Shown here piece by piece: positions 1-64,000 of a stretch of DNA of 64,000 nucleotides. Position 1 is the stretch's first letter, and every line of letters begins with the position of its first letter. The DNA lies in NCBI GenBank assembly GCA_949299935.1, contig CASGCE010000032.1, positions 1-64,000 of the forward strand. Reading direction: 5' to 3'. Below the pieces are notes generated by a model. That model searched no databases and had not been told where the DNA came from. It was given only the letters and a program-made list of their open reading frames with translations. This DNA is from an uncultured bacterium. Lineage in GTDB: Bacteria > Cyanobacteriota > Vampirovibrionia > Gastranaerophilales > Gastranaerophilaceae. Position numbers and translations under genes: made by a program.

Positions 1-8
1 CAAATTGT

Positions 9-71
9 TATAATGAGTTACAAAAGGATAAAAGTCATGGATAAAGCATCAAAGACTTGAAACGGGGGGGG
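9..71 (+). promoter_or_regulatory. Promoter, RBS, ATG and poly-G tract ahead of prepilin copy 1 (decayed leader)
   Basis: A TATAAT box lies at 9-14, an AAAGGA-type ribosome binding site near 24-29, an ATG at 37-39 and a run of eight G at 64-71. The layout matches the region before the second prepilin copy (5795-5880). Here the leader frame stops at TGA 58-60 before the G run, and a TAG at 72-74 follows it in the pilin frame. No tract length can therefore join this ATG to the pilin body. The -35 box would lie outside the window. Confidence 0.6.
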
Positions 72-137
72 TAGACACATATAACTAGAAAAGACAAGGG
101 TTTTGACCTAATCGATATCATGTGCTATAATTCAAAT

Positions 138-851
138 ATGAAGAATTATAGTTCAAGAAAAGGATTTACATTAGCGGAGGTTTTGATAACTTTAGCGATA
201 ATAGGTGTAGTTGCAGCAATGACAATTCCTGTGCTTGTTACAAATTATCAGCAAAAAACGTTGAATACGCAATTTAAAAAAGCATATGCATTTATTAATC
301 AAGTATTATTATCAACGGTTGGAGAGCTGGGTTATGTACCGCAATGTTATTATAGAGCTTCTAATTCTATGCCCGATGCTTCGATAAAAGCTTGTAATGT
401 TCTTCAAGATAATTTTTTTTCTAAAATGAAAATTTCAAGAAAATGTAATGGTAATGCATTTGCAGATGGCTGCACACCTGAATATGAGGGGATGGATACG
501 GTAGCCAACGCAAATCATCCTGATGCGGAAATTCCTGAAGGATATGAGAGTTATGGAGACTATGTATCACGCGGTTGTGTTAATTTTAGGAAAAATGCAA
601 TATTAAACGACCGAACAGTTTATGTATTATCTGACGGAACAATAATTTTTCCGTATATATCACCAATGCTTGTTGCAATTGATATAAACGGGAAAAAGGG
701 TCCTAACAAATGGGGGTACGATTTGTTTTCATTTATGTTAATGTTTGATGGTTCCAGATTGTATTATGGTGATGGAGGTTGTATGCACATTGAAAAGGGT
801 GGTGTTAGTTCGGCTACAATGATTCAACGCCTGCAAAAAAATCAACTTTGA
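138..851 (+). CDS. Type IV prepilin-like protein, copy 1
   Basis: The protein has a class III prepilin signal: a short basic leader (MKNYSSRKG), the cleavage point G|F, Glu at +5 and a hydrophobic helix (FTLAEVLITLAIIGVVAAM). The rest of the roughly 237 residues is a Cys-containing pseudopilin-like domain, so the product is probably a minor pilin or pseudopilin processed by PilD at the membrane. The ATG at 138 gives the most normal leader; one at 120 is in frame but neither has a clear ribosome binding site. The body is closely similar to the gene at 5845-6659. The upstream leader that the paralogue seems to use is broken here, so expression depends on a weak internal start and the gene may be silent. 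Confidence 0.75.
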   Translation: MKNYSSRKGFTLAEVLITLAIIGVVAAMTIPVLVTNYQQKTLNTQFKKAYAFINQVLLSTVGELGYVPQCYYRASNSMPDASIKACNVLQDNFFSKMKISRKCNGNAFADGCTPEYEGMDTVANANHPDAEIPEGYESYGDYVSRGCVNFRKNAILNDRTVYVLSDGTIIFPYISPMLVAIDINGKKGPNKWGYDLFSFMLMFDGSRLYYGDGGCMHIEKGGVSSATMIQRLQKNQL

Positions 852-875
852 TATTTTTAAAAATCAGTATATAAT
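848..875 (+). promoter_or_regulatory. Promoter with -10 box 6 nt before the start codon
   Basis: TTGATA (848-853), a 16-nt spacer and TATAAT (870-875) stand just before the ATG at 882. Transcription would begin at or next to the start codon, and no ribosome binding site is visible, so the mRNA is probably leaderless. Confidence 0.6.
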
Positions 876-881
876 ACTGTT

Positions 882-2030
882 ATGAAAAAGATTTTTGCGT
901 TAGTTATATCAATAATTTTTATGTTTAATACAACAGTCTTGGCAACTGAACCCCTGCAGGGTCATGTCGAAGAAACGGATGTGTATAAACAGCTTCAAGA
1001 TGAGCTTTTTACGGGTAAAATAGAACACTTGGACAGAAAAGATATAATTAATATGACGGTATCACAGGTTTTGGACAGTTCATATTCTATTGAAGGTGAT
1101 GAATTTTTTGCTCAGGTTACATCGGATGTTTACGGAGAAGAAGGGGTTATTATTCCTAAAGGTACCGTAGCACACGGCAGGATTTCTGAAACCGGCAATC
1201 CCGGCAAAATGGGAAAACAAGCATGGATAGAACTGTCATTTGACTACCTTGTTACACCGGATGGCAGAGAAATTCCTATTGATGGCAGAATGACAACTAA
1301 ATTGCATCCGATAGCGGAAACTTCAAAAATTATAGCTCAAGATATTGGTTATACCGCGGCAGGTGGTGTTGTAGGAGGTTTTTTAGCGCTTAATTGGCTT
1401 GGATTGGAGGCGGCTATTCTATCTCAAGGTTATACTGTAGCAGGTGGTGCTGCTTTAGGCGGCGCTGTGGGGTTGGGTATGGCATTAATCAGAAAGGGAA
1501 AAGATGTCTTAATTGCACCGGGTGATGAGATAAAAGTTAAAATTAATACAAAAATCCCATTGCCGGTCTACAAGGCTGAAGCTTTGAAGCAGGAAGAACT
1601 TCTATATCCTGGTTTGGATATCTTAATTACTAATGTCAAACACGAGGAAGATCCTTTTGGACAAATGAATACGATTACTCTGGCTGTCACAATTTCCAAT
1701 ATGTCTGACAAAACTATTTCAGGGTTTGATATGGCACTTGTAAATGATTATAACTCATTGTTTCGACCCTCCGTATTTGGTAATACAAAAATGATGTATA
1801 AAACGATTAATTCGGGTGAAAAAGTCGCTGGTGAAATATCGTTTTCTGTTGATAATATTCACAGAAAATTCTGGTTAACTTTTTTCGATAGACGTTCAGG
1901 TAAAGCTATTACAAGAATATCTGTCGATAACGCTTACAGAGAAATGCCTAAAAAAGAACAAAAGAAAAATGAAAAACGCCGTTTCAAAAATAACTACAAA
2001 AAAGATGTAGATTTGTTTGACATAGAATGA
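882..2030 (+). CDS. Exported protein of unknown function
   Basis: I do not recognise this 382-residue protein. It begins with a clear Sec signal peptide (MKKIFALVISIIFMFNTTVLA). Residues of about 75-140 look beta-rich, with a phrase (IIPKGTVAHGRI) that recalls beta-barrel domains of VirB10/TrbI-type proteins; this is a weak visual resemblance. A Gly/Ala-rich hydrophobic stretch at about 155-200 could be a membrane hairpin. The C-terminus is a basic, Lys-rich tail. It is probably periplasmic or envelope-associated. The promoter sits directly against the ATG, and the gene is followed by a regulator and another exported protein on the same strand. Confidence 0.6.
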   Translation: MKKIFALVISIIFMFNTTVLATEPLQGHVEETDVYKQLQDELFTGKIEHLDRKDIINMTVSQVLDSSYSIEGDEFFAQVTSDVYGEEGVIIPKGTVAHGRISETGNPGKMGKQAWIELSFDYLVTPDGREIPIDGRMTTKLHPIAETSKIIAQDIGYTAAGGVVGGFLALNWLGLEAAILSQGYTVAGGAALGGAVGLGMALIRKGKDVLIAPGDEIKVKINTKIPLPVYKAEALKQEELLYPGLDILITNVKHEEDPFGQMNTITLAVTISNMSDKTISGFDMALVNDYNSLFRPSVFGNTKMMYKTINSGEKVAGEISFSVDNIHRKFWLTFFDRRSGKAITRISVDNAYREMPKKEQKKNEKRRFKNNYKKDVDLFDIE

Positions 2031-2116
2031 TTGTAAAGATTTTTGTATTGCGTAATTGAATTATTATACGTTTATGTTACAATGTTAGTAGTTTAGTTTT
2101 TATAAAAGGAGAATTT

Positions 2117-2461
2117 ATGGTTTGCGGAAAGCTTGAAATTGATATTTTAAATTCTTTTTGGAATCTAACAGAAAGAAATGAGGATGTTGACATTTCAATA
2201 CAGGATATTGTGGACGATTTATCAAAATCAGGTGTCAAAAGAGCTTATACTACCATAAAAACGGTTATGGACAGATTAACCTTTAAAAGCATTCTTGTAA
2301 GATATAAGGTCGGTAAAAAATTCTATTACAAAGCAGCTATGGACAGGCGAGAAATGACCTTGGAATCTGTAAAAATATTGGCAGATCAGTTTTTTGACGG
2401 TAGTTATACCGAGATGTTACGCTTTATTGAACGCGAGTGCAGCGAGTTTTTAGTCGGATAA
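2117..2461 (+). CDS. BlaI/MecI/CopY-family transcriptional regulator
   Basis: The 114 residues match the winged-helix layout of the BlaI/MecI/CopY repressors: an N-terminal LEIDILNSFW helix, a recognition region (YTTIKTVMDRLTFKSILVR) and a wing followed by a dimerisation helix. Family members bind palindromic operators as dimers; BlaI and MecI are inactivated by proteolysis through BlaR1/MecR1. No BlaR1-type sensor protease or beta-lactamase gene lies nearby, so its target is unknown. A good ribosome binding site (AAAAGGAG) precedes the ATG, and TACAAT about 35 nt upstream may be its -10 box. Confidence 0.75.
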   Translation: MVCGKLEIDILNSFWNLTERNEDVDISIQDIVDDLSKSGVKRAYTTIKTVMDRLTFKSILVRYKVGKKFYYKAAMDRREMTLESVKILADQFFDGSYTEMLRFIERECSEFLVG

Positions 2462-2471
2462 TTTATTTCAC

Positions 2472-2834
2472 ATGACAAAAATAGAGAGCAGAAAAAAAGT
2501 TGCGGAATTACTCAGAAAAGTAAGACTTGGTGAAATGCATGTTCGTGATGCGCTTTTGTCGTTTCCTGATGAGACTGATGATAAAAGTATTATGGCATCG
2601 TACCATGCGTTGGTTCACTATGAGGCGGATGAGGAGCTCAGACTGAGAGATAAATTATACCGTGAAGAGCAGGATGACTATATTGAGTTTTTGTCTTATG
2701 TTATGGAAAAAGGTGAGGATTTGCCCGAAAATATAATAAAAAGTTATGAAAAATATTATAAATCGGCAAATATTCCTCACTCAAAAGACACCAAAGGTTT
2801 TTTGGAGAGTTTTTTCAGATTTTTGAATATATAG
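2472..2834 (+). CDS. Small hypothetical protein, alpha-helical
   Basis: This 120-residue, charged and apparently all-helical protein has no signal peptide or membrane segment, and I do not recognise a family. It starts 11 nt after the BlaI-like gene and ends 14 nt before the next exported protein, so the three are probably co-transcribed. There is no convincing ribosome binding site before ATG 2472, so translation may be coupled to the upstream gene. Confidence 0.55.
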   Translation: MTKIESRKKVAELLRKVRLGEMHVRDALLSFPDETDDKSIMASYHALVHYEADEELRLRDKLYREEQDDYIEFLSYVMEKGEDLPENIIKSYEKYYKSANIPHSKDTKGFLESFFRFLNI

Positions 2835-2847
2835 AAAGGGGTAAAGA

Positions 2848-3885
2848 ATGAAAAAAATAGTCCTGGCAATATTGACGATGTTCGTATTTTCGGCTTCGGC
2901 CTTTGCATTTTTTAAAAAGGTACCGGCTACTGAATTGGTTGTTATGCCGATGTTCTCTACTGAAACTCAAGATCAAAATAAGGTTTGGGTAGGTACATTT
3001 CAGCTTGTTTGGAATGATTTGATGGATAACGTTGTAAAGGCACCTATTGAATTTACCGAAGGGCCGTCGTATTTGGCTGAAGAACTCAACAAGCAAGAGT
3101 TTACTAAAGAAATGCTTTCTGAAAGCTCATATTATACAGCCCATGGTGTCGCCAATATGAACTTAAAAGAGCAAATAAATACTGCCTTAATGGAAAAATT
3201 TAATGAGGAAAGTGAAATTTTGCAGAGTATAGATTGGTCCGGTAAAAATTATCTTGTCTATGCTATGCTGAAAAAAGATTTTGAATTTTTAAATGCTTTC
3301 GATGAGTTGAAAAAAGAAAAATTCGGTACGTTAAATAACGAAAAAGTCCAATACTTTGGTATAGATAAAAGTAGCAGGAAAGCCTTGAGAGAGAACGTAA
3401 AAGTACTTTTCTACAATAATCCGGGCGATTTTGCGGTTGAGTTGTTAACAAAAGATGATGACAGAGTTCTTCTTTACAGAACCGACGACAATAAATCTTT
3501 GGAAGCTTTGTATGATGATATGATGAAAAAGACTGAAGAATATAAATACAGTCACCGATTTGGCGATAAAGACCGTTTAAAAGTACCGTTTGTAGACTTC
3601 AAAAGTTTGAATCAATATCCAGAACTTCAGGGCAAAACAATTAAGAATACTGAGCTTACCATTGATCAGGCATTGCAAAGTATTGATTTTAAAATGGATA
3701 ACAGTGGTGTAAAACTAAAAAGCGAAGCTGCATTGATTATGAAAATGTCAATGCCTATGCCTATTGTTAGAGAGCCTGCCGATTTTTATTTTGGTGATAC
3801 GTTTGCCATGTTCTTGCTTGAAAAGGATAAACCTTATTTTGCATTAAGAGTTGCTGATGTTGCGGCATTGAACAATAAGAAATAA
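2848..3885 (+). CDS. Exported protein with a serpin-like C-terminal pattern
   Basis: The 345 residues start with a Sec signal peptide (MKKIVLAILTMFVFSASAFA). The mature part is soluble. The last 60 residues (VKLKSEAALIMK, then an FYFGDTFAMFLLEK strand and a final FALRVADV strand) follow the order of elements at the end of a serpin: hinge, reactive loop, then the closing strands. The similarity is weak, so a serpin-like fold is only a suggestion. An AAAGGGG ribosome binding site lies 5-12 nt before the ATG. It ends the short BlaI-like/hypothetical/exported run and is followed by a terminator-like hairpin. Confidence 0.55.
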   Translation: MKKIVLAILTMFVFSASAFAFFKKVPATELVVMPMFSTETQDQNKVWVGTFQLVWNDLMDNVVKAPIEFTEGPSYLAEELNKQEFTKEMLSESSYYTAHGVANMNLKEQINTALMEKFNEESEILQSIDWSGKNYLVYAMLKKDFEFLNAFDELKKEKFGTLNNEKVQYFGIDKSSRKALRENVKVLFYNNPGDFAVELLTKDDDRVLLYRTDDNKSLEALYDDMMKKTEEYKYSHRFGDKDRLKVPFVDFKSLNQYPELQGKTIKNTELTIDQALQSIDFKMDNSGVKLKSEAALIMKMSMPMPIVREPADFYFGDTFAMFLLEKDKPYFALRVADVAALNNKK

Positions 3886-3900
3886 TTTGGTTATTGCAAT

Positions 3901-3942
3901 AAAAATGTCACTCTTAATTTTCATTTTGAGTGGCATTTTATT
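3901..3942 (+). terminator. Rho-independent terminator after the 2848-3885 gene
   Basis: AATGTCACTC (3904-3913) pairs with GAGTGGCATT (3928-3937) with one wobble pair. A 14-nt loop separates the arms and a T-rich tail follows. Confidence 0.6.
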
Positions 3943-3980
3943 GTTTATGTTTACATTTAGTTATTATTAGATATTTGTAA

Positions 3981-3986
3981 TATAAT
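3981..3986 (+). promoter_or_regulatory. -10 box 6 nt before radA (probably leaderless)
   Basis: TATAAT at 3981-3986 is followed by 6 nt and then the radA ATG at 3993. No Shine-Dalgarno sequence is present. The -35 box is not clear. Confidence 0.5.
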
Positions 3987-3992
3987 AATTTT

Positions 3993-5366
3993 ATGGCAAA
4001 AATTAAATCAAAATGGATATGTCAAAGTTGCGGTTATGAAACGGCGGGATATTTAGGAAAGTGTCCCGAATGCGGCGAATGGGGGAGTTTTGTTGAAGAA
4101 GTCCAAAATGCTATAAAACCTCAAAATATTTCTCCCCAAGGTATATTGAATGATACCAAACCTACTTTGCTCTCAAATATTCATGTAGGAGAAGAAGTTC
4201 GTGTAAGTACGAATATACCTGAATTTGACAGAATTCTCGGTGGCGGATTGGTTCAGGGTTCATTAGTTTTAATTGCAGGCGATCCTGGGATCGGTAAATC
4301 TACAATAATTCTTCAAACAGGTGGTGAGCTTTGTAAGAGTAATAAAAAAGTTCTGTATGTTTCTGCAGAAGAAAGTGCAAGTCAGGTTAAGCTTCGCGCT
4401 GAACGGCTTGAAATTAATTCAGATACTCTTTATATATACCCGCAAATCAATATGGAAAGTATAAGAGCAGAAATTGACAGTTTGAATCCGGATATAGTAG
4501 TAGTAGACAGTATTCAGGCTATTTATTCTCAAACAATTTCAGGCTCTGCAGGTAGTGTTTCGCAGATTCGCGAATGCTGCAATATTTTGATGCAGATTGC
4601 TAAAAACAAAAATATTACCGTGATAATTATCGGTCACGTGACAAAAGACGGCAGCATTGCCGGACCTAAAGTTCTTGAGCACATGGTGGATACGGTAATT
4701 TATTTTGAGGGTGATAAATATAAATCATACAGAATTCTGCGTTCTATGAAAAATCGTTTCGGAAATACATCAGAAGTCGGCATTTTTGAGATGAGTTCAG
4801 ATGGTTTGCATTGTGTTACAAATCCAAATGAATTATTCCTAAATGAACGTTCCCAAGGGGCTATTCCGGGAAGTGCCATTGTTGTTACAAATGAAGGGAC
4901 AAGACCTTTACTGGTGGAAATACAAGCTTTGGTCGGCACTACTCCGTATCCTGCGCCAAGAAGAGTTACTAACGGAGTTGATACCAGCCGTTTGCTGCAA
5001 ATTCTTGCAGTATTAGAAAAACGCGTCGGTCTGAATCTTTCCAAACAAGATGTTTATGTGAATGTGATGGGCGGTATTGAAGTAGATGAACCGAGTGCGG
5101 ATTTAGGGATAGCTCTGGCTGTTGCAACTTGTGCCAGAGATGTTGTTGTTGACAGCCAAACGGTTATTATTGGTGAAATTGGTTTGTCAGGTGAAATTCA
5201 TCCCGTCCAAAATATTGAAAAACGCTTGAATGAGGCTGTTTTATCAGGATTTAAAAAAGCAATAATTCCTTATGCAAACAAAGTTGCCTCGGACAAGATA
5301 GAGATAGTTCCGGTAAAAAGGCTGATTGATGCAATTGCGGCTTGTGTTTGTCCCGTTGAAAAGTAA
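3993..5366 (+). CDS. radA: DNA repair protein RadA (Sms)
   Basis: The 457-residue protein has the full RadA layout: a C4 zinc finger (Cys 10, 13, 24, 27), a RecA-like ATPase core with Walker A GDPGIGKST at 96-104, the RadA-specific KNRFG motif at about 251, and a C-terminal Lon-like domain. RadA is a helicase-like ATPase that processes branched recombination intermediates with RecA and supports transformation in naturally competent bacteria. Length is normal for the family. The gene stands alone and is followed 2 nt later by a convergent small membrane protein gene. The -10 box lies 6 nt before the ATG. Confidence 0.96.
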   Translation: MAKIKSKWICQSCGYETAGYLGKCPECGEWGSFVEEVQNAIKPQNISPQGILNDTKPTLLSNIHVGEEVRVSTNIPEFDRILGGGLVQGSLVLIAGDPGIGKSTIILQTGGELCKSNKKVLYVSAEESASQVKLRAERLEINSDTLYIYPQINMESIRAEIDSLNPDIVVVDSIQAIYSQTISGSAGSVSQIRECCNILMQIAKNKNITVIIIGHVTKDGSIAGPKVLEHMVDTVIYFEGDKYKSYRILRSMKNRFGNTSEVGIFEMSSDGLHCVTNPNELFLNERSQGAIPGSAIVVTNEGTRPLLVEIQALVGTTPYPAPRRVTNGVDTSRLLQILAVLEKRVGLNLSKQDVYVNVMGGIEVDEPSADLGIALAVATCARDVVVDSQTVIIGEIGLSGEIHPVQNIEKRLNEAVLSGFKKAIIPYANKVASDKIEIVPVKRLIDAIAACVCPVEK

Positions 5367-5368
5367 AA

Positions 5369-5686
5369 TTACTTCTTGTTTGCAACTCCGGGTGCATCTT
5401 TAACTACAAAAGGTCTTATAAATGCCCATGTACCGTATAAGCAGGTTAAAATCCCTGCTGTGTTTAGTGGGTAGCTTAACCATTTTTTATTTTTGGCAAG
5501 CGCACCAAGTGAAGTTAAAGTTGTCCCCGCCATAAATCCTAAATAACCTTTAAAAATGGTTCTTGGTACAACCACGGTATCATTCATATCAGCTGCATTT
5601 CTTGTGTGTGTATAAAATTTGTCCGTGAAGCTTTCCTTTGGCTTGTCACTAAAACTGATTCCTGCATTTACTTTTTGAACCTGCAT
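5369..5686 (-). CDS. Small membrane protein with N-terminal SFS motif
   Basis: The start at 5686 is chosen because AGGAG precedes it; it gives 105 residues. The N-terminus (MQVQKVNAGISFSDKPKES) is soluble and carries a Phe-Ser motif like that in several other proteins of this window. Two hydrophobic segments follow (near GYLGFMAGTTLTSLGAL and YPLNTAGILTCLYGTWAFI), so it is probably a small two-helix membrane protein. The function is unknown. It converges on radA with no room for a separate terminator. Confidence 0.6.
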   Translation of the reverse strand: MQVQKVNAGISFSDKPKESFTDKFYTHTRNAADMNDTVVVPRTIFKGYLGFMAGTTLTSLGALAKNKKWLSYPLNTAGILTCLYGTWAFIRPFVVKDAPGVANKK

Positions 5687-5794
5687 ATATTTCTCCTTTC
5701 TCATATAATAACTAAACAAAAAAAAATTTGCTACTATTAATAGTTTTAAAAATTATCTTAATGTGTAATATCGTGTAAAAATAAGTCAACAAAT

Positions 5795-5822
5795 TTGCAA
5801 ATAATAAGAAATTTGTTATAAT
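5795..5822 (+). promoter_or_regulatory. Promoter of the phase-variable prepilin, copy 2
   Basis: TTGCAA (5795-5800), a 16-nt spacer and TATAAT (5817-5822) stand before a GGAG (5834-5837) and the ATG at 5845. This places normal expression signals upstream of the poly-G run and supports ATG 5845 as the true start. Confidence 0.75.
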
Positions 5823-5844
5823 GAGTTACAAAAGGAGAAAAGGC

Positions 5845-6659
5845 ATGGATGAAGCTTCAAAGACTTATAACGGGGGGGGGCGACCTCTCTAAATAGAAAT
5901 AGCAAGGGTTTAGGCCTAATTGGAATTGAGTGTTGTAATTTAAAATACGGTTTAAGAAAAGGATTTACGTTAGCGGAGGTTTTGATAACTTTAGCGATAA
6001 TAGGTGTAGTTGCAGCAATGACAATTCCTGTGCTTGTTGCAAACTATCAGCAAAAAACACTGAATAATCAATTTAAAAAAGCATATGCATTGATTAATCA
6101 AGCATTATTATCAACGGTTGGAGAGCTGGGTTATCTACCGCAATGTTATTATAGAGCTTCAGATGGTTATTTTGTTTTTATTTCTAAAGGTGATGCTTGT
6201 GCAGTTCTACGAGATAACTTTTTTTCTAAAATAAAAATTTCAAGAAAATGTGAGGGTAATGCATATGCAGATGGCTGCATACCTGAATATGAGGGAATGG
6301 ATACGGTTGCCAATGCAAATAATCCTGATAAGGAAGTGCCCGAAGGATATGAGAGTTATGGAGACTATGAATCACGCGGTTGTGTTTATTTTAGGAAAAA
6401 TGCAATATTAAACGACCGAACAGTTTATGTATTATCTGACGGAACAATAATAATGCAATATGCTTCTACTATTAACATAATTGCTGTTGATATCAATGGT
6501 ACAAAAGGACCAAATAAGTGGGGGTATGATTTGTTTTCATTCATGTTAATATTTGATGGTTCCAGATTGTATTATGGTGGAGAGGGATGTATGTACTCTG
6601 AAAAGGGTGGTGTTGGTACGTCTGCAATGATTAAACGCCTGAGAAAAAATCAACTTTGA
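5845..6659 (+). CDS. Type IV prepilin-like protein, copy 2, with out-of-frame poly-G tract in the leader
   Basis: ATG 5845 has a good ribosome binding site 7 nt away. It opens MDEASKTYN and enters nine G (5872-5880). With nine G the frame ends at TAA 5890-5892. With ten (or seven) it runs into the pilin frame, which is open from 5871 to 6659. That product would be about 271 residues with a 40-residue leader ending LRKG|F, Glu at +5 and the usual pilin helix. No ATG lies in the pilin frame before the helix; a TTG at 5982 would remove the cleavage site. The body closely resembles copy 1, with GDGTI-like and Cys-containing C-terminal segments conserved. The simplest reading is a phase-variable minor pilin caught OFF; a consensus error in the homopolymer is the alternative. 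Confidence 0.75.
5872..5880 (+). repeat. Poly-G tract (9 G) in prepilin leader
   Basis: Nine G in an AT-rich genome lie between codon 9 of the leader and the pilin frame. One extra G restores the frame. The flanks form C-G9-CGAC, repeated on the + strand at 31904-31917. Confidence 0.85.
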
Positions 6660-6993
6660 TATTTTACAAGGGTATTATCTTCCACCAAAATATAAAAATA
6701 GTACTGTCCTTTTTGCTTAAAAAAATTTTCAAATATTAAGGATTTTAGAAAAGCTGCTTTAGAAGTGGAAATTACTGTATTAGGAGTTATTGTGCAGTTG
6801 TCATTTTCTTAAACGGCAATAGGTTCTTTTTGTACAGTAAAGATTTATATTCGGATATTAAGAAAAATGCAACTGAAACCGAAAATTAACTATTTCTTAA
6901 TATTTCACACGGTGTAAAACTATTGATTAGTTTTTCTGTTGGTGCTATAAATGACATGTTATAACTATACATAATAAGAAGGAGTAAAAACTT
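6660..6993. other. Intergenic region between prepilin copy 2 and gap
   Basis: I see no convincing gene or RNA in this 334-nt stretch. Its only clear content is the gap promoter near the right end. No strong terminator follows the prepilin stop. Confidence 0.5.
6923..6951 (+). promoter_or_regulatory. Promoter of gap
   Basis: TTGATT (6923-6928), a 17-nt spacer and TATAAA (6946-6951) lie about 40 nt before the gap ATG, with AAGGAG as ribosome binding site. Confidence 0.6.
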
Positions 6994-7998
6994 ATGGTAA
7001 AAGTAGCTATTAACGGATTCGGAAGAATCGGACGTAACACATTGAGAGCAGCAATTAGAGAAGGTATCTTTAATAAAATTGATTATGTTGCTATCAATGA
7101 CCCTGGTTTGAAACCTGCTGAAGCTGCTCTTCTTTTCAAACATGACTCTGTGATGGGTAAGTTTGATGGTACAGTGGAAGCTTATGAAGAAGGTATTATT
7201 GTGAATGGTAAGAAGATTAAATTCTTCGCAGAAAAAGATCCCGCTCAATTACCTTGGAAAGATTTAGGTGTTGAAGTTGTGGTAGAATCAACAGGGTTCT
7301 TTACAGATGCTGAAAAAGCAAAAGCTCATATAACCGCAGGTGCTAAAAAAGTTATCATTTCAGCTCCTGCTACAAATGAAGATATTACAATCGTTTTGGG
7401 CGTTAACGACAAAATGTATGACCCTGCAAAACATAATGTAATTTCTATGGCATCTTGTACAACTAACTGCTTGGCACCGGTTGCTAAAGTTATTGATGAA
7501 AAATTTGGTATCGTTAAAGGTTTGATGACAACGGTTCACTCATATACCGGTGATCAAAGAATTCTTGATGCAGGTCACAAAGATCCTCGTCGCGCAAGAG
7601 CAGGCGCTCTTAACATCGTTCCTACAAAAACAGGTGCTGCAAAAGCTGTTGCTCTTGTTTTGCCTCAATTGAAAGGTAAGTTGGACGGTTTTGCAATGAG
7701 AGTCCCAACTCCTGACGTTTCATTAGTTGACGTTGTATTTGACCTTGCAAAAGACGTTACGGTCGAAGAAGTTAATGCAGCATTAAAAGAGGGTGCTGAT
7801 GGCCATGTTCTTTGCTATACTGAAGAACCATTAGTTTCATCTGATTATATCGGTACTTCACAATCTTCAACTGTTGATGCTTTGTTAACTCGTGTTATGG
7901 GCGGTAATCAGGTTAAGATTATTTCTTGGTACGATAACGAGATGGGTTATTCTACTCGTTTGGCAGAAACTACTTTGATGGTTGCCTCTAAATTGTAA
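6994..7998 (+). CDS. gap: Glyceraldehyde-3-phosphate dehydrogenase, type I
   Basis: The 334 residues show the standard GAPDH features: a Rossmann start (VAINGFGRIGRNTLRA), the catalytic Cys in SMASCTTNCLAP, the partner His in TTVHSYTGDQ, and the closing WYDNEMGYS motif. It oxidises glyceraldehyde 3-phosphate to 1,3-bisphosphoglycerate with NAD(P) in central glycolysis. It stands alone, with its own promoter and terminator. The codon choice looks more biased than in neighbouring genes, as expected for a highly expressed gene. Confidence 0.97.
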   Translation: MVKVAINGFGRIGRNTLRAAIREGIFNKIDYVAINDPGLKPAEAALLFKHDSVMGKFDGTVEAYEEGIIVNGKKIKFFAEKDPAQLPWKDLGVEVVVESTGFFTDAEKAKAHITAGAKKVIISAPATNEDITIVLGVNDKMYDPAKHNVISMASCTTNCLAPVAKVIDEKFGIVKGLMTTVHSYTGDQRILDAGHKDPRRARAGALNIVPTKTGAAKAVALVLPQLKGKLDGFAMRVPTPDVSLVDVVFDLAKDVTVEEVNAALKEGADGHVLCYTEEPLVSSDYIGTSQSSTVDALLTRVMGGNQVKIISWYDNEMGYSTRLAETTLMVASKL

Positions 7999-8014
7999 TT
8001 TAATTCAAAAATAC

Positions 8015-8047
8015 AAAAAAGCTGCATAATTTTATGCGGCTTTTTTG
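8015..8047 (+). terminator. Rho-independent terminator of gap
   Basis: GCTGCAT (8021-8027) pairs with ATGCGGC (8034-8040) with one wobble pair. An A-run precedes and a T6 run follows. Confidence 0.85.
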
Positions 8048-8109
8048 TATATTCGGGTAATTTAATTTATATAAAAATCCGTTAAACTACCTTTGAAAGG
8101 TAGGTTATT

Positions 8110-8313
8110 ATGTATATATTAAAATTAATCGCGTACATTTTTGTAATTGTTGGTGCTTTAAACTGGGGTTTGGTTGGTTTTTTAGGACTTGATTTAGTTG
8201 CATTAATTTTTGGAGAAATGACTTTGATGTCAAAGTTAGTTTACGACATTGTTGGTATAAGTGCTATTGTATACCTGCTTTTATCCTACAGAGATTTAGC
8301 CAACAGATACTAA
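8110..8313 (+). CDS. DUF378 family small membrane protein
   Basis: This 67-residue protein has two hydrophobic helices (ILKLIAYIFVIVGALNWGL and LVYDIVGISAIVYLLLS) and the NWGLVGF phrase typical of DUF378, a family of small bacterial membrane proteins of unknown function. GAAAGG lies ahead of the ATG. The gene overlaps the 3' end of the convergent M16 peptidase gene by 4 nt. Confidence 0.85.
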   Translation: MYILKLIAYIFVIVGALNWGLVGFLGLDLVALIFGEMTLMSKLVYDIVGISAIVYLLLSYRDLANRY

Positions 8314-11108
8314 AGAGTTTTGAAAAAATCTTTGTTAGCATTTAATGTATTTTTAGTGGCAAGTATTGAGTAGGTCGGCTTGCCGCTGAAAATATAATTT
8401 GCTGCATTATAGATATCGTCAATAGTTATTTCATCAATTGCTTTTAAAAGTTCGTTATCTGTCAAAGGTCCGTTTAAACCGGTAATATTCATTGCTATTG
8501 AATTGTTTTTGCCTAAACCGGTTTCAGCATCGCTTAGAATTGCATTTTTAAAATTTAGTTTAGCATTATTGAGTTCTTCTTTGGAAACCTTTTCTGTCAT
8601 TATCTTTTGAATATGCTTGTTGAATCCGTTTATTGATTTTGGAACATTATCAAAGCTTATTTCATTATTTTCTTTGTTCTCAGTTGTTGTACTTATATAT
8701 AACTTGAAAAGTCCTGCGTTACCGTAATAACGCACGTTTGAGTTTACCCTGTAGCATAGCTGTTGTTTTTCTCTTAAATCGTTGAACAATCTTGAGGATG
8801 CATTACCCCCAAGGATTATGTTTAAAAGTTCAACAGCTGCTATATCTTTTATATTATCGTTTGTTATGAATTTAAATGCCTCAATTATTTCTGCTTGATT
8901 TTTATCGTGGATATCTTCAAGTACTTTTGTTTCACTTACGGGTTCTTTAAAATAATTTTTCAAAAATGGTTTTGTGGGTTGGACATTTGGAAGTTCACCA
9001 ATTTCTTTAAAAAGAATGTGGTTTAACTCAGGTTTTTTCCAAAATGGTGCTGAAATTGTTACATGTCCCTGTGAGTTTTTGATTATATATTGGTACAAAT
9101 CTTCTATATCTTTGAGAGTAACACTGTCAAGACTGTTAAGGATGTCTTCATCTGTATAACTAATGGAAAGTCCGTCAAATAGTTCTTTATACAGCTTGTC
9201 ATTTACATTTTTTTCACGTTTTGAAATGTATTCACGTATATCTTTTTTTACAAAATCCAGAGTTTCCTGCGTAAGTCGTGGGTTCAACAGAACTTCTTTT
9301 GCGCTTTTAAGAGCTTTTTCCAAATCATCTGCCGTAAATGTTGAGTTTGCACTCAGTGTTGTTTTTCCGCTGGAAAATGCCATTGTTATACCATCTTGTT
9401 GTAAATCATTATTAAAATCATAGTCGTTTTTGAATTTTGAGCCCTCATTTAGAATACCGCTTAATACATGTATTGCCGCAGGCTTTGTAACAGGAGGGAT
9501 TTCGCAGTTATATAAGATTTCAAAGGAGGAATTATTTGTTTTGATATTGTTGGTCAAAACATCAAAATTATTTGCCAATTTATATCGATTAATATTTTCA
9601 GGATTAATAGCTTGTTTTTGAATATTGCCGCCAAAGGATATTGTGTTTTTGTATTGGTTGATAATAGAATCTTTATTAGCATACTGTGGATGTAGTACGG
9701 TGATTGCAGTCTTATTTAAGTCTAAAAAATCTTTTGCGGCATTAACCAAATCTTCTTTTGTCATATTATTAACAATTTCCTCGTAGTTGTTAAGCATTTC
9801 AACAGTATCGTTTAAAAGGCTTGTACCCATTAAATTGTTTAGTGAATGTGAAACGTCAAATATGTTTGAATAGCTGTTAAGTAATAATTTTTTAACCACT
9901 TTCATTTCACTTTCGGACGGGGGATTACTTACTAAGGAATTAATTTGTTCAAATAATGATTTTAATACTTTTTCGGAATTTTGTTCCGTTGTTTCTGCAG
10001 AAATCAAAACAGCGGAGTGGTCAGTTGGTTTTGAGCTTATTTTTTCCAGTTGCAGGTTTGCAAATGTGTTTAAATCTTTCAATTTTTGGTCTATTCTACC
10101 GGTCTTATTAGCTGTTAACAGACAGGATAGAGCATCTACATAAATTTTTGATTTCAGGTCATTGTTCTTAGGACCTTTAAAACCCATTGTTATATGTGTT
10201 GCATTGGTCTTATCTGATATTATGTCTTGTCGTACCGTTTTATCAATAGGTTTCAAGTCCTCAAATTTTCTCAGATGTGAAACTTTATTAGGTGCACTGA
10301 AGTACTTGGATACCAATTGGATTGTTTTTTCAGGTGATATTTCGCCTGTTATAACAGTAACCATATTGGCAGGGAAATAGTTATTATTATAATAGTCCAG
10401 TACATCTTTTCTCGTTAAATTTGTTATATTTTGTGTTGAGCCGCCTATAAGATCTTTTGAGGTACTTTTAATATTATAAAGTTGTCTTATAGTTTCATTG
10501 GTAACAATATTTTCAGGATCTCCAAGAATCATATTAATTTCGGAATTAACAATACCTTTTTCTTTTTCTAACATTTCAGAAGCAAATTTAGGTGATTCAA
10601 GCATAGATGCATGGATTTTAATTTTTTTTTCGAGATCATCTTCATTTAAAAGGTTTGAACTAATAAAGTAATTTGTTTCTGCAAGACCTGTTGATGCGTT
10701 TGTATCGGCACCCATTTGGTTTACCGCTTCAAAAAATTCACCCGCATTCAAATTTTTCGAGCCATTAAACAAGTTATGTTCAATGTAGTGGCTTATCCCT
10801 CTCAAGTTATCCGGTTCATTCATTGAACCGGTATTAACATATGTTTTCACGACGGTTTCGCCTTGTTTAGGTATTATAACAATGCGTTGTCCGTTTGCAA
10901 GTTTATAAAAATGAGCGGTATAGTCAAAAGGAAGTGATAGTTCGTCTGTTTTTTGGTAATTTATTGGAACCTTTATCCCATATTCAGGCTGAACATTCTG
11001 TAATTCATTAGTTTGCGATTTTTGAGATGTCTGCACCGCAAATGACGAATCTGCCGTAAATTTAGGCTGTTTACAGTCTATTTTTTGTGTCGAATTAATT
11101 CTTAGCAT
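8310..11108 (-). CDS. M16 family zinc metallopeptidase (double domain) with N-terminal extension
   Basis: The 932 residues contain two M16 (pitrilysin/insulinase-like) halves. The first carries the inverted zinc motif HYIEH (His107, Glu110, His111), with the further Glu ligand near residue 190 (IVNSEINM). The second half lacks the zinc motif, as is normal, and keeps an R-Y-type substrate region near the C-terminus. Family members degrade small peptides or process precursors. No ordinary signal peptide is present. Instead there is a roughly 60-residue Gln/Asn-rich extension with a KFTA motif at 16-19, like the tag on other proteins here. It sits 57 nt downstream of purA on the same strand. Confidence 0.9.
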   Translation of the reverse strand: MLRINSTQKIDCKQPKFTADSSFAVQTSQKSQTNELQNVQPEYGIKVPINYQKTDELSLPFDYTAHFYKLANGQRIVIIPKQGETVVKTYVNTGSMNEPDNLRGISHYIEHNLFNGSKNLNAGEFFEAVNQMGADTNASTGLAETNYFISSNLLNEDDLEKKIKIHASMLESPKFASEMLEKEKGIVNSEINMILGDPENIVTNETIRQLYNIKSTSKDLIGGSTQNITNLTRKDVLDYYNNNYFPANMVTVITGEISPEKTIQLVSKYFSAPNKVSHLRKFEDLKPIDKTVRQDIISDKTNATHITMGFKGPKNNDLKSKIYVDALSCLLTANKTGRIDQKLKDLNTFANLQLEKISSKPTDHSAVLISAETTEQNSEKVLKSLFEQINSLVSNPPSESEMKVVKKLLLNSYSNIFDVSHSLNNLMGTSLLNDTVEMLNNYEEIVNNMTKEDLVNAAKDFLDLNKTAITVLHPQYANKDSIINQYKNTISFGGNIQKQAINPENINRYKLANNFDVLTNNIKTNNSSFEILYNCEIPPVTKPAAIHVLSGILNEGSKFKNDYDFNNDLQQDGITMAFSSGKTTLSANSTFTADDLEKALKSAKEVLLNPRLTQETLDFVKKDIREYISKREKNVNDKLYKELFDGLSISYTDEDILNSLDSVTLKDIEDLYQYIIKNSQGHVTISAPFWKKPELNHILFKEIGELPNVQPTKPFLKNYFKEPVSETKVLEDIHDKNQAEIIEAFKFITNDNIKDIAAVELLNIILGGNASSRLFNDLREKQQLCYRVNSNVRYYGNAGLFKLYISTTTENKENNEISFDNVPKSINGFNKHIQKIMTEKVSKEELNNAKLNFKNAILSDAETGLGKNNSIAMNITGLNGPLTDNELLKAIDEITIDDIYNAANYIFSGKPTYSILATKNTLNANKDFFKTL

Positions 11109-11165
11109 TATTTCTACCTATATGCTTATAAAAACAAAATATTCTTAAAAATTGCTTTTTTGTTA

Positions 11166-12446
11166 CTAAATTTTAAAAATAGTTTGATTTCTGTCCGGTC
11201 CTACACTTATTATTGACACAGGTGCATTAATAAGTTTTTCCAGCCGGCATATATATTGGCGACAATTTTCGGGCAAATCTTCATATTTACAAATTTGGGT
11301 TATATCACTATTCCAACCTTCAAGTGTTTCATAAACCGGTTCAAGGTATTTATGAATGAAAACATCGGATGGATAAGTTTCGTAAATTCTCCCATTGCGT
11401 TTATCACGGTACGCGTAGCATATTTTTATTTCATCAAAAGTATCAAAAACATCGATTTTAGTAAGTGCAACAGAAGTTAACCCTCCTACGAGTACGGAAT
11501 AGCGCATTGTAACTGCATCAAACCATCCACAGCGTCTTGGACGTCCTGTTGTAACACCAAATTCGTGTCCGATTGTTTGTATTTTTTCCCCTGTTTCATT
11601 ATCAAGTTCAGTAACGAATGGACCTTCTCCAACTCTTGTCACGTAGGCTTTAGCAACCCCGACAATTTCATCAATCATTTTAGGTCCAAATCCTGAACCG
11701 GTACAGGCGCCTCCTGCTATAGGATTGGAGCTTGTTACGTAAGGATATGTTCCATAATCTACATCAAGCATTACGCCTTGGGCACCCTCAAAAAGTACTG
11801 ATTTACCTTCGCTTTTTACCTTTTCAAGATTTTTTTGCCAATCAAACCAAACGTACGGTTTGAAAATTTCAGCATATTTTCTGCATAAATCAAGAACTTT
11901 TTCTTTTGAATACGGTTCAAGTCCGTAAACTTCCTTTAGTTGTTTGTTTTTTAGCGGAAGAATAATGTCAAGCTTTTCATTCAATGTTTCTTCATTGAAC
12001 AAATCTTGAATTTTTAAGCCGATTCTTGCCATTTTGTCAGTGTAGGTCGGACCTATTCCTTTTTTTGTTGTTCCTATTTTACCTTTTGAAGCGTTATCTT
12101 CGCTATAGCCGTCAACTTCAGTGTGATAGGGCATTGTAATTGATGCCAGAGGACTTACTCTTAATCCTGAAACATCAACCCCTTGGTTTATTAACTCATT
12201 GAGTTCTTTTTCAAAATATTCCGGCAAAACAACTGTACCCGGACCTATTAGGCAAATTTTATTTTTGTATAATATTCCGGATGGAATGAGGTGAAATTTG
12301 TAAGTTGTATTATTTGCGACAACCGTATGTCCTGCATTGCAGCCTCCTTGGTATCTTATAATCAGGTCAGCTTTCTTTGCTAAAATATCCGTAATTTTAG
12401 CTTTCCCTTCATCTCCCCATTGTGCACCTACAACTACTGTGTTCAT
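11166..12446 (-). CDS. purA: Adenylosuccinate synthetase
   Basis: The 426-residue sequence begins with the family signature VVVGAQWGDEGKAKITD and the QGGCNAGHTVV segment that binds IMP and GTP. It also keeps GTTKKGIGPTY and TTGRPRRCGWFD. PurA makes adenylosuccinate from IMP and aspartate with GTP, the first committed step to AMP. The P-loop-like segment reads GDEGKAK rather than the usual GDEGKGK, a mild substitution. AAGGAT stands before the ATG. It lies 65 nt downstream of etfA and could be part of the same minus-strand transcript. Confidence 0.97.
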   Translation of the reverse strand: MNTVVVGAQWGDEGKAKITDILAKKADLIIRYQGGCNAGHTVVANNTTYKFHLIPSGILYKNKICLIGPGTVVLPEYFEKELNELINQGVDVSGLRVSPLASITMPYHTEVDGYSEDNASKGKIGTTKKGIGPTYTDKMARIGLKIQDLFNEETLNEKLDIILPLKNKQLKEVYGLEPYSKEKVLDLCRKYAEIFKPYVWFDWQKNLEKVKSEGKSVLFEGAQGVMLDVDYGTYPYVTSSNPIAGGACTGSGFGPKMIDEIVGVAKAYVTRVGEGPFVTELDNETGEKIQTIGHEFGVTTGRPRRCGWFDAVTMRYSVLVGGLTSVALTKIDVFDTFDEIKICYAYRDKRNGRIYETYPSDVFIHKYLEPVYETLEGWNSDITQICKYEDLPENCRQYICRLEKLINAPVSIISVGPDRNQTIFKI

Positions 12447-12511
12447 ATCCTTAATCCTTTCATAAACGGTAATTTACCCATCTATTTTAGCACAAAAATT
12501 AATCGAGGATT

Positions 12512-13513
12512 TTAATCTTTTGAATTTTTAAGAATTTCAATCAGTTTGGGTAAAACTTCAAACACATCACCGACGATTCCCGTGTCGGAAATATCAAAAA
12601 TAGGTGCATTGGGGTCATTATTTATGCAAATAATATAATCTGAGGCGGTAATTCCTACTGTATGTTGGATTGCACCTGATATTGCACAGGCTATGTAAAG
12701 TTTAGGTGTAACGGTTTTTCCTGTCTGACCTATTTGGATATTGTGTGGTGCATAACCCAGATCAACTGCCCCTCTGCTGGCTCCAACAGTTCCGCCAAGT
12801 ATGTCTGCAAGTTCTTTTAGAAGTTTGAAACCTTCTTCGCCCTTCATTCCTTTGCCGCCTGCTATAATAATCTCCGCAGAATCAAGCTCATTAAGGTTGT
12901 TCTCATATTCTTTTATAAACTTAATAAGTTGTACATTGTTGATAAAATCTTCGGGATTTACTTGTTTATAAATAAATTCGGTATCCTTTTTTATAATATC
13001 AATGGCAGGTTTAAAAACTTTTGGTCTTACGGTTGCCATTTGGGGTTTGGTTTTACAAAGGATTGTTGCCATGAGCTGACCGCCAAATGTAGGACGGGTC
13101 GCGGCAAGAAGCCCCTTTTCGTTTATATCAAGCTCTATACAATCTGCGGTCAGGCCGGTGCCGAGTTTTGACGAAATTCTGGGTGCCAAATCCCTGCCCT
13201 GATTTGTTGCTCCGATTAGAAATATTTCTGGCTCAACTTCTTTTACCAGATTTACAATTAAGTTTGCATAGGTTTCGGTGTTATAGTTTTCAAATTTCTC
13301 ATCTTCAAATACAAAAAACTTATCTATTCCGCTATAAGTAAAACCTTCTTTATATTCGGTTAACATTTCGGGCTTTGTAAACAGTACTGCCATTACGGGT
13401 GCATTATTGAGCTTTAGGGAAAGTTCGTGTGCTTTATTTGCCAGTTCAAAAAACACTGTGTGTACAAAACTTTGTTTTGTTACTTCTGCATATATGAGTA
13501 TTCCGCCTGTCAT
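12512..13513 (-). CDS. etfA: Electron transfer flavoprotein, alpha subunit
   Basis: The 333 residues have the two-domain EtfA layout. The C-terminal FAD-binding half contains GASRGAVDLGYAP, QIGQTGKTVTP and ISGAIQHTVGI. With EtfB it forms a soluble FAD heterodimer that passes electrons between dehydrogenases and carriers. In anaerobes many EtfAB pairs bifurcate electrons from NADH. The start overlaps the etfB stop by 4 nt, so the genes are translationally coupled. No acyl-CoA dehydrogenase lies next to them; the neighbour is an NfnA-like flavoprotein, which may be the partner. Confidence 0.95.
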   Translation of the reverse strand: MTGGILIYAEVTKQSFVHTVFFELANKAHELSLKLNNAPVMAVLFTKPEMLTEYKEGFTYSGIDKFFVFEDEKFENYNTETYANLIVNLVKEVEPEIFLIGATNQGRDLAPRISSKLGTGLTADCIELDINEKGLLAATRPTFGGQLMATILCKTKPQMATVRPKVFKPAIDIIKKDTEFIYKQVNPEDFINNVQLIKFIKEYENNLNELDSAEIIIAGGKGMKGEEGFKLLKELADILGGTVGASRGAVDLGYAPHNIQIGQTGKTVTPKLYIACAISGAIQHTVGITASDYIICINNDPNAPIFDISDTGIVGDVFEVLPKLIEILKNSKD

Positions 13514-14301
13514 TTATAAACCCCGATTTCTTTTATTTTATTCAAAATTATTTCTGCACCTGTTCCTGTTTCGACACAATTATGTTTTTCTTTTAAGTGT
13601 TTGAATTCAGGTCTAAAAGCTTTTGAAACATAAGTGGGAGAACCTTTTATCCCTACCTCATCTGTAGATAAGCCCAAATCTTCAAGTGTCACGGTTTTTA
13701 TTTGAATGTTTTGCGCTTTTATAATACCGTTTATTAATGCTCTGGACGGTTCAAATTCAGACTTTAGAATGCAAAAAAGTGCCGGAGTATGTACTTTTAT
13801 AATTTCAACTCCGTCATCAAGCTGTTTTGTAACATTTATGATATTGCCTTTTATTTCATCAATTGTTTTTACATAAGTTACTTGCGGGATATTAAGCAAA
13901 CTCGCAATGCATGGACCTGTTTGAGCGGTATCACCGTCAATTGCAAATTGTCCGCATAAGATTATATCAAAATCCGGCATAACTTTTTTTATTGCTGCAG
14001 AAATAGTTTTACCGGTAGCGTATGTATCAGCACCGGCAAATTTTTTGTCAGTTATTAAAACACCATTATCGACTCCTAAAGCTAGAATATCTCTAAGCAT
14101 ATTCGAAGCTTGAGAAGGCCCCATGGTAAATACGGTAATCTCCCCACCATAAGTTTTTTTTAGTCTTAAAGCGGTTTCTGCTGCATAAACATCATAAGGA
14201 TTAAGAATGCTTTCAACACCTTCACGTTGCAGGGTGTTATTTTCAGTCCATTTAATATCCGACGTGTCAGGGACTTGTTTTACACATAAAGCTATTTTCA
14301 T
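13510..14301 (-). CDS. etfB: Electron transfer flavoprotein, beta subunit
   Basis: The 263 residues match EtfB, including the nucleotide-binding stretches ITVFTMGPSQA and CGQFAIDGDTAQTGP. The segment ITDKKFAGADTYATGKT resembles that in the NADH-using, bifurcating EtfB proteins of anaerobes, which suggests but does not prove that mode here. It partners the alpha subunit, whose start overlaps this stop by 4 nt. Its own ATG overlaps the stop of the Cys-rich small gene by 4 nt. Confidence 0.95.
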   Translation of the reverse strand: MKIALCVKQVPDTSDIKWTENNTLQREGVESILNPYDVYAAETALRLKKTYGGEITVFTMGPSQASNMLRDILALGVDNGVLITDKKFAGADTYATGKTISAAIKKVMPDFDIILCGQFAIDGDTAQTGPCIASLLNIPQVTYVKTIDEIKGNIINVTKQLDDGVEIIKVHTPALFCILKSEFEPSRALINGIIKAQNIQIKTVTLEDLGLSTDEVGIKGSPTYVSKAFRPEFKHLKEKHNCVETGTGAEIILNKIKEIGVYK

Positions 14302-14480
14302 GAATTGTTGGGTCTCTTGTTATTGTTTGCTTCTATAAGTGCATTATAGCCTATTATATATAATGAACATTTTTTTACATTAGCCATGTACCATGCACAC
14401 TTATCCTGTGTACATACCATATCAATGCCTCCTGAACCTATACTTAATAGCGGGCAGTAGGGAATATCATTTTTTGTCAT
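14298..14480 (-). CDS. Cys-rich small protein between an NfnA-like gene and etfB
   Basis: The 60-residue protein has four Cys, in CPLL, VCTQDKCAWY and KKCSLY. The spacing could suit an iron-sulfur cluster or zinc, though I do not recognise the family. It overlaps both neighbours by 4 nt, so it is tightly fused into the nfnA-like/etfB/etfA transcript. A role as an assembly or electron-carrying partner of the flavoproteins is an inference from position and Cys content. Confidence 0.7.
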   Translation of the reverse strand: MTKNDIPYCPLLSIGSGGIDMVCTQDKCAWYMANVKKCSLYIIGYNALIEANNNKRPNNS

Positions 14481-15328
14481 AAAGCCTCCTGTTTATTAAC
14501 TTGTTTTAATAAATTACAATTTTCATCACGTATTTTTTCCTGATTTTTGTATATGTGAGTTCTGTTTATAACTTCATCAAAGTCGATTTTATGTGCGTCA
14601 AAATCAGGTCCGTCAACACATGCAAATTTAGTTTCTCCGCCAACGGTAATACGACATGCTCCGCACATACCTGTTCCATCCACCATAATAGGATTCATAC
14701 TGGCTTCTGTATAAATGCCTTTACCTCTTGTCATATCTGCAACGGCCCTCATCATAGGCATCGGGCCTACGGCAATTGCATAATCTATTTTTTCTCTTTT
14801 AATTAATTTTTCCAAAACTTCTGTTACAAATCCTTTTTCACCAAATGTTCCGTCGTCTGTTGTGATAAAAAGTTCAGTACAGACTTTTTTCATTTTATCC
14901 GACCAAAATATTAGCTCTTTTGTCCTTGCACCCATAATCATATAGACTTTATTCCCAGCCTCTTTGAAGGCTTTTGCGATTAAATAACAAGGTGCAGCAC
15001 CGTAGCCTCCGGCAAGACATACCACTGTCCCGTATTTTTTGATATGTGTTGGCTGGCCTAATGGTCCTACAAGGTCAACAATCTCGTCGCCTTCTTCCAG
15101 TAGAGCAAGTTTTTTTGTTGAATATCCTACTGCCATGAACACAAGTGTAAGTATTCCTTTTGATTTATCGATATCTGCAATCGTCAAAGGCACTCTTTCA
15201 CCGTTTTTTTCTGCTCTGAAAATTATAAACTGTCCTGCCTTTGCGTTTTTGACAACGTAAGGTGCTTCCACCTGTATTTCAAATTGATTCGGACAAATCT
15301 CTTTTTTAGACAGTATCTTATAACCCAT
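14477..15328 (-). CDS. NfnA/SudB-type FAD-NAD(P) oxidoreductase subunit (ferredoxin-NADP reductase-like)
   Basis: The protein (283 residues from the ATG at 15328, which has GGTGG before it) belongs to the dihydroorotate dehydrogenase electron-transfer/NfnA/SudB group. It has an N-terminal FAD beta-barrel (PLTIADID), an NAD(P) domain (CLAGGYGAAPCYLIA, VGPMPMM) and a C-terminal 2Fe-2S site (DGTGMCGACR with a later CVDGPDF). In the Nfn complex this subunit pairs with a GltB-small-subunit-like NfnB, which is absent here. It leads the run with the Cys-rich protein and EtfBA, so it may feed NAD(P)H or ferredoxin electrons to EtfAB. TATAAT stands about 25 nt upstream. Confidence 0.88.
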   Translation of the reverse strand: MGYKILSKKEICPNQFEIQVEAPYVVKNAKAGQFIIFRAEKNGERVPLTIADIDKSKGILTLVFMAVGYSTKKLALLEEGDEIVDLVGPLGQPTHIKKYGTVVCLAGGYGAAPCYLIAKAFKEAGNKVYMIMGARTKELIFWSDKMKKVCTELFITTDDGTFGEKGFVTEVLEKLIKREKIDYAIAVGPMPMMRAVADMTRGKGIYTEASMNPIMVDGTGMCGACRITVGGETKFACVDGPDFDAHKIDFDEVINRTHIYKNQEKIRDENCNLLKQVNKQEAL

Positions 15329-15532
15329 AATTCCCACCTTTTACGTATTAGAATTATAGCACAAATTTTCTCATTAGTGAATAGAAAATATAGGATATTA
15401 AATTCGGTGCATTTTCTAATTAAAATTATGCTCAATAGGATTTTTCAACTATGCTGTTAGTCAAAACTATAACAAAAAATCCTCAACTGCTATATTAATT
15501 TTCCAAGTGTTTAACAGTTAAAGCTACACTAA

Positions 15533-16582
15533 TTAATCCTCAATAATCTCGTAATGGTACTTCGGATTTTTTGTAAGTCGTTCTTCTATTTCTTCAAATG
15601 TTAAAAGACCTTGTGTAGCCCCAAATTTAGAAACTACTCCGGCAGAGTTCACCGATGCATACATCAATGACTTACCCAAATTACGTTGAGTTCTTTGTAA
15701 TGCGGCACAAAATGTTGATGCAAAAGCATCTCCGGCACCAAGTGTTGAAACAACCGGCCCTTCGAATATCGGACAGTGATAGTAATTCTTGCCGTCATAA
15801 GCATACGCACCGTTGCCGCCGTCGGTTATTACAATTACCTGATAATCACATACCTTTAATTTTTTAAACGTTGTTTTTAAATCCGGATGTATAAGTTGGT
15901 CAGAAAATTTTTCTTCACGTGTATCCGGGCGAATTTGTATACCCGTTGCCATAGAGGCTTCTTCTTTATTCATCACAACAATTTGTGCTGTTTCTATAAT
16001 CTTTTTTAGATAGTTGAACCCTTTTTTAATACTGGTTGTTCCCGCATTAAAACATACGAAAGTCCCATTTTCTCTAGCAAAATTCACGATATCATCAAGA
16101 ACTTTATTGCTTTCACCGTTTAGTGGTGCAACATAGAGTAGCTTGGAATTCTTGATTGCTTCAAAATTTATTTCATTTTTTTTAATTAAAGCGTTCGCTC
16201 CCCTATGCGCAAGAACAGTTCGGTCACCTTCAAAGCTTGTAAGAATTATAGAAAAACCGGTGCTTACTTCATTACTTTGAATTGCATTTGATAAATCAAC
16301 TTTTTTATTCTCAAATGATTTGTAAATTCCTCTGGAATAGATATCGTTACCTACTTTGAATATTGCACTGGTTTTGAATCCGAGATTTGAAAAATTTACC
16401 GCAGTGTTTATTCCTCCGCCACCGACTTGTGAATCAAAATCCGTTATCTCAAGTTTTGAACCGTATGGATAACTCATAAATTCTGTTTTTTTATCTTTTC
16501 GGCGAACCGATACAATATTTGCTTCATCACTTTCAACAAATACATCCATTGTCGCACTTCCGATTGTGATTACGTCAAACAT
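15533..16582 (-). CDS. PfkB family carbohydrate (ribokinase-like) kinase
   Basis: The 349 residues carry the two PfkB signatures: a Gly-rich region near the N-terminus (DSQVGGGGINTAVN) and the catalytic GAGDAFAS near the C-terminus with Asp as the likely base. The family phosphorylates sugars, nucleosides or sugar phosphates with ATP; the substrate cannot be told from sequence alone. A GGAAAGGG ribosome binding site precedes the ATG. About 200 nt separate it from the NfnA-like gene downstream, so co-transcription is uncertain. Confidence 0.88.
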   Translation of the reverse strand: MFDVITIGSATMDVFVESDEANIVSVRRKDKKTEFMSYPYGSKLEITDFDSQVGGGGINTAVNFSNLGFKTSAIFKVGNDIYSRGIYKSFENKKVDLSNAIQSNEVSTGFSIILTSFEGDRTVLAHRGANALIKKNEINFEAIKNSKLLYVAPLNGESNKVLDDIVNFARENGTFVCFNAGTTSIKKGFNYLKKIIETAQIVVMNKEEASMATGIQIRPDTREEKFSDQLIHPDLKTTFKKLKVCDYQVIVITDGGNGAYAYDGKNYYHCPIFEGPVVSTLGAGDAFASTFCAALQRTQRNLGKSLMYASVNSAGVVSKFGATQGLLTFEEIEERLTKNPKYHYEIIED

Positions 16583-16701
16583 GTTTTTTCCCTTTCCTCT
16601 ATTTATCTTATCATGAAAATGTTAAAATATATTAATTTTTTTACTTTTTAGAGCAAAAAAATATTTTTATGATTTTAATAACCGTTTGAAAGGTAATTTT
16701 T

Positions 16702-19185
16702 ATGAAAATATATTTTAACCCACTTTTGAACTCTTATAATAATAATCGGCAGCATCAAAATAAACACAAGGATAATAAAATATTATCGGCAGTTTATTCA
16801 TATAATCCTGCTGTGTATAAGGATTTTAACATATCTTTTGGAGCAAGATTATTTAGAACTCCCGAAAATTTTTACGAGCAGGATTTTAATAAAGAGGGAA
16901 TGCCTAAATCACTTCATAGGTACATATATAATCCTGAACATTTTAACTTTAGGAAAACAATTCCTCCTGCACAAGCAATGAAAGAAGTTTTTGGTAAGAT
17001 TAGTGATATGCAAACACTTGAAGACGTGAAAGAGGCATTTCCTAATGAGCCATTGTTTGCTGATTTGCATTCACAATCTTCAAGGAATGCCAGAACAGGT
17101 GTTTTGGGCGAATTGGCGCTTGTCAGATCTGATGATTATTATTCTGATAAATCTTTATTCAAAAACGGCAAAGATGATTTAGGAATGTATATTCTTAAAA
17201 AAATTTTTATTGAAGGTAAGACACTTAAAGAAATTAATAAAGATTTTCAAAAGGATAAAAGTGTTGTTTATAAAGGTATAAGTGATATTCAATATGCAGA
17301 TTTAAAAGCGTTTGGAATTCGTTTCCCGAATATAAAATTTTGGAAATCTTTTATTGCCACACGTGAAGATTTTCCATATGTATTCATTCCCAGAAATCCA
17401 CAGGACGGTAAAACTGTTAAACATTTTGCCCGGATCAATTCTGATGCTGTTGTTAAACCTCGACCCAAAAAACGTTTTGAAGATGTCCAAGATTGGGAAA
17501 TTAATAAAATTTCTGATGCCTTGATAGAAGGTATGGGGAATAAAAAAGAAACTGAAAAACTTTTGAAAAAACGAAGTATTAAAAATACAGAATCTTTGAA
17601 TTTTGTTGCCAAGTATATGAGTGAAATTAATTCAATTGTTCTTGAAAAGCTTCACGTTTCTGAAGAAATGAAAATGTTTTTTGATAACTATGAAAATTTA
17701 TCCAAATCTCAAAAACAAAAGTTTAAGGATTATTGGGATTCCCCCGCGACCAGAGAGTTAAGGTCTATGGTTATGTCTTCAACAATCAGATTTTTCTTCG
17801 ATATATATGGGGTTGACGGAAAAAATGACGAATTTGTTGAACTTTTGGAGTATGCTCATGGGATTAAAGCAAGAAGAATAGCCCAACAGGAAGAACATGA
17901 CAGAATTCAGGCGGAATATGATAAGATGTTCCATGAGCTCGATTTGCAAGAAAATAAACCCGAACAAAAGGTTGAAGATACTCCACAGGTCACTCACTTT
18001 GAAGATTATTTACAAAATGAAGCTAACAAAGTTAATGGTAAGCTTTATGATTTTATGGTAGACGATGGTGTAAAGGTTTCATTATGTCTTAATATCCCTA
18101 AAATTATAACCAGTAAATATGAGCACGAATATAGATTTTTACCTAAAAACTACGCTAAAAATTTTACTGATTTTGTGTTAAATTATCCCAAAGTTAACGA
18201 CTACTACTTACTTTCGCTGCTTTGTAATGATGATAATATGCTTGAAAAAGGTGATTACGTAAGCAATAAAGTTTTATCTGACGAGCCTATAGAAAATATA
18301 AGCTTGAATAGCAAATATGTGGATATGGTAAAGAAAATGCTTATGCCTGAAGAAAAAATCAAAGCTATTAAAGATGAGATATATGAAAGTTATATGGTGT
18401 CAAACAAGAAGCTTGAAAGTATCGCAATCCAAACTTTAAGTGAGCTTATTACAAAGTTAATTAATGATGCAGAAGATTCAAACCAGAATGATGTATTACC
18501 GGAGTTGAAGAATTTCATATCCAAGTTGGATAGTAATGAAGATATAAATATAAGACCGTTTGTGCTGAATGAAAATATGTTAGAAGTATTCAAAAAAGAA
18601 GCTATTAAAAGCTTCAAACTTCTAAAAAAACACAATATAGCATTTTTAAACACAACTCAGTTATGTAAAATATTAGACGTTGCCGGATACGAAAAGTTAC
18701 CTGATAAAGATGTGGATTTTGTTAATAAGACAATGAAAAAGTACCAGCCGCCGCTGTCTGAAAAAGAAATAAGAAAGATATCTTATAAAATTGTAGATAA
18801 TTTAATTAATTATAATGCAGAAAATTCATCTGTCTTGGATGAACCTCATTTATGTTTGTTCAATGCGGTTCAGAAAAACATTACAAAATATTCTAATATA
18901 AGATCCGGTTTTATTAAAGTTATTCAAAGAGCGTACGTTTTACCGGAAAATACCACCTTAAGATATTTGATTGACGAAAATGCTGATAAAAAATTAACTG
19001 AGGCTTTAACTGAAAGGTTTATCATAAATTTGATAATAAACAGTAAAGAAATATTTTATTTTTTGGCATCAATTGATTTAGAGAATCTAGATAAGTACGT
19101 AAAACCATATAGTAGTGATATGTATTCAAAAATGTTGGATTTCAGATACGTTTCATCAAAATATTTTGATAGTTTCGGTGTCTGA
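16702..19185 (+). CDS. Large lineage-specific protein with N-terminal SFGA motif
   Basis: I do not recognise this 827-residue protein. It is hydrophilic, Lys/Asn/Asp-rich and mostly helical, with no signal peptide or membrane helix. The N-terminal 45 residues are a low-complexity Asn-rich segment ending in ISFGARLF (SFGA at 45-48), the tag shared with other proteins in the window. A segment around 170-190 (ILKKIFIEGKTLKEINKDF) could be a helix-turn-helix, with low confidence. Residues 395-430 are strongly charged and may be coiled coil. GAAAGG precedes the ATG and a shared terminator follows the gene. Confidence 0.7.
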   Translation: MKIYFNPLLNSYNNNRQHQNKHKDNKILSAVYSYNPAVYKDFNISFGARLFRTPENFYEQDFNKEGMPKSLHRYIYNPEHFNFRKTIPPAQAMKEVFGKISDMQTLEDVKEAFPNEPLFADLHSQSSRNARTGVLGELALVRSDDYYSDKSLFKNGKDDLGMYILKKIFIEGKTLKEINKDFQKDKSVVYKGISDIQYADLKAFGIRFPNIKFWKSFIATREDFPYVFIPRNPQDGKTVKHFARINSDAVVKPRPKKRFEDVQDWEINKISDALIEGMGNKKETEKLLKKRSIKNTESLNFVAKYMSEINSIVLEKLHVSEEMKMFFDNYENLSKSQKQKFKDYWDSPATRELRSMVMSSTIRFFFDIYGVDGKNDEFVELLEYAHGIKARRIAQQEEHDRIQAEYDKMFHELDLQENKPEQKVEDTPQVTHFEDYLQNEANKVNGKLYDFMVDDGVKVSLCLNIPKIITSKYEHEYRFLPKNYAKNFTDFVLNYPKVNDYYLLSLLCNDDNMLEKGDYVSNKVLSDEPIENISLNSKYVDMVKKMLMPEEKIKAIKDEIYESYMVSNKKLESIAIQTLSELITKLINDAEDSNQNDVLPELKNFISKLDSNEDINIRPFVLNENMLEVFKKEAIKSFKLLKKHNIAFLNTTQLCKILDVAGYEKLPDKDVDFVNKTMKKYQPPLSEKEIRKISYKIVDNLINYNAENSSVLDEPHLCLFNAVQKNITKYSNIRSGFIKVIQRAYVLPENTTLRYLIDENADKKLTEALTERFIINLIINSKEIFYFLASIDLENLDKYVKPYSSDMYSKMLDFRYVSSKYFDSFGV

Positions 19186-19190
19186 TAAAA

Positions 19191-19218
19191 AAATAACCTT
19201 CCTTAAGGAAGGTTATTT
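19191..19218. terminator. Bidirectional terminator between the 827-aa gene and pnp
   Basis: A perfect 12-bp stem (AAATAACCTTCC with GGAAGGTTATTT), a TTAA loop and A/T runs on both sides serve the two convergent genes. Confidence 0.9.
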
Positions 19219-19223
19219 TTTAA

Positions 19224-21368
19224 CTAGATAATTTGTGATTTTTCTTCTTCGTTAACTCCTTTAATAGTAAGGTTAACCCTACCTTTGTCATCAATTTTTA
19301 TAATTTTGACAATAACTTCATCTCCTATTTTAAGGTGTGGTTCAATTGTATCAATATGTTCATTGCATACTTGCGAGATATGAACCATACCGTCTTTTCC
19401 GCCGCAAAGCTCAACGAATGCACCGATTGGTATAATCCTTACTACTTTACCTTTCATGACCATACCCACTTCCGGTTTAAAGGTGAGTTCTTTAATCATT
19501 CTTTGGGCAATTTCTGCACCTTCTTGATCGTTAGAAGTTATAGTAACAACTCCGTTGTCTTGGATATCAATTTCAGCACCGGAAGCATCAATAATTTGTC
19601 GAATTTGTTTTCCACCCGGTCCGATTACTGTTCCGATATCTTCCGTTGAGATAGTCATTGTTGTTATACTTGGTGCAAATGGAGATAGGTGATCCGCCGG
19701 AGCTGTAATAACCTTTCTCATTTCACCCAGTATATGCAATCTGCCTTCTTTAGCTTGGGCTAAAGCTTTTCTTAAAGTATCATTTGCAATGCCTTTGGCC
19801 TTCATGTCCATTTGCAATGCGGTTATTCCCGTATCATTACCTGTAACTTTGAAATCCATATCGCCCAAGAAGTCTTCTATACCCTGAATATCAGTCAATA
19901 CTACGGGTTCTTTGCCTTCTTCAGTAATCATACCCATTGCTACGCCGCCAATCATACATTTAACTGGTACTCCGGCATTCATCAATGCCATTGAGGAGCC
20001 GCAGGTTGATGCCATTGATGTTGAACCGTTTGATTCAAGCACATCGGAGGTTACACGAATTGTATAACCAAATTCTTCTTGTGAAGGAAGAGCCGGGACG
20101 TTAGCCCGTTCTGCTAAATTACCGTGTCCCACTTCGCGTCTTCCCGGACCTCTCAAAGGTTTGACTTCTCCGACCGAAAACCCTGGGAATATATATTTAT
20201 GCATGTATGTTTTTTCTGTTTCTGGGTCCACACCGTCAAGTTCTTGTTTCATTCCGGGGCCTGCAAGGGTTGCAACTGAAAGAACTTGAGTTTGTCCTCG
20301 GGTGAATACTGCTGAGCCGTGGGCTCTCGGAATAACTCCCACTTCACACCAAATTGGTCTTACATCGTGTGGTTTTCTGCCGTCGGCTCTAACACCTTCT
20401 TCCAGAATCATTGTGCGCATAATTTTCTTTTCGGCATTTTTGAATTCTTCTGCAACAAAGTCAATACCTGTTTCTTCTATAATTTGTTTAATATAATGAT
20501 CTTCAGGCAGGGCATCAATCTTTTCTTTAACAAGTTTTTTTGCTTCTTCAAGTTTATTCTGCCTGTATTCTCTGTCAAAGTTGTGATATGCATCAAAAAT
20601 CATATCGTGTGCTGTTTCATCAATAATTTTCTTTAATTCAGTTGTATCATAGGGATTTACAAATTCTTCTTTAACTACGCCGCATTCTTTCGCAAAGGCC
20701 TCTTGAATCTCGCATTGTTTTTTAATTTCTGCCTGAGCGAATTCCACAGCATCCATGATATCTTCTTCACTAACGAACTTACAGCCGGCTTCAACCATTA
20801 TGACGCTGTCATGTGTACCGGCAACTACAATATCCAAATCAGATTTATCAGCTTGCTGGTGTGTAGGGTTTGCGATTAATTTGCCGTTTTCGTCCTTAGA
20901 AACCCTTACTGCACCAATAGGACCTTCAAAAGGTGCACCTGAAAGCATTAATGAAAATGATGCGCCGAGCATGGCAAGTGTATCAGGCTGGTTTTGTTGA
21001 TCATAGCTGAATAATTGCGCTACAATTTGTATATCATTTCTGTATCCTTTTGGGAAAAGCGGTCTTATTGGTCTGTCAATTAAACGTGAAATCAATATGG
21101 CTTTATCACTTGCTTTACCTTCTGAACGGTTATAGCCACCAGGTATACGTCCAATAGAGGACATTCTTTCTTCATAATCAATTAGCAACGGGAAAAAATC
21201 TATACCTACACGTGGTTCTTTTGATACTACACAGTGTACAAATAACATTGTGTCTCCGCACCTGATTGTAACCGAACCGTTAGTTGATTGTGCATACTTC
21301 CCGGTTTCAATTGTAACAGTTTTACCGCCAATTTCCAATTGGGTTTTGTGTGTTTCTGGGATTGTCAT
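19224..21368 (-). CDS. pnp: Polynucleotide phosphorylase
   Basis: The 714-residue protein has the full PNPase order: two RNase PH domains separated by a helical domain, then a KH domain (IGPGGKQIRQIIDASGAEI) and an S1 domain (GMVMKGKVVRIIPIGAFVEL). PNPase degrades RNA 3' to 5' with phosphate and can add heteropolymeric tails. The start at 21368 is chosen because GGAAAGGAAG lies directly before it; an upstream in-frame ATG would add 16 Arg/Lys-rich residues. The gene stands alone with a terminator. Confidence 0.97.
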   Translation of the reverse strand: MTIPETHKTQLEIGGKTVTIETGKYAQSTNGSVTIRCGDTMLFVHCVVSKEPRVGIDFFPLLIDYEERMSSIGRIPGGYNRSEGKASDKAILISRLIDRPIRPLFPKGYRNDIQIVAQLFSYDQQNQPDTLAMLGASFSLMLSGAPFEGPIGAVRVSKDENGKLIANPTHQQADKSDLDIVVAGTHDSVIMVEAGCKFVSEEDIMDAVEFAQAEIKKQCEIQEAFAKECGVVKEEFVNPYDTTELKKIIDETAHDMIFDAYHNFDREYRQNKLEEAKKLVKEKIDALPEDHYIKQIIEETGIDFVAEEFKNAEKKIMRTMILEEGVRADGRKPHDVRPIWCEVGVIPRAHGSAVFTRGQTQVLSVATLAGPGMKQELDGVDPETEKTYMHKYIFPGFSVGEVKPLRGPGRREVGHGNLAERANVPALPSQEEFGYTIRVTSDVLESNGSTSMASTCGSSMALMNAGVPVKCMIGGVAMGMITEEGKEPVVLTDIQGIEDFLGDMDFKVTGNDTGITALQMDMKAKGIANDTLRKALAQAKEGRLHILGEMRKVITAPADHLSPFAPSITTMTISTEDIGTVIGPGGKQIRQIIDASGAEIDIQDNGVVTITSNDQEGAEIAQRMIKELTFKPEVGMVMKGKVVRIIPIGAFVELCGGKDGMVHISQVCNEHIDTIEPHLKIGDEVIVKIIKIDDKGRVNLTIKGVNEEEKSQII

Positions 21369-21449
21369 AATCTTCCTTTCCTGCGTTCTTTCTAAACGCT
21401 TTTTATTGTTATACATTCTTATCTTCGTTTTAATTATAGCTTAAATATA

Positions 21450-21478
21450 AAAAAAAGACTACATTGTAGTCTTTTTTT
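21450..21478 (-). terminator. Terminator after the 95-aa gene
   Basis: A-run, GACTAC, ATT loop, GTAGTC and T7 form a compact symmetric hairpin between the small gene and pnp, both on the minus strand. Confidence 0.8.
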
Positions 21479-21515
21479 ATTTTTACATATGTTTGCCGAT
21501 TTAGTGCAAAATTAC

Positions 21516-21803
21516 TTAAAAATGCATATCAAAACTTGGCGGCATTCCGTTCATTTTTTCATTTTCAATACGCATTGCAGCACCTATTGTGAAACTTTGT
21601 GCGCTTATCCGGTTAATTTGAAAGTCTAAATCACCATTGAATACCTGTTCATTTTCTTCTAAAAATCTGAAAAGCGGGTCTGTAGGTGCCTTCGCTAAGT
21701 TTCCGAGAGTTTCACCTGCTTGCTTGAGTGTTCTTTCAGGAACTTTTACGTTCAAACCGAAAGGTTTATATGGTCTATTAAATGAAAATTCCGTTTCTGC
21801 CAT
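21516..21803 (-). CDS. Small hypothetical protein
   Basis: The protein is unrecognised, about 95 residues from the ATG at 21803 (preceded by AGGGA) or 110 from an earlier in-frame ATG. It begins MAETEFSFNRPYKPFGL and includes NQVFNG- and ISAQSFTIGAAMR-like beta segments. No signal peptide or membrane segment is visible. It lies 53 nt before the HNH-like gene's 3' end on the same strand and is followed by a terminator. Confidence 0.5.
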   Translation of the reverse strand: MAETEFSFNRPYKPFGLNVKVPERTLKQAGETLGNLAKAPTDPLFRFLEENEQVFNGDLDFQINRISAQSFTIGAAMRIENEKMNGMPPSFDMHF

Positions 21804-21900
21804 GAGACTATTCCCTAGTTTTATGTACATATTTGTAATCGGAAACATCCTCTTAAAAATTTAATGATTTTAGACAAAAAGCAATAAAAATTTACATTTG

Positions 21901-23316
21901 TTAATGTTCAGCAATGTTATTTTGCTTTGAGCATTGTTTTGTAAGTTTAGATTTATCTAGGATAATATGTCCTTCGTGTTCTATTGTATTGATTTGTGCG
22001 AGAGCATCTTCATATTTTATTTTACCCCTTGCAACAAGTTTAGCCAAATTATTAGTATATTTTTGCTGGTTTCTTAGCGGATAGTTTTGTAGAACTTGCC
22101 ATAAGGGTTTGCTTTGCCTGTCTGAATTTATTTGTTTTTTTGCCAAAGCGACATTCGCGATTGTATTTTCTCCGCCTTCAGATTTTGCTTTCAGGTGTTC
22201 TACGGATACCATTGCAGGATTAAACAATCTGTCACCGATAATATCCGGATCTGCATCTTTGAATTTCAATATTAACGCGTCGGCATTTCTGGATGATGTA
22301 GGCAGATTCATTGCTATATCCATCATCTTTTGTTTAAGTGCCTTGTTAGGCATATCTGTCAATAATTTATCTAAATCATATACAAAGGTTTTATTACTAA
22401 ATACCATATTTACCGGTAGGCCTTCCAGCATATTTATATTTTCTATGCATAGTTTTTCAAGTTTTTTGTACCCCTTAAGGGCTGCTGTTTCTCGCATTTT
22501 CTCTATAATTGCAATGCGTACCGCAGTTTTATCGGTTTCATATCGTTTGTAATTTCTCTCATAATATTGTGATTTTTTACCGGATACTTTTAAATTTTTA
22601 AAATTGAATACTTTTTTTACAAATGCTGTTTTAAGTGGCTCTTTGTCATTGTTAAGGGTCTTATCTTCCAGCAAATAAAGTAAATTTTGTATTCTATTCT
22701 TAAGATTATTATCAGATGTTTTATTGAGGATCTTTGTTATTTTATAGGAAAATTCATAAATACTGAAATAACGGTTGATTGGCTGGTCATACAATTTTTT
22801 GTCAGTGGTTTGCATAAATTCAAAAAACGGCTGCAGATATTCTTGTGGAAGTTCTGCTCCGAGAGCTTTTATGGCATCAAATTTAGGTTTCTGAACTTGT
22901 CGGAAATTTGAGCGTGCTGTTTTATACCAATTTTTAAATAGTTGTGAAAAATCTATATTCGGAGTTTCTTTTGCAGCCTGTTTTATACGCCTAAAAACTT
23001 CTTTTTCAATAGGTCCCAAATATCTATTTTCGTAAGGAGTTAGTTTTCTGATGACTTCGCTTATTGTACCTTGAAAAAATCCGCGTTTTTTCATTTTAAT
23101 CAACTGGTGGTTAGTTAGCATTTTTTCGCCTGTATATAGGCATGTCATGTAAGATCCGAGTTTTTTAAAATCTTTTATAGACGTTGCAGGGTGTCCGGTA
23201 AAACTTACGCTGTCATAAAGCTGTTTGGAAAATAACCTGCTAGCTGAGTAATCAACATAATTGTTATTATTTTGTCTTACTTGTGGTATGAGTAAATTTA
23301 TTGATAAAATTTTCAT
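21901..23316 (-). CDS. Lineage-specific protein with HNH-nuclease-like C-terminal region and N-terminal SFTG motif
   Basis: The 471 residues fall into an Asn-rich N-terminus with VSFTG at 37-41, a long helical middle, and an HNH-like segment (Glu373-His374, Gly381-Gly382, Asn388, Asn397) of the form EH...GG...N...N. An early CLYTGE (Cys59) might be the remnant of the first beta-hairpin of such a fold. HNH domains cut DNA with one metal ion; whether this one is active is unknown, because only one clear His is visible. TATAAT lies 3 nt before the ATG and an AGGAG further upstream. The N-terminal tag makes a cytoplasmic restriction role less obvious. Confidence 0.6.
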   Translation of the reverse strand: MKILSINLLIPQVRQNNNNYVDYSASRLFSKQLYDSVSFTGHPATSIKDFKKLGSYMTCLYTGEKMLTNHQLIKMKKRGFFQGTISEVIRKLTPYENRYLGPIEKEVFRRIKQAAKETPNIDFSQLFKNWYKTARSNFRQVQKPKFDAIKALGAELPQEYLQPFFEFMQTTDKKLYDQPINRYFSIYEFSYKITKILNKTSDNNLKNRIQNLLYLLEDKTLNNDKEPLKTAFVKKVFNFKNLKVSGKKSQYYERNYKRYETDKTAVRIAIIEKMRETAALKGYKKLEKLCIENINMLEGLPVNMVFSNKTFVYDLDKLLTDMPNKALKQKMMDIAMNLPTSSRNADALILKFKDADPDIIGDRLFNPAMVSVEHLKAKSEGGENTIANVALAKKQINSDRQSKPLWQVLQNYPLRNQQKYTNNLAKLVARGKIKYEDALAQINTIEHEGHIILDKSKLTKQCSKQNNIAEH

Positions 23317-23337
23317 ATTATTATAAAACTCCTAAAT

Positions 23338-23372
23338 AAAAAAATTGCCAGTTAAAATAAACTGACAATTTT
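23338..23372 (-). terminator. Terminator after tsaB
   Basis: On the minus strand AAAATTGTCAGTT pairs with AACTGGCAATTTT (one mismatch) around a short AT loop, followed by a T-rich tail. Confidence 0.65.
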
Positions 23373-23988
23373 ATTTTTGATTAATTGGCGGAGGCTGAAT
23401 GTATAAAGGAAGCAAATCAGCCCAATTACCGTGTTCTTTTTTTATTTTATCCAATATTATATCGGATAAAATTTCCCCAAGCGGATAATTCTCTTTTTCG
23501 TATGATTTACCGCCTATAATTTTTTGTAATTTGTTATCGGTTATTATATTATAATTTCCGTTTTGAATTATTTTTTGTACATCTTCAAGTTCTACTGCCC
23601 CTTTTATTTCATTATCATACCACAGGTATGCTTTATTTTTCTTTGCGTCGAGAGCTACGAGAGGTTTTTCACCTGCAAGTTTTGACAAAATTTCAAGCGA
23701 AGAAACTCCGATTGCTTTTATTTTGAGTTGCTGCGCCATAACTCTTGCGACTGTTGTACATGCTCTTATACCTGTAAAACTGCCAGGACCTATGTTTATT
23801 CCTATAACATCAAGCTCTTGTGGTGTTATGTTATTTTTTTTAAGCACATTGCTTATCGTGGAAATTAAAAACGCCGAGTGATATTTGCTTTCAGTATTTT
23901 CAATAACCTCTGACGATAATATTTCCTTTTCTGTTCTCAAAACCACAAACATTTTGTTTAAGCATGTATCAAATGCTAAAATTTTCAC
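23371..23988 (-). CDS. tsaB: tRNA threonylcarbamoyladenosine biosynthesis protein TsaB
   Basis: The 205 residues have the ASKHA-fold signature of TsaB: ILAFDTCLNKMFV at the start and IGPGSFTGIRACTTVARV in the middle. TsaB is the inactive paralogue that holds TsaD and TsaE together for t6A37 modification of ANN-decoding tRNAs. The gene overlaps tsaE by 4 nt, the usual partner arrangement. TsaD is not in the window. Confidence 0.93.
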   Translation of the reverse strand: MKILAFDTCLNKMFVVLRTEKEILSSEVIENTESKYHSAFLISTISNVLKKNNITPQELDVIGINIGPGSFTGIRACTTVARVMAQQLKIKAIGVSSLEILSKLAGEKPLVALDAKKNKAYLWYDNEIKGAVELEDVQKIIQNGNYNIITDNKLQKIIGGKSYEKENYPLGEILSDIILDKIKKEHGNWADLLPLYIQPPPINQK

Positions 23989-24458
23989 TGGTATAATCCC
24001 TCTATTACGGTAATGTTATCACAACCTGTTGCTTCAAATGAATATTTTCTTGCCTCATCTTCATTATACTTAACATTTATTTTTACATGATCAAAAGGAA
24101 TTTCATTCTGTGAAAACTCTGCCCATTCTACAAAAGTTGCTTGATGCCCTTCGGAATATTCCCTTAGTTCATCGAGAATTGTTTTAACTCCTTCGTTTTC
24201 CAGCCTGTATAAGTCAAAGTGATATACGGGGATTTTAGCGGTATGGTATTCATTTAATATTACAAAACTCGGACTTGTAACTTTTTCTGTTACTCCGAGT
24301 GCTTCTGCCACAAGTTTTACGAATGCCGTTTTGCCGGCTCCTATTTCACCATATAAGCTTACAAAACAACCTTTTTGCTCAATGAGCTTTGCAAATTTTT
24401 TTGCTAATTCTTTTGTTTCTGTTATACTGTGACAAATTTTTTCGTACTTATTGTTCAT
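23985..24458 (-). CDS. tsaE: tRNA threonylcarbamoyladenosine biosynthesis ATPase TsaE
   Basis: The 157 residues contain the P-loop GEIGAGKTAFVK and the TsaE features SPSFVILNEY and HFDLYRL, with VEWAEF near the C-terminus. TsaE is the ATPase that resets the TsaBD complex during t6A synthesis. Its start lies inside the end of the diguanylate cyclase gene (11-nt overlap) and its stop overlaps tsaB, giving one coupled operon. Confidence 0.94.
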   Translation of the reverse strand: MNNKYEKICHSITETKELAKKFAKLIEQKGCFVSLYGEIGAGKTAFVKLVAEALGVTEKVTSPSFVILNEYHTAKIPVYHFDLYRLENEGVKTILDELREYSEGHQATFVEWAEFSQNEIPFDHVKINVKYNEDEARKYSFEATGCDNITVIEGLYQ

Positions 24459-25668
24459 TTACGATTACCTTGTTTCTTCCTGAATTTTTAGCTTCGTAAA
24501 GTGCCTTATCAGCATTTTGTATCAAATCGTTTTCTTTATCATTATCTTTTAGCTGGTAAATTCCGGAGCTTATGGTAACATGAATTTCCTTTTCCTGTGC
24601 ATCCGGATTAATTTTTGTTATGTCAATATTTTTATTTTCAATTGATTTTCTCAAACGTTCCGCAACCATTTTTGCTTCTTCAATTTTTGTGAATGGTAAA
24701 AGTATTACAAATTCTTCTCCGCCATACCGTCCGGCAATGTCGTATTCTCTGAGTTGTGAACGCATTATTTTTGAAACTGTTTTGAGCACCAGATCACCTA
24801 CGGTATGACCGTACGTATCATTAACCTTCTTAAAAAAGTCAATATCTGTCATAATGGCGCATAGAGATGTTTTTTGCCTGCGTGCGCTTGCAATCTCCTG
24901 TTTTGTTCGTTCTTCAAGTTGGCGTCTGTTGTAAAATCCGGTAAGTGCATCCAAAGTTGCATGTTTTAATATTTCTGCATATACGTTGGCTCGATTAATT
25001 GTTGTGGCTGCTTGTTTGGATAAATCTTCAAGGTATTCTGTTTCTCTAAGGGTAAGTTTACTGTCTATATTTTTGGTGACGATATATCCCAGAATTTTAT
25101 CTTCATTGATTAACGGGAATATGCCAAGTTCTTCTGTTGTTATGCGTTTTCTGGGTTCGGCATTTATTATATCCATAATTTTATCGTCACTGCATGCACC
25201 TGGCCACATCAGTTTATAATTATTCTTGTCCTTGATGAATATGTATATAAGATGGTTTTGTATGAATTTATCAATCATTTCACCTAAAAGCGGTATGATA
25301 TAGTTTAATTCATATTGTGTTTCGATTATTTTTGCTATGTTTTTCATTGCATTTTGAAAGTCAATATTTTTTTGCATTCTGTCTGTCAGCACGATATTTT
25401 GAACTTTCAAAGATATAAGATAAAGCGCTATATCTAAAAAATCTACAAGTTTTTCAGTAGTTTTATCGAATTCAATATATCCTATGATTTGGTTGTGTTT
25501 GTACAAGGGATAATAAGGCTTTTCGGATGAAAAATTATTTTTCAGGATAATATTGCATTTGCCTGTATTAAAATTTTTATCAAAAAACTCCTCAAGCGAG
25601 GTTACAACCGATTTTTCGCTGTAACTTTCGTTAAGAATCTGTGAAAGTTTTTTTATAAGTTCTAAAAT
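24448..25668 (-). CDS. GAF-like/GGDEF diguanylate cyclase, start codon unclear
   Basis: The C-terminal 170 residues are a complete GGDEF domain with RYGGEEF as active site, so it should make c-di-GMP from two GTP. Upstream lies a GAF-like sensor region. The first conventional start is TTG 25506, but the frame is open back to the YebC stop and the peptide there (EKSVVTSLEEFFDKNFNTG) reads as real protein. The only plausible start beyond it is ATT 25668-25666, with AGAGGG of the yebC end as ribosome binding site. An AUU start, or an unrecognised internal start, would give about 406 or 352 residues. It is coupled to yebC upstream and tsaE downstream. Confidence 0.8.
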   Translation of the reverse strand: MLELIKKLSQILNESYSEKSVVTSLEEFFDKNFNTGKCNIILKNNFSSEKPYYPLYKHNQIIGYIEFDKTTEKLVDFLDIALYLISLKVQNIVLTDRMQKNIDFQNAMKNIAKIIETQYELNYIIPLLGEMIDKFIQNHLIYIFIKDKNNYKLMWPGACSDDKIMDIINAEPRKRITTEELGIFPLINEDKILGYIVTKNIDSKLTLRETEYLEDLSKQAATTINRANVYAEILKHATLDALTGFYNRRQLEERTKQEIASARRQKTSLCAIMTDIDFFKKVNDTYGHTVGDLVLKTVSKIMRSQLREYDIAGRYGGEEFVILLPFTKIEEAKMVAERLRKSIENKNIDITKINPDAQEKEIHVTISSGIYQLKDNDKENDLIQNADKALYEAKNSGRNKVIVNEQ

Positions 25669-25671
25669 AGT

Positions 25672-26421
25672 TTAACCCTCTAATTTTTGTAAAATATCAT
25701 CGGAAATATCAAAGTTAGCGTAAACGTTTTGTATATCATCGTGTTCTTCAATTTTTTCGAGCAACTTCATAATTTGGCTTGCCACAGCTTCATCAGTAAC
25801 TTCCACCGTATTTTGTGGTATTCTTGTAAGCTCTGCGGTATTGCTCTTGAAACCCTCTTTTTCAAGCCCTTCAACAACATTTTGGAAATTTTCAACTGAT
25901 GTAATAACTTTATATTCATCGTCTTCTTCTGTAATATCTTCAGCATCAAAAGATATTGCAGCCTCAAAGAGTTTATCATAATCGACTGATTTATCAAAGG
26001 ATATAGAGCCTTTTTGGTCAAACATCCATCCAACACATCCTGTTGAGCCAAGGCTTCCGCCGAATTTTGTAAAATAACTTCTTATATCTCCTGCTGTACG
26101 GTTACGGTTGTCTGTCATAGCTTCGATTACAACGGCCACACCACCCGGAGCGTAACCTTCGTAAATAAGTTCTTCGTAACTTTCAGTACCTGATGTTCCG
26201 GCTCCCTTTTCAATAGCTCTTTTGATATTATCGTTTGGAAGCCCTGCTGCTTTTGCTTTTTCTATTGCTGTTCTTAATCTGAAATTCCCTGCCGGATCAG
26301 GCCCGCCCAGTCTTGCTGATACAATTAACTCTCTTGAATATTTTTGAAAAACAACTGCCCTTTGCGAATCCACTTTTGCTTTTTTATGTTTAATGGTTGA
26401 CCATTTTGAGTGTCCTGACAT
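25672..26421 (-). CDS. YebC/PmpR family protein
   Basis: The 249-residue protein begins with the family hallmark MSGHSKWSTIKHKKA and keeps the KAKAAGLPNDNIKRAIEKG segment. Family members are DNA-binding regulators, and some act as translation factors that relieve ribosome stalling on proline runs. The length is typical. It is first in the run YebC, GGDEF protein, TsaE, TsaB, with AAGAGGG before the ATG. Confidence 0.93.
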   Translation of the reverse strand: MSGHSKWSTIKHKKAKVDSQRAVVFQKYSRELIVSARLGGPDPAGNFRLRTAIEKAKAAGLPNDNIKRAIEKGAGTSGTESYEELIYEGYAPGGVAVVIEAMTDNRNRTAGDIRSYFTKFGGSLGSTGCVGWMFDQKGSISFDKSVDYDKLFEAAISFDAEDITEEDDEYKVITSVENFQNVVEGLEKEGFKSNTAELTRIPQNTVEVTDEAVASQIMKLLEKIEEHDDIQNVYANFDISDDILQKLEG

Positions 26422-26493
26422 AGTATATCCCTCTTATTTTTTTCTTACTTTAACGTAGCAGAAAAATATAAATTTATCAAATAAGTTCAAAAA

Positions 26494-27198
26494 TTAGTCA
26501 TCACAAAATTCCTGTATGGAAACTGATTCAATGCCTTCAAATTTTTGAAATTCTTTATAAAGTGATTGCATGGGTTTTTTTGCATTCATTTCAACTACCA
26601 AAACAATTTTAGTTGAATTTTCATCGGATTTTTTATCTATTTCCTTCAAATACGGGTATTTGTTTATAACCTGCTCATAGAGTTCATCAGCTTTACTTTT
26701 GGTACATTTTAACGAAATTTTAAGTCTGCAAAGGTTTTTTGTACTGGAAACAAGAATATTTTTTTCGAAAAATCTGACGGAAACAAGGGTTATAATTGCA
26801 ACAATTGTTGCAACAATTGCTAAATCGTACATACCTGCACCACAAGCCATACCTATTGCAGCAGACATGAATAATGTTGCGGCAGTTGTAAGCCCGAAAA
26901 CAGTTGCACCGTGTCTCAATACTGTTCCGCCGCCTATAAAACCTATGCCTGTGACGACCTGTGCGGCTACACGTGCCGTATCACGTGTACCCAGTTCAAC
27001 TGACGTTACCGTAATTGCCGGAAAACCGTATATTGAAATTATTGTAAATACGCATGCACCTATACATACAAGTATATTTGTCCTTAAACCTGCGTATTTG
27101 TTCGTCATTTCTCTCTCAAGTCCTACAGCAAAACCTAATAATAATGCCGATAATACTCTTATTATTATATTTAAGTCAAATATCCCGAACAATTCCAT
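26494..27198 (-). CDS. MgtC/SapB family membrane protein
   Basis: The 234 residues show the MgtC pattern: an N-terminal set of four to five membrane helices with LLGFAVGLERE, GLRTNILVCIGA and GIGFIGGGTVLR, then a soluble C-terminal domain of about 80 residues that looks ACT-like. MgtC proteins modulate membrane energetics and magnesium-limited growth; the long form with a C-terminal domain is common. Its ATG overlaps the stop of the OppC-like permease gene by 1 nt, so it is co-expressed with the peptide transporter. Confidence 0.88.
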   Translation of the reverse strand: MELFGIFDLNIIIRVLSALLLGFAVGLEREMTNKYAGLRTNILVCIGACVFTIISIYGFPAITVTSVELGTRDTARVAAQVVTGIGFIGGGTVLRHGATVFGLTTAATLFMSAAIGMACGAGMYDLAIVATIVAIITLVSVRFFEKNILVSSTKNLCRLKISLKCTKSKADELYEQVINKYPYLKEIDKKSDENSTKIVLVVEMNAKKPMQSLYKEFQKFEGIESVSIQEFCDD

Positions 27199-28262
27199 TA
27201 TCTCACCCTGCTTTTAGGATCCAACACATCTCTTATTGTATCACCTATAAGATTAAATGCCAATACTGCAACAAAAATTAAAAATCCGGGCGTTAAAAGC
27301 CATGGACGGTAAATTATATTAGTGAATTCTTGTGCTTCTTTCAGCATATTTCCCCAGCTGGCATCAGGTTGTTGTATTCCCAAACCCAAAAAGCTCAAGC
27401 CTGATTCGGATAAGATGTATGAGGGTACTGAAAGTGTCATTGCCACTATTACAAAGCTTGTTGTCTGAGGTAGAATGTGTCTGACAATGATACCAAGTTT
27501 AGATTGTCCTATTGACTTTGCAGCCTGAACAAATTCCTGATTTTTAATAGATAAAACCATTCCTCTTACAACTCTTGCAAAGCTTGCCCAGCCGATAAGT
27601 GCAAGGATTACCACGATTAAGATAAAACGCTGGATGCTGGTCATACCCGAAGGTAGAATGGATGCCAAAATTATTAACAAATAAAAGCTTGGAATTGACA
27701 TAACAGCTTCTGCAAATCTCATCATAATATTGTCAACTTTGCCGCCTAAGTATCCTGAAATCCCTCCATATAAAAGTCCTATCGGAAATAGTACAAATAA
27801 TGCCAAAAAACCTATTGTCATCGAAATTCTTCCGCCGAAAAGCAGTCTGGAAAATACATCACGGCCGTTTATATCAGTTCCCAGAAGAAAAAGTCGTCCA
27901 TCGGGTTCAACCGTTACAAAATGTCTTTTCATCGGAATTAGTCCCAAAAATTTGTATGGTTGTCCTGATGAAAAAAATTTTAGGTAATATTTTTTTGAAC
28001 GATTGAGTTTATAATCCATTTCGAGAGTATCCTGATTAAATTCTCTTGTATAATTATACGTATAGGGTTTTGATAACTGACCGTTTTCGTCTATTGTAAA
28101 TATTTTAGACGGAGGAACGTAAGCCATAGTCCTGTCTGAAAAATCTTTTGTATAGGGTGCCAGAAAATCAGCAAAAAATAGTGCAAGGTACATTAAACCT
28201 AACAAAATTAGGGCTATCTTAGCAAATTTATCTTTAATCAGTTGTGTTATAATTTCTTTCAT
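27198..28262 (-). CDS. Peptide/oligopeptide ABC transporter permease (OppC/DppC type)
   Basis: The 354 residues have an N-terminal membrane helix, a periplasmic insert of about 90 residues, and then the five-helix permease core with the EAA-type loop (SARVVRGMVLSIKNQEFVQAAKSIG-like, split here as FARVVRG and EFVQAAKSIGQ). The closing LSFLGLGIQQPDASWGNML is typical of OppC/YejE. With the OppB-like subunit it forms the channel of a peptide importer. It overlaps the OppB-like gene by 4 nt. No ATP-binding subunit genes lie in the operon. Confidence 0.92.
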   Translation of the reverse strand: MKEIITQLIKDKFAKIALILLGLMYLALFFADFLAPYTKDFSDRTMAYVPPSKIFTIDENGQLSKPYTYNYTREFNQDTLEMDYKLNRSKKYYLKFFSSGQPYKFLGLIPMKRHFVTVEPDGRLFLLGTDINGRDVFSRLLFGGRISMTIGFLALFVLFPIGLLYGGISGYLGGKVDNIMMRFAEAVMSIPSFYLLIILASILPSGMTSIQRFILIVVILALIGWASFARVVRGMVLSIKNQEFVQAAKSIGQSKLGIIVRHILPQTTSFVIVAMTLSVPSYILSESGLSFLGLGIQQPDASWGNMLKEAQEFTNIIYRPWLLTPGFLIFVAVLAFNLIGDTIRDVLDPKSRVR

Positions 28263-29230
28263 GATTTTACTCTAATTCTTGGATCTGTAATGATTAACAA
28301 AATATCTGCGATTAAATTCCCCACGATTAACATAATCGCACCCATCATTAAAGAAGCCATTACGAGGTTTATATCGGATTTAAGTACGGCCTCGAGGATT
28401 AATCTGCCCAGTCCAGGATATTGAAATACATATTCTGTCAGGGCTGCTCCGCTTAATAACCCGGCAAATTCAAAACCTAAAAGCGTTATTAACGGATTTA
28501 CGGCATTTCTCAGTGCATGTTTATATATAACTTTAAATTCGCTTAACCCTTTTGCTCGGGCAAATCTTATATAATCGCTGTCCAAAACATCCAGCATATT
28601 TGCTCTCATTTGACGTTGAAGTCCCGCAAGCGAAAGTGTAAATAACACTATTACCGGCAAGAAAAGGTGATGTACTATATCTTTAATTTGTGCCCAAAGT
28701 CCCATATCCGTAAAATTTGCACTGGTTAAACCTCCTACAGGAAACCATCCGGTTTTTACCGCGAAAATTAATAATAATACTGCAAAGAAAAATGAAGGAA
28801 TTGCCATACCAATACTTGTTAATACTGTTAAAAGTCTGTCGAAATAAGTTTTCCATTCCAGGGCAGCCAAAATCCCGAGCGGAATTCCGACAACCCATGT
28901 TAAAAAGATTACCACTACGGTTAATAAGAGGGTATTAGGTATTCTTTCTTTCAATTTTACACTAACCTTTTCACCGTTTGAAGTTATACCAAGGTCTCCT
29001 TTGATGAATGATTTTGCCCATTTACCGTACTGGACAATTATAGGTTTATCAAGTCCCAGACGATGGGATTCTTTTTCAAGTGTTTCTTTTGATACTGAAG
29101 GGTTAAGACGTAGTTCCGCAAGCGGATCAACCGGAGATAATCTTATTATGAAAAAGCTTATTAACGATACTATTATCAATAGTGGTATCGTTTGCAGTAT
29201 TCTTTTAAATATATATTTTAAAATCTCCAT
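28259..29230 (-). CDS. Peptide/oligopeptide ABC transporter permease (OppB/DppB type)
   Basis: The 323-residue membrane protein begins with ILKYIFKRILQTIPLLIIVSL and has the OppB N-terminal VDPLAELRLNPS region. The EAA loop reads YIRFARAKGLSEFKVIYKHAL and is followed by LLSGAALTEYVFQYPGLGRL. It is the partner of the OppC-like permease, overlapping it by 4 nt, and its start overlaps the binding-protein stop by 1 nt. Confidence 0.93.
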   Translation of the reverse strand: MEILKYIFKRILQTIPLLIIVSLISFFIIRLSPVDPLAELRLNPSVSKETLEKESHRLGLDKPIIVQYGKWAKSFIKGDLGITSNGEKVSVKLKERIPNTLLLTVVVIFLTWVVGIPLGILAALEWKTYFDRLLTVLTSIGMAIPSFFFAVLLLIFAVKTGWFPVGGLTSANFTDMGLWAQIKDIVHHLFLPVIVLFTLSLAGLQRQMRANMLDVLDSDYIRFARAKGLSEFKVIYKHALRNAVNPLITLLGFEFAGLLSGAALTEYVFQYPGLGRLILEAVLKSDINLVMASLMMGAIMLIVGNLIADILLIITDPRIRVKS

Positions 29231-31068
29231 TATTCCTCTGTATAAATTTCTTCTATATTGTGCATAACCCCACCCAATGAAGTTGGGAAAATATTTTTAA
29301 ATTTATTTCTTACGGCAACAATTATTGTTGGTGAATATATATATATGAAAGGTTTTTCCTCGTAGATTATTTTTTGATATTCGTCATAGTATTTTTTTCT
29401 TTCTTCAAATTTTGTGGCAAGAGCACCTTTTACGAATAATTCATCAATTTTCTTTTCAAAATCATACCTTGGAGAGTTTTTATCTTTTTCAGTCCTCATA
29501 TTATATACGTGCAAAGTCCCGTCAGACATCATAACATTTTTACCGCCGTTAGGCTCAAGCGGTGAGCCGGTAAAACCCATTATAATCATATCCCAATCAA
29601 GTGTATTTACAAGTTTGTTAACTAAGGAATTAAATTCAATAGGTTTAAAATTGACCTTCATACCCAGATCTTCAAGGTCTTGTTTTATCATGACGCCTAT
29701 GGCTTCTCGTTCGGTATTGCCTGCATTAGTTAGCATGTCAAATTCTACACGATTTTTAAATCTATCAAAAAGTCTACCTTTTTTATCCCAATAAAATCCT
29801 GATTTTTCCAGCAATTCACGTGATTTATTCAAGTCCTTGTCGTACGGTTGCAAATCCTTATTCAGAAAAATAGAATTAAGACTTTCAGCCGTAAAAAGTG
29901 GTTCACCTATTCCGTTTGCTATATTTAAGACCATGTTTTTACGGTCAATTGCGTAATCTATTGCTTTTCTAAAGTTTACATCATTAAACCAAATTTGTTT
30001 TTCAGGTGAAACATAAAATTTACCTTTGTCATTTTTACGGTTGTTCAGATTCATTGCCAAGTAGAGTGTTCCGGTATTTGGGCCAAGATTGTAAATAGTA
30101 AAATCTGAATGTGGTTCCATTGCTTTATACCTTGCAACTTTTGCACCTTGCAGGTTTATCGTATCGAGTTCTTTTGCTTCAAACTTTAATACTTCATTAT
30201 TCAAATCTCCCACAATAAGATACACTAACCTGTCCAGATAAGGGAGTTTTTCCCCATTTTTGTTTATTATGTAATAGTCGGGATTACGCTCATATACTAC
30301 GCGTTGAGCGGGGATATACTCTTTAAGCTTGAATGCACCTGAAGTTACGAAATCTTCGGGTTTTGTATTTGTAGAAAGAAATGTATCAAAGTATTGAGAG
30401 CCTTTTTTTGCGGCAGATTCAAAAATATGTTTCGGGGCAATGGGTGTTGAAAGCATTCTTACAAAAGGCGCAAAAGGCTTCGGTGTTGTGAATTTAACGG
30501 TATAGTCATCGATTTTTTCGACTGTTGGGAGTTCACCGTCAATGATTATTGAATCACGTATTGAGGTGTTACCCAGCCCTGCAAGAATTATTTCACGCCA
30601 AGTGAAAACAACGTCATCAGCAGTAATTGGTTTGCCATCTGACCATTTTATTCCGTGTCGAAGTTTCACGTTGTAGCTTTTGCCGTCATCGGATATTGAA
30701 AATGATTTTGCAAGTTTTGGAATTGGTTGTCCTGTTACGGGATGTGTTGTTAAAAGACCGTCATACATTATCTCAGATAATATTGAAGATATATTATCTT
30801 TTGTGTTAAAAGGGTTAAATGTTTTAGGGCCTTCTCCGATTGTTGATGCAGTGAATGTCCCGCCGAAGTTACCTATGGGAGCTTGTGATTGCAGATAATC
30901 AATACCTTCAATTGTTACTGTTTTTTGATCTTGTGGAAAAATAAGTTCATTTGACTTCGTGTTTGTTGATTTGGCTAAGTCTGCATCTGCCGTGTCACGC
31001 CTTATGCAGGCTTTTATAAACCCAAAAATTAACACAAAAATTAAGATAGCATATATAACCCGTTTCAT
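29230..31068 (-). CDS. Peptide ABC transporter substrate-binding protein (family 5)
   Basis: The 612-residue protein is an extracytoplasmic family 5 binding protein with the KLRHGIKWSDGKPITADDVVFTW region and a typical C-terminal YDEYQKIIYEEKPFIYIYSP. The N-terminus has a hydrophobic export segment ending FIKAC, an imperfect lipobox, so it is probably a lipoprotein anchored at Cys21. It captures peptides for the OppBC-like permeases encoded next. It opens the four-gene operon that ends with the MgtC family gene. Confidence 0.92.
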   Translation of the reverse strand: MKRVIYAILIFVLIFGFIKACIRRDTADADLAKSTNTKSNELIFPQDQKTVTIEGIDYLQSQAPIGNFGGTFTASTIGEGPKTFNPFNTKDNISSILSEIMYDGLLTTHPVTGQPIPKLAKSFSISDDGKSYNVKLRHGIKWSDGKPITADDVVFTWREIILAGLGNTSIRDSIIIDGELPTVEKIDDYTVKFTTPKPFAPFVRMLSTPIAPKHIFESAAKKGSQYFDTFLSTNTKPEDFVTSGAFKLKEYIPAQRVVYERNPDYYIINKNGEKLPYLDRLVYLIVGDLNNEVLKFEAKELDTINLQGAKVARYKAMEPHSDFTIYNLGPNTGTLYLAMNLNNRKNDKGKFYVSPEKQIWFNDVNFRKAIDYAIDRKNMVLNIANGIGEPLFTAESLNSIFLNKDLQPYDKDLNKSRELLEKSGFYWDKKGRLFDRFKNRVEFDMLTNAGNTEREAIGVMIKQDLEDLGMKVNFKPIEFNSLVNKLVNTLDWDMIIMGFTGSPLEPNGGKNVMMSDGTLHVYNMRTEKDKNSPRYDFEKKIDELFVKGALATKFEERKKYYDEYQKIIYEEKPFIYIYSPTIIVAVRNKFKNIFPTSLGGVMHNIEEIYTEE

Positions 31069-31177
31069 AGTTCTAGGATAACATAAAAAGGTTATATTGG
31101 AATAAGTTAATAAGGTGATAGGTCTTTTTGTCTTTGTAAAACTGTCTGATTTTACAATTTATACATGTAATAAGAAA

Positions 31178-31950
31178 TTAATCACATTTATCTTTGCCAT
31201 TGATGCTTAAACCATCACATTTAAGGTAATTTAGATTCTCCTTTTTAATAACCCATTCGGTGCAGGAATTTCCGTTTGTGTAGCTTGTACTTGTCAGATT
31301 ACAGTACGTCGGGTCAAATGCGCGCGGAAGCACGTATCCTTGCCTGTTTATAATAAACATGAAAATATCTCTGCCTTTTTGATTTGGTGGATTTTGTGCA
31401 TTTATATCAATAAGTATTGTTCCGCATGCATCAAGAACTTCATATTGCCGTTGACATGTACCCAGTGAGTTTATTGTAACGTATGTACCGTTTAATAATT
31501 TTAGGCCTGTTATTGTCATCATGGTCATACTGTTGTCTGTGGTTCCAATTATGTTCTTTATTTCATATCGGTACGGGAAACATTCATAGATGTCATCACA
31601 TATGAATAAAGTTTTTAAATAAGGGGTGAGCTTATGTAAAATCATTGGAGAAAACGTATAATAATTCTGAGAAGCATTTTCACCTGGATTGCCGGTGAAC
31701 CAAGTATGGACAGGGCCGTTTTCGGCGACTGCCAGGGTCAAGGCATTGTTTAAAATAGTATATGCAGCTTTGACACGTGTAACCGTTTGTTTTTCTTGAT
31801 AACTTGCAATTAATGTAGGTAAAGTCATTACAGCTACAATAGCTATAATAGCTAAGGTTATTAAAACTTCAACCAGAGTAAAAGCCTTGCTTTGGAGGGA
31901 GTTCGGGGGGGGGCGACTATCTGAACCGCTTTCGTATCAATCGTTTCCAT
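31178..31950 (-). CDS. Type IV prepilin-like protein, copy 3, with out-of-frame poly-C tract in the leader
   Basis: ATG 31950 follows AGGAGG and a full promoter. It opens METIDTKAVQIV and enters nine C on the coding strand (31913-31905). With nine C the frame stops at TAA 31863-31861. With ten it joins the pilin frame. The product would be about 257 residues with a 23-residue leader ending QSKA|F and Glu at +5 in FTLVEVLITLAIIAIVAVM. The first ATG already in the pilin frame, at 31828, lies inside the hydrophobic helix and would not give a prepilin. The body differs from copies 1 and 2 and is Cys-rich. As with copy 2, a phase-variable prepilin caught OFF is the best reading, with an assembly error as the alternative. 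Confidence 0.75.
31905..31913 (-). repeat. Homopolymer tract (9 C on coding strand) in prepilin leader
   Basis: Nine G on the + strand, C on the coding strand, lie between leader codons and the pilin frame. One more base restores the frame. The + strand flanks are the same as at 5871-5884 (C-G9-CGAC), in opposite orientation to the gene. Confidence 0.85.
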
Positions 31951-31969
31951 AAATCCTCCTTTTCCTTTC

Positions 31970-31998
31970 ATTAAATATTATTTTGTGTATTTTGTCAA
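31970..31998 (-). promoter_or_regulatory. Promoter of prepilin copy 3
   Basis: On the minus strand TTGACA (31998-31993), a 17-nt spacer and TTTAAT (31975-31970) precede AGGAGG and ATG 31950. The signals are complete upstream of the homopolymer tract. Confidence 0.7.
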
Positions 31999-32035
31999 GG
32001 ATTTTAAATAATTAATTTTTCCTTAACTTTTTCGG

Positions 32036-32045
32036 TTATCGATAA
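32036..32045. promoter_or_regulatory. Palindrome TTATCGATAA upstream of groES
   Basis: A perfect 10-bp palindrome lies just before the AT-rich -10 region (TATTATAAA, 32052-32060) of groES. It may be an operator. The CIRCE element (TTAGCACTC-N9-GAGTGCTAA) is not present. Confidence 0.35.
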
Positions 32046-32098
32046 ATTTTATATTATAAATGTAATTGTAGGTTAAAAGTTAAAAAGGAGATGTTAAT

Positions 32099-32383
32099 AT
32101 GATTAAACCATTAGCAGACAGAATTGTGATCAAAGTTATTGAAGACACAGAACAAACTTCAGGTGGTATTTTTATACCGGACAGTGCAAAAGAAAAACCT
32201 CAAAAGGGTGAAATCGTTGCGATAGGTTTGGGGAAAATGAACGATAAAGGAGAAAGAGAGCCTTTAGATGTTAAAGTAGGTGATATTGTGCTTTACGCAA
32301 AATATGCCGGTACTGATATAAAAATGGATGGCGTTGAATACAAAATTCTTTCAGTAAAAGATGCTTTAGCGGTAATTGAATAA
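32099..32383 (+). CDS. groES: Co-chaperonin GroES
   Basis: The 94-residue protein shows the GroES pattern: [13 protein letters not shown] at the start, the mobile loop [14 protein letters not shown], and [15 protein letters not shown]. It caps the GroEL ring during ATP-driven folding. AAAAAGGAG stands before the ATG. groEL follows after 68 nt, the standard two-gene operon. Confidence 0.97.
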
Positions 32384-32424
32384 TTATTTTTATTCTGTTT
32401 AGCAAAAACAAATATGATTAATAG

Positions 32425-34095
<1,671 letters not shown>

Positions 34096-34121
34096 TTATA
34101 AATTACACATAAACTTATATT

Positions 34122-34154
34122 AAAAAGACGGAGTATTGGTTGCTCCGTCTTTTT
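34122..34154. terminator. Terminator between groEL and cysK
   Basis: AAAAAGACGGAG pairs with CTCCGTCTTTTT around a 9-nt loop. The right arm touches the cysK stop codon, so the hairpin can serve both convergent genes. Confidence 0.85.
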
Positions 34155-35064
34155 ATGTAAATAATTCGCTTGAAAGGTATCTTTCGCCTAAGTCAGGAAG
34201 TATTACCAAAATCATTTTATTTTTGAATTCCGGGCGTTTTGAAATTTCAACTGCTGCATACATTGCGGCACCGGATGAAATTCCGCATAAAATCCCCTCG
34301 CTTGTTGCAAGTTTTCTTGCCGTATTTATGGCGTCATCATCACTTACAGGAATAATTTCGTCAACAATATTTCTGTCAAAGTTCTTTGGTATAAAATTTG
34401 CACCTATACCTTGAATTTTGTGGTATCCTGCAGGTTTGCCCGCCAATACTTGAGATGTTTCAGGTTCAACGGCTATTGCTTTAATATTCGGATTGTGTAA
34501 TTTCAAACCTTTAGCAAGTCCTGAAATTGTTCCGCCCGTGCCGACACCTGCCACAATAATGTCAACTTTACCTTCTGTATCGCGCCATATTTCTTCGGCG
34601 GTTGTACTTATGTGCGATTTAGGGTTTGCAGGATTATCGAACTGTTGCGGTATAAATGAGTTGGGATATTTTTTGCTTAATTCTACTGCTTTATCCACAG
34701 CACCCTGCATTCCTTTTGAACCTTCTGTCAAAACTAATTCCGCACCGTATGCCTTTAAAAGTTTTCGTCTTTCAAGACTCATTGTATCGGGCATTGTCAA
34801 AATCATTCTATAACCTCTAATTGCACAAACCATAGCTAATCCTATACCTGTATTCCCGCTTGTAGGTTCAATTATTACAGTGTCTTTGTTTATCAACCCT
34901 TTTTTTTCGGCATCTTCTATCATATTAAGTGCAGGTCTGTCTTTTATTGAACCTGCAGGGTTAAAACTTTCAACTTTGGCTATAATATTTGCGTTTGAAA
35001 GTTTGTTGATTCGTACAAGTGGCGTGTTACCTATTAATGCGGTCATATCATTTGCTATTTTCAT
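34153..35064 (-). CDS. cysK: Cysteine synthase (O-acetylserine sulfhydrylase)
   Basis: The 303-residue PLP enzyme has the catalytic Lys in [13 protein letters not shown], the substrate loop PTSGNTGIG and the phosphate-binding GTGGTISG. It makes cysteine from O-acetylserine and sulfide. The length fits the short CysK form. It lies 14 nt downstream of hydE with AGAGGA before the ATG, so the two are probably co-transcribed; cysteine and sulfur supply would suit an iron-sulfur maturase neighbour. Confidence 0.95.
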
Positions 35065-35078
35065 TTATTTATCCTCTT

Positions 35079-36089
35079 TTAGATTGTTTTTTGCCTAAAA
35101 CCTTTGCTTTTAGAAATTGTTCTACCTGTTTTATTAAATGTTTCCTCTAATTTTGTGTAGTCTACTGATTTTTTCCCGGGATAAATCTCATATTGACTGC
35201 GGTGAGATTCATCTGTAAAATTTGGCATTAATACGTTTGCTCCGCTTTGCAGCGCAATAATCCTGCCGTTAGGGTGGATTGTTTCCATAGCTGTTGTTGC
35301 CGGAATATTAATATCAGGCATTAAAAGTCTTGTTATTGCCATAACCTTCAACGAGAGCCAAAAACTATCTGCCGTCATGTTTTTTAAAGGTGTATCTTTG
35401 TGCGGGATTAAAGGCCCCAACCCTACCATATCGGCATCAAGTTCTTTAAAAAATAATATGTCATCTGCCAAAGATTCTATTGTTTGGTTTGGCAGACCGA
35501 CAAGACAACCTGTGCCTGTTTCATAACCTAACTTTTTCATATTTTCAATACACTCAACACGATTGTTATAATCCATATTAGGGTGTAATTTTTTGTATAA
35601 TTCTCTGTCTGTTGTTTCAATTCTTAAAAGAAATCTATCTGCACCTGCTTCTTTCATTATTTTATACTCGTTAAAACTTCTTTCACCGATGCTTAATGTT
35701 ACAGCTACATCATTTTTCTTAATTTCTTTGATTATATCGGCAAGGATTTCTGCGGTATAATAATCGTCTTCTGCTGATTGCAAAACAATTGTTTTGTAGC
35801 CTTTATTGATTGCATTTTGTGCAAGAGTTATTATACCGTCTGGCACCATACGATATCTTTCGATATTTTGGTTTGCGGCTCTTACTCCGCAATAAAAACA
35901 ATTTTGCTTGCAAATGTTTGAAAATTCAATAAGTGCTCTAAGATGTATTTCGTTACCGACATATTTTTTTCTAACGTTGTCGGCTGCGGCAAAAATATTG
36001 TTGTCAAAATTATTATTTCCGAGCAGTTCAATAATTTCCATTTTGGAAAGATGGTGTGTCTTTATAGCTTTTTCAAGGATTTTATCCAT
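35079..36089 (-). CDS. hydE: [FeFe]-hydrogenase maturase HydE (radical SAM)
   Basis: The 336-residue protein carries the radical SAM motif CKQNCFYC and the HydE C-terminal signature (PATTAMETIHPNGR, ALQSGANVLMPNFT, YPGKK). HydE works with HydF and HydG to build the diiron subcluster of [FeFe]-hydrogenase. Neither HydF, HydG nor a hydrogenase gene is in the window. The start at 36089 is preferred because a TATAAT box lies 6 nt upstream; an in-frame ATG at 36107 lies upstream of that -10 box. The mRNA is probably leaderless. Confidence 0.93.
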   Translation of the reverse strand: MDKILEKAIKTHHLSKMEIIELLGNNNFDNNIFAAADNVRKKYVGNEIHLRALIEFSNICKQNCFYCGVRAANQNIERYRMVPDGIITLAQNAINKGYKTIVLQSAEDDYYTAEILADIIKEIKKNDVAVTLSIGERSFNEYKIMKEAGADRFLLRIETTDRELYKKLHPNMDYNNRVECIENMKKLGYETGTGCLVGLPNQTIESLADDILFFKELDADMVGLGPLIPHKDTPLKNMTADSFWLSLKVMAITRLLMPDINIPATTAMETIHPNGRIIALQSGANVLMPNFTDESHRSQYEIYPGKKSVDYTKLEETFNKTGRTISKSKGFRQKTI

Positions 36090-36095
36090 GATTGA

Positions 36096-36101
36096 ATTAT
36101 A
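36096..36101 (-). promoter_or_regulatory. -10 box of hydE, 6 nt before ATG and touching a terminator hairpin
   Basis: TATAAT on the minus strand (36101-36096) is separated from ATG 36089 by 6 nt. It abuts the stem of the terminator at 36101-36140, so the -35 region falls inside the hairpin sequence. Confidence 0.55.
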
Positions 36102-36140
36102 TACCAAAAAAGACTGACAAATGTCAGTCTTTTTTGGTAT
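36101..36140 (-). terminator. Terminator of the anti-sigma/sigma/Spy operon
   Basis: A near-perfect 19-bp inverted repeat (ATACCAAAAAAGACTGACA and its complement) with its T6 run inside the arm follows the Spy-like gene and precedes hydE. Confidence 0.85.
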
Positions 36141-36149
36141 TATACAAAA

Positions 36150-36734
36150 TTATTTTTCAACAGGCGGTTGATATTCATGTCTTGGACCCCTGTCTCCCTC
36201 AGGTCTTGGACCCATCGGTGGACGTCTGTGTTCTTGTTCAAAACGTTTTCTGCCTTCTTTCTTAATTTTTGCGAGCTCTTTTTTCTGTTTTTTGGTTAAG
36301 ATTGATTCAAAATCTTTCATGTTTTGCATACGCAATTCGTGTGCTTGTTTTTGAAGTTCTTTTAAATCTGCTCTGATTTCATTTAACTTTTCTTCTTGCA
36401 TTTCTACCGCCATTTTGGAACGCTTGATAGCTTCGGCTTCTTGTTTTTTAGCTTTTACTTGTTCCATAATAGGTTTCATTTGTTCGTTTCCTTTTATTCG
36501 TAATTCGTTTATTTGTTCCTTTTGCTTGTCAGTAAGTTTTAAGCGTTCTTCAAACGGTGGTTTTTTAAAGTTGGTTTTGGGCCCCGGTCTTTTGAAATCA
36601 GGTTTTACTTTTTGAATGTCAGTTTGTACTGCCGGTGATTTTGTGGCTGTTTCCGGTGTTACAGCTGTTTCCGCTGCCATTACGCTTGTCATTGAAAAAG
36701 CTATTAAACTTGCTAAGATTAGTGTTTTTTTCAT
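36150..36734 (-). CDS. Spy/CpxP-like periplasmic protein (LTxxQ family)
   Basis: The 194 residues start with a Sec signal peptide (MKKTLILASLIAFSMTSVMA). A Pro-rich linker and a long helical domain with the LTDKQKEQI motif and charged heptad-like helices follow, then a Pro/Arg/Gly tail with His. The pattern is that of Spy, CpxP and ZraP, periplasmic chaperones or sensors of envelope stress. It is the last gene of the operon with an ECF sigma factor and its anti-sigma factor, so it is probably a target or a feedback part of that circuit. Confidence 0.78.
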   Translation of the reverse strand: MKKTLILASLIAFSMTSVMAAETAVTPETATKSPAVQTDIQKVKPDFKRPGPKTNFKKPPFEERLKLTDKQKEQINELRIKGNEQMKPIMEQVKAKKQEAEAIKRSKMAVEMQEEKLNEIRADLKELQKQAHELRMQNMKDFESILTKKQKKELAKIKKEGRKRFEQEHRRPPMGPRPEGDRGPRHEYQPPVEK

Positions 36735-37246
36735 TAATCCATCCTTTCTTTTATTAAGTTATCCAATTTGTCTGCCAATTCTTTCTTTGCATTGTAAATT
36801 CTGGATTTTACAGTCCCTATAGGACATTTTAGTTTCTGCGCGCATTCCTCATAACTGTATCCTTGAATTTCACAAAGCATTATGACTTCTTTGAATTTTG
36901 GCTTCAGCGAATTTATCGCATTAATTATTTGTGTTTGTCTTTCGTTTTTTATTAGTTTAAGTTCAGGTGTCTCCTTTTTGTCTTTTATTGTATTTATGAT
37001 TGCTTCTTCGGAGGTTGAGTTTCTTAGGTTCCTTTGGTAAGCTGATTTTATATGATCTTTCGATATGTTTTTTGCTATTGTACTTACCCAGTTTTTAAAA
37101 TTCCCTTGTTCTTTGTAACTTTTAGAATTTTTCCAGACCCTGATATAGACTTCTTGTTCAAGGTCTTCGTTATCCTCTTTTGTTATAAGCCTTATTATAC
37201 TTTTTACGTTATTTTGGTTTTTCTTTATTATTTCTTTAAAATCCAT
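36734..37246 (-). CDS. ECF-type RNA polymerase sigma factor
   Basis: The 170-residue protein has region 2 (EDNEDLEQEVYIRVWKN, then YKEQGNFKNWVSTIAKN) and region 4 (FKEVIMLCEIQGYSYEECAQ, PIGTVKSRIYNAKKEL) of ECF sigma factors and no region 1 or 3. It should direct transcription from GAAC/CGT-type promoters under envelope stress. Its ATG directly follows the anti-sigma stop and its stop abuts the Spy-like start, so the three genes are coupled. Confidence 0.92.
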   Translation of the reverse strand: MDFKEIIKKNQNNVKSIIRLITKEDNEDLEQEVYIRVWKNSKSYKEQGNFKNWVSTIAKNISKDHIKSAYQRNLRNSTSEEAIINTIKDKKETPELKLIKNERQTQIINAINSLKPKFKEVIMLCEIQGYSYEECAQKLKCPIGTVKSRIYNAKKELADKLDNLIKERMD

Positions 37247-37591
37247 CTATTCTACCATTACAAAACCGTATGAATCAACCGGAAACCCTAAATCCTCAGC
37301 TGTTAAAGTGGTTCCGTATTTCAAAGTGTCTGAAATATCTGTGTTGAAATTTATCACACCCAGAGTTGTTGCACTCAGGCACATAGCAAAAACGGCACAT
37401 GCGATTTTTAACTTTGCCAAATCCTTTTTTTCCTTGAGAAAATGCGGTTTGACTTCTTTTATTAATTCAGAAACTGCTTCCATCTTTTTATTTTCTGCTT
37501 GACATTCCTCACAGTTTTGTAAATGTTCATTGAAGGTTTTTTCGTCAGCAAAAGTAAAAAGTGTTTCGTATTTTGTACATTTGTCTTTCAT
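37247..37591 (-). CDS. Zinc-binding anti-sigma factor (zf-HC2-like), membrane-anchored
   Basis: The 114-residue protein has a His-x3-Cys-x2-Cys motif (EHLQNCEEC), the hallmark of ZAS-type anti-sigma factors, with an upstream Cys (KCTKYE). One membrane helix follows (IACAVFAMCLSATTLGV), then a short outer segment. It should hold the adjacent ECF sigma factor inactive at the membrane until stress. Here the anti-sigma gene comes first and the sigma gene second. Confidence 0.82.
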   Translation of the reverse strand: MKDKCTKYETLFTFADEKTFNEHLQNCEECQAENKKMEAVSELIKEVKPHFLKEKKDLAKLKIACAVFAMCLSATTLGVINFNTDISDTLKYGTTLTAEDLGFPVDSYGFVMVE

Positions 37592-37610
37592 TTTTAACCT
37601 CTGTACTTAT

Positions 37611-37637
37611 ATAACGAAATATGTATTAAAAAGTTCA
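37611..37637 (-). promoter_or_regulatory. Candidate ECF-sigma promoter of the anti-sigma/sigma/Spy operon
   Basis: On the minus strand TGAACT (37637-37632), 15 nt and CGTTAT (37616-37611) resemble the TGAAAC-N16-CGTA layout recognised by SigW-like ECF factors. It lies about 20-45 nt before the ATG at 37591 and suggests autoregulation. Confidence 0.5.
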
Positions 37638-37659
37638 TTTTTTATTATATTATATTTAC

Positions 37660-37691
37660 TTGCTTTTGTAAAATTATTGTAATATTATAAA
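37660..37691 (+). promoter_or_regulatory. Promoter touching the GTG start of the 221-aa gene
   Basis: TTGCTT (37660-37665), 17 nt and TATTAT (37683-37688) lie only 8 nt before the GTG at 37697, and no ribosome binding site is seen. Another probably leaderless gene. Confidence 0.5.
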
Positions 37692-37696
37692 CATAG

Positions 37697-38362
37697 GTGG
37701 CAATTTTTAAGATTTACGAACTTAAAACATTAGAAATGAGTTTTGTTAATTTACTGGAAAGAACATGTACCAAATTGGGTACAAACAATAAACCGACCTA
37801 CGTAGTAATGGCAATTGCTACTGTCAAGGGAATTTGTCGTCCTATGTTTACCATGATGGATAAGAAGGAAAATCCCGAAACTAAAAAATATACGGCCATA
37901 AGAGAGGGGTTAACTGAGATTATTGCCATTCCGGTTTATTGGGCATGCGGTGAGTCTGCCGGTAAACTCGCTAAAATTTTAGCAGTACCCAAAAATTTTA
38001 TGGACAAGAAATTATATAAACAATATAAAAAGGAGCAAATTACTCCTGAGGTAACAAAAGCTTTCGAAAACGCGAAAGAACTTGCCGAAAGTAATCTGCC
38101 TAAAATGAACAAAAATTTAATGTTTATTGGTGTTTGTGCGGCTGCTTTATTTGTCATTCCGGCTTTATGCTCTATAGCAATTAAACCTTTAATGGAGGTT
38201 ATTAAAAAAGATAATAAAGACAAAAAAAATCTTGATATTAATACTATAGAACAACCACCGGTCAAATTGTATAACCAGCATATTCACTATAATGATAATT
38301 TGAAATATTTGAACAGTTTTCATAGAAGTCCGATTGCGGGTATGAAGGTAGGTGGCGTATGA
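37697..38362 (+). CDS. Lineage-specific membrane protein, tandem paralogue 1
   Basis: I do not recognise a named family for this 221-residue protein (GTG start). It has two hydrophobic stretches (IREGLTEIIAIPVYWACG and FIGVCAAALFVIPALCSIA). The segment RPMFTMMDKKENPETKKYTAIREGLTE lines up with RPGFILIDSNISHDTKRYAAAKEFLYQ-type sequence in the next gene, so the two are paralogues. The stop overlaps the start of the next gene by 4 nt. It is probably a small inner-membrane protein acting together with its partner. Confidence 0.65.
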   Translation: MAIFKIYELKTLEMSFVNLLERTCTKLGTNNKPTYVVMAIATVKGICRPMFTMMDKKENPETKKYTAIREGLTEIIAIPVYWACGESAGKLAKILAVPKNFMDKKLYKQYKKEQITPEVTKAFENAKELAESNLPKMNKNLMFIGVCAAALFVIPALCSIAIKPLMEVIKKDNKDKKNLDINTIEQPPVKLYNQHIHYNDNLKYLNSFHRSPIAGMKVGGV

Positions 38363-38991
38363 TAAGTGCAATTGCTAACGGATTATCAAATTCAACACTT
38401 GCAAATATTGCCCAAAATACTACGGCATCTGTTTCTATTGAAACTACTCTGAAATCACTGGGCAGACCCGGGTTTATATTGATAGATAGCAATATAAGTC
38501 ATGATACTAAAAGATACGCAGCTGCAAAGGAGTTTTTGTATCAAGCAATATGTTTAGCTGTTTACTTAGCATTAATTACACCGGTATTTAAAAAAGGTGC
38601 CTTTAAGTTAGCCCAAAAAACTTTCTTCAAAAATAAACCTGAATTTGCTAAATTCAAAAATGCTACGGAATATTTAGACTATTATAATCTGGCATCAAAA
38701 AATTTTACTAATAGGCGTGCCACTTTGATGAAAAATCATTCACGTAATAAATTTATGCATGATAGTTTACGGCAAGATTTGGTTTCCCAAGTCAGTCCGG
38801 AAAAATACCCGCTAATTAAGGGTACAATTGAGTTAGGTTCTTTAATAGGTTCTGTATTGGGACTCGCAATTTTAGCTCCGCAAATAAGTCACTATACTGT
38901 GCATCCAATGTTAAAAATGCTCGGGCTGGAGAAAAAAGAAGAATCACAAAGTGTCCAAAATCAACAAGTAAAATTGGATAAAGATGCTTAA
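38359..38991 (+). CDS. Lineage-specific membrane protein, tandem paralogue 2
   Basis: The 210-residue protein has hydrophobic segments at about 55-75 (LYQAICLAVYLALITPVF) and about 160-180 (IELGSLIGSVLGLAILAP). It shares the RPxF...D...TKxYAAxxEFL pattern with the gene before it. The large protein at 40587-42584 has a comparable start region (GPRFLAGIYRN..., REVLSGPSAFIIP), so all three may be one membrane protein family. The function is unknown. Confidence 0.65.
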   Translation: MISAIANGLSNSTLANIAQNTTASVSIETTLKSLGRPGFILIDSNISHDTKRYAAAKEFLYQAICLAVYLALITPVFKKGAFKLAQKTFFKNKPEFAKFKNATEYLDYYNLASKNFTNRRATLMKNHSRNKFMHDSLRQDLVSQVSPEKYPLIKGTIELGSLIGSVLGLAILAPQISHYTVHPMLKMLGLEKKEESQSVQNQQVKLDKDA

Positions 38992-38996
38992 CAGGT

Positions 38997-40301
38997 CTAA
39001 AAATTGATTCTCCCCAATTTTTCAACTGCACGTTCAGACATTAACGTAGCTTTTAATTTTTTGTTTTTCCGGTCTTTTTTAGATACTTCAATTTGAGGGA
39101 TAATACCCCAATTCGAATTTATTGGCTGAAATCTGCTGTGCTCGGGATTGCTGATATAGTGAGTAAGAGCTCCCAGCATTGTTTCTTTAGGTAATGTAAT
39201 TAAGTTTTTGCCTTGTAAATATTTTGCCATGTTAATTCCGGCTAAAAGTCCTGTAGCTATTGATTCGGTATAACCTTCTGTTCCGGTTATTTGTCCTGCA
39301 AAAAATAAATCCGCACGTTTGCGAGTTTGTAACGATGAATTGAGTATTTGGGGGGAATTTATGAAAGTATTTCGGTGCATGACTCCGTATCTTACTATAT
39401 TGACATTTTCTAACCCCGGAATTGATTGTAATAATTCCTTTTGACTTGCCCATTTTAAATTGGTTTGAAATCCGACAAGATTGTATAAAGTTTTAGCTGA
39501 ATTATCTTGTCTGAGTTGAACAACGGCATAATTCTCAATTCCTGTTCTTTTGTCAATGAGTCCTACGGGTTTCATGGGACCAAATCTTAATGTGTCAATA
39601 CCTCTTGAAGCCAAAACTTCAATTGGCAGGCAGCTTTCAAAAAATTTGGCATTTTTTTCAAACTCTTTTAATTCAATTCTTGGAGAGCTTATCAATATAT
39701 TATAAAATCTTTCATATTGTTCCTTATTCATTGGACAATTGATATAGGCGCCTTCTGCCTTGTCATACCTGTTCGCAAAAAAAGCTTTATCAAAATTTAT
39801 ACTTTCTTTTTCAACTATTGGTGCTATAGCATCAAAAAAATATAAATGTTCATTTTGTGTGAATTTTTTTATACTGTCAGCAAGTTTATTACTTGTTAGG
39901 GGACCTGTTGCGATTATTGTCGGTGTTTGTGGAATTTCGGTTAATTCTTCACGTATTATGTTAATATTAGGTTTTGCAGTTATTTTATCGGTGACTTGTT
40001 TGGAAAATAATTCTCGATCTATTGCAAGTGCATTGCCTGCAGGTATTCGACATTCATATGCGATTTTTATTAGCTCACCACCAAGAATTTCCATCTCTTG
40101 CTTTAATAACCCGCTTGCGTTTGTTAAATCAGTTGAGCCTAAACTGTTTGAGCATACAAATTCCGCAAAATTTCTTCCCTTATGCGCACCTGTGTTCTTT
40201 TTGGGGCGCATTTCATATAAGTTTATTGTATGTCCTCTTTTTGCAAGCTGTAATGCCGCTTCTGAGCCTGCCAGACCTGCACCTATTATCGTTACTTCCA
40301 T
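38997..40301 (-). CDS. trmFO: tRNA (uracil-5-)-methyltransferase TrmFO
   Basis: The 434 residues begin with a dinucleotide-binding fold (VTIIGAGLAGSEAA) and carry the TrmFO regions YEMRPKKNTGAHK, FAEFVCSNSLGS and ITGTEGYTESIATGL. It uses 5,10-methylenetetrahydrofolate and FADH2 to make m5U54 in the T loop of tRNA. The length is normal. It converges with the paralogue pair, 5 nt from the second stop. TATAAT lies 11 nt upstream of the ATG on the minus strand. Confidence 0.95.
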   Translation of the reverse strand: MEVTIIGAGLAGSEAALQLAKRGHTINLYEMRPKKNTGAHKGRNFAEFVCSNSLGSTDLTNASGLLKQEMEILGGELIKIAYECRIPAGNALAIDRELFSKQVTDKITAKPNINIIREELTEIPQTPTIIATGPLTSNKLADSIKKFTQNEHLYFFDAIAPIVEKESINFDKAFFANRYDKAEGAYINCPMNKEQYERFYNILISSPRIELKEFEKNAKFFESCLPIEVLASRGIDTLRFGPMKPVGLIDKRTGIENYAVVQLRQDNSAKTLYNLVGFQTNLKWASQKELLQSIPGLENVNIVRYGVMHRNTFINSPQILNSSLQTRKRADLFFAGQITGTEGYTESIATGLLAGINMAKYLQGKNLITLPKETMLGALTHYISNPEHSRFQPINSNWGIIPQIEVSKKDRKNKKLKATLMSERAVEKLGRINF

Positions 40302-40431
40302 TTTCTCAGTTTATTATACTTAGTTTATTGTGTCAATTTTAAATAACTGTTACGAGTGTAGCATTGTTTTTCCTTTCAACTTGCGCTTTTTTTAGTATTG
40401 TAAAGTAAATGTTACAATTGTAGTAGATTAC

Positions 40432-40460
40432 TTGCAAAATTATTTTGTATTAAGTATAAT
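40432..40460 (+). promoter_or_regulatory. Promoter of the 665-aa gene
   Basis: TTGCAA (40432-40437), 17 nt and TATAAT (40455-40460) give a near-consensus promoter, followed by an untranslated leader of about 120 nt before ATG 40587. Confidence 0.7.
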
Positions 40461-40586
40461 TAGTACACTTATTAAATACGTTTATCTTTTTGTTAATGTT
40501 TCTTAAAGATTAGGCAAAAAAAGGCAATAAGTGTCTTGGTAAGTTTTTTAAAGTAATATGTGTAGAAGATAAAAGTTAGCAGGGAC

Positions 40587-42584
40587 ATGTCAGTAAAATC
40601 AATTCAGTTAGCAACAGCAGACTCAAAACGTGGTTATGAGCAAAAAAATAAAAGAAGGAGTAATGTGTCATTCGGCAGTATGGGGAATCCGGTTATTACC
40701 TTGATGGATGCTATTGACCGAGGTGGATTTGCTGCGTCATTTATTATGCAGGATTTTCTAGGCATGGCAGGGCCGCGTTTTTTGGCAGGTATTTACCGTA
40801 ACCATGACAAAACGGGAAAGTTAAATTGGGATTTTGCTAAAAAAGAAGGTACAAGAGAAGTACTAAGTGGTCCAAGTGCTTTTATCATACCTGCAATTAT
40901 AATTTCTTTTGTTAAGAGAATTTCAGGTACTGCAAATAATGTTCCTGTAGACTTTATCAAAGGTTTGAGTGAAACATTTAAAGATTACGCCAAGACAAAT
41001 GTGTCAGAATTAAGTAATGTAGCGGCAGCCAAGAACGGATTTTATGAAAGTGTGTTTAAAAACCTGCTTTCGACTTCTACAAATAATTCTTTGAAGAGTG
41101 AGGAGCTGGATGAGGCTGCCAGAGTATTTGCCGAGAAATTGATAAGTGCTGAGAAGGCTCCGAAAAAGGGATTTTGGAAACATGTTACAGGGAAACATGT
41201 TGCAGGTTCAGCACAAGAATTACACCATGATTTGTTAAAAGATTTTGTTGATATCCGTAAAAAATATAATGGTGTAAACAGTGACAAAGTTGTAGCGGAA
41301 TACACAGGGCAAAACGGTAAGAAAATAGCAACATCTTTCAAATCTATCGTGAGTTATATGAATGATTATGCAAACGATGCAATAAAAAATGTAAACAAGA
41401 AGTTTAAAGGTGTTAAAAATATTCAGCCGCAAGATGTTGAAAATTTTATTGTTACATTAGGTAAACGCCGTTCAGGTTCAAGATTTTTGACCAATATGTC
41501 TATGTGGCTTGCTGTTGTTGGTTTCTACACGATAATTCCAAAATTATATAATAATGTAACAAAGGGTCGAGATCCCGGACTGGACGGTTTAGATGTACAG
41601 GAGCAGAATTCAAACAAAACTTCCAATCCGACATTTTCAAAAGACAATAAAAAACATAAGGCAGAAAAGGCTGATAATTCGGTAAAAGTTGAGCCTTCAT
41701 TTACCGGGATTGGTAATTTTATGGCCAAGGTGGGAGATACCGTTACCGATAAAAAATTTATCAAAGGTCTTTCCGATGGGTTTGAATTTGACGGGGCTAC
41801 CATGTCAATGCCTGCAATGCTTTCATTATTATTTGGATTTTGCTTACCGCCACGTTTGTTACACGCACAAAGTAATACTGACAGGAAAGAGATATTATTC
41901 CGTGATATAACAAGTTTCTTGTCTATACTTTTCGGCGCTAAACTGCTTACGAGAATTTTTTCTGATGTATTTGCCAAAACCTCCGGCTTGGCATTAAACA
42001 TAAAACCTCATAACAATGAAGATTCTGTATTTAAGAAAATATGGCATTATGTATATCCGTCAGGTGGAGTTCAAGTTCTGGACGATGCAAGAATTAAAGC
42101 CAACTACAGTAATGTTGCTTCATACAAAGATGGTATAAATGATATGTTTCGTTTCATTGATTCAAATGGCGGTAATGTAGGTAAAATGCTGAATATAGAT
42201 AAGGATATCAAAGCTGCTTCAGAAAAGATTCTCGGTAAAGCACCGGATGGAAATATGAAACTCGACGACATAATTAAAGCTTTTGACAAAGCTAAAGATA
42301 CAGATTCTTACAAAAGTATCGTTAGGAAGCTTGCTGATGAAAGTAACACTATTGTCAGAAGAGCAAAAACTTATAATAGCTTATTCGGGTTTGCTTCAAC
42401 GATATTCTTAGTTCCGGCTTTGATGATATGGATTTCAAGGCACTGTGAAAAGATGACAAAACAACATATTGCCGAACAAAAGAAGCAGTCGATGACTGAC
42501 ATGGCTAAACAAACTCAAATTCCGGATTCAATGCAAGTTGTTACGAACAAACCGACTATGGCGGGGTTTTTAAACAAAGTTTAA
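40587..42584 (+). CDS. Large lineage-specific membrane protein with N-terminal SFG motif
   Basis: This 665-residue protein is unrecognised. The N-terminus is Lys/Asn-rich and ends in NVSFGSMGN (SFG at 28-30). A region with NPVITLMDAIDRGGF, GPRFLAGIYRN and REVLSGPSAFIIPAIIISF includes the first hydrophobic segment. Further membrane-like segments lie at about 302-320 (NMSMWLAVVGFYTIIP), near 410 (MPAMLSLLFGFCLP), and close to the C-terminus (FGFASTIFLVPALMIWI). The charged loops between them are large. AGGG lies just before the ATG. A shared terminator follows. Confidence 0.7.
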   Translation: MSVKSIQLATADSKRGYEQKNKRRSNVSFGSMGNPVITLMDAIDRGGFAASFIMQDFLGMAGPRFLAGIYRNHDKTGKLNWDFAKKEGTREVLSGPSAFIIPAIIISFVKRISGTANNVPVDFIKGLSETFKDYAKTNVSELSNVAAAKNGFYESVFKNLLSTSTNNSLKSEELDEAARVFAEKLISAEKAPKKGFWKHVTGKHVAGSAQELHHDLLKDFVDIRKKYNGVNSDKVVAEYTGQNGKKIATSFKSIVSYMNDYANDAIKNVNKKFKGVKNIQPQDVENFIVTLGKRRSGSRFLTNMSMWLAVVGFYTIIPKLYNNVTKGRDPGLDGLDVQEQNSNKTSNPTFSKDNKKHKAEKADNSVKVEPSFTGIGNFMAKVGDTVTDKKFIKGLSDGFEFDGATMSMPAMLSLLFGFCLPPRLLHAQSNTDRKEILFRDITSFLSILFGAKLLTRIFSDVFAKTSGLALNIKPHNNEDSVFKKIWHYVYPSGGVQVLDDARIKANYSNVASYKDGINDMFRFIDSNGGNVGKMLNIDKDIKAASEKILGKAPDGNMKLDDIIKAFDKAKDTDSYKSIVRKLADESNTIVRRAKTYNSLFGFASTIFLVPALMIWISRHCEKMTKQHIAEQKKQSMTDMAKQTQIPDSMQVVTNKPTMAGFLNKV

Positions 42585-42612
42585 AAAATGGGTTCATTTG
42601 AACCCATTTTTT
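42583..42612. terminator. Bidirectional terminator between the 665-aa and DUF1858 genes
   Basis: AAAAAATGGGTTC pairs perfectly with GAACCCATTTTTT around an ATTT loop. Confidence 0.9.
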
Positions 42613-42624
42613 GTATAAAGTTTA

Positions 42625-42828
42625 TTATTCTTCAATTAATGCATTAATATCTGCGACCATAGCATCGGGGTCAAAACCGTGGACTCTTGCACCTGCTTCC
42701 AGGTTTTCAAAACGAGCTGCTGCGCAGCCGATACAGCCTAAACCATATTTTTGAAATACTTCTATACTTTGCGGATATGCCTGCACTATATCCATAATGT
42801 TCATTTCTTTTGTTACTTTTTCCGCCAT
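42625..42828 (-). CDS. DUF1858 domain protein (redox disulfide type)
   Basis: The 67-residue protein matches DUF1858 (hybrid-cluster-protein-associated redox disulfide domain): an MDIVQAYPQSIEVFQKYGLGC helix pair, the GCIGCAAARFENLEAGA CxxC site, and a FDPDAMVADINAL tail. Such domains occur alone or fused in anaerobes and are thought to take part in thiol or nitrosative redox chemistry. AGGAGAAAAATT precedes the ATG. Confidence 0.88.
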   Translation of the reverse strand: MAEKVTKEMNIMDIVQAYPQSIEVFQKYGLGCIGCAAARFENLEAGARVHGFDPDAMVADINALIEE

Positions 42829-42901
42829 AATTTTTCTCCTTATTTGACTTTACTAAATTTATTATTAATAACATTATACACTAAAAAAAGAAGGTGAATA
42901 T

Positions 42902-43063
42902 ATGGAATTTATAAAAAAATTGTTTTGTGATGAAGATAGAGTAATAGGGTTATGCGGATTTAAAAAAAATGACGAACAAAATTTGAGAGTATTCGTACCT
43001 AAATTTAATCCATCAAAGTCTATTTATAATTTTAATTATCAAAAAAACTTTTTTTTAATGTAA
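42902..43063 (+). CDS. Small hypothetical protein (53 aa)
   Basis: ATG 42902 is preceded by GAAGGTG at a good distance, and the frame runs 53 codons to TAA 43061. The product starts MEFIKKLFCDEDRVIGLCGF and is unrecognised. It could be a real small protein or the 5' remnant of a longer gene. A run of A then T near its end looks like a weak terminator. Confidence 0.4.
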   Translation: MEFIKKLFCDEDRVIGLCGFKKNDEQNLRVFVPKFNPSKSIYNFNYQKNFFLM

Positions 43064-43085
43064 TAATTGTTTACAATAGCGCAAT

Positions 43086-43114
43086 TTTTCACTTCCTAAA
43101 TACTTTATTATAAT
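43086..43114 (+). promoter_or_regulatory. Promoter of the 58-aa tagged small protein
   Basis: TTTTCA (43086-43091), 17 nt and TATAAT (43109-43114) lie about 25 nt before ATG 43139. Confidence 0.5.
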
Positions 43115-43138
43115 ACAGGGAAAAATTGGGGATTTAAT

Positions 43139-43315
43139 ATGTTTGTAAATGCAATCAAATTCGGAAATCTTTCAGCTACAGGGCAAATCCGGGAGCAAAG
43201 AAGCTATGTGCCACAAGCTGTGACACAGAATTTTCAAGTCAATCATTCCAATGGCGAACTTGTTCCAAAAGTGCAAAATGAGGTTTTGGCGAATAAATTA
43301 AATATATTTGCTTAG
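43139..43315 (+). CDS. Small protein with N-terminal KFGN motif (58 aa)
   Basis: ATG 43139 has its own promoter and a GGGG-containing ribosome binding site. The 58 residues start MFVNAIKFGNLSATGQ, so the Phe-Gly motif sits at 8-9, and the rest is Gln/Asn/Val-rich and soluble. It resembles the free N-terminal extension of the larger tagged proteins in this window. It ends 3 nt before the convergent DUF151 gene. The function is unknown. Confidence 0.55.
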   Translation: MFVNAIKFGNLSATGQIREQRSYVPQAVTQNFQVNHSNGELVPKVQNEVLANKLNIFA

Positions 43316-43318
43316 ATT

Positions 43319-43834
43319 TTACTGATCACTTTCGTGATGTTCGTTATCTTTCATCAATTTGGCAAAGTCTGAGGGCTTAATGCTTTGTATAAAGTTTTTG
43401 AATTCTTGTGCTTCTTCTTCATCTTTTGCTGTATCAGTTGAAACAGAACCGTTAGATAAAACGTTTGCCGTAACAAATATTGGTGCATCCACCCTTATTG
43501 CGATGGCAATAGCATCCGACGGACGAGAATCAATTTCTATAAAGTTATCATTTTCATCTTTTAAAAATAGTGTTGCAAAGTAGGTTTCCTTTTCAACATC
43601 GTTAATTTCAACTCTGTCAAGCGTATAACCGGTTTTTTCTATTAAGTTTATAATTAGATCATGGGTCATAGGTCTTGCTACGTTCAAGTTTTCTATTTTT
43701 CTTATTATAGCGCTTGCTTCAGCAGAACCTATCCATATTGGTAAGGCTTTTCTGTTATCTTTATCGTGTAATACAACAATAGGCGAACCTGTTCTTGTAT
43801 CAAGTGCTATACCCATAACTTTCATTTCTATCAT
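43319..43834 (-). CDS. Bifunctional nuclease family protein (DUF151)
   Basis: The 171-residue protein has the DUF151 core: a beta strand start MIEMKVMGIALD, LPIWIGSAEASAI, RPMTHDLI and the SRPSDAIAIAIRVDAPIFV segment. Members are annotated as bifunctional nucleases from plant homologues; the role in bacteria is not established. The gene sits just downstream of thiG and may share its transcript. Confidence 0.9.
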   Translation of the reverse strand: MIEMKVMGIALDTRTGSPIVVLHDKDNRKALPIWIGSAEASAIIRKIENLNVARPMTHDLIINLIEKTGYTLDRVEINDVEKETYFATLFLKDENDNFIEIDSRPSDAIAIAIRVDAPIFVTANVLSNGSVSTDTAKDEEEAQEFKNFIQSIKPSDFAKLMKDNEHHESDQ

Positions 43835-43851
43835 AGTACTAAAACCTTTCG

Positions 43852-44625
43852 TTAATTTTTACCGACAACCCCAACAAGCGGAGAAGACGCTGCTGCGATT
43901 TCTTTTTTAGGCATTCTTCCGGCTTCATATGCCATACGTCCTGCCATAACACCATATTTGAATGCTTCTGCCATTTTTACAGGATCTTCAGCTTTTGCTA
44001 TTGCCGTATTAATCAAGCAAAAATCAGCGCCGCATTCCATAACAGTTGCTGCATCTGACGGAACGCCGATACCTGCGTCAACTACAACAGGGATGTTGGA
44101 TTGTTCAATAATAATTTTTATATTTTCAAGTGTCTTAACCCCTTGACCGGAACCTATTGGCGAGGCTAATGGCATAATCGTGGCACAACCTATTTCTTCT
44201 AATCTTTTTGCTAATATCGGATCTGCATTAATGTATGGTAATACCGTAAATCCTTCATTAACCAGAATTTTTGCAGCTTCCAATGTCGCAATCGGATCAG
44301 GCATAAGGTATTTGGGATCAGGAATTACTTCCAGTTTAATCCAATTATTTATTCCCATTGCTTTTGAAAGATGTGCAACTCGGATGGCTTCCTCTGCAGT
44401 CGTACACCCGGCAGTGTTAGGTAATAACCAGTATTTATTCAAGTCTATATGATCCATTAAACCAATATGTCCAGGGGCTTTCATATCAACTCTTCTGATG
44501 GCAACCGTAACAATTTCCGCACCACTTGCACGGTGAGCTTGTTCCATAGTCTCAAAATTATCAAATTTTCCTGTACCAACCATCAATCTTGATGTGAATT
44601 CTTTATCTGCAATTTTTACTGTCAT
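43852..44625 (-). CDS. thiG: Thiazole synthase ThiG
   Basis: The 257-residue TIM-barrel protein keeps the ThiG motifs [21 protein letters not shown], the Schiff-base Lys region [11 protein letters not shown], and GSGQGVKT and [12 protein letters not shown]. It condenses deoxyxylulose phosphate, dehydroglycine and ThiS-thiocarboxylate to the thiazole of thiamine. The start at 44625 follows AGGAGAG. ThiS, ThiF and ThiH are not next to it. No TPP riboswitch is visible upstream. Confidence 0.95.
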
Positions 44626-44741
44626 AATTTTCTCTCCTATATACATTATTATAAACTAAAAAATAATTTTCAGTCTCTTTAAAAAAAAAATGTTTATGTT
44701 ATACTTTATACATAAGCAGTGTGGTTGCGCATGAAAAATAC

Positions 44742-44831
44742 GGAGTAATGGCCGAGTGGCTGAAGGCGGCACCCTGCTAAGGTGTTAGGTGGGTCTAACC
44801 TGCCTCGAGGGTTCAAATCCCTCTTGCTCCG
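44742..44831 (+). tRNA. tRNA-Ser(GCT)
   Basis: The acceptor stem pairs GGAGTAA with TTGCTCC. The D arm (GGCCGAGTGGCTGAAGGC), anticodon loop CTGCTAA with GCT at 44776-44778, long class II variable arm and T arm (GAGGGTTCAAATCCCTC) are all present. CCA is not encoded. A TATACT box lies at 44700-44705. It reads AGC/AGT serine codons and stands at the left edge of the accessory region. Confidence 0.97.
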
Positions 44832-44872
44832 TTTTTTAGTCCGCAAACTGAGAATCAGTGCAGATAAAAATT

Positions 44873-44900
44873 AAAAAACCGCCCACAGTGGGCGGTTTTT
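44873..44900 (+). terminator. Terminator after tRNA-Ser
   Basis: CCGCCCA pairs with TGGGCGG around a 3-nt loop, flanked by A6 and T5. It can act on both strands, so it may also end the minus-strand genes of the island. Confidence 0.8.
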
Positions 44901-45062
44901 GGCATGTAAGAAATTAAAGAGAATTTTTCTCATCAAATTTTCGCAACTTTTCAAACTTTTCCTGCCCAAATTCTCTTTTTCATTTTTTCGAGGTGCAGAT
45001 ACAAACAAAAATTCATCAATTAATTCGCATACTAATTCATTTTGATAAATACTAGACATACT
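44900..45062 (-). pseudogene. Possible frameshifted small gene at the left end of the island
   Basis: On the minus strand a frame opens MSSIYQNELVCELIDEFLF just past the stop of the 67-aa gene. A different frame downstream reads REFGQEKFEKLRKFDEKNSL before a stop, which looks like natural protein. An A-rich stretch (about 44970-44990) between them could hold the frameshift. This is tentative; no intact homologue is present to compare. Confidence 0.3.
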
Positions 45063-45255
45063 CATCCTCCTCATCAATGATTTTAATATTTTCAAGAGGA
45101 GTGTTGTAGCGTTTACCTCTTTTGTCAACACAAGTGGCAAAATCCACTTTCTCATTCGAAAATTCATTTACCCATGTGCTAATCAAAAGACCGATTTCTT
45201 TTGTTGTGAGGTTATAAATCCTTGTTCCGAATAATAAATAACATTTTTCTGTCAT
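45052..45255 (-). CDS. Small hypothetical island protein
   Basis: The 67-residue protein starts at ATG 45255 (GAAAGGAAG before it) with MTEKCYLLFGTRIYNLT. It has one likely beta-rich fold and an acidic C-terminal tail (IIDEEDEYV). The family is unknown. It is the last apparently intact minus-strand gene before the tRNA. Confidence 0.5.
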   Translation of the reverse strand: MTEKCYLLFGTRIYNLTTKEIGLLISTWVNEFSNEKVDFATCVDKRGKRYNTPLENIKIIDEEDEYV

Positions 45256-45331
45256 AAACACTTCCTTTCTTCAAAACATACATCACTCTGAAGTCAAGAA
45301 GTTTCAAGGATTTGTATCAAAACAGAAATAT

Positions 45332-45480
45332 TTACTTTATATCCTTTATTTCAAAATCTTTGATATTCAAGCCGTTATAACGTATTTTGATTGCATCGTA
45401 GAGAGTTTTACAGCTGGGGTGAATTCCCTCTAAATGATATATTCATGTATAAATAAGGTGCGTATGATTGATATTCTATA
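45332..45480 (-). pseudogene. Decayed C-terminal copy of the WG-repeat protein gene
   Basis: The minus strand from about 45439 to 45332 encodes the same C-terminal sequence as the WG-repeat gene at 46996-48633 (HLEGIHP, KTLYDAIK, RYNGLNIKDFEIKDIK), with a few substitutions. Upstream, about 17 nt present in the intact gene are missing, which breaks the frame; similarity continues to about 45480. Only the 3' end remains. Confidence 0.8.
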
Positions 45481-45517
45481 ACTGAACTTGTTGAATGAAA
45501 TACTTGTTTATCAGCCA

Positions 45518-45862
45518 TTAATCCTTTACTTCAATAACTTTTGCAGTTAAATAATCATATTCAACCGCTTTGTCAATTTGCCAGAGTCCTTCTGGGAGAG
45601 TGAGTGTATCGTGTCGTTCTGTGTGCAAACAATAAACATCGGTCGGAACTGTGTTTTTCATATATAAAACACCCTTCTCATCTTCAAAAAATTCAACACC
45701 TTCTTTTATTTTTATTCGGTGTTCATTTCCTATGGTTTCAGATTCCGCAATCATTATTGAATCCTTATCGTTTCTTGCTTTTAAATTTTTAGGCAACTCG
45801 CTTAATTCTACAATTACACACTCGCCATGAAAATACATTCTTTTTTTACGTTTTTCTGCCAT
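45518..45862 (-). CDS. Island protein, possibly phage-related (114 aa)
   Basis: The 114 residues include HGECVIVELSELP, an ESETIGNEHRI segment, and YMKNTVPTDVY followed by ERHDTLTLPEGLW and EYDYLTA. From memory this order resembles small proteins found in phages and genomic islands, but I cannot name a family and no function is known. AAGGAGTAAAAATT precedes the ATG. It lies between two decayed gene fragments, which implies that this part of the cassette was duplicated or inserted as a block. Confidence 0.55.
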   Translation of the reverse strand: MAEKRKKRMYFHGECVIVELSELPKNLKARNDKDSIMIAESETIGNEHRIKIKEGVEFFEDEKGVLYMKNTVPTDVYCLHTERHDTLTLPEGLWQIDKAVEYDYLTAKVIEVKD

Positions 45863-45914
45863 AATTTTTACTCCTTATAATTTAAATATTTTTTATTTCT
45901 TGCCAAGCTTCTTC

Positions 45915-46046
45915 TCAAGGAATAGCATTTTCAATATTCGCTGCACGTCTATCAATTTCTTCGATTTCAATTTGGGTAAAACTTGCCTTTTCCAATTCAA
46001 TATCTTCTAATTCTTCTTTTGTTAATTCTCGGTTTCCCTCTGACAT
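45915..46046 (-). pseudogene. Truncated paralogue of the 87-aa gene
   Basis: ATG 46046 opens MSEGNRELTKEELEDIELEK and continues FTQIEIEEIDRRA, matching the start of the gene at 48657-48920. It stops at TGA 45917-45915 after 43 codons. A further EEAWQE-like frame follows, so this is probably a nonsense-truncated duplicate. Confidence 0.65.
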
Positions 46047-46057
46047 ATTTTTATTCC

Positions 46058-46114
46058 TTATAATTTTTTCAACCTCTTGTAAACGTCGAGTGAAGTGTAT
46101 TCTTGATAATAATG
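46058..46114 (-). pseudogene. C-terminal remnant of the 137-aa gene
   Basis: The minus strand here encodes HYYQEYTSLDVYKRLKKL and a stop, matching the end of the gene at 48932-49345 (HYYQEYDSADVCREIKKL). A stop codon lies directly upstream in frame, so only the tail remains. Confidence 0.65.
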
Positions 46115-46237
46115 TTAGGTGAGAACTTCTTTATTCAATAATACCTGTATTAATCGCTCTTTATGCACAATATATAAAGTTTACTGACACAAAAATTATC
46201 AAGTTAAACTTTTATCAAATCGAAATATTTTTGTAAA

Positions 46238-46891
46238 TTAAAGATTATTAATTGCCCTGTAAAATTCTTCGGCAACTTTTCTGTTTACATAATTCCAACT
46301 TTCGGCAAGGGTTGTTCCGGGTTGAAAAATATCAAGCAGACTTTGATTATCAACAACAATGTATTTTTCAACGTAGGATTGTAACTTTTTAATCCCTTCA
46401 GTAGCTCGTTCCATTCGATCGGGGAATTTGGGACTTATACTTATTTGGGTTTCGGAAGTAGCTATTTCAAGTCGACTTGGACTTTCAAATGCAAAAGGTT
46501 TGGTAACTATTGCGATTGTTTTTATTCCCTGTTCTTTAAACATTTCTGCAATCACAGGAGTTGCACCGGTTCCGCAGCCGCCGCCAAAACCAGCAATTAA
46601 AAATATAACATCCGGTTTGCCTGCTATTTCTCGAATTATATTTATATGTTTTAGTGCATATTCTTTTCCGACTTTAGGGTCTCCGCCACAGCCTAACGAT
46701 TCATTATCATCTGAATAATATTCCCCGCTCAAAACATACTTGTTTCGGGTTTTAGCTTGTTTTAAACCCTTTTCATCTGAATTAATTACAACAAAATCAA
46801 TATTTTTGCACTTGTTGTTTAAATACAAATAATCGACCATATTTTGTCCGCCATTACCAATACCCAAAACTTTAATTTTTAAATCTTTCAT
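46238..46891 (-). CDS. FtsZ/tubulin-like GTPase domain protein 1 (no C-terminal domain)
   Basis: The 217 residues match the GTP-binding half of FtsZ: VLGIGNGGQNMVDYL, the ribose loop CGGDPKVGKEYA at 69-80, the tubulin signature GGGCGTGATP at 103-112 and KPFAFESPSRLE. The protein ends about where FtsZ would begin the T7 loop (NxDFAD), so the catalytic synergy loop and the whole C-terminal domain are missing. It might bind GTP and one face of a filament without supporting hydrolysis. It lies 104 nt downstream of the WG-repeat gene on the same strand, within the island, and is separate from any housekeeping ftsZ. Confidence 0.85.
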   Translation of the reverse strand: MKDLKIKVLGIGNGGQNMVDYLYLNNKCKNIDFVVINSDEKGLKQAKTRNKYVLSGEYYSDDNESLGCGGDPKVGKEYALKHINIIREIAGKPDVIFLIAGFGGGCGTGATPVIAEMFKEQGIKTIAIVTKPFAFESPSRLEIATSETQISISPKFPDRMERATEGIKKLQSYVEKYIVVDNQSLLDIFQPGTTLAESWNYVNRKVAEEFYRAINNL

Positions 46892-46995
46892 ATCTTTATC
46901 CTTTCTGATCTTATTTTAGCTTATATATATGTCAGTATTGGTGATATTCATCACTTAAATTAAATAAATTTTCAAGTGATTGTGTCGGGGAAAAT

Positions 46996-48633
46996 TTATT
47001 TTATGTCTTTTATTTCAAAATCTTTTATGTTCAATCCGTTATAACGCATTTTGATTGCATCGTAGAGAGTTCGACAGCGAGGATGAATTCCCTCTAAATG
47101 ATAAACTCCTGTTGTTTGGTTTTTCATGTACAAATATGGTGCGTAAGTATATTTTCTTTTATCACTTTTAATCTGTCTCCAAGGTTTAATGATCCGTTGT
47201 GGTGGAAGTATTAAATGCATATCAATAATTTTATATTCCGATTTTGCCCACATTTCATTGTCAGGGTAATTTTCATAAGTATCTACGACTGTACCATATT
47301 GAAGCATTTTTTCAATACCTATTTTTTGTAAAAACAAACTTCTTGCATCTATGTTTTTTATAAATTTATACGTTTCGGGTTTTAGTTCATCAGCTGAAGC
47401 CTGTTCTATATAAGATAAACTTAAATTGTCAATACAATAACTATTATTATTTTCTGATTTTATAAATATTCCTAACCCTGTATTATAAATTTTATTACAT
47501 TTATTATCATCAAAAACTGATAAATTTAACCGATTTATAATCCAAAAACAATCTTTATGTTTTACAATAGCTAAACCGCCATAAAAAGGCTCACACTTAT
47601 TGTATTCAATGGGGATTACAATTTCACCGTTTTCGTTTATGAAACCTTCTTTTTTGTTATTTCTTGCAACATATAAATCGTCATGTGAATATTCATCTAT
47701 AAACTCATACTCTTCTGACACTTCTTCACCATTCCAATTTAGTAAAACATATTTCCCTTCTTGTTTTTGAGCTTGAATAGAATTCGGATTCGGGCAAAGT
47801 GAAAGATATTCGCATGGAATAATCACTTTATTACTTCTTGCGTCAACCAACCCGTAAAGGTCTTTTTCATCAACTTTTTTCATTACATGGTAAACTGAGT
47901 AGCTGTCAGCGTTGCATTCAACATTGTCGAAATTAAATGGGATTACCACATTCTCATTGTAATCAATAAAGCCCCATTTACCATTAAGTTTCACGGGAAA
48001 AAGTTTTCCATATTTTGAACGGATTAAAGCATTTTCGTATTTGAAAGGAATTACAGCCCTGTTACTCATATCAATAAAACCGAATTTATCATTTTTACAA
48101 ACAGGTGCATAATTTCCGTTAAAACACGAATAATCAGGAATTTCATATTCAAAAGGAATTACAATTTCGTTTTGTTTGTCGATGAATCCCCATTTGTTGT
48201 TTTTACAGACTGCTGCAAATCCATTTGAGAATGCACAATAATTCTCATATTGCGGTTCAATAATTTCCTCAGCCTCTTCGTTTATAAATCCCCACAAACC
48301 GCTTTGTTTAACTGCAAAACATCCATCCTCAACACCCAACTCAATAGCCTCGTAGGAGTTTAAAATCATATATGATAAATTTTGATAAACCTGAATAATA
48401 TGATAGATATTTTTTAATTTTATAATAAATAAATCCTTGTGTTTAGAGGTTAGTTGCTGAACAAGAAATGGTTTTTCATTTTCAAAATTTGCGACAATAT
48501 TACCATCTTCATCCATAAAAAATGTTTCGTGCCAAGAGACATTTGTCCGTAACTTTTCGTGATGACAATTTATTTGTGCAAGCGGTCGATTTTCGGTTAT
48601 AGGTAAAACTGCTTCAATGTTTTTGATGTTCAT
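46996..48633 (-). CDS. WG-repeat protein 1
   Basis: The 545-residue protein contains about seven WG (KWG-type) beta repeats of the form GFIDxxxxxVIPFxYE, for example WGFINEEAEEIIEPQYE, WGFIDKQNEIVIPFEYE and WGFIDYNENVVIPFNFD. The C-terminal 120 residues are different and end with YNGLNIKDFEIKDIK. No signal peptide is visible. WG repeats probably form beta structures that bind proteins or other ligands. It sits between the 87-aa gene and the FtsZ-like gene, and a decayed copy of its 3' end is at 45332-45480. Confidence 0.88.
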   Translation of the reverse strand: MNIKNIEAVLPITENRPLAQINCHHEKLRTNVSWHETFFMDEDGNIVANFENEKPFLVQQLTSKHKDLFIIKLKNIYHIIQVYQNLSYMILNSYEAIELGVEDGCFAVKQSGLWGFINEEAEEIIEPQYENYCAFSNGFAAVCKNNKWGFIDKQNEIVIPFEYEIPDYSCFNGNYAPVCKNDKFGFIDMSNRAVIPFKYENALIRSKYGKLFPVKLNGKWGFIDYNENVVIPFNFDNVECNADSYSVYHVMKKVDEKDLYGLVDARSNKVIIPCEYLSLCPNPNSIQAQKQEGKYVLLNWNGEEVSEEYEFIDEYSHDDLYVARNNKKEGFINENGEIVIPIEYNKCEPFYGGLAIVKHKDCFWIINRLNLSVFDDNKCNKIYNTGLGIFIKSENNNSYCIDNLSLSYIEQASADELKPETYKFIKNIDARSLFLQKIGIEKMLQYGTVVDTYENYPDNEMWAKSEYKIIDMHLILPPQRIIKPWRQIKSDKRKYTYAPYLYMKNQTTGVYHLEGIHPRCRTLYDAIKMRYNGLNIKDFEIKDIK

Positions 48634-48656
48634 TTTATGTCCTTAAATTTTTATTT

Positions 48657-48920
48657 TCAATCTAGAATATCTTTATAACCGAATTCTTTTAATATCTCAT
48701 CTGTTGTAAAAGATGGAACTTTTCCTATATCTTTAGCACGTTTGTCCATTTCCAGTATTTCATCTTGTGAAAATAATTCATTAACAAATTCTTCCCAGTG
48801 GATAGAATTTTCGGTGGCACGTCTATCCATTTCTTCGATTTCTGCTCGGGTAAAGCCTGCTTTTTCCCATTCAATATCTTCCAATTCTTCTCTTGTTAAT
48901 TCTCGGTTTTCTTCTGACAT
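48657..48920 (-). CDS. Small acidic island protein with repeated EIxEMDxRA motif
   Basis: The start at 48920 (AAGGAGTAAAAAG before it) gives 87 residues. The sequence is helical and acidic with two related segments, FTRAEIEEMDRRA and FSQDEILEMDKRA, then FTTDEILKEFGY. The pattern is compatible with a small regulator or antitoxin, but I cannot assign a family. It overlaps the upstream 137-aa gene region and precedes the WG-repeat gene by 23 nt. A truncated duplicate is at 45915-46046. Confidence 0.6.
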   Translation of the reverse strand: MSEENRELTREELEDIEWEKAGFTRAEIEEMDRRATENSIHWEEFVNELFSQDEILEMDKRAKDIGKVPSFTTDEILKEFGYKDILD

Positions 48921-48931
48921 CTTTTTACTCC

Positions 48932-49345
48932 TTATAACTTTTTTATTTCCCGACAAACATCGGCGGAATCATATTCCTGATAATAATGCTTAATAATAAT
49001 TTCTTTATTCAAGATTATCCAATCTTTGAGAGCTTGCATTTCGGCATCGGTAAAGACAATCTTTTTGTTTTCGTAATTGTCGAGTATGCCGTCAATGTAC
49101 ATTTTCACCCAGTTACTGTTATATTTTGTGTTTCGGTCATTTTGAAAACGTAAGAATGGAGACTCCTCTTTATTTTCAATGCACCTCAAATGTACACACA
49201 TCGGGAGTCCTGTTTCTTCTTGGTTAAGCGGAGTTAATAAGAAACTTTCCGCATCTTCCACTGTTTTAAACGGTTCAACACACTGACATAAACCTGCCTT
49301 TACATATTCATCTTTTAAAGTTTTTATTTCTTTGAAATTTTTCAT
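48932..49345 (-). CDS. Hypothetical island protein (137 aa)
   Basis: The protein is unrecognised, soluble, with a KNFKEIKTLKDEYVKAGLCQC start and a FLTPLNQEETGLPMCVHLRC central segment. The end is helical and basic (KHYYQEYDSADVCREIKKL). It starts the 137-aa/87-aa/WG/FtsZ-like run. On the minus strand upstream, TTGACG at about 49400 with TATAAA 16 nt later is a plausible promoter. Its tail is duplicated at 46058-46114. Confidence 0.55.
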   Translation of the reverse strand: MKNFKEIKTLKDEYVKAGLCQCVEPFKTVEDAESFLLTPLNQEETGLPMCVHLRCIENKEESPFLRFQNDRNTKYNSNWVKMYIDGILDNYENKKIVFTDAEMQALKDWIILNKEIIIKHYYQEYDSADVCREIKKL

Positions 49346-49415
49346 TTTTATACTTTCTTTTTAAAATGTTATTTTATATTTTAAATTTAAAGTACGTCAA
49401 TTTTGGTGTTATATT

Positions 49416-49562
49416 TTAAAGTTCTATAAAATATGCATCATCTTGATCCAATCTGCGGATAAATAAATATTTCCCACCGATATAAACATTTGCATTATAG
49501 TTTTCCTTATCAAGAGTCAATATTTCTTTTAAAGTTTCTATTAATTCTTCCAGTGTTGCCAT
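49416..49562 (-). CDS. Small hypothetical protein downstream of the recombinase (48 aa)
   Basis: ATG 49562 has AAAGGGAATT before it and lies 9 nt after the recombinase stop. The 48 residues begin MATLEELIETLKEILTLDKE and end with RRLDQDDAYFIEL. It is unrecognised but has good coding appearance and is probably translated with the recombinase. Confidence 0.5.
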   Translation of the reverse strand: MATLEELIETLKEILTLDKENYNANVYIGGKYLFIRRLDQDDAYFIEL

Positions 49563-49570
49563 AATTCCCT

Positions 49571-51148
49571 TTATAAAAATGTATACAATTTATCAATTGT
49601 CCAGTCTGGTTCGTGTGAACCTGTCAAAATAGCTTTAATAATGTCTTTAGGCAAAAACCTCAGTTTCATCAACCTGTAAATATGAGTATTGGCTTTTTGT
49701 TCTGAGGTTAATTTATTCTCAAACATTAGTTTGTGGTAATAAAAACTTTTCACGATAGCATCAAGAAGAATTTTATTAACCGTTTTTTGTTTAACATCGC
49801 CAATAATCAACTTGCTTCCGTTTTTTGTTGTGGAACTTATTCGGATTTTATAATCCAATTCTACTAAAGAATTTTTGTCATATTTTTGTTCAACCGGTAG
49901 ATGAGTCCCGAAAATCATATATTCTACTGCTTCTTTTGTAAGTGTTTTTGAAACCGTTATCAAAACTGATTGGCTTGAAATTTTTGCTTTAATAAGCATG
50001 TGTCTTATAAAATCTGCATTGATTTGTTTGGACTCAATTTGTTCAAAAATTATTTTTTGCTGACTTACAGAATAATTTGCAAACAATTTTTGCAGAAGTT
50101 TTTTATTAAATACAAATTCTTTAACTTTTTCTGTAACAAAGTTTTCGATTTCACCAGCAGATATTTTGGAAACAGTACCGATATCTTGTAAGCGATTTTG
50201 AATTTGTGCTTGGCTTACATAATAACGATAACGCTTACCTTGCTTATTACTATGAGTAGGCGACATGTAATTATCTTTATCGTCAAAAAGTTTTCCTTTT
50301 AATAACGAACCACTTGCGGCATTTGTAGAATTTTTGCGGATTAACGCATTTTGAGCTAAAAGCCGTTGTGTTTTTTCAAAAATTTCAAAATCTATTATTG
50401 GCTCATGCAAACCACCATAAACACTGTTTTTATGCACAATTTTCCCGATATAAGTTTTATTTGAAAGAATTTTGTACAAATGCCCCTTATAAAAGTTTTT
50501 GCCGTTGCGGGTATAAATTTTATTTCCTTGAAGGTATTTTATTAAGTCCGGAACAGTTCCAATTTCAAGATATTTACTAAAAATGAGTTTAACAGTTTTG
50601 GCTTCACTTGGTTCTATTTCCAGTTTACCGTCTACTTTAATATAACCCATTGGTGGCTTTCCGTTTATCCACATCCCTTTTTTCTTTGATGCCGCAAATT
50701 TATCCCGAATTCTTTCACCTGTCACTTCACGTTCAAATTGAGCAAAGGATAACAAAATATTTAATGTTAATCTGCCCATTGACGTTGTTGTATTAAATTG
50801 CTGAGTTATTGATACAAATGAAGTTTCGTGTTTATCAAAGACGTCAACGATTTTTGCAAAATCCATCAACGAGCGTGTCAACCTGTCAACTTTATAAACA
50901 ACAACGACATCAATCTCGCCTTTTTCAACATCTTCCAAAAGTTCCTGAAACGCAGGGCGATTCATTGTTCCACCCGAGAATCCTCCGTCATTATATTGTT
51001 TGTCGACTAACTCCCATCCCTCATGTTTTTGCGATTTAATATATGCTTCGCAGGCCTCACGCTGTGCATCAAGAGAATTGAAATCCTGTTCTAGACCTTC
51101 TTCAGATGATTTTCTTGTATATATGGCACATTTTAAAACTTTTATCAT
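49571..51148 (-). CDS. Large serine recombinase
   Basis: The 525 residues have an N-terminal resolvase catalytic domain (CAIYTRKSSEEG with the nucleophile Ser, VVVYKVDRLTRSLMDF, FAQFEREVTGERIRDK) and a recombinase domain (KPPMGYIKVDG, LYKILSNKTYIGK). The C-terminal 200 residues form a DNA-binding and coiled-coil part. Large serine recombinases integrate and excise phages and mobile elements at short att sites. The classic zinc-ribbon cysteines are not obvious. GGAG lies before the ATG. It is the likely mobility enzyme of the island and is next to a DUF2924 gene. Confidence 0.93.
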   Translation of the reverse strand: MIKVLKCAIYTRKSSEEGLEQDFNSLDAQREACEAYIKSQKHEGWELVDKQYNDGGFSGGTMNRPAFQELLEDVEKGEIDVVVVYKVDRLTRSLMDFAKIVDVFDKHETSFVSITQQFNTTTSMGRLTLNILLSFAQFEREVTGERIRDKFAASKKKGMWINGKPPMGYIKVDGKLEIEPSEAKTVKLIFSKYLEIGTVPDLIKYLQGNKIYTRNGKNFYKGHLYKILSNKTYIGKIVHKNSVYGGLHEPIIDFEIFEKTQRLLAQNALIRKNSTNAASGSLLKGKLFDDKDNYMSPTHSNKQGKRYRYYVSQAQIQNRLQDIGTVSKISAGEIENFVTEKVKEFVFNKKLLQKLFANYSVSQQKIIFEQIESKQINADFIRHMLIKAKISSQSVLITVSKTLTKEAVEYMIFGTHLPVEQKYDKNSLVELDYKIRISSTTKNGSKLIIGDVKQKTVNKILLDAIVKSFYYHKLMFENKLTSEQKANTHIYRLMKLRFLPKDIIKAILTGSHEPDWTIDKLYTFL

Positions 51149-51206
51149 ACTCCATTCATCGCTCTTTGTGCAGTATTAATCAAGTCCAAAGACACAATTG
51201 TTATCA

Positions 51207-52010
51207 TTAGAACGCATCTTTATCATTTGTAAAAATATATTTGTAGTAAGTTTCGGATTTTTTGTTTACCTCAACACAAGCAATTCCCTCAAAGAATTCG
51301 CCGCTTGAGGAGCCGTATTTCAACGGAATTATAAAATTATTATCTTTATCTATAAACCCGCATTTTCCATCCTTTTCAACCAGGCAAATTCCGGCACAAA
51401 AGCCAAACAAGCCGACCCGATCATATTCAAGCGGAATAATTATCTCATTTTTAGGGTTTACGAATCCGCACTTGCCGCTTTTTCGTACCTCCGCAAGTTC
51501 ATATTCAAAAAAATTATCACAATAATCGTATTCAAAAGGAATTATGGTTGTTATAGATTCAGCTGTAACTGAAATAATTCCCCATTTGCCATCTTTTTCC
51601 TGATGAATATAAATACTGTCACGCACAGAGATAGTTCGTCCATATCGGGTAAATGGTAGAATTTTACTTTCTGCCTTTTGTTGAAAAATTGTTTTGCCGT
51701 TAAAGTGAACTTTTTTGCAAGTATTACCTTTTTCTAAAGTGTAACCGTCCGGTCGCTGATAAATATAATCATATTCGCACGGTATAACGATTTTGCCACG
51801 ATTGTTCATAACTCCGTAAAGTGATTCGTTATTGTAAATAAATACCTGATCGGCTTCATCAAAAGTCGCGAACGGGTGAAATTCCGTTTTAAAAAGGACT
51901 TCTCCATTTTTATTTATGCAAAAAGTTTCGTCACAACCAAAAGGTTTGACAAAGGCTTTACCTCGACTAAAACCTGTTGCTGATATAAATTTATTTCTTA
52001 ATTTTTTCAT
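51207..52010 (-). CDS. WG-repeat protein 2
   Basis: The start at 52010 (ATGA overlap with the DUF2924 stop) gives 267 residues. WG-type repeats are clear in the second half: KWGIISVTAESITTIIPFEYD, KCGFVNPKNEIIIPLEYD and KCGFIDKDNNFIIPLKYG, with more degenerate units before them. It resembles WG-repeat protein 1 in type but is half as long. Translational coupling to the DUF2924 gene and position next to the recombinase place it in the element core. Confidence 0.85.
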   Translation of the reverse strand: MKKLRNKFISATGFSRGKAFVKPFGCDETFCINKNGEVLFKTEFHPFATFDEADQVFIYNNESLYGVMNNRGKIVIPCEYDYIYQRPDGYTLEKGNTCKKVHFNGKTIFQQKAESKILPFTRYGRTISVRDSIYIHQEKDGKWGIISVTAESITTIIPFEYDYCDNFFEYELAEVRKSGKCGFVNPKNEIIIPLEYDRVGLFGFCAGICLVEKDGKCGFIDKDNNFIIPLKYGSSSGEFFEGIACVEVNKKSETYYKYIFTNDKDAF

Positions 52011-52393
52011 TTCACCAATCCAAAAAATTTCTTTCCATTCCAACGGGTTCCTGTAATTTCATTTGCAATTGAAGAAAGACTTTTATAAACTTTTCCTGAA
52101 AATTCATATCCGTTATCAAGTTTTATAACTTCGTATTTAATTCCTTTGAATTCCCGAATAAGTTTCGTTCCGGTCTTTACTTCAAATGGGGTAGAGGGGG
52201 TAAATGTGGAGATTCCTTTTTCATAATTCTCTACAAGTTTGTCGATTTGTTTTTGTAGGGATTTTTCAAGACAGTTATTTTCTTTTTGCCATTTTATATA
52301 TTTTTCAGCATAAGCCTTGTGAATGTGTTTGGGCAAATCTGTGGCAAAAATCCTTTTCCATTCTTTTTCGACTTGTGTTCTGTTTCTTTTCAT
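52007..52393 (-). CDS. DUF2924 family protein
   Basis: The 128 residues end in the family signature: GTKLIREFKGIKYEVIKLD, GYEFSGKVYKSLSSIA and ITGTRWNGKKFFGL. DUF2924 genes are frequent next to serine recombinases in mobile elements, so the protein is probably an accessory factor of integration or excision; this is established as genomic association, not mechanism. It is coupled to the WG-repeat gene 2 by a 4-nt overlap. Confidence 0.88.
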   Translation of the reverse strand: MKRNRTQVEKEWKRIFATDLPKHIHKAYAEKYIKWQKENNCLEKSLQKQIDKLVENYEKGISTFTPSTPFEVKTGTKLIREFKGIKYEVIKLDNGYEFSGKVYKSLSSIANEITGTRWNGKKFFGLVK

Positions 52394-52444
52394 TAAGTTA
52401 CCTCTTTTAACAGCATTGCTCTTTGTTTAAGGCTTTTCAAGCCG

Positions 52445-52987
52445 TCAAACACAAATCTTTTCAAGAGCTTCCATATATTTTTCATCCAAAAGATTAAAAA
52501 TATCAGTCATGCTAATTCGAGCCGGGTATTTTTTAGAATCAAATTCAACAGTGATGACTTCGCACAAATTTTCAATATACGAAATCGTTTCAACCGCATG
52601 GTGTTTGCGACGGTTTCCCTCCCACTCAAACGGCAGGCTTGCCAGAACTTTTACGGACTTGTAGTTATCCAGAGCCAAATCAACGAGCTGTTTTGACCCT
52701 CCGCAAGATGTTCCGCCGCCAAGAGGAGCAATAATAATCCAGTTTGAAAACTTTCCTATTCTGTCCAAAATCTGTAATTTGCTTTCCCTAAGAGATAATT
52801 CCCCCTTAACAACATCGCCGCCTGTGGATAATCCGTTACAGGTTTTTAGACCGATACAAAAACCGGAATACTTTTCAACAACATTCTTATCCGTATCAAC
52901 GAAAAGTTTTTCGATTTTGAGTTTAACTTTAGATAAAGCATTGCAACCGCCCCTGCCAACTCCGATTATAACTGTGTTCTCAAGCAT
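52445..52987 (-). CDS. FtsZ/tubulin-like GTPase domain protein 2 (no C-terminal domain)
   Basis: The 180-residue protein has an FtsZ-like N-terminal fold: VIIGVGRGGCNALSKV, a KTCNGLSTGGDVVKGE ribose-loop region, the modified tubulin signature LGGGTSCGGSK at 89-99 and LPFEWEGNRR in place of FtsZ KPFxFEGxxR. It ends well before the T7 loop. It is clearly divergent from FtsZ-like protein 1, so the two are not a recent duplication. It is the first gene of the minus-strand block, upstream of DUF2924, WG-repeat 2 and the recombinase. Confidence 0.8.
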   Translation of the reverse strand: MLENTVIIGVGRGGCNALSKVKLKIEKLFVDTDKNVVEKYSGFCIGLKTCNGLSTGGDVVKGELSLRESKLQILDRIGKFSNWIIIAPLGGGTSCGGSKQLVDLALDNYKSVKVLASLPFEWEGNRRKHHAVETISYIENLCEVITVEFDSKKYPARISMTDIFNLLDEKYMEALEKICV

Positions 52988-53078
52988 TTTGACCTCCTTA
53001 TTATTTATATTAACAAGAAGCTATGTCAATTGCGGTGGAATAATAAAACAAAAAATGTAAATTTTATTAAGTCCCAAA

Positions 53079-53098
53079 TAACAGCTCTAGCGAGCTGT
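53079..53098. repeat. Inverted repeat upstream of the ParB-methyltransferase gene
   Basis: AACAGCTC and GAGCTGTT form a perfect 8-bp inverted repeat around TAGC. No T-run follows on either strand, so it is more likely a protein-binding site or RNA structure than a terminator. Confidence 0.5.
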
Positions 53099-53118
53099 TT
53101 ACAGGGTTTGTATGCTTG

Positions 53119-53171
53119 TAATGCACTTGTGCAGCTTGAAACAAGTGTTTAAATAGTTTATAATGCACTTG
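53119..53171 (+). promoter_or_regulatory. Promoter with flanking direct repeats, ParB-methyltransferase operon
   Basis: TTGAAA (53136-53141), 17 nt and TATAAT (53159-53164) form the promoter. The 11-mer TAATGCACTTG occurs at 53119-53129 and again at 53161-53171, so one copy overlaps the -10 box. Repressor binding at both copies would block the promoter. Confidence 0.65.
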
Positions 53172-53209
53172 CAAGGCTTATTTCAGGCAAAACGAAAGGA
53201 AGGCATCCA

Positions 53210-54469
53210 ATGATAACAACAAACAAGCTAGTAACTGTTAAAATTAAAGATTTAAAACCGAATAAAAATAGTGCAAGATTACATAGTGAAAAAAATAAAC
53301 ATGTATTATGCTCTGCGGTACAGCATTTCAAGATTCTTAATCCGCCAATGGTTGACCAGAATAAAAATATTATTGCGGGGAATTTAAGGTATGAAGTTGC
53401 AAAAGAACTCGGATATGAAGAAATTCAGGTTATCCAAATCGAACATCTTTCAAAAGACGATATTAGAGCATTTATAATTGCTGAAAACAAAATCGCAGAA
53501 ATGGCAGGTTGGGATAAGGAAATTTTAAAAATTGAACTTCAATACTTGACAGATATCGGTTATGACACAACTTTAACCGGATTTGATATTGCAGAAATAG
53601 ACCTTATAATAAATGATGCTGTAATTGAAAATAATTCAGAAGATGAACTACCTGCGGATTCAGTGGTTGAAGCCCGTTCCAAATTTGGTGATAAGTGGAA
53701 GTTAGGCAGACACATCCTCGTAAATGGGGATTCTACAGAACGTAAATTTTATGAATTTCTCTTAAATGATGAAAAAGCCAATATTTCATTTGTGGATTTC
53801 CCTTATAACGTTAAAATACAAGGAAACGTCACAACGAAAAAGCATCATAAAGAATTTCATCAAGCATCCGGCGAAATGACTAAAGCTGAATTCACAGCTT
53901 TTTTAAAAACAGCTATGACATTAATAAAAGAATTTTCAACAGACGGCTCAATTCATTTCGGGTGTATGGACTGGAAACATATTGAAGAAATTATAACCGC
54001 CGGCAATTCAGTTTTTGATGAACTCAAAAACGTATGTATCTGGGACAAAATAACTGCGGGGCTTGGTAGTCTTTACAGGTCACAATATGAAATGATATTT
54101 GTTTACAAAAATGGCACAGCCCCTCATGTAAATAACATTCAGTTAGGAACGTATGGGCGTTATCGAACAAATATTTGGACTTATCAAGGAATGCATGTTT
54201 CAAATCCTCAAGCTGCAGAACTGCTTAAATGGCACCCTACACCAAAGCCTTGTGCATTAATAATGGATGCACTTATAGATTGTTCCAAGCCTAACGACAT
54301 AGTTCTTGATAATTTTGCCGGTTCCGGATCAACCCTTATTGCCGCCGAAAAAATTCAACGCAGTGCTCGATTGATCGAAATAGACCCGCATTACTGTGAC
54401 ATTATAATCCATAGATCTGAGACACTCACAGGTAAAAAAGCCGAATTTATAGGTAATATAGGAGAATAA
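53210..54469 (+). CDS. ParB-domain/DNA methyltransferase fusion (beta class)
   Basis: The 419 residues have an N-terminal ParB/sulfiredoxin-like domain (VKIKDLKPNKNSARLHSEKN, then IIAGNLRYEVAKELGY). The C-terminal methyltransferase has motif IV DFPY at about 198-201 before motif I (DNFAGSGSTLIAAEK), the order of beta-class N4-cytosine/N6-adenine enzymes. Such fusions are common in phages and mobile elements without a matching restriction enzyme and probably protect or mark element DNA. DFPY replaces the usual DPPY. It starts a plus-strand operon with the DUF5681 and terminase genes. Confidence 0.9.
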   Translation: MITTNKLVTVKIKDLKPNKNSARLHSEKNKHVLCSAVQHFKILNPPMVDQNKNIIAGNLRYEVAKELGYEEIQVIQIEHLSKDDIRAFIIAENKIAEMAGWDKEILKIELQYLTDIGYDTTLTGFDIAEIDLIINDAVIENNSEDELPADSVVEARSKFGDKWKLGRHILVNGDSTERKFYEFLLNDEKANISFVDFPYNVKIQGNVTTKKHHKEFHQASGEMTKAEFTAFLKTAMTLIKEFSTDGSIHFGCMDWKHIEEIITAGNSVFDELKNVCIWDKITAGLGSLYRSQYEMIFVYKNGTAPHVNNIQLGTYGRYRTNIWTYQGMHVSNPQAAELLKWHPTPKPCALIMDALIDCSKPNDIVLDNFAGSGSTLIAAEKIQRSARLIEIDPHYCDIIIHRSETLTGKKAEFIGNIGE

Positions 54470-54472
54470 ATA

Positions 54473-54841
54473 ATGACAGATACTAATAAAGATTATGAAG
54501 TCGGATATAAAAAACCTCCAAAGGAATATCAATTCAAACCAGGAGTTAGCGGAAACCCCAAAGGTAGACCTAAACTAATTCAAGATTTTAAATCAGACTT
54601 TCAAGATGAGTTGGAAGAAGTTATAACCTTAAAAGAGGGTGGCAATATTAAGACGATGACTAAACAACGAGCTTTGATTAAAAGGCTTATAACAAACGCT
54701 CTTAACGGGAATGCTGCATCAATAAAACTTGTAACAAGTATTATGAGTTCTTTGCCGATAAAACCAAAAGACATTGAAGCAGATTTATCAATAGAAGATG
54801 CACAAATTCTTAAAGATTTCATTGAAAGGAATGCAAAATAA
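54473..54841 (+). CDS. DUF5681 domain protein, possible small terminase
   Basis: The 122-residue protein begins with the DUF5681 signature YEVGYKKPPKEYQFKPGVSGNPKGRPK-type segment (split here as YEVGYKKPPKEY and FKPGVSGNPKGRPK) and continues with helices. The family is often encoded directly before the large terminase gene, so a small-terminase or DNA-recognition role is likely by position. Its stop overlaps the terminase ATG by 1 nt. Confidence 0.82.
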   Translation: MTDTNKDYEVGYKKPPKEYQFKPGVSGNPKGRPKLIQDFKSDFQDELEEVITLKEGGNIKTMTKQRALIKRLITNALNGNAASIKLVTSIMSSLPIKPKDIEADLSIEDAQILKDFIERNAK

Positions 54842-56316
54842 TGGATGATAAAAGAATTTTACAAGCCGCAATGAGATCTGATTTTTATACATTCGTGCAA
54901 AAATCATTTTACGAAGTTGATAATTCGCAAACATTTATTCCGGCAGCGTATTTAGAAATTATGACAGATAAATTACAGCAGTGTGCAGAGGGAAAAATAA
55001 AGAGATTGATAATTAATATTCCTCCAAGAAAAATGAAATCACTTCTTGCATCAATAGCGTTGCCAGCATGGTTACTTGGGCGAAATCCAAATGAAAGAAT
55101 TCTGTGCGTAAGTTATTCTCAAGAATTGGCAAATAAATTTTCAAGAGACAGAAAAAAGCTGATGAACTCAGATTTTTATAAAGAAACTTTTGCAACAAGA
55201 TTAAATCCTAATAAACAAACAGAAAACCTGCTTGAAACAACTAAAAATGGCTACTGTTATGCAACATCTGTAGGCGGTACATTAACTGGCTTTGGAGGTA
55301 CATACATAATAATTGATGATCCGATTAAAGCTGACGAAGCACTTTCTCAAACAATACGTGAAAGCGTAAACGAATGGTACGATAATACATTATCTTCCAG
55401 ACTTGATAACAAAAACGATGGTGTAATTATTCTTGTAATGCAACGTTTACACCTTGATGATTTAACCGCACATTTGCTAAAACAGGATGGTTGGGAAGTA
55501 TTGTCATTACCTGCCATAGCTAATTCAGATAAAACTTACACTTTATCTAACGGAAAAAAAATTACCATAAACCCCGGTGAGGTCTTATGTCCGGAGATAG
55601 AACCACTTGAAGAAATATTAAAACTTCAAAAGACAATGAGTAATTATAATTTTTACGCACAGTATATGCAAGAACCGATTCCGGAAAAAGGAAATATTCT
55701 TGATTTCAATAAATTTAAGTATTTTGATGAAGTCCCGTCTGGCGGAACAGTATTTCAAAGTTGGGATATAGCTTTTAAAACAGGACGGAATAATGATTAT
55801 ACCGTATGTATTACAGTGGTTGAACACGAAGGAAATATCTATATAACAGATATTTACAGAGAAAAAATTGATATTGCAAACTTGCCTGTAGAAATAATGT
55901 GCCGGTCACAAATGTTTCAATGTAAAAATATGATTATTGAAGCTACAACAAGTACGGAATTTTTATTACAGACTCTTGCACAAAGAGGGATTTATCCAAT
56001 AAAATATACTCCGAAAGATTCAAAAGAAATAAGAGCCAATTATGCATCCGAACCATTGGAATACGGAAAGATCTTTTTAAAACGAAATGCTTCCTGGTTA
56101 GACGATTTTAGAGCTGAAATAGTATCATTTCCGTACGGACGACATGATGATCAGGTTGATGCATTTTCGCAATTAATTATTGAACGTAAGCAAAAAACTT
56201 TTGTAACTTCAACACTTGAACGAGTTAATGCAATGGCAAACTATGTAAAATCGGAAGAATATCAAGCAAGAAAATATGTTCGATTTAAAAGCTCAGGTTT
56301 TGGCAAACTTGTTTAA
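54841..56316 (+). CDS. Phage terminase large subunit
   Basis: The 491 residues have the two TerL parts. The ATPase carries a Walker A-like PPRKMKS at 61-67, Walker B YIIIDDP with Asp159-Asp160, and a coupling segment LVMQRLH. The RNase H-like nuclease has SWDIAFK (Asp309) and the late acidic cluster RHDDQVDAFSQ (Asp436, 437, 440). TerL packages DNA into a procapsid. No portal, protease, capsid or tail gene follows: the next genes are on the opposite strand and not structural. The length is normal and no damage is visible. Confidence 0.93.
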   Translation: MDDKRILQAAMRSDFYTFVQKSFYEVDNSQTFIPAAYLEIMTDKLQQCAEGKIKRLIINIPPRKMKSLLASIALPAWLLGRNPNERILCVSYSQELANKFSRDRKKLMNSDFYKETFATRLNPNKQTENLLETTKNGYCYATSVGGTLTGFGGTYIIIDDPIKADEALSQTIRESVNEWYDNTLSSRLDNKNDGVIILVMQRLHLDDLTAHLLKQDGWEVLSLPAIANSDKTYTLSNGKKITINPGEVLCPEIEPLEEILKLQKTMSNYNFYAQYMQEPIPEKGNILDFNKFKYFDEVPSGGTVFQSWDIAFKTGRNNDYTVCITVVEHEGNIYITDIYREKIDIANLPVEIMCRSQMFQCKNMIIEATTSTEFLLQTLAQRGIYPIKYTPKDSKEIRANYASEPLEYGKIFLKRNASWLDDFRAEIVSFPYGRHDDQVDAFSQLIIERKQKTFVTSTLERVNAMANYVKSEEYQARKYVRFKSSGFGKLV

Positions 56317-57272
56317 AAATTTTTTCTAATCTCATCAATATAATCTTTATATTTCATTTTTAACACTTTCGGAGCGAGGATTTCGACTGCATATCCCCAT
56401 TTGAAAAGGTTCCACATAATGTGTTTATCGCCGCTTGCTTTAAAAGTTACAATCACACTGCCATCAGGCTGCTGCTTCATTTTTTGCGTTGGGTGGAAGT
56501 TATAGTTCAAAACATCTTCCGCTGCTTCCGGTATGAATTTTAATTTAACATCATAAATTTCACCGAAATAAACGCCAAAAGATTTTTTAGAAAATTCTTG
56601 CAAATCAAAACCTTTCGGATCAAATTTCTCTGCCAGAATTTCAACGTTTTTAAGTTTATGTAAAACATAGTTATATTCGTCCTGCCCTTTTGCTTCTTCT
56701 CTCGCAATCAGATGCACTTTTTCCCCGTAAATTAAGCCAAGAGGCTCTAAAATCCTGACTTTATCTTTGTATTCAGCCTGGATTTTTCTGTTTTCTTTAA
56801 TCGCCTGACGAATGACAGAAACAATATTCAAATCAACTTTATAATTCTGTGACTGGCGAACCGCATACCCTTCAGACTGAAGCAGTAATTCAATCTGTGC
56901 TTCATCAATTTTTGTATGCCTGTATTTAAGAGCCTTAACTTTTGTCAAAATTTCATCAAGCTCGGTTTGTGATATTTTATCGCAGGCAGGTTTCAAATTT
57001 TCTAAAAACGCAATATCTTCATTTGAAAATGAAACCAATTCATTCAAAGAATAATTTGTAAATCCCCAGCGTTTGCAGCGTTCATCTGTTGCTATTTCAT
57101 CAACCTGCGGTAATATAGACAAAACACTATCTCTCATTCTTTCCGCCGTACGTCTGGAAACTCCAAAACGTTCCTGAATATCATTCAAAGAAACTCCATT
57201 CAATTTTGAAAGCATGAAAATTATCAGATCAATAATATCCGAAACTCTTGAATATCTTGGTTTATCTTCCAT
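56313..57272 (-). CDS. WYL-domain transcriptional regulator
   Basis: The 319-residue protein has an N-terminal winged HTH (GVSLNDIQERFGVSRRTAERMRDSV) and a C-terminal WYL domain with IQAEYKDKVRILEPLGLIY and VHLIAREE, plus a WCX-type end. WYL regulators sense ligands such as nucleic acid products in many defence or repair loci. It lies 56 nt downstream of rtcB on the same strand, with a copy of a conserved promoter block (57309-57325) between them, and may act on that block. The 3' end overlaps the terminase gene by 4 nt, tail to tail. Confidence 0.87.
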   Translation of the reverse strand: MEDKPRYSRVSDIIDLIIFMLSKLNGVSLNDIQERFGVSRRTAERMRDSVLSILPQVDEIATDERCKRWGFTNYSLNELVSFSNEDIAFLENLKPACDKISQTELDEILTKVKALKYRHTKIDEAQIELLLQSEGYAVRQSQNYKVDLNIVSVIRQAIKENRKIQAEYKDKVRILEPLGLIYGEKVHLIAREEAKGQDEYNYVLHKLKNVEILAEKFDPKGFDLQEFSKKSFGVYFGEIYDVKLKFIPEAAEDVLNYNFHPTQKMKQQPDGSVIVTFKASGDKHIMWNLFKWGYAVEILAPKVLKMKYKDYIDEIRKNF

Positions 57273-57308
57273 ATAGAAACTCCTTTTAGAAATATTCTAA
57301 CATAAATA

Positions 57309-57325
57309 TACGTCAAGTACGGACA
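57309..57325 (-). promoter_or_regulatory. Conserved promoter block upstream of the WYL gene
   Basis: Read on the minus strand the site is TGTCCG-N5-GACGTA, followed 9 nt later by TAGAAT and then ATTTCT and an AAAAGGAG ribosome binding site. The same arrangement precedes the small HTH gene at 58835-58851. It is probably an operator overlapping the -35 region. Confidence 0.65.
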
Positions 57326-57328
57326 TAT

Positions 57329-58450
57329 TTATTCTTTGGCTTTAAAGTTATACAGAGGTTTTAAATGATCAATTACTTCAGCAGCAGGCTCAATCGCTTT
57401 TATAATTTCCGTACTGTTTTTATATGCCATCGGGGCTTCATCAAGTGTTGCAGTTGAAATACAGCTTGAAAAAATCCCTGACATTTGTTTTTTATATTCC
57501 TGCATTGTCAATTGGTCTTTTGCCTGTATTCTTGATAAAGCCCTGCCTGCACCATGCGGAGCAGAATTATTCCAATCCGGATTTCCTTTGCCAATGCAAA
57601 TCAAAGAACCCTCCGCCATATTTAGCGGAATCAGGACTTTTTCCCCTTTATAACAAGAGATAGCACCTTTTCTTATAATTTTATCCTCTCCAATATAATT
57701 ATGAACTGTTTCAAATTCATCTTCTGCTTTCCAACGCATTCCGACCATAATATCATGCGCCATAATTTTACGGTTTAATTTTGCATATTCCCGGCAATAT
57801 TCAGCACAAACCAAATAATCCTGTGCATCTTTGTCTGTCAAAAAGGAAAGCTGTTTTAGTTCACCCTCCCCGTAACAATTTTTTGTGATTGCCAAATCTT
57901 GATAATGAATTGCCAGCTTCAGCCCAATATTTCTTGACCCGCTATGAATTATCAAATATGTTCCGGTTGAACCTTTTTCTAAAGAAATAAAATGATTCCC
58001 GCCGCCTAACGAACCGATTTTATTAACATGGTTTACAAAATTATCTTTCAGAATGTCTTTACAAATCTTTTTTGTTTTTTCAATAAATTCTTCCGGTACA
58101 AGTTCGCTAAATTTTCTTCTGCCATCTCTGCCAAAAGGAATATTCCTGCGAATAACTTTATCCAGTTTTTCATAATCGTTTGTAATATCGTTATCGCTCA
58201 ATTTTATAACATGCATTCCGCAAAATTGATCTACTCCTATAATATTTGGAATAATTTCGCCATTTTTTGGCATTTCAGCAGTAAAACCTATTGTGCAGCC
58301 TTTGCCTTTATGACAATCAGGCATAATCCTAATTTGACAATCTTTAAATATAGGATGATTACAAATAGCACGTGTTTGTTCTGTAACTTCGTTATCTTCA
58401 CTTTCCGTAAAAATTTTTGCTGATGTATATTTCCCTTTGATTTCGTACAT
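57329..58450 (-). CDS. rtcB: RtcB family RNA ligase
   Basis: The 373-residue protein carries RtcB signatures: PDCHKGKGCTIGF, the metal-binding GVDQFCGMH (Asp and Cys kept), SLGGGNHFISLE with HSGSRNIG, and the guanylylated-His motif APHGAGRALSR. RtcB joins RNA 2',3'-cyclic phosphate or 3'-phosphate ends to 5'-OH ends with GTP and manganese. The protein is shorter than classic RtcB (about 400-480 residues), as in compact forms. It follows the small HTH gene by 2 nt and precedes the WYL gene, making a stress-inducible RNA repair unit in the island. Confidence 0.94.
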   Translation of the reverse strand: MYEIKGKYTSAKIFTESEDNEVTEQTRAICNHPIFKDCQIRIMPDCHKGKGCTIGFTAEMPKNGEIIPNIIGVDQFCGMHVIKLSDNDITNDYEKLDKVIRRNIPFGRDGRRKFSELVPEEFIEKTKKICKDILKDNFVNHVNKIGSLGGGNHFISLEKGSTGTYLIIHSGSRNIGLKLAIHYQDLAITKNCYGEGELKQLSFLTDKDAQDYLVCAEYCREYAKLNRKIMAHDIMVGMRWKAEDEFETVHNYIGEDKIIRKGAISCYKGEKVLIPLNMAEGSLICIGKGNPDWNNSAPHGAGRALSRIQAKDQLTMQEYKKQMSGIFSSCISTATLDEAPMAYKNSTEIIKAIEPAAEVIDHLKPLYNFKAKE

Positions 58451-58452
58451 TA

Positions 58453-58797
58453 TTATTTCCTCAATTTCATTTTTCGAACTATCTGTGCAACGGTTCTTTC
58501 GTCTGTATGTAATCTTTCGGCAACTGCTTTAATCTTAAAATTACACTCGCCCCAAATTTTTCTAAATTCTTCATTCGTAACAGCCGTACCTTCGCAGCGG
58601 CAATTTGAGGGAATTTTGTCTTTTATCGAATATCCCATAGATTCTATAAAAGTTTTAAACTTCCCTAAATTTGTCCATTCACCTGATTTTCCGGTCCATT
58701 CCTTTGCTTCGGATTTATAAAAATCTGAAATGTATTTCATTATCATTTGCATATTTCCGCTAAATACTACTTTATTTGCTCGTATTAAATATTTCAT
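58453..58797 (-). CDS. Small protein with C-terminal helix-turn-helix, upstream of rtcB
   Basis: The start at 58797 (GAAAGGAAATTTT before it) gives 114 residues. The N-terminal part (MKYLIRANKVVFSGNMQMI and a long helix) is unrecognised, and the C-terminal segment FKIKAVAERLHTDERTVAQIVRKM looks like a helix-turn-helix. Its stop lies 2 nt before the rtcB start. It is the first gene of the rtcB unit, under the conserved TGTCCG-N5-GACGTA promoter block. Confidence 0.6.
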   Translation of the reverse strand: MKYLIRANKVVFSGNMQMIMKYISDFYKSEAKEWTGKSGEWTNLGKFKTFIESMGYSIKDKIPSNCRCEGTAVTNEEFRKIWGECNFKIKAVAERLHTDERTVAQIVRKMKLRK

Positions 58798-58834
58798 ATT
58801 AAAATTTCCTTTCAGAAATAGTATAAAATATAAG

Positions 58835-58851
58835 TACGTCTTATTCGGACA
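58835..58851 (-). promoter_or_regulatory. Conserved promoter block upstream of the small HTH/rtcB unit
   Basis: On the minus strand TGTCCG-N5-GACGTA is followed 9 nt later by TATACT, then ATTTCT and a GAAAGG ribosome binding site, matching the block before the WYL gene. No good -35 box is present, consistent with activator dependence. Confidence 0.65.
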
Positions 58852-58907
58852 CACTTAATTAATGCTCTTTTTAAAAGGTTTTTCAAGTTATTGAAAAGAA
58901 TTGTGTT

Positions 58908-59222
58908 TTAATCAACTAGAGCTTTCGCTATTTTATAAAAATCTTTCATTCGCTCGGGATTATTGTTCAAAATTTGTTCAATCTCAGCTTGCAAATCCTT
59001 GTTATCATTCTGATGTTCAAAGTTAAAGACGTCGGAAAAATCAACACCCAAAACTTGTAAAATCTTTTCTAAAGTTGACATTAACGGATAATTTCTACCC
59101 GTAACAATATTACTTAAGGCGGTCGGCTCAATCCCAACAAGTTCAGCTATTTTTTCCTGGCTAAAATCTTTTTGTTTAATAAGTTCTTTAATCCTTCGTC
59201 CCAGCAACTTTTTCTTATCCAT
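58908..59222 (-). CDS. XRE-family transcriptional regulator
   Basis: The 104 residues have an N-terminal Cro/C1-type HTH (LLGRRIKELIKQKDFSQEKIAEL, then IEPTALSNIVTGRNYP) and a short helical C-terminal part that probably dimerises. It is divergent from the DUF1643 genes across a 298-nt gap and may repress them or its own gene. It is typical of the regulators found in mobile elements. Confidence 0.85.
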   Translation of the reverse strand: MDKKKLLGRRIKELIKQKDFSQEKIAELVGIEPTALSNIVTGRNYPLMSTLEKILQVLGVDFSDVFNFEHQNDNKDLQAEIEQILNNNPERMKDFYKIAKALVD

Positions 59223-59520
59223 ATTCCTACCTTATTTGTAACCTGAATTAAATTAATCGTACAAATAAAGATTAAAAAACTACATTAAAAGATACTGATT
59301 TTAGATGAATAAAATCAGTATAAAATAAATTATAATTTGATTATTCTGAACTTTAAAGAAAATTTTCAGTATAAATAAAAATCACACAATGATACTTTTT
59401 ATGTCATTGTACTTGAAAACGTATGCAACAAGAGCGATTAATTGAATAACTGCAAATTTTAAACTGTGTCCAAATTGGACGGAGTGAGGAGTTAAGATAA
59501 AACTTGAAAGGAAACTAAAA
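59223..59520. other. Intergenic region between the XRE and first DUF1643 gene
   Basis: The 298-nt stretch is AT-rich and divergently flanked, so it should hold both promoters. I see no gene in it. Its right end contains the leader copy at 59471-59502. Confidence 0.5.
59471..59502 (+). repeat. Leader repeat, copy A (upstream of DUF1643 gene 1)
   Basis: This 32-nt segment is repeated at 60270-60301 before the second DUF1643 gene with four mismatches, all A/G transitions. Both copies end in AGGAGTTAAGATAAAA. Confidence 0.8.
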
Positions 59521-60261
59521 ATGAACAAAGAAGAAATATTTAAGAATATTCCACACATAAAGGCTTATAGGCACGACATCACAGATAGTTTTGATTTGTA
59601 TTTTGGACAAAACAAGAATAATAAAAATAATTGTCTTATAGAAGTTAATGGTTTTGCATATTACGATTGCGAAACCCCAAAAGCCAAATCTGATTGTTAT
59701 AGATATTATCTTGAATTGGAAATGAATAATCCCAAAAATAATAAAACTCTGGTCGTTTTAATGCTTAACCCGTCAAATACATTTCCGGAAATGAACGGTA
59801 AAAAATCAACGGTCGACGGAACTGTTAAAAATGCAGTAAGAATTGCCTATAAAGCAGGATACTCAAAAGTTATTATTTTAAATTCGTTCAACTATATAGA
59901 CGGAAACAGTTTGACTGCAATAAAATCAATGAAACAAACTTCAAATGATACTAATACAACAATAATATTAAATGTATTAAAAGAGCATAAAGAGTTGATG
60001 ATAGCTTGGGGTACAAAAGTACGACAAAAAGATAAAAATAATATTTTAAGCAGCATTTGGGATATAGCTACGGATTTGAAAATATTTGCGTACGCCTGGA
60101 ATAAAAAGTCAAATTGTCCATACCATCCTGCAACCAGAGTGGATAATAAGAACAACGGCTTTCCTCTAACGAAATTTTTAACCGACAAGACCAATTTACT
60201 AGAACTGGCTGTCAAAAAGCAAAATGATAAATTTGATTTAGTATTAATAAGTCAAAATTAA
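59521..60261 (+). CDS. DUF1643 family protein 1
   Basis: The 246 residues contain the DUF1643 core: VLMLNPSNTFPEM, STVDGTVKNAVRIAYKAGY, VIILNSFNYI and LMIAWGTKV, with a CPYHPATR segment later. The domain is found mainly in bacteria and mobile elements; its biochemical role is not known. GAAAGG lies before the ATG. It is in tandem with a second, divergent member 61 nt downstream. Confidence 0.82.
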   Translation: MNKEEIFKNIPHIKAYRHDITDSFDLYFGQNKNNKNNCLIEVNGFAYYDCETPKAKSDCYRYYLELEMNNPKNNKTLVVLMLNPSNTFPEMNGKKSTVDGTVKNAVRIAYKAGYSKVIILNSFNYIDGNSLTAIKSMKQTSNDTNTTIILNVLKEHKELMIAWGTKVRQKDKNNILSSIWDIATDLKIFAYAWNKKSNCPYHPATRVDNKNNGFPLTKFLTDKTNLLELAVKKQNDKFDLVLISQN

Positions 60262-60269
60262 ATTGCGAC

Positions 60270-60301
60270 CGAATTAGACAGAGTAAGGAGTTAAGATAAA
60301 A
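60270..60301 (+). repeat. Leader repeat, copy B (upstream of DUF1643 gene 2)
   Basis: Second copy of the 32-nt leader block; see 59471-59502. The duplication includes regulatory sequence, so the paralogues probably arose by tandem copying of gene plus leader. Confidence 0.8.
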
Positions 60302-60322
60302 ATAAGATAAGAAAGGAACGTA

Positions 60323-61000
60323 ATGTATTCCTGGAAAATAAAAATTGATAAGAATAAATTATTAGATGTCAAAGTAGATGCTTCTTTTAGTGACACCTTT
60401 AATAAAGAAGAATTGAAACAAATTCAAAAATTTTATGATAATAAGGGTAAAAAAATTCATTTTGAAGAAAAAGTTAAAGTCGATGGCATTTGCTATAAAA
60501 ATCGAACAAAATTAATTGCAAGTTGGCACTCTGAATCTAAAAATTCTGAAAAAGCTTTGGGGTTTATAATGTTTAACCCAAGTTTTGCAAATCCAAAAAA
60601 CAGCGATGACACCGTTAGAAATGCTATCAAATTTGCGAATAAAGAAGGATATAATAAAATTATTGTTTTAAACTTATTTCCCATAAGAATTTCCGGTGCA
60701 GATTTTGTTTGCAAATATTATTCAAAAGAAGATTTGAAGAACTATAAGTGTGAAATAAATTTTGGTGATTTACCTGAAGATGTTGTATTGTGTTGGGGCA
60801 AATTACCAAAACGCATACCCAATATAGATTCGATAATAGAAAAACTATATTCAGAATTAACCAGTACAAATAAAGCATTGTATCAAATAACGGATGAGAA
60901 TTTTCAGAGACATCTATCCTCTCCGTCTGTTAATTCCATAGGAGGAATTGAACAGCTTAAGTTAACAAAGATACAATCAATCTATAAATTTAATAAATAA
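60323..61000 (+). CDS. DUF1643 family protein 2
   Basis: The 225 residues include the same core as the gene before it: LGFIMFNPSFANPKN, DDTVRNAIKFANKEGY, IIVLNLFPIR and DVVLCWGKLP. The C-terminal end has an HLSSPSVNSIGG segment. Overall identity to the first copy looks low, so the duplication is old. GAAAGGAAC stands before the ATG. A Fic gene follows after 69 nt, with its own promoter. Confidence 0.8.
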   Translation: MYSWKIKIDKNKLLDVKVDASFSDTFNKEELKQIQKFYDNKGKKIHFEEKVKVDGICYKNRTKLIASWHSESKNSEKALGFIMFNPSFANPKNSDDTVRNAIKFANKEGYNKIIVLNLFPIRISGADFVCKYYSKEDLKNYKCEINFGDLPEDVVLCWGKLPKRIPNIDSIIEKLYSELTSTNKALYQITDENFQRHLSSPSVNSIGGIEQLKLTKIQSIYKFNK

Positions 61001-61015
61001 TATTTTTAGATAAAC

Positions 61016-61045
61016 TTGCATAATTCGGAAAAAATGTGGTATAAT
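61016..61045 (+). promoter_or_regulatory. Promoter of the Fic gene
   Basis: TTGCAT (61016-61021), 18 nt and TATAAT (61040-61045) precede GGAG and ATG 61070. ATTCGGA occurs on both sides of the -10 box (about 61023 and 61057), a possible operator. Confidence 0.55.
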
Positions 61046-61069
61046 ATCCGTATAATATTCGGAGAAAGC

Positions 61070-62167
61070 ATGATATATATATATCAAAATACAGACTGGC
61101 ACAGCTTTAGATGGTGCGGAGAAAAAATTCAGAATTTATTGTTAGAAATCAAAAAATCACAAGGGTATTTACTTGGTAAAATGGATTCTCTAGGTTTTGA
61201 TGTCAAGAACAACGCTCTATTACAGGTTTTGACAGAAAATATTATTAAATCATCTGAAATTGAAGGACAAATTTTAGATAAACATTTGGTTCGCTCATCT
61301 ATTGCAAGACGACTCGGTATAGACATTGGCGGCGAAACACCTGTTTCAAGAGATATTGAGGGCGTTGTCGAAATGATGCTTGATGCAACTCAAAATTATT
61401 CATCCAATATGACAAAAGAAAGACTTATAGGCTGGCACGCTGCACTTTTCCCGACAGGTTTCAGCGGAATGTACAAAATCAATGTAGGAAATTACAGGAA
61501 TGATGAACTTGGACCAATGCAGGTTATTTCAGGTTATGCGGGAAAAGAAAAAATCCATTACGAAGCTCCATCTGCTTTAATTTTAGAAAAAGAAATGAAT
61601 GAATTCTTAAATTATATAAATACAGACAATGAATATGATTCTTTGATAAAAGCTGGCATTGTGCATCTCTGGTTTGTAATTTTGCACCCGTTTGATGACG
61701 GTAATGGGAGAATTGCAAGAGCCTTAACGGATATGATTCTTGCAAGAAGTGATGACAGCAAATTTAGATTTTATTCTATGTCTTCGCAAATCCAGAAAAA
61801 CAGAAAAAGTTATTACGAAGTTTTGGAAAGAACGCAAAAAGGCTCGATGGATATAACAAATTGGCTATTATGGTTTTTGGAAAACTTATTAATTGCAATT
61901 CAATCAAGCGGTGAAATTACGGATAAGGTTTTACTAAAAGCGGAATTCTGGCAGAAAAATTCAAATGTAGTTTTTAACGAAAGACAAATCAAAATTTTAA
62001 ACAGGTTTATGGATAATTTTGAAGGCAATCTTACTACAACAAAGTGGGCAAAGATGTGTAATTGCTCGCAAGATACCGCGAATTTAGATATTAACGACTT
62101 AATAGATAAGAAAATACTAAAGAAAACAGGCAAAGGGCGGGCTACACATTATCTTTTGCATAAATAA
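61070..62167 (+). CDS. Fic family protein with DUF4172 N-terminal domain
   Basis: The start at 61070 (GGAG before it) gives 365 residues. The N-terminus (MIYIYQNTDWHSFRW) matches DUF4172. The inhibitory motif SSEIEG lies at 61-66, and the active site HPFDDGNGRIAR begins at His206. A winged-HTH-like C-terminus follows. Fic proteins transfer AMP or other nucleotides to target proteins, and an N-terminal SxxxEG helix marks the self-inhibited class II. It ends 1 nt before the convergent AAA+ gene. Confidence 0.92.
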   Translation: MIYIYQNTDWHSFRWCGEKIQNLLLEIKKSQGYLLGKMDSLGFDVKNNALLQVLTENIIKSSEIEGQILDKHLVRSSIARRLGIDIGGETPVSRDIEGVVEMMLDATQNYSSNMTKERLIGWHAALFPTGFSGMYKINVGNYRNDELGPMQVISGYAGKEKIHYEAPSALILEKEMNEFLNYINTDNEYDSLIKAGIVHLWFVILHPFDDGNGRIARALTDMILARSDDSKFRFYSMSSQIQKNRKSYYEVLERTQKGSMDITNWLLWFLENLLIAIQSSGEITDKVLLKAEFWQKNSNVVFNERQIKILNRFMDNFEGNLTTTKWAKMCNCSQDTANLDINDLIDKKILKKTGKGRATHYLLHK

Positions 62168-63961
62168 TTAAAACCCCACAACCTTCTGCAATTCTTTGGA
62201 CTTTTTGACCTTAACTTCACCTTCAAGCATCTTGGAAAGTTCGCCTAAATCAGTTATACATAAGAAATCAGCTTTCTTTTTTACAGTCGCAAAATCTCCG
62301 GCAGTCAAGCCTTTTATACTTACATCCGTATTTTTAATCCCGAAAAAGTGGTCAAATGCTGTGTTTACCTGCTCTTTTGTCATAAAATCAAATTTAATTT
62401 TGAACGTAAACCGCCTCAAACTTGCTTCGTCAAGCGTATCAAGCAAATTCGTAGTGCAAACAAACGGATATTCGTGAGATTCCATCCACGTAAGCATTTC
62501 GTTTACCTGTGAGATTTCCCAGTTCCTTACGGCATTACTTCGGTTTTGCAAAAATGAATCAGCCTCGTCAAAAATCAACATCGCTTTTTTAGATTTCGCT
62601 TCTGCAAATGCATCGGCAATATTTTGTTCTGTCTCGCCAACATATTTGGACATTAAATCGCTCGCACGCTTCAGTATAACTTCAATCCCGAGCTCTTTTG
62701 CCAAATACCTTGCATACAAACTTTTGCCAGTTCCGGGTTCTCCGTAAAGGCAAAGCGAAAAGTTCAATTTTCCGCAAGATTTTATTTTTGTGGTCAAATC
62801 CTTTATATCCAAATCTGTATTTACCAAATTGTCATTATATTCTTTCATTTCAAACTCTTTCTTCTTTTTGACATTTTTCTTTTTTGTCACAACTTTGGCA
62901 ACATTTTCAACAAAAATTTCAAAATCATCCTGATTACCGTTAATTAATTTGGCGGTTTGAACGGCATTTGTAATCAATGAAGGCGGGATTTCGTAATTTT
63001 TGTTTAATTCCACAAGTTTTTTGTTATCTATTTTGAATTTATTTTTCTGCATAACGCGTTTCCAAATATTCAGCCGGATGTCATCGGTTAATTTTTCAAA
63101 TTCTATTGTATAAGTCATTCTACGCAAAAATGCCGGATCAACATCATAAATATTATTTGTAGTCCAAAAAATCGGAATAGGTGTTTCTTCAATCAAAGTG
63201 TTCAAGTAAGCCTTTGATGCACTTCCAAATTCTGTAAAACCTCTGTTCATAACATCTTCGGCTTCATCAAAAAGCAGGCAGGAGTTCAAAGATTTTGAAA
63301 GAATTGTTTGTTTTGAGGATAAATCGCTCAAGCGGTCTTTTCGGGAAGCTTCTTTGTCCATAAATTCTACGGCAACTGAATACATATCGCATTTTGCTTT
63401 GTTTGCGATAAGTTTTGCAAACTGAGTTTTACCTGTTCCGACAGAACCATAAAGTAAAATATTTATCCCTTTAGCGTGGTTTTTAATTGCTGAAGTCAAG
63501 ATATTTAAAGCAATATTCCGCTCTTTTGTCAAATGCTCAAAATCTTTCCAATTAAGTTCGGATTTTTGGTTTTTGCCAAGCAGAAAATTTTTTATTTGAG
63601 TTTCGTTTTTAAGTTTGGGGTTCCAAAATGTTTCAAGAATTCTACTATTCAAAACGAATTCACTATCACTATATTTTTGCTTTATAAGCACACCCTTTTT
63701 AAATAATTCTTTCTTTATTTGTTTTATTTCCCAAATTTTTAATTCCAAAATTTGAATTCCAAAGATTGTGAACTTTTCTTCTTTATAATTAATGTTAAAA
63801 AAAGCAGAAATGTTACCAATGTATGAGTTTATATTTTTTAGTATATAGTAAACTAAAAACTCATATTCAAATTTATTTAATCCGTATAAATTTGATATAA
63901 AATTAATTTTACTTTCGATTGGAGATTTTTTGTGTTTTAGAGCATTTATTTTTGTAATCAA
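62168..63961 (-). CDS. Double AAA+ ATPase, 5' end beyond the window
   Basis: At least 597 residues are visible. The N-terminal 140 are an HTH-like or helical domain. Two AAA+ modules follow: Walker A GSVGTGKT at 172-179 with FDEAED Walker B at 231-236, and GEPGTGKS at 407-414 with IFDEADSF at 463-470. The DPAFLRRM segment carries arginine-finger residues. The layout is Cdc48/Vps4-like, so it probably remodels proteins. TTG near the right edge is a possible start, but the frame is open to the window end and reads as protein, so the gene is probably partial. Confidence 0.85.
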   Translation of the reverse strand: MITKINALKHKKSPIESKINFISNLYGLNKFEYEFLVYYILKNINSYIGNISAFFNINYKEEKFTIFGIQILELKIWEIKQIKKELFKKGVLIKQKYSDSEFVLNSRILETFWNPKLKNETQIKNFLLGKNQKSELNWKDFEHLTKERNIALNILTSAIKNHAKGINILLYGSVGTGKTQFAKLIANKAKCDMYSVAVEFMDKEASRKDRLSDLSSKQTILSKSLNSCLLFDEAEDVMNRGFTEFGSASKAYLNTLIEETPIPIFWTTNNIYDVDPAFLRRMTYTIEFEKLTDDIRLNIWKRVMQKNKFKIDNKKLVELNKNYEIPPSLITNAVQTAKLINGNQDDFEIFVENVAKVVTKKKNVKKKKEFEMKEYNDNLVNTDLDIKDLTTKIKSCGKLNFSLCLYGEPGTGKSLYARYLAKELGIEVILKRASDLMSKYVGETEQNIADAFAEAKSKKAMLIFDEADSFLQNRSNAVRNWEISQVNEMLTWMESHEYPFVCTTNLLDTLDEASLRRFTFKIKFDFMTKEQVNTAFDHFFGIKNTDVSIKGLTAGDFATVKKKADFLCITDLGELSKMLEGEVKVKKSKELQKVVGF

Positions 63962-64000
63962 AACTTGTTTTAATTTATTTTTAAATATACATTCTTTTTT

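Follow-up and report, generated by a model that had tools for sequence, protein, structure and literature searches.

Most type IV prepilin genes of the genome under study, that of an uncultured Gastranaerophilales bacterium (1.68 Mb, 37 contigs, 34% GC), almost certainly lie behind a one-base frame gate, judging from the arrangement of their reading frames around a nine-base G or C tract. What is documented here, at the level of sequence, is how the gate is built, that it is conserved and linked to prepilins, and that selection keeps the frames. These findings suggest a pilin repertoire of about 50 genes that is either switchable between on and off or deliberately frame-shifted. In this group of gut bacteria, uncultured relatives of cyanobacteria, most type IV prepilins would be unreadable straight from the DNA, genome annotation would miss or truncate the gated genes, and the pilus repertoire of the cell would depend on slippage.

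Frame gate of prepilin copy 2

The gate is exemplified by prepilin copy 2 (5795–6659, forward strand) of the window, the whole stretch of 64,000 nucleotides that was analysed. A sigma-70-like promoter, with TTGCAA (5795–5800) and TATAAT (5817–5822) separated by 16 nucleotides, is followed by the Shine-Dalgarno (SD) core GGAG (5834–5837) and by a mini-ORF (5845–5892) that sets the start frame of the gate. This mini-ORF begins at ATG 5845, runs through nine Gs (5872–5880), and ends at TAA 5890–5892, giving the product MDEASKTYNGGGRPL. The prepilin frame (5880–6659) lies at −1 relative to the mini-ORF and holds no stop through the tract until TGA 6657–6659, encoding a leader, the cleavage motif GFTLAEVLITL (F codon at 5964), and the mature domain. 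One added G would join the two frames, with a leader of 40 residues. Copy 2 was assigned to the type IV prepilins by the profiles PF07963 (N_methyl, E = 2.3e-6) and TIGR02532, both above cut-off, and its cleavage motif is followed by a hydrophobic helix, as expected for the N-methylation motif GFxxxE. No ATG, GTG, or TTG was found in the prepilin frame of copy 2 between the tract and the cleavage site, the earliest being TTG 5982, within the conserved helix, and consequently an ordinary internal start is unavailable to this gene.

The first-pass annotation had described this promoter, the GGAG, ATG 5845, and the nine-G tract, and every detail proved correct on re-reading the sequence. It had also claimed that nine Gs lead from ATG 5845 to the stop at 5890, while ten or seven would lead into a pilin frame open to 6659; the frame reading and the N-methylation profiles bear this out, and in-frame paralogues with ten and with seven Gs were both found. 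Two of its claims need amendment. Copy 2 was taken to be apparently off, which agrees with nine Gs being out of frame, but nine Gs are what nearly all copies carry, with a uniformity well beyond that of an ordinary contingency repeat, and nine may be the working state, expressed through slippage of RNA polymerase or the ribosome. Similarly, the tract does gate a prepilin, although not a single pilin is concerned but about 51 prepilins, with G or C tracts, in a gate that extends to the genus and to other genera.

Two other genes of the window carry related structures. Prepilin copy 1 (138–851, or from 120, forward strand) is preceded by an eight-G tract (64–71), and its upstream region is a related copy of that of copy 2. 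Its mini-ORF (ATG 37) is shut by TGA 58–60 and the sequence after the tract is altered, while the prepilin itself is still open, so that this gate looks decayed. The third prepilin (31178–31950, reverse strand) represents the C-tract form, with the SD sequence GGAGGA, ATG 31950, nine Cs at 31913–31905, the F codon at 31882, and a stop ending at 31178. Its prepilin frame is also at −1, and the shift required is identical to that of the G-tract copies.

Genome-wide distribution of the tracts

For the homopolymer census, the entire genome was retrieved locus by locus and scanned in Python. It holds 55 G or C runs of at least seven bases, 48 of them exactly nine bases long. Among G runs, 20 have six bases, none has seven, two have eight, and 32 have nine; C runs show a matching excess. 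Around 53 of the 55 are associated with type IV prepilin genes, either within the gene or ahead of it: about 51 lead into an open prepilin frame, and at two more (window position 64 and C34:51) the gate has decayed or a contig end truncates it. The exceptions are the loci C9:13592 and C16:155491. Gated genes thus account for about 51 of the roughly 70 prepilins of the genome, and the remaining ~20, free of tracts, begin with short leaders of the usual kind (e.g., MKKAFTLSEV).

Some loci depart from the common arrangement. C9:13592 (G000) holds a ten-G tract and an upstream mini-ORF, MSKTLAKTSSQV, with no prepilin in any frame; several congeners have similar tracts flanked by TACCATACTTT, and two of these, 4% diverged, carry nine and ten Gs, respectively. 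Two further gates of G000, C14:122559 and C36:54096, are also odd: one has ten Gs and an extra A, which places it in the +1 class, and in the other a T run, possibly a second slippery run, breaks the start frame of the mini-ORF. A replication-strand (Chi- or KOPS-like) meaning of the oriented tracts was rejected, since nearly all of them sit in prepilin genes. A scan of viral contigs gave no match to the gate motif.

Gate anatomy and selection on the leaders

An SD-supported start is present in nearly all gated copies. In the G-tract copies of the source genome it lies 15–33 nt 5' of the tract and, wherever both an SD start and a prepilin are present, is in phase with the tract without exception. 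The start-frame product of the nine-G copies ends a few codons past the tract (…NGGGRLL, then a stop), and the prepilin is open in the −1 frame in nearly all G copies. In the C-tract copies, where the tract reads C9, the shift needed is again −1.

Leader length between tract and cleavage site takes 11 values between 83 and 344 nt, and yet 42 of 43 leaders are congruent modulo 3; some carry unrelated repeat insertions and still keep the frame. In the three length classes represented by several copies, the prepilin frame contains no stop, while both other frames are stopped. A test of codon-position variability on the leader gave a weak signal. Leaving aside copies cut by contig ends, 42 of 44 prepilins are full-length, and a median dN/dS of 0.25 over 25 prepilin pairs indicates purifying selection, out-of-frame copies included. 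Leaders that hold their frame and prepilins that are complete and under purifying selection imply that ribosomes initiated upstream of the tract reach the prepilin at least sometimes. Slippage at the tract is the sole economical way of joining the two frames.

In the main subfamily, a promoter-like sequence (TTGACC, 17 nucleotides, TATAAT) is found between tract and prepilin, so near the next ATG that a leaderless transcript would be possible, and many copies have an ATG shortly 5' of the cleavage motif.

Tract length and frame in related genomes

The comparison within the genus covered 16 congeners and, by a length-unbiased pattern search, 152 sites, while frames were tallied for 203 tract-gated prepilins from the source genome and related genomes. 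Related genomes were sampled as one genome per species, length and frame variants being compared among homologous loci. Each of the 16 congeneric genomes, like most other members of the family, carries tracts of at least eight Gs, nine being the common length, and the records with the same motif are mostly labelled as Candidatus Gastranaerophilales MAGs. By length, the 152 congeneric sites comprise 133 with nine Gs, 13 with ten, two with eight, one with eleven, and three interrupted tracts; by frame, 135 belong to the −1 class and three to the +1 class. The wider set of 203 divides into 154 prepilins at −1, 26 at +1, and 23 in frame, the latter mostly with ten Gs. Most genomes have in-frame copies, with a maximum of about four per genome within this search.

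In the main G-tract family, length is tied to frame: nine Gs place the prepilin at −1 (118 copies, with the start in the same phase), ten or seven place it in frame (17), and eleven, or ten plus an A, place it at +1 (4). In this family, start and prepilin keep their phases in 119 of 140 copies, as fits a slippery run with fixed frames of the programmed −1 type. Paralogue pairs with synonymous divergence from 0.18 to above 1 mostly hold nine Gs on both sides; the near-identical pairs found in the search were too few for an estimate of slippage rate. In other genera the distribution is broader: tracts reach 13–14 Gs, and close paralogues differ in length (12 versus 13). Most members of the families with 11–14 Gs, and of one nine-G family (G014), are out of frame by +1 instead. 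In one congener (G014, loci L302–L313), the nine-G tract and its flank form part of a dispersed repeat, in many cases lacking a start codon or a prepilin, and the tract module seems to have been multiplied there in repeat form.

As in contingency genes, a slippage-prone homopolymer sets the frame inside the coding path, and in-frame and out-of-frame lengths (ten or seven Gs versus nine) are found among homologous loci. However, the broad range of lengths using both out-of-frame states that contingency genes display was not observed among the 152 congeneric sites.

Pyrimidine arm

The tract is followed by a pyrimidine heptamer, which in copy 2 reads CCTCTCT (5884–5890) and is predicted to pair with G2–G8 of the tract around a GCGA loop. 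Across 133 copies, each position of the heptamer is a pyrimidine in 95–100%, although the encoded residue changes, and the loop of the predicted pairing is GCGA or GCGT. The tract–pyrimidine hairpin appeared in 34 of 41 folds, with a stability no greater than that of shuffled sequences (mean z −0.5), so that the case for a putative RNA hairpin is made by sequence conservation alone. The start-frame stop at +9 is conserved in 122 of the 133 copies.

Mechanism of frame joining

These features are best accounted for by a one-base frame gate set in the throw-away leader of the prepilin. Translation would initiate at the SD-supported start a few codons upstream, pass through the nine-base G or C tract, and normally terminate early. 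The prepilin would be reached only if the tract gained one base or lost two, or if RNA polymerase or the ribosome made an equivalent slip. Prepilin peptidase would then cut off the joined leader, and the mature pilin would bear no trace of the gate.

Replication slippage, and hence phase variation, has about an even chance of being the main form of this slip. Changes from nine to ten Gs would produce a large phase-variable pilin repertoire, nearly all of it one base away from on, with few members on in any one genome; basal expression of the nine-G genes through leaky slippage at the RNA level or on the ribosome may also occur. Replication slippage is favoured because the coupling of length to frame is that predicted for a slipping repeat, and it accounts for the in-frame variants and for the greater length and variability of tracts in other genera; the pili of Bifidobacterium breve offer a close precedent. 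Nevertheless, several observations argue against it. Congeneric lengths are far narrower than those of the Campylobacter jejuni set, and eight Gs are nearly absent though equally silent; in a free contingency repeat, eight should be as common as nine in the off state. In addition, the genome encodes MutS, which lowers slippage, most diverged paralogue pairs retain nine Gs, and a pure DNA switch has no need of a conserved pyrimidine arm.

The near-fixed length lends weight to programmed recoding, which is quite possible while falling short of an even chance. Under this explanation, nine Gs or Cs would be the functional length, and a fixed fraction of transcripts or ribosomes would slip at each gate, either by RNA polymerase adding one G or by −1 ribosomal frameshifting on GGG GGG. 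The result would be weak, even expression throughout the prepilin family, with no need for genetic switching. It would explain why the length nine is near-fixed over more than 130 copies in several species, the skew of the frame classes, the maintenance of the start-frame stop at +9, and an arm that is C or T whatever the residue, as G–C and G–U pairing in RNA permits. Purifying selection on out-of-frame copies and a C-tract form with identical length and shift also point in this direction. On the other hand, in-frame copies with ten and seven Gs are tolerated at about 10%, the families with 11–14 Gs are mostly in the +1 frame, out of reach of a −1 ribosomal slip, the fold energies are no better than those of shuffles, and the classic downstream stimulator was not seen. 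Moreover, transcriptional slippage at G runs is not mentioned in the review searched. It can be proposed only tentatively that the expression of some 50 prepilins per genome depends entirely on a programmed slip of one base, at a G or C run fixed at nine bases and accompanied in the G form by a conserved pyrimidine arm. If true, the surface repertoire would be under recoding control rather than a mutational switch, through what would be, to our knowledge, the first recoding signal common to dozens of paralogous surface genes.

It is improbable that the mini-ORF acts as a leader peptide or attenuator and that the prepilin is translated independently of it, whether through reinitiation or by means of an internal start or promoter. 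The promoter-like sequence of the main subfamily and the ATG near the cleavage motif of many copies would be expected in that case. Nevertheless, 16 of 51 copies (copy 2 and 15 others) have no ATG, GTG, or TTG between tract and cleavage site, just one of the 51 has an SD-supported internal start, and the prepilin frame is open right up to the tract, across unrelated inserts and in leaders of up to ~340 nt. Finally, it is very improbable that the real tracts have ten Gs in intact genes, for although homopolymers are error-prone and database poly-G lengths may differ from population values (PMC9187656), nine Gs were obtained in separate assemblies of several species, ten were assembled elsewhere in the same genomes, and 48 runs of nine among 55, on both strands, would not be the outcome of assembly error. 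The near-fixed length poses a clean question between a mutational switch, as in the replication slippage favoured here, and programmed recoding.

Comparison with known systems

Poly-G frame gates on surface genes are of a known kind. In the literature searched, where most subscription journals were missing, no paper linking Gastranaerophilales with phase variation was found. In Neisseria, pilin variation proceeds by gene conversion from silent cassettes. Both cases concern type IV pilins whose expression varies in a bacterium living with a host; unlike in Neisseria, each copy here has its own start region and gate.

The closest parallels are found in systems that rely on homopolymers. In Bifidobacterium breve, a gut commensal, replication slippage at G10/G11 tracts switches clusters for sortase-dependent pili (PMC9187656); as in the present genes, poly-G near the start of a pilus gene splits two frames, and an indel is needed to join them. 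However, these are Gram-positive sortase pili at two loci, one of which varies strongly in tract length, whereas the source genome has type IV prepilins at about 51 loci, nearly all with nine bases, C tracts as well, and the gate in a cleaved leader. The contingency genes of Campylobacter jejuni likewise comprise dozens of G/C tracts of 8–11 bases, on either strand and in surface-structure genes, where a one-base change flips the frame (PMC4965091). Their lengths are widely spread (G8 257, G9 214, G10 431, G11 77, G12 9) over diverse enzymes, while the source genome presents one paralogous family, a single dominant length, and conserved flanks. With genes expressed by programmed frameshifting or transcriptional slippage (reviewed in PMC5009743), the gated prepilins share a conserved slippery run of fixed length, a short start-frame ORF ending just past it, and a long ORF in the shifted frame. 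In contrast to those genes, the run is G or C rather than A or T, in-frame variants coexist, and the system is known from sequence alone. The novelty lies in the gating of a whole family of type IV prepilins within a leader destined for removal, by both G and C tracts of one dominant length, with a conserved complementary arm in the G form.
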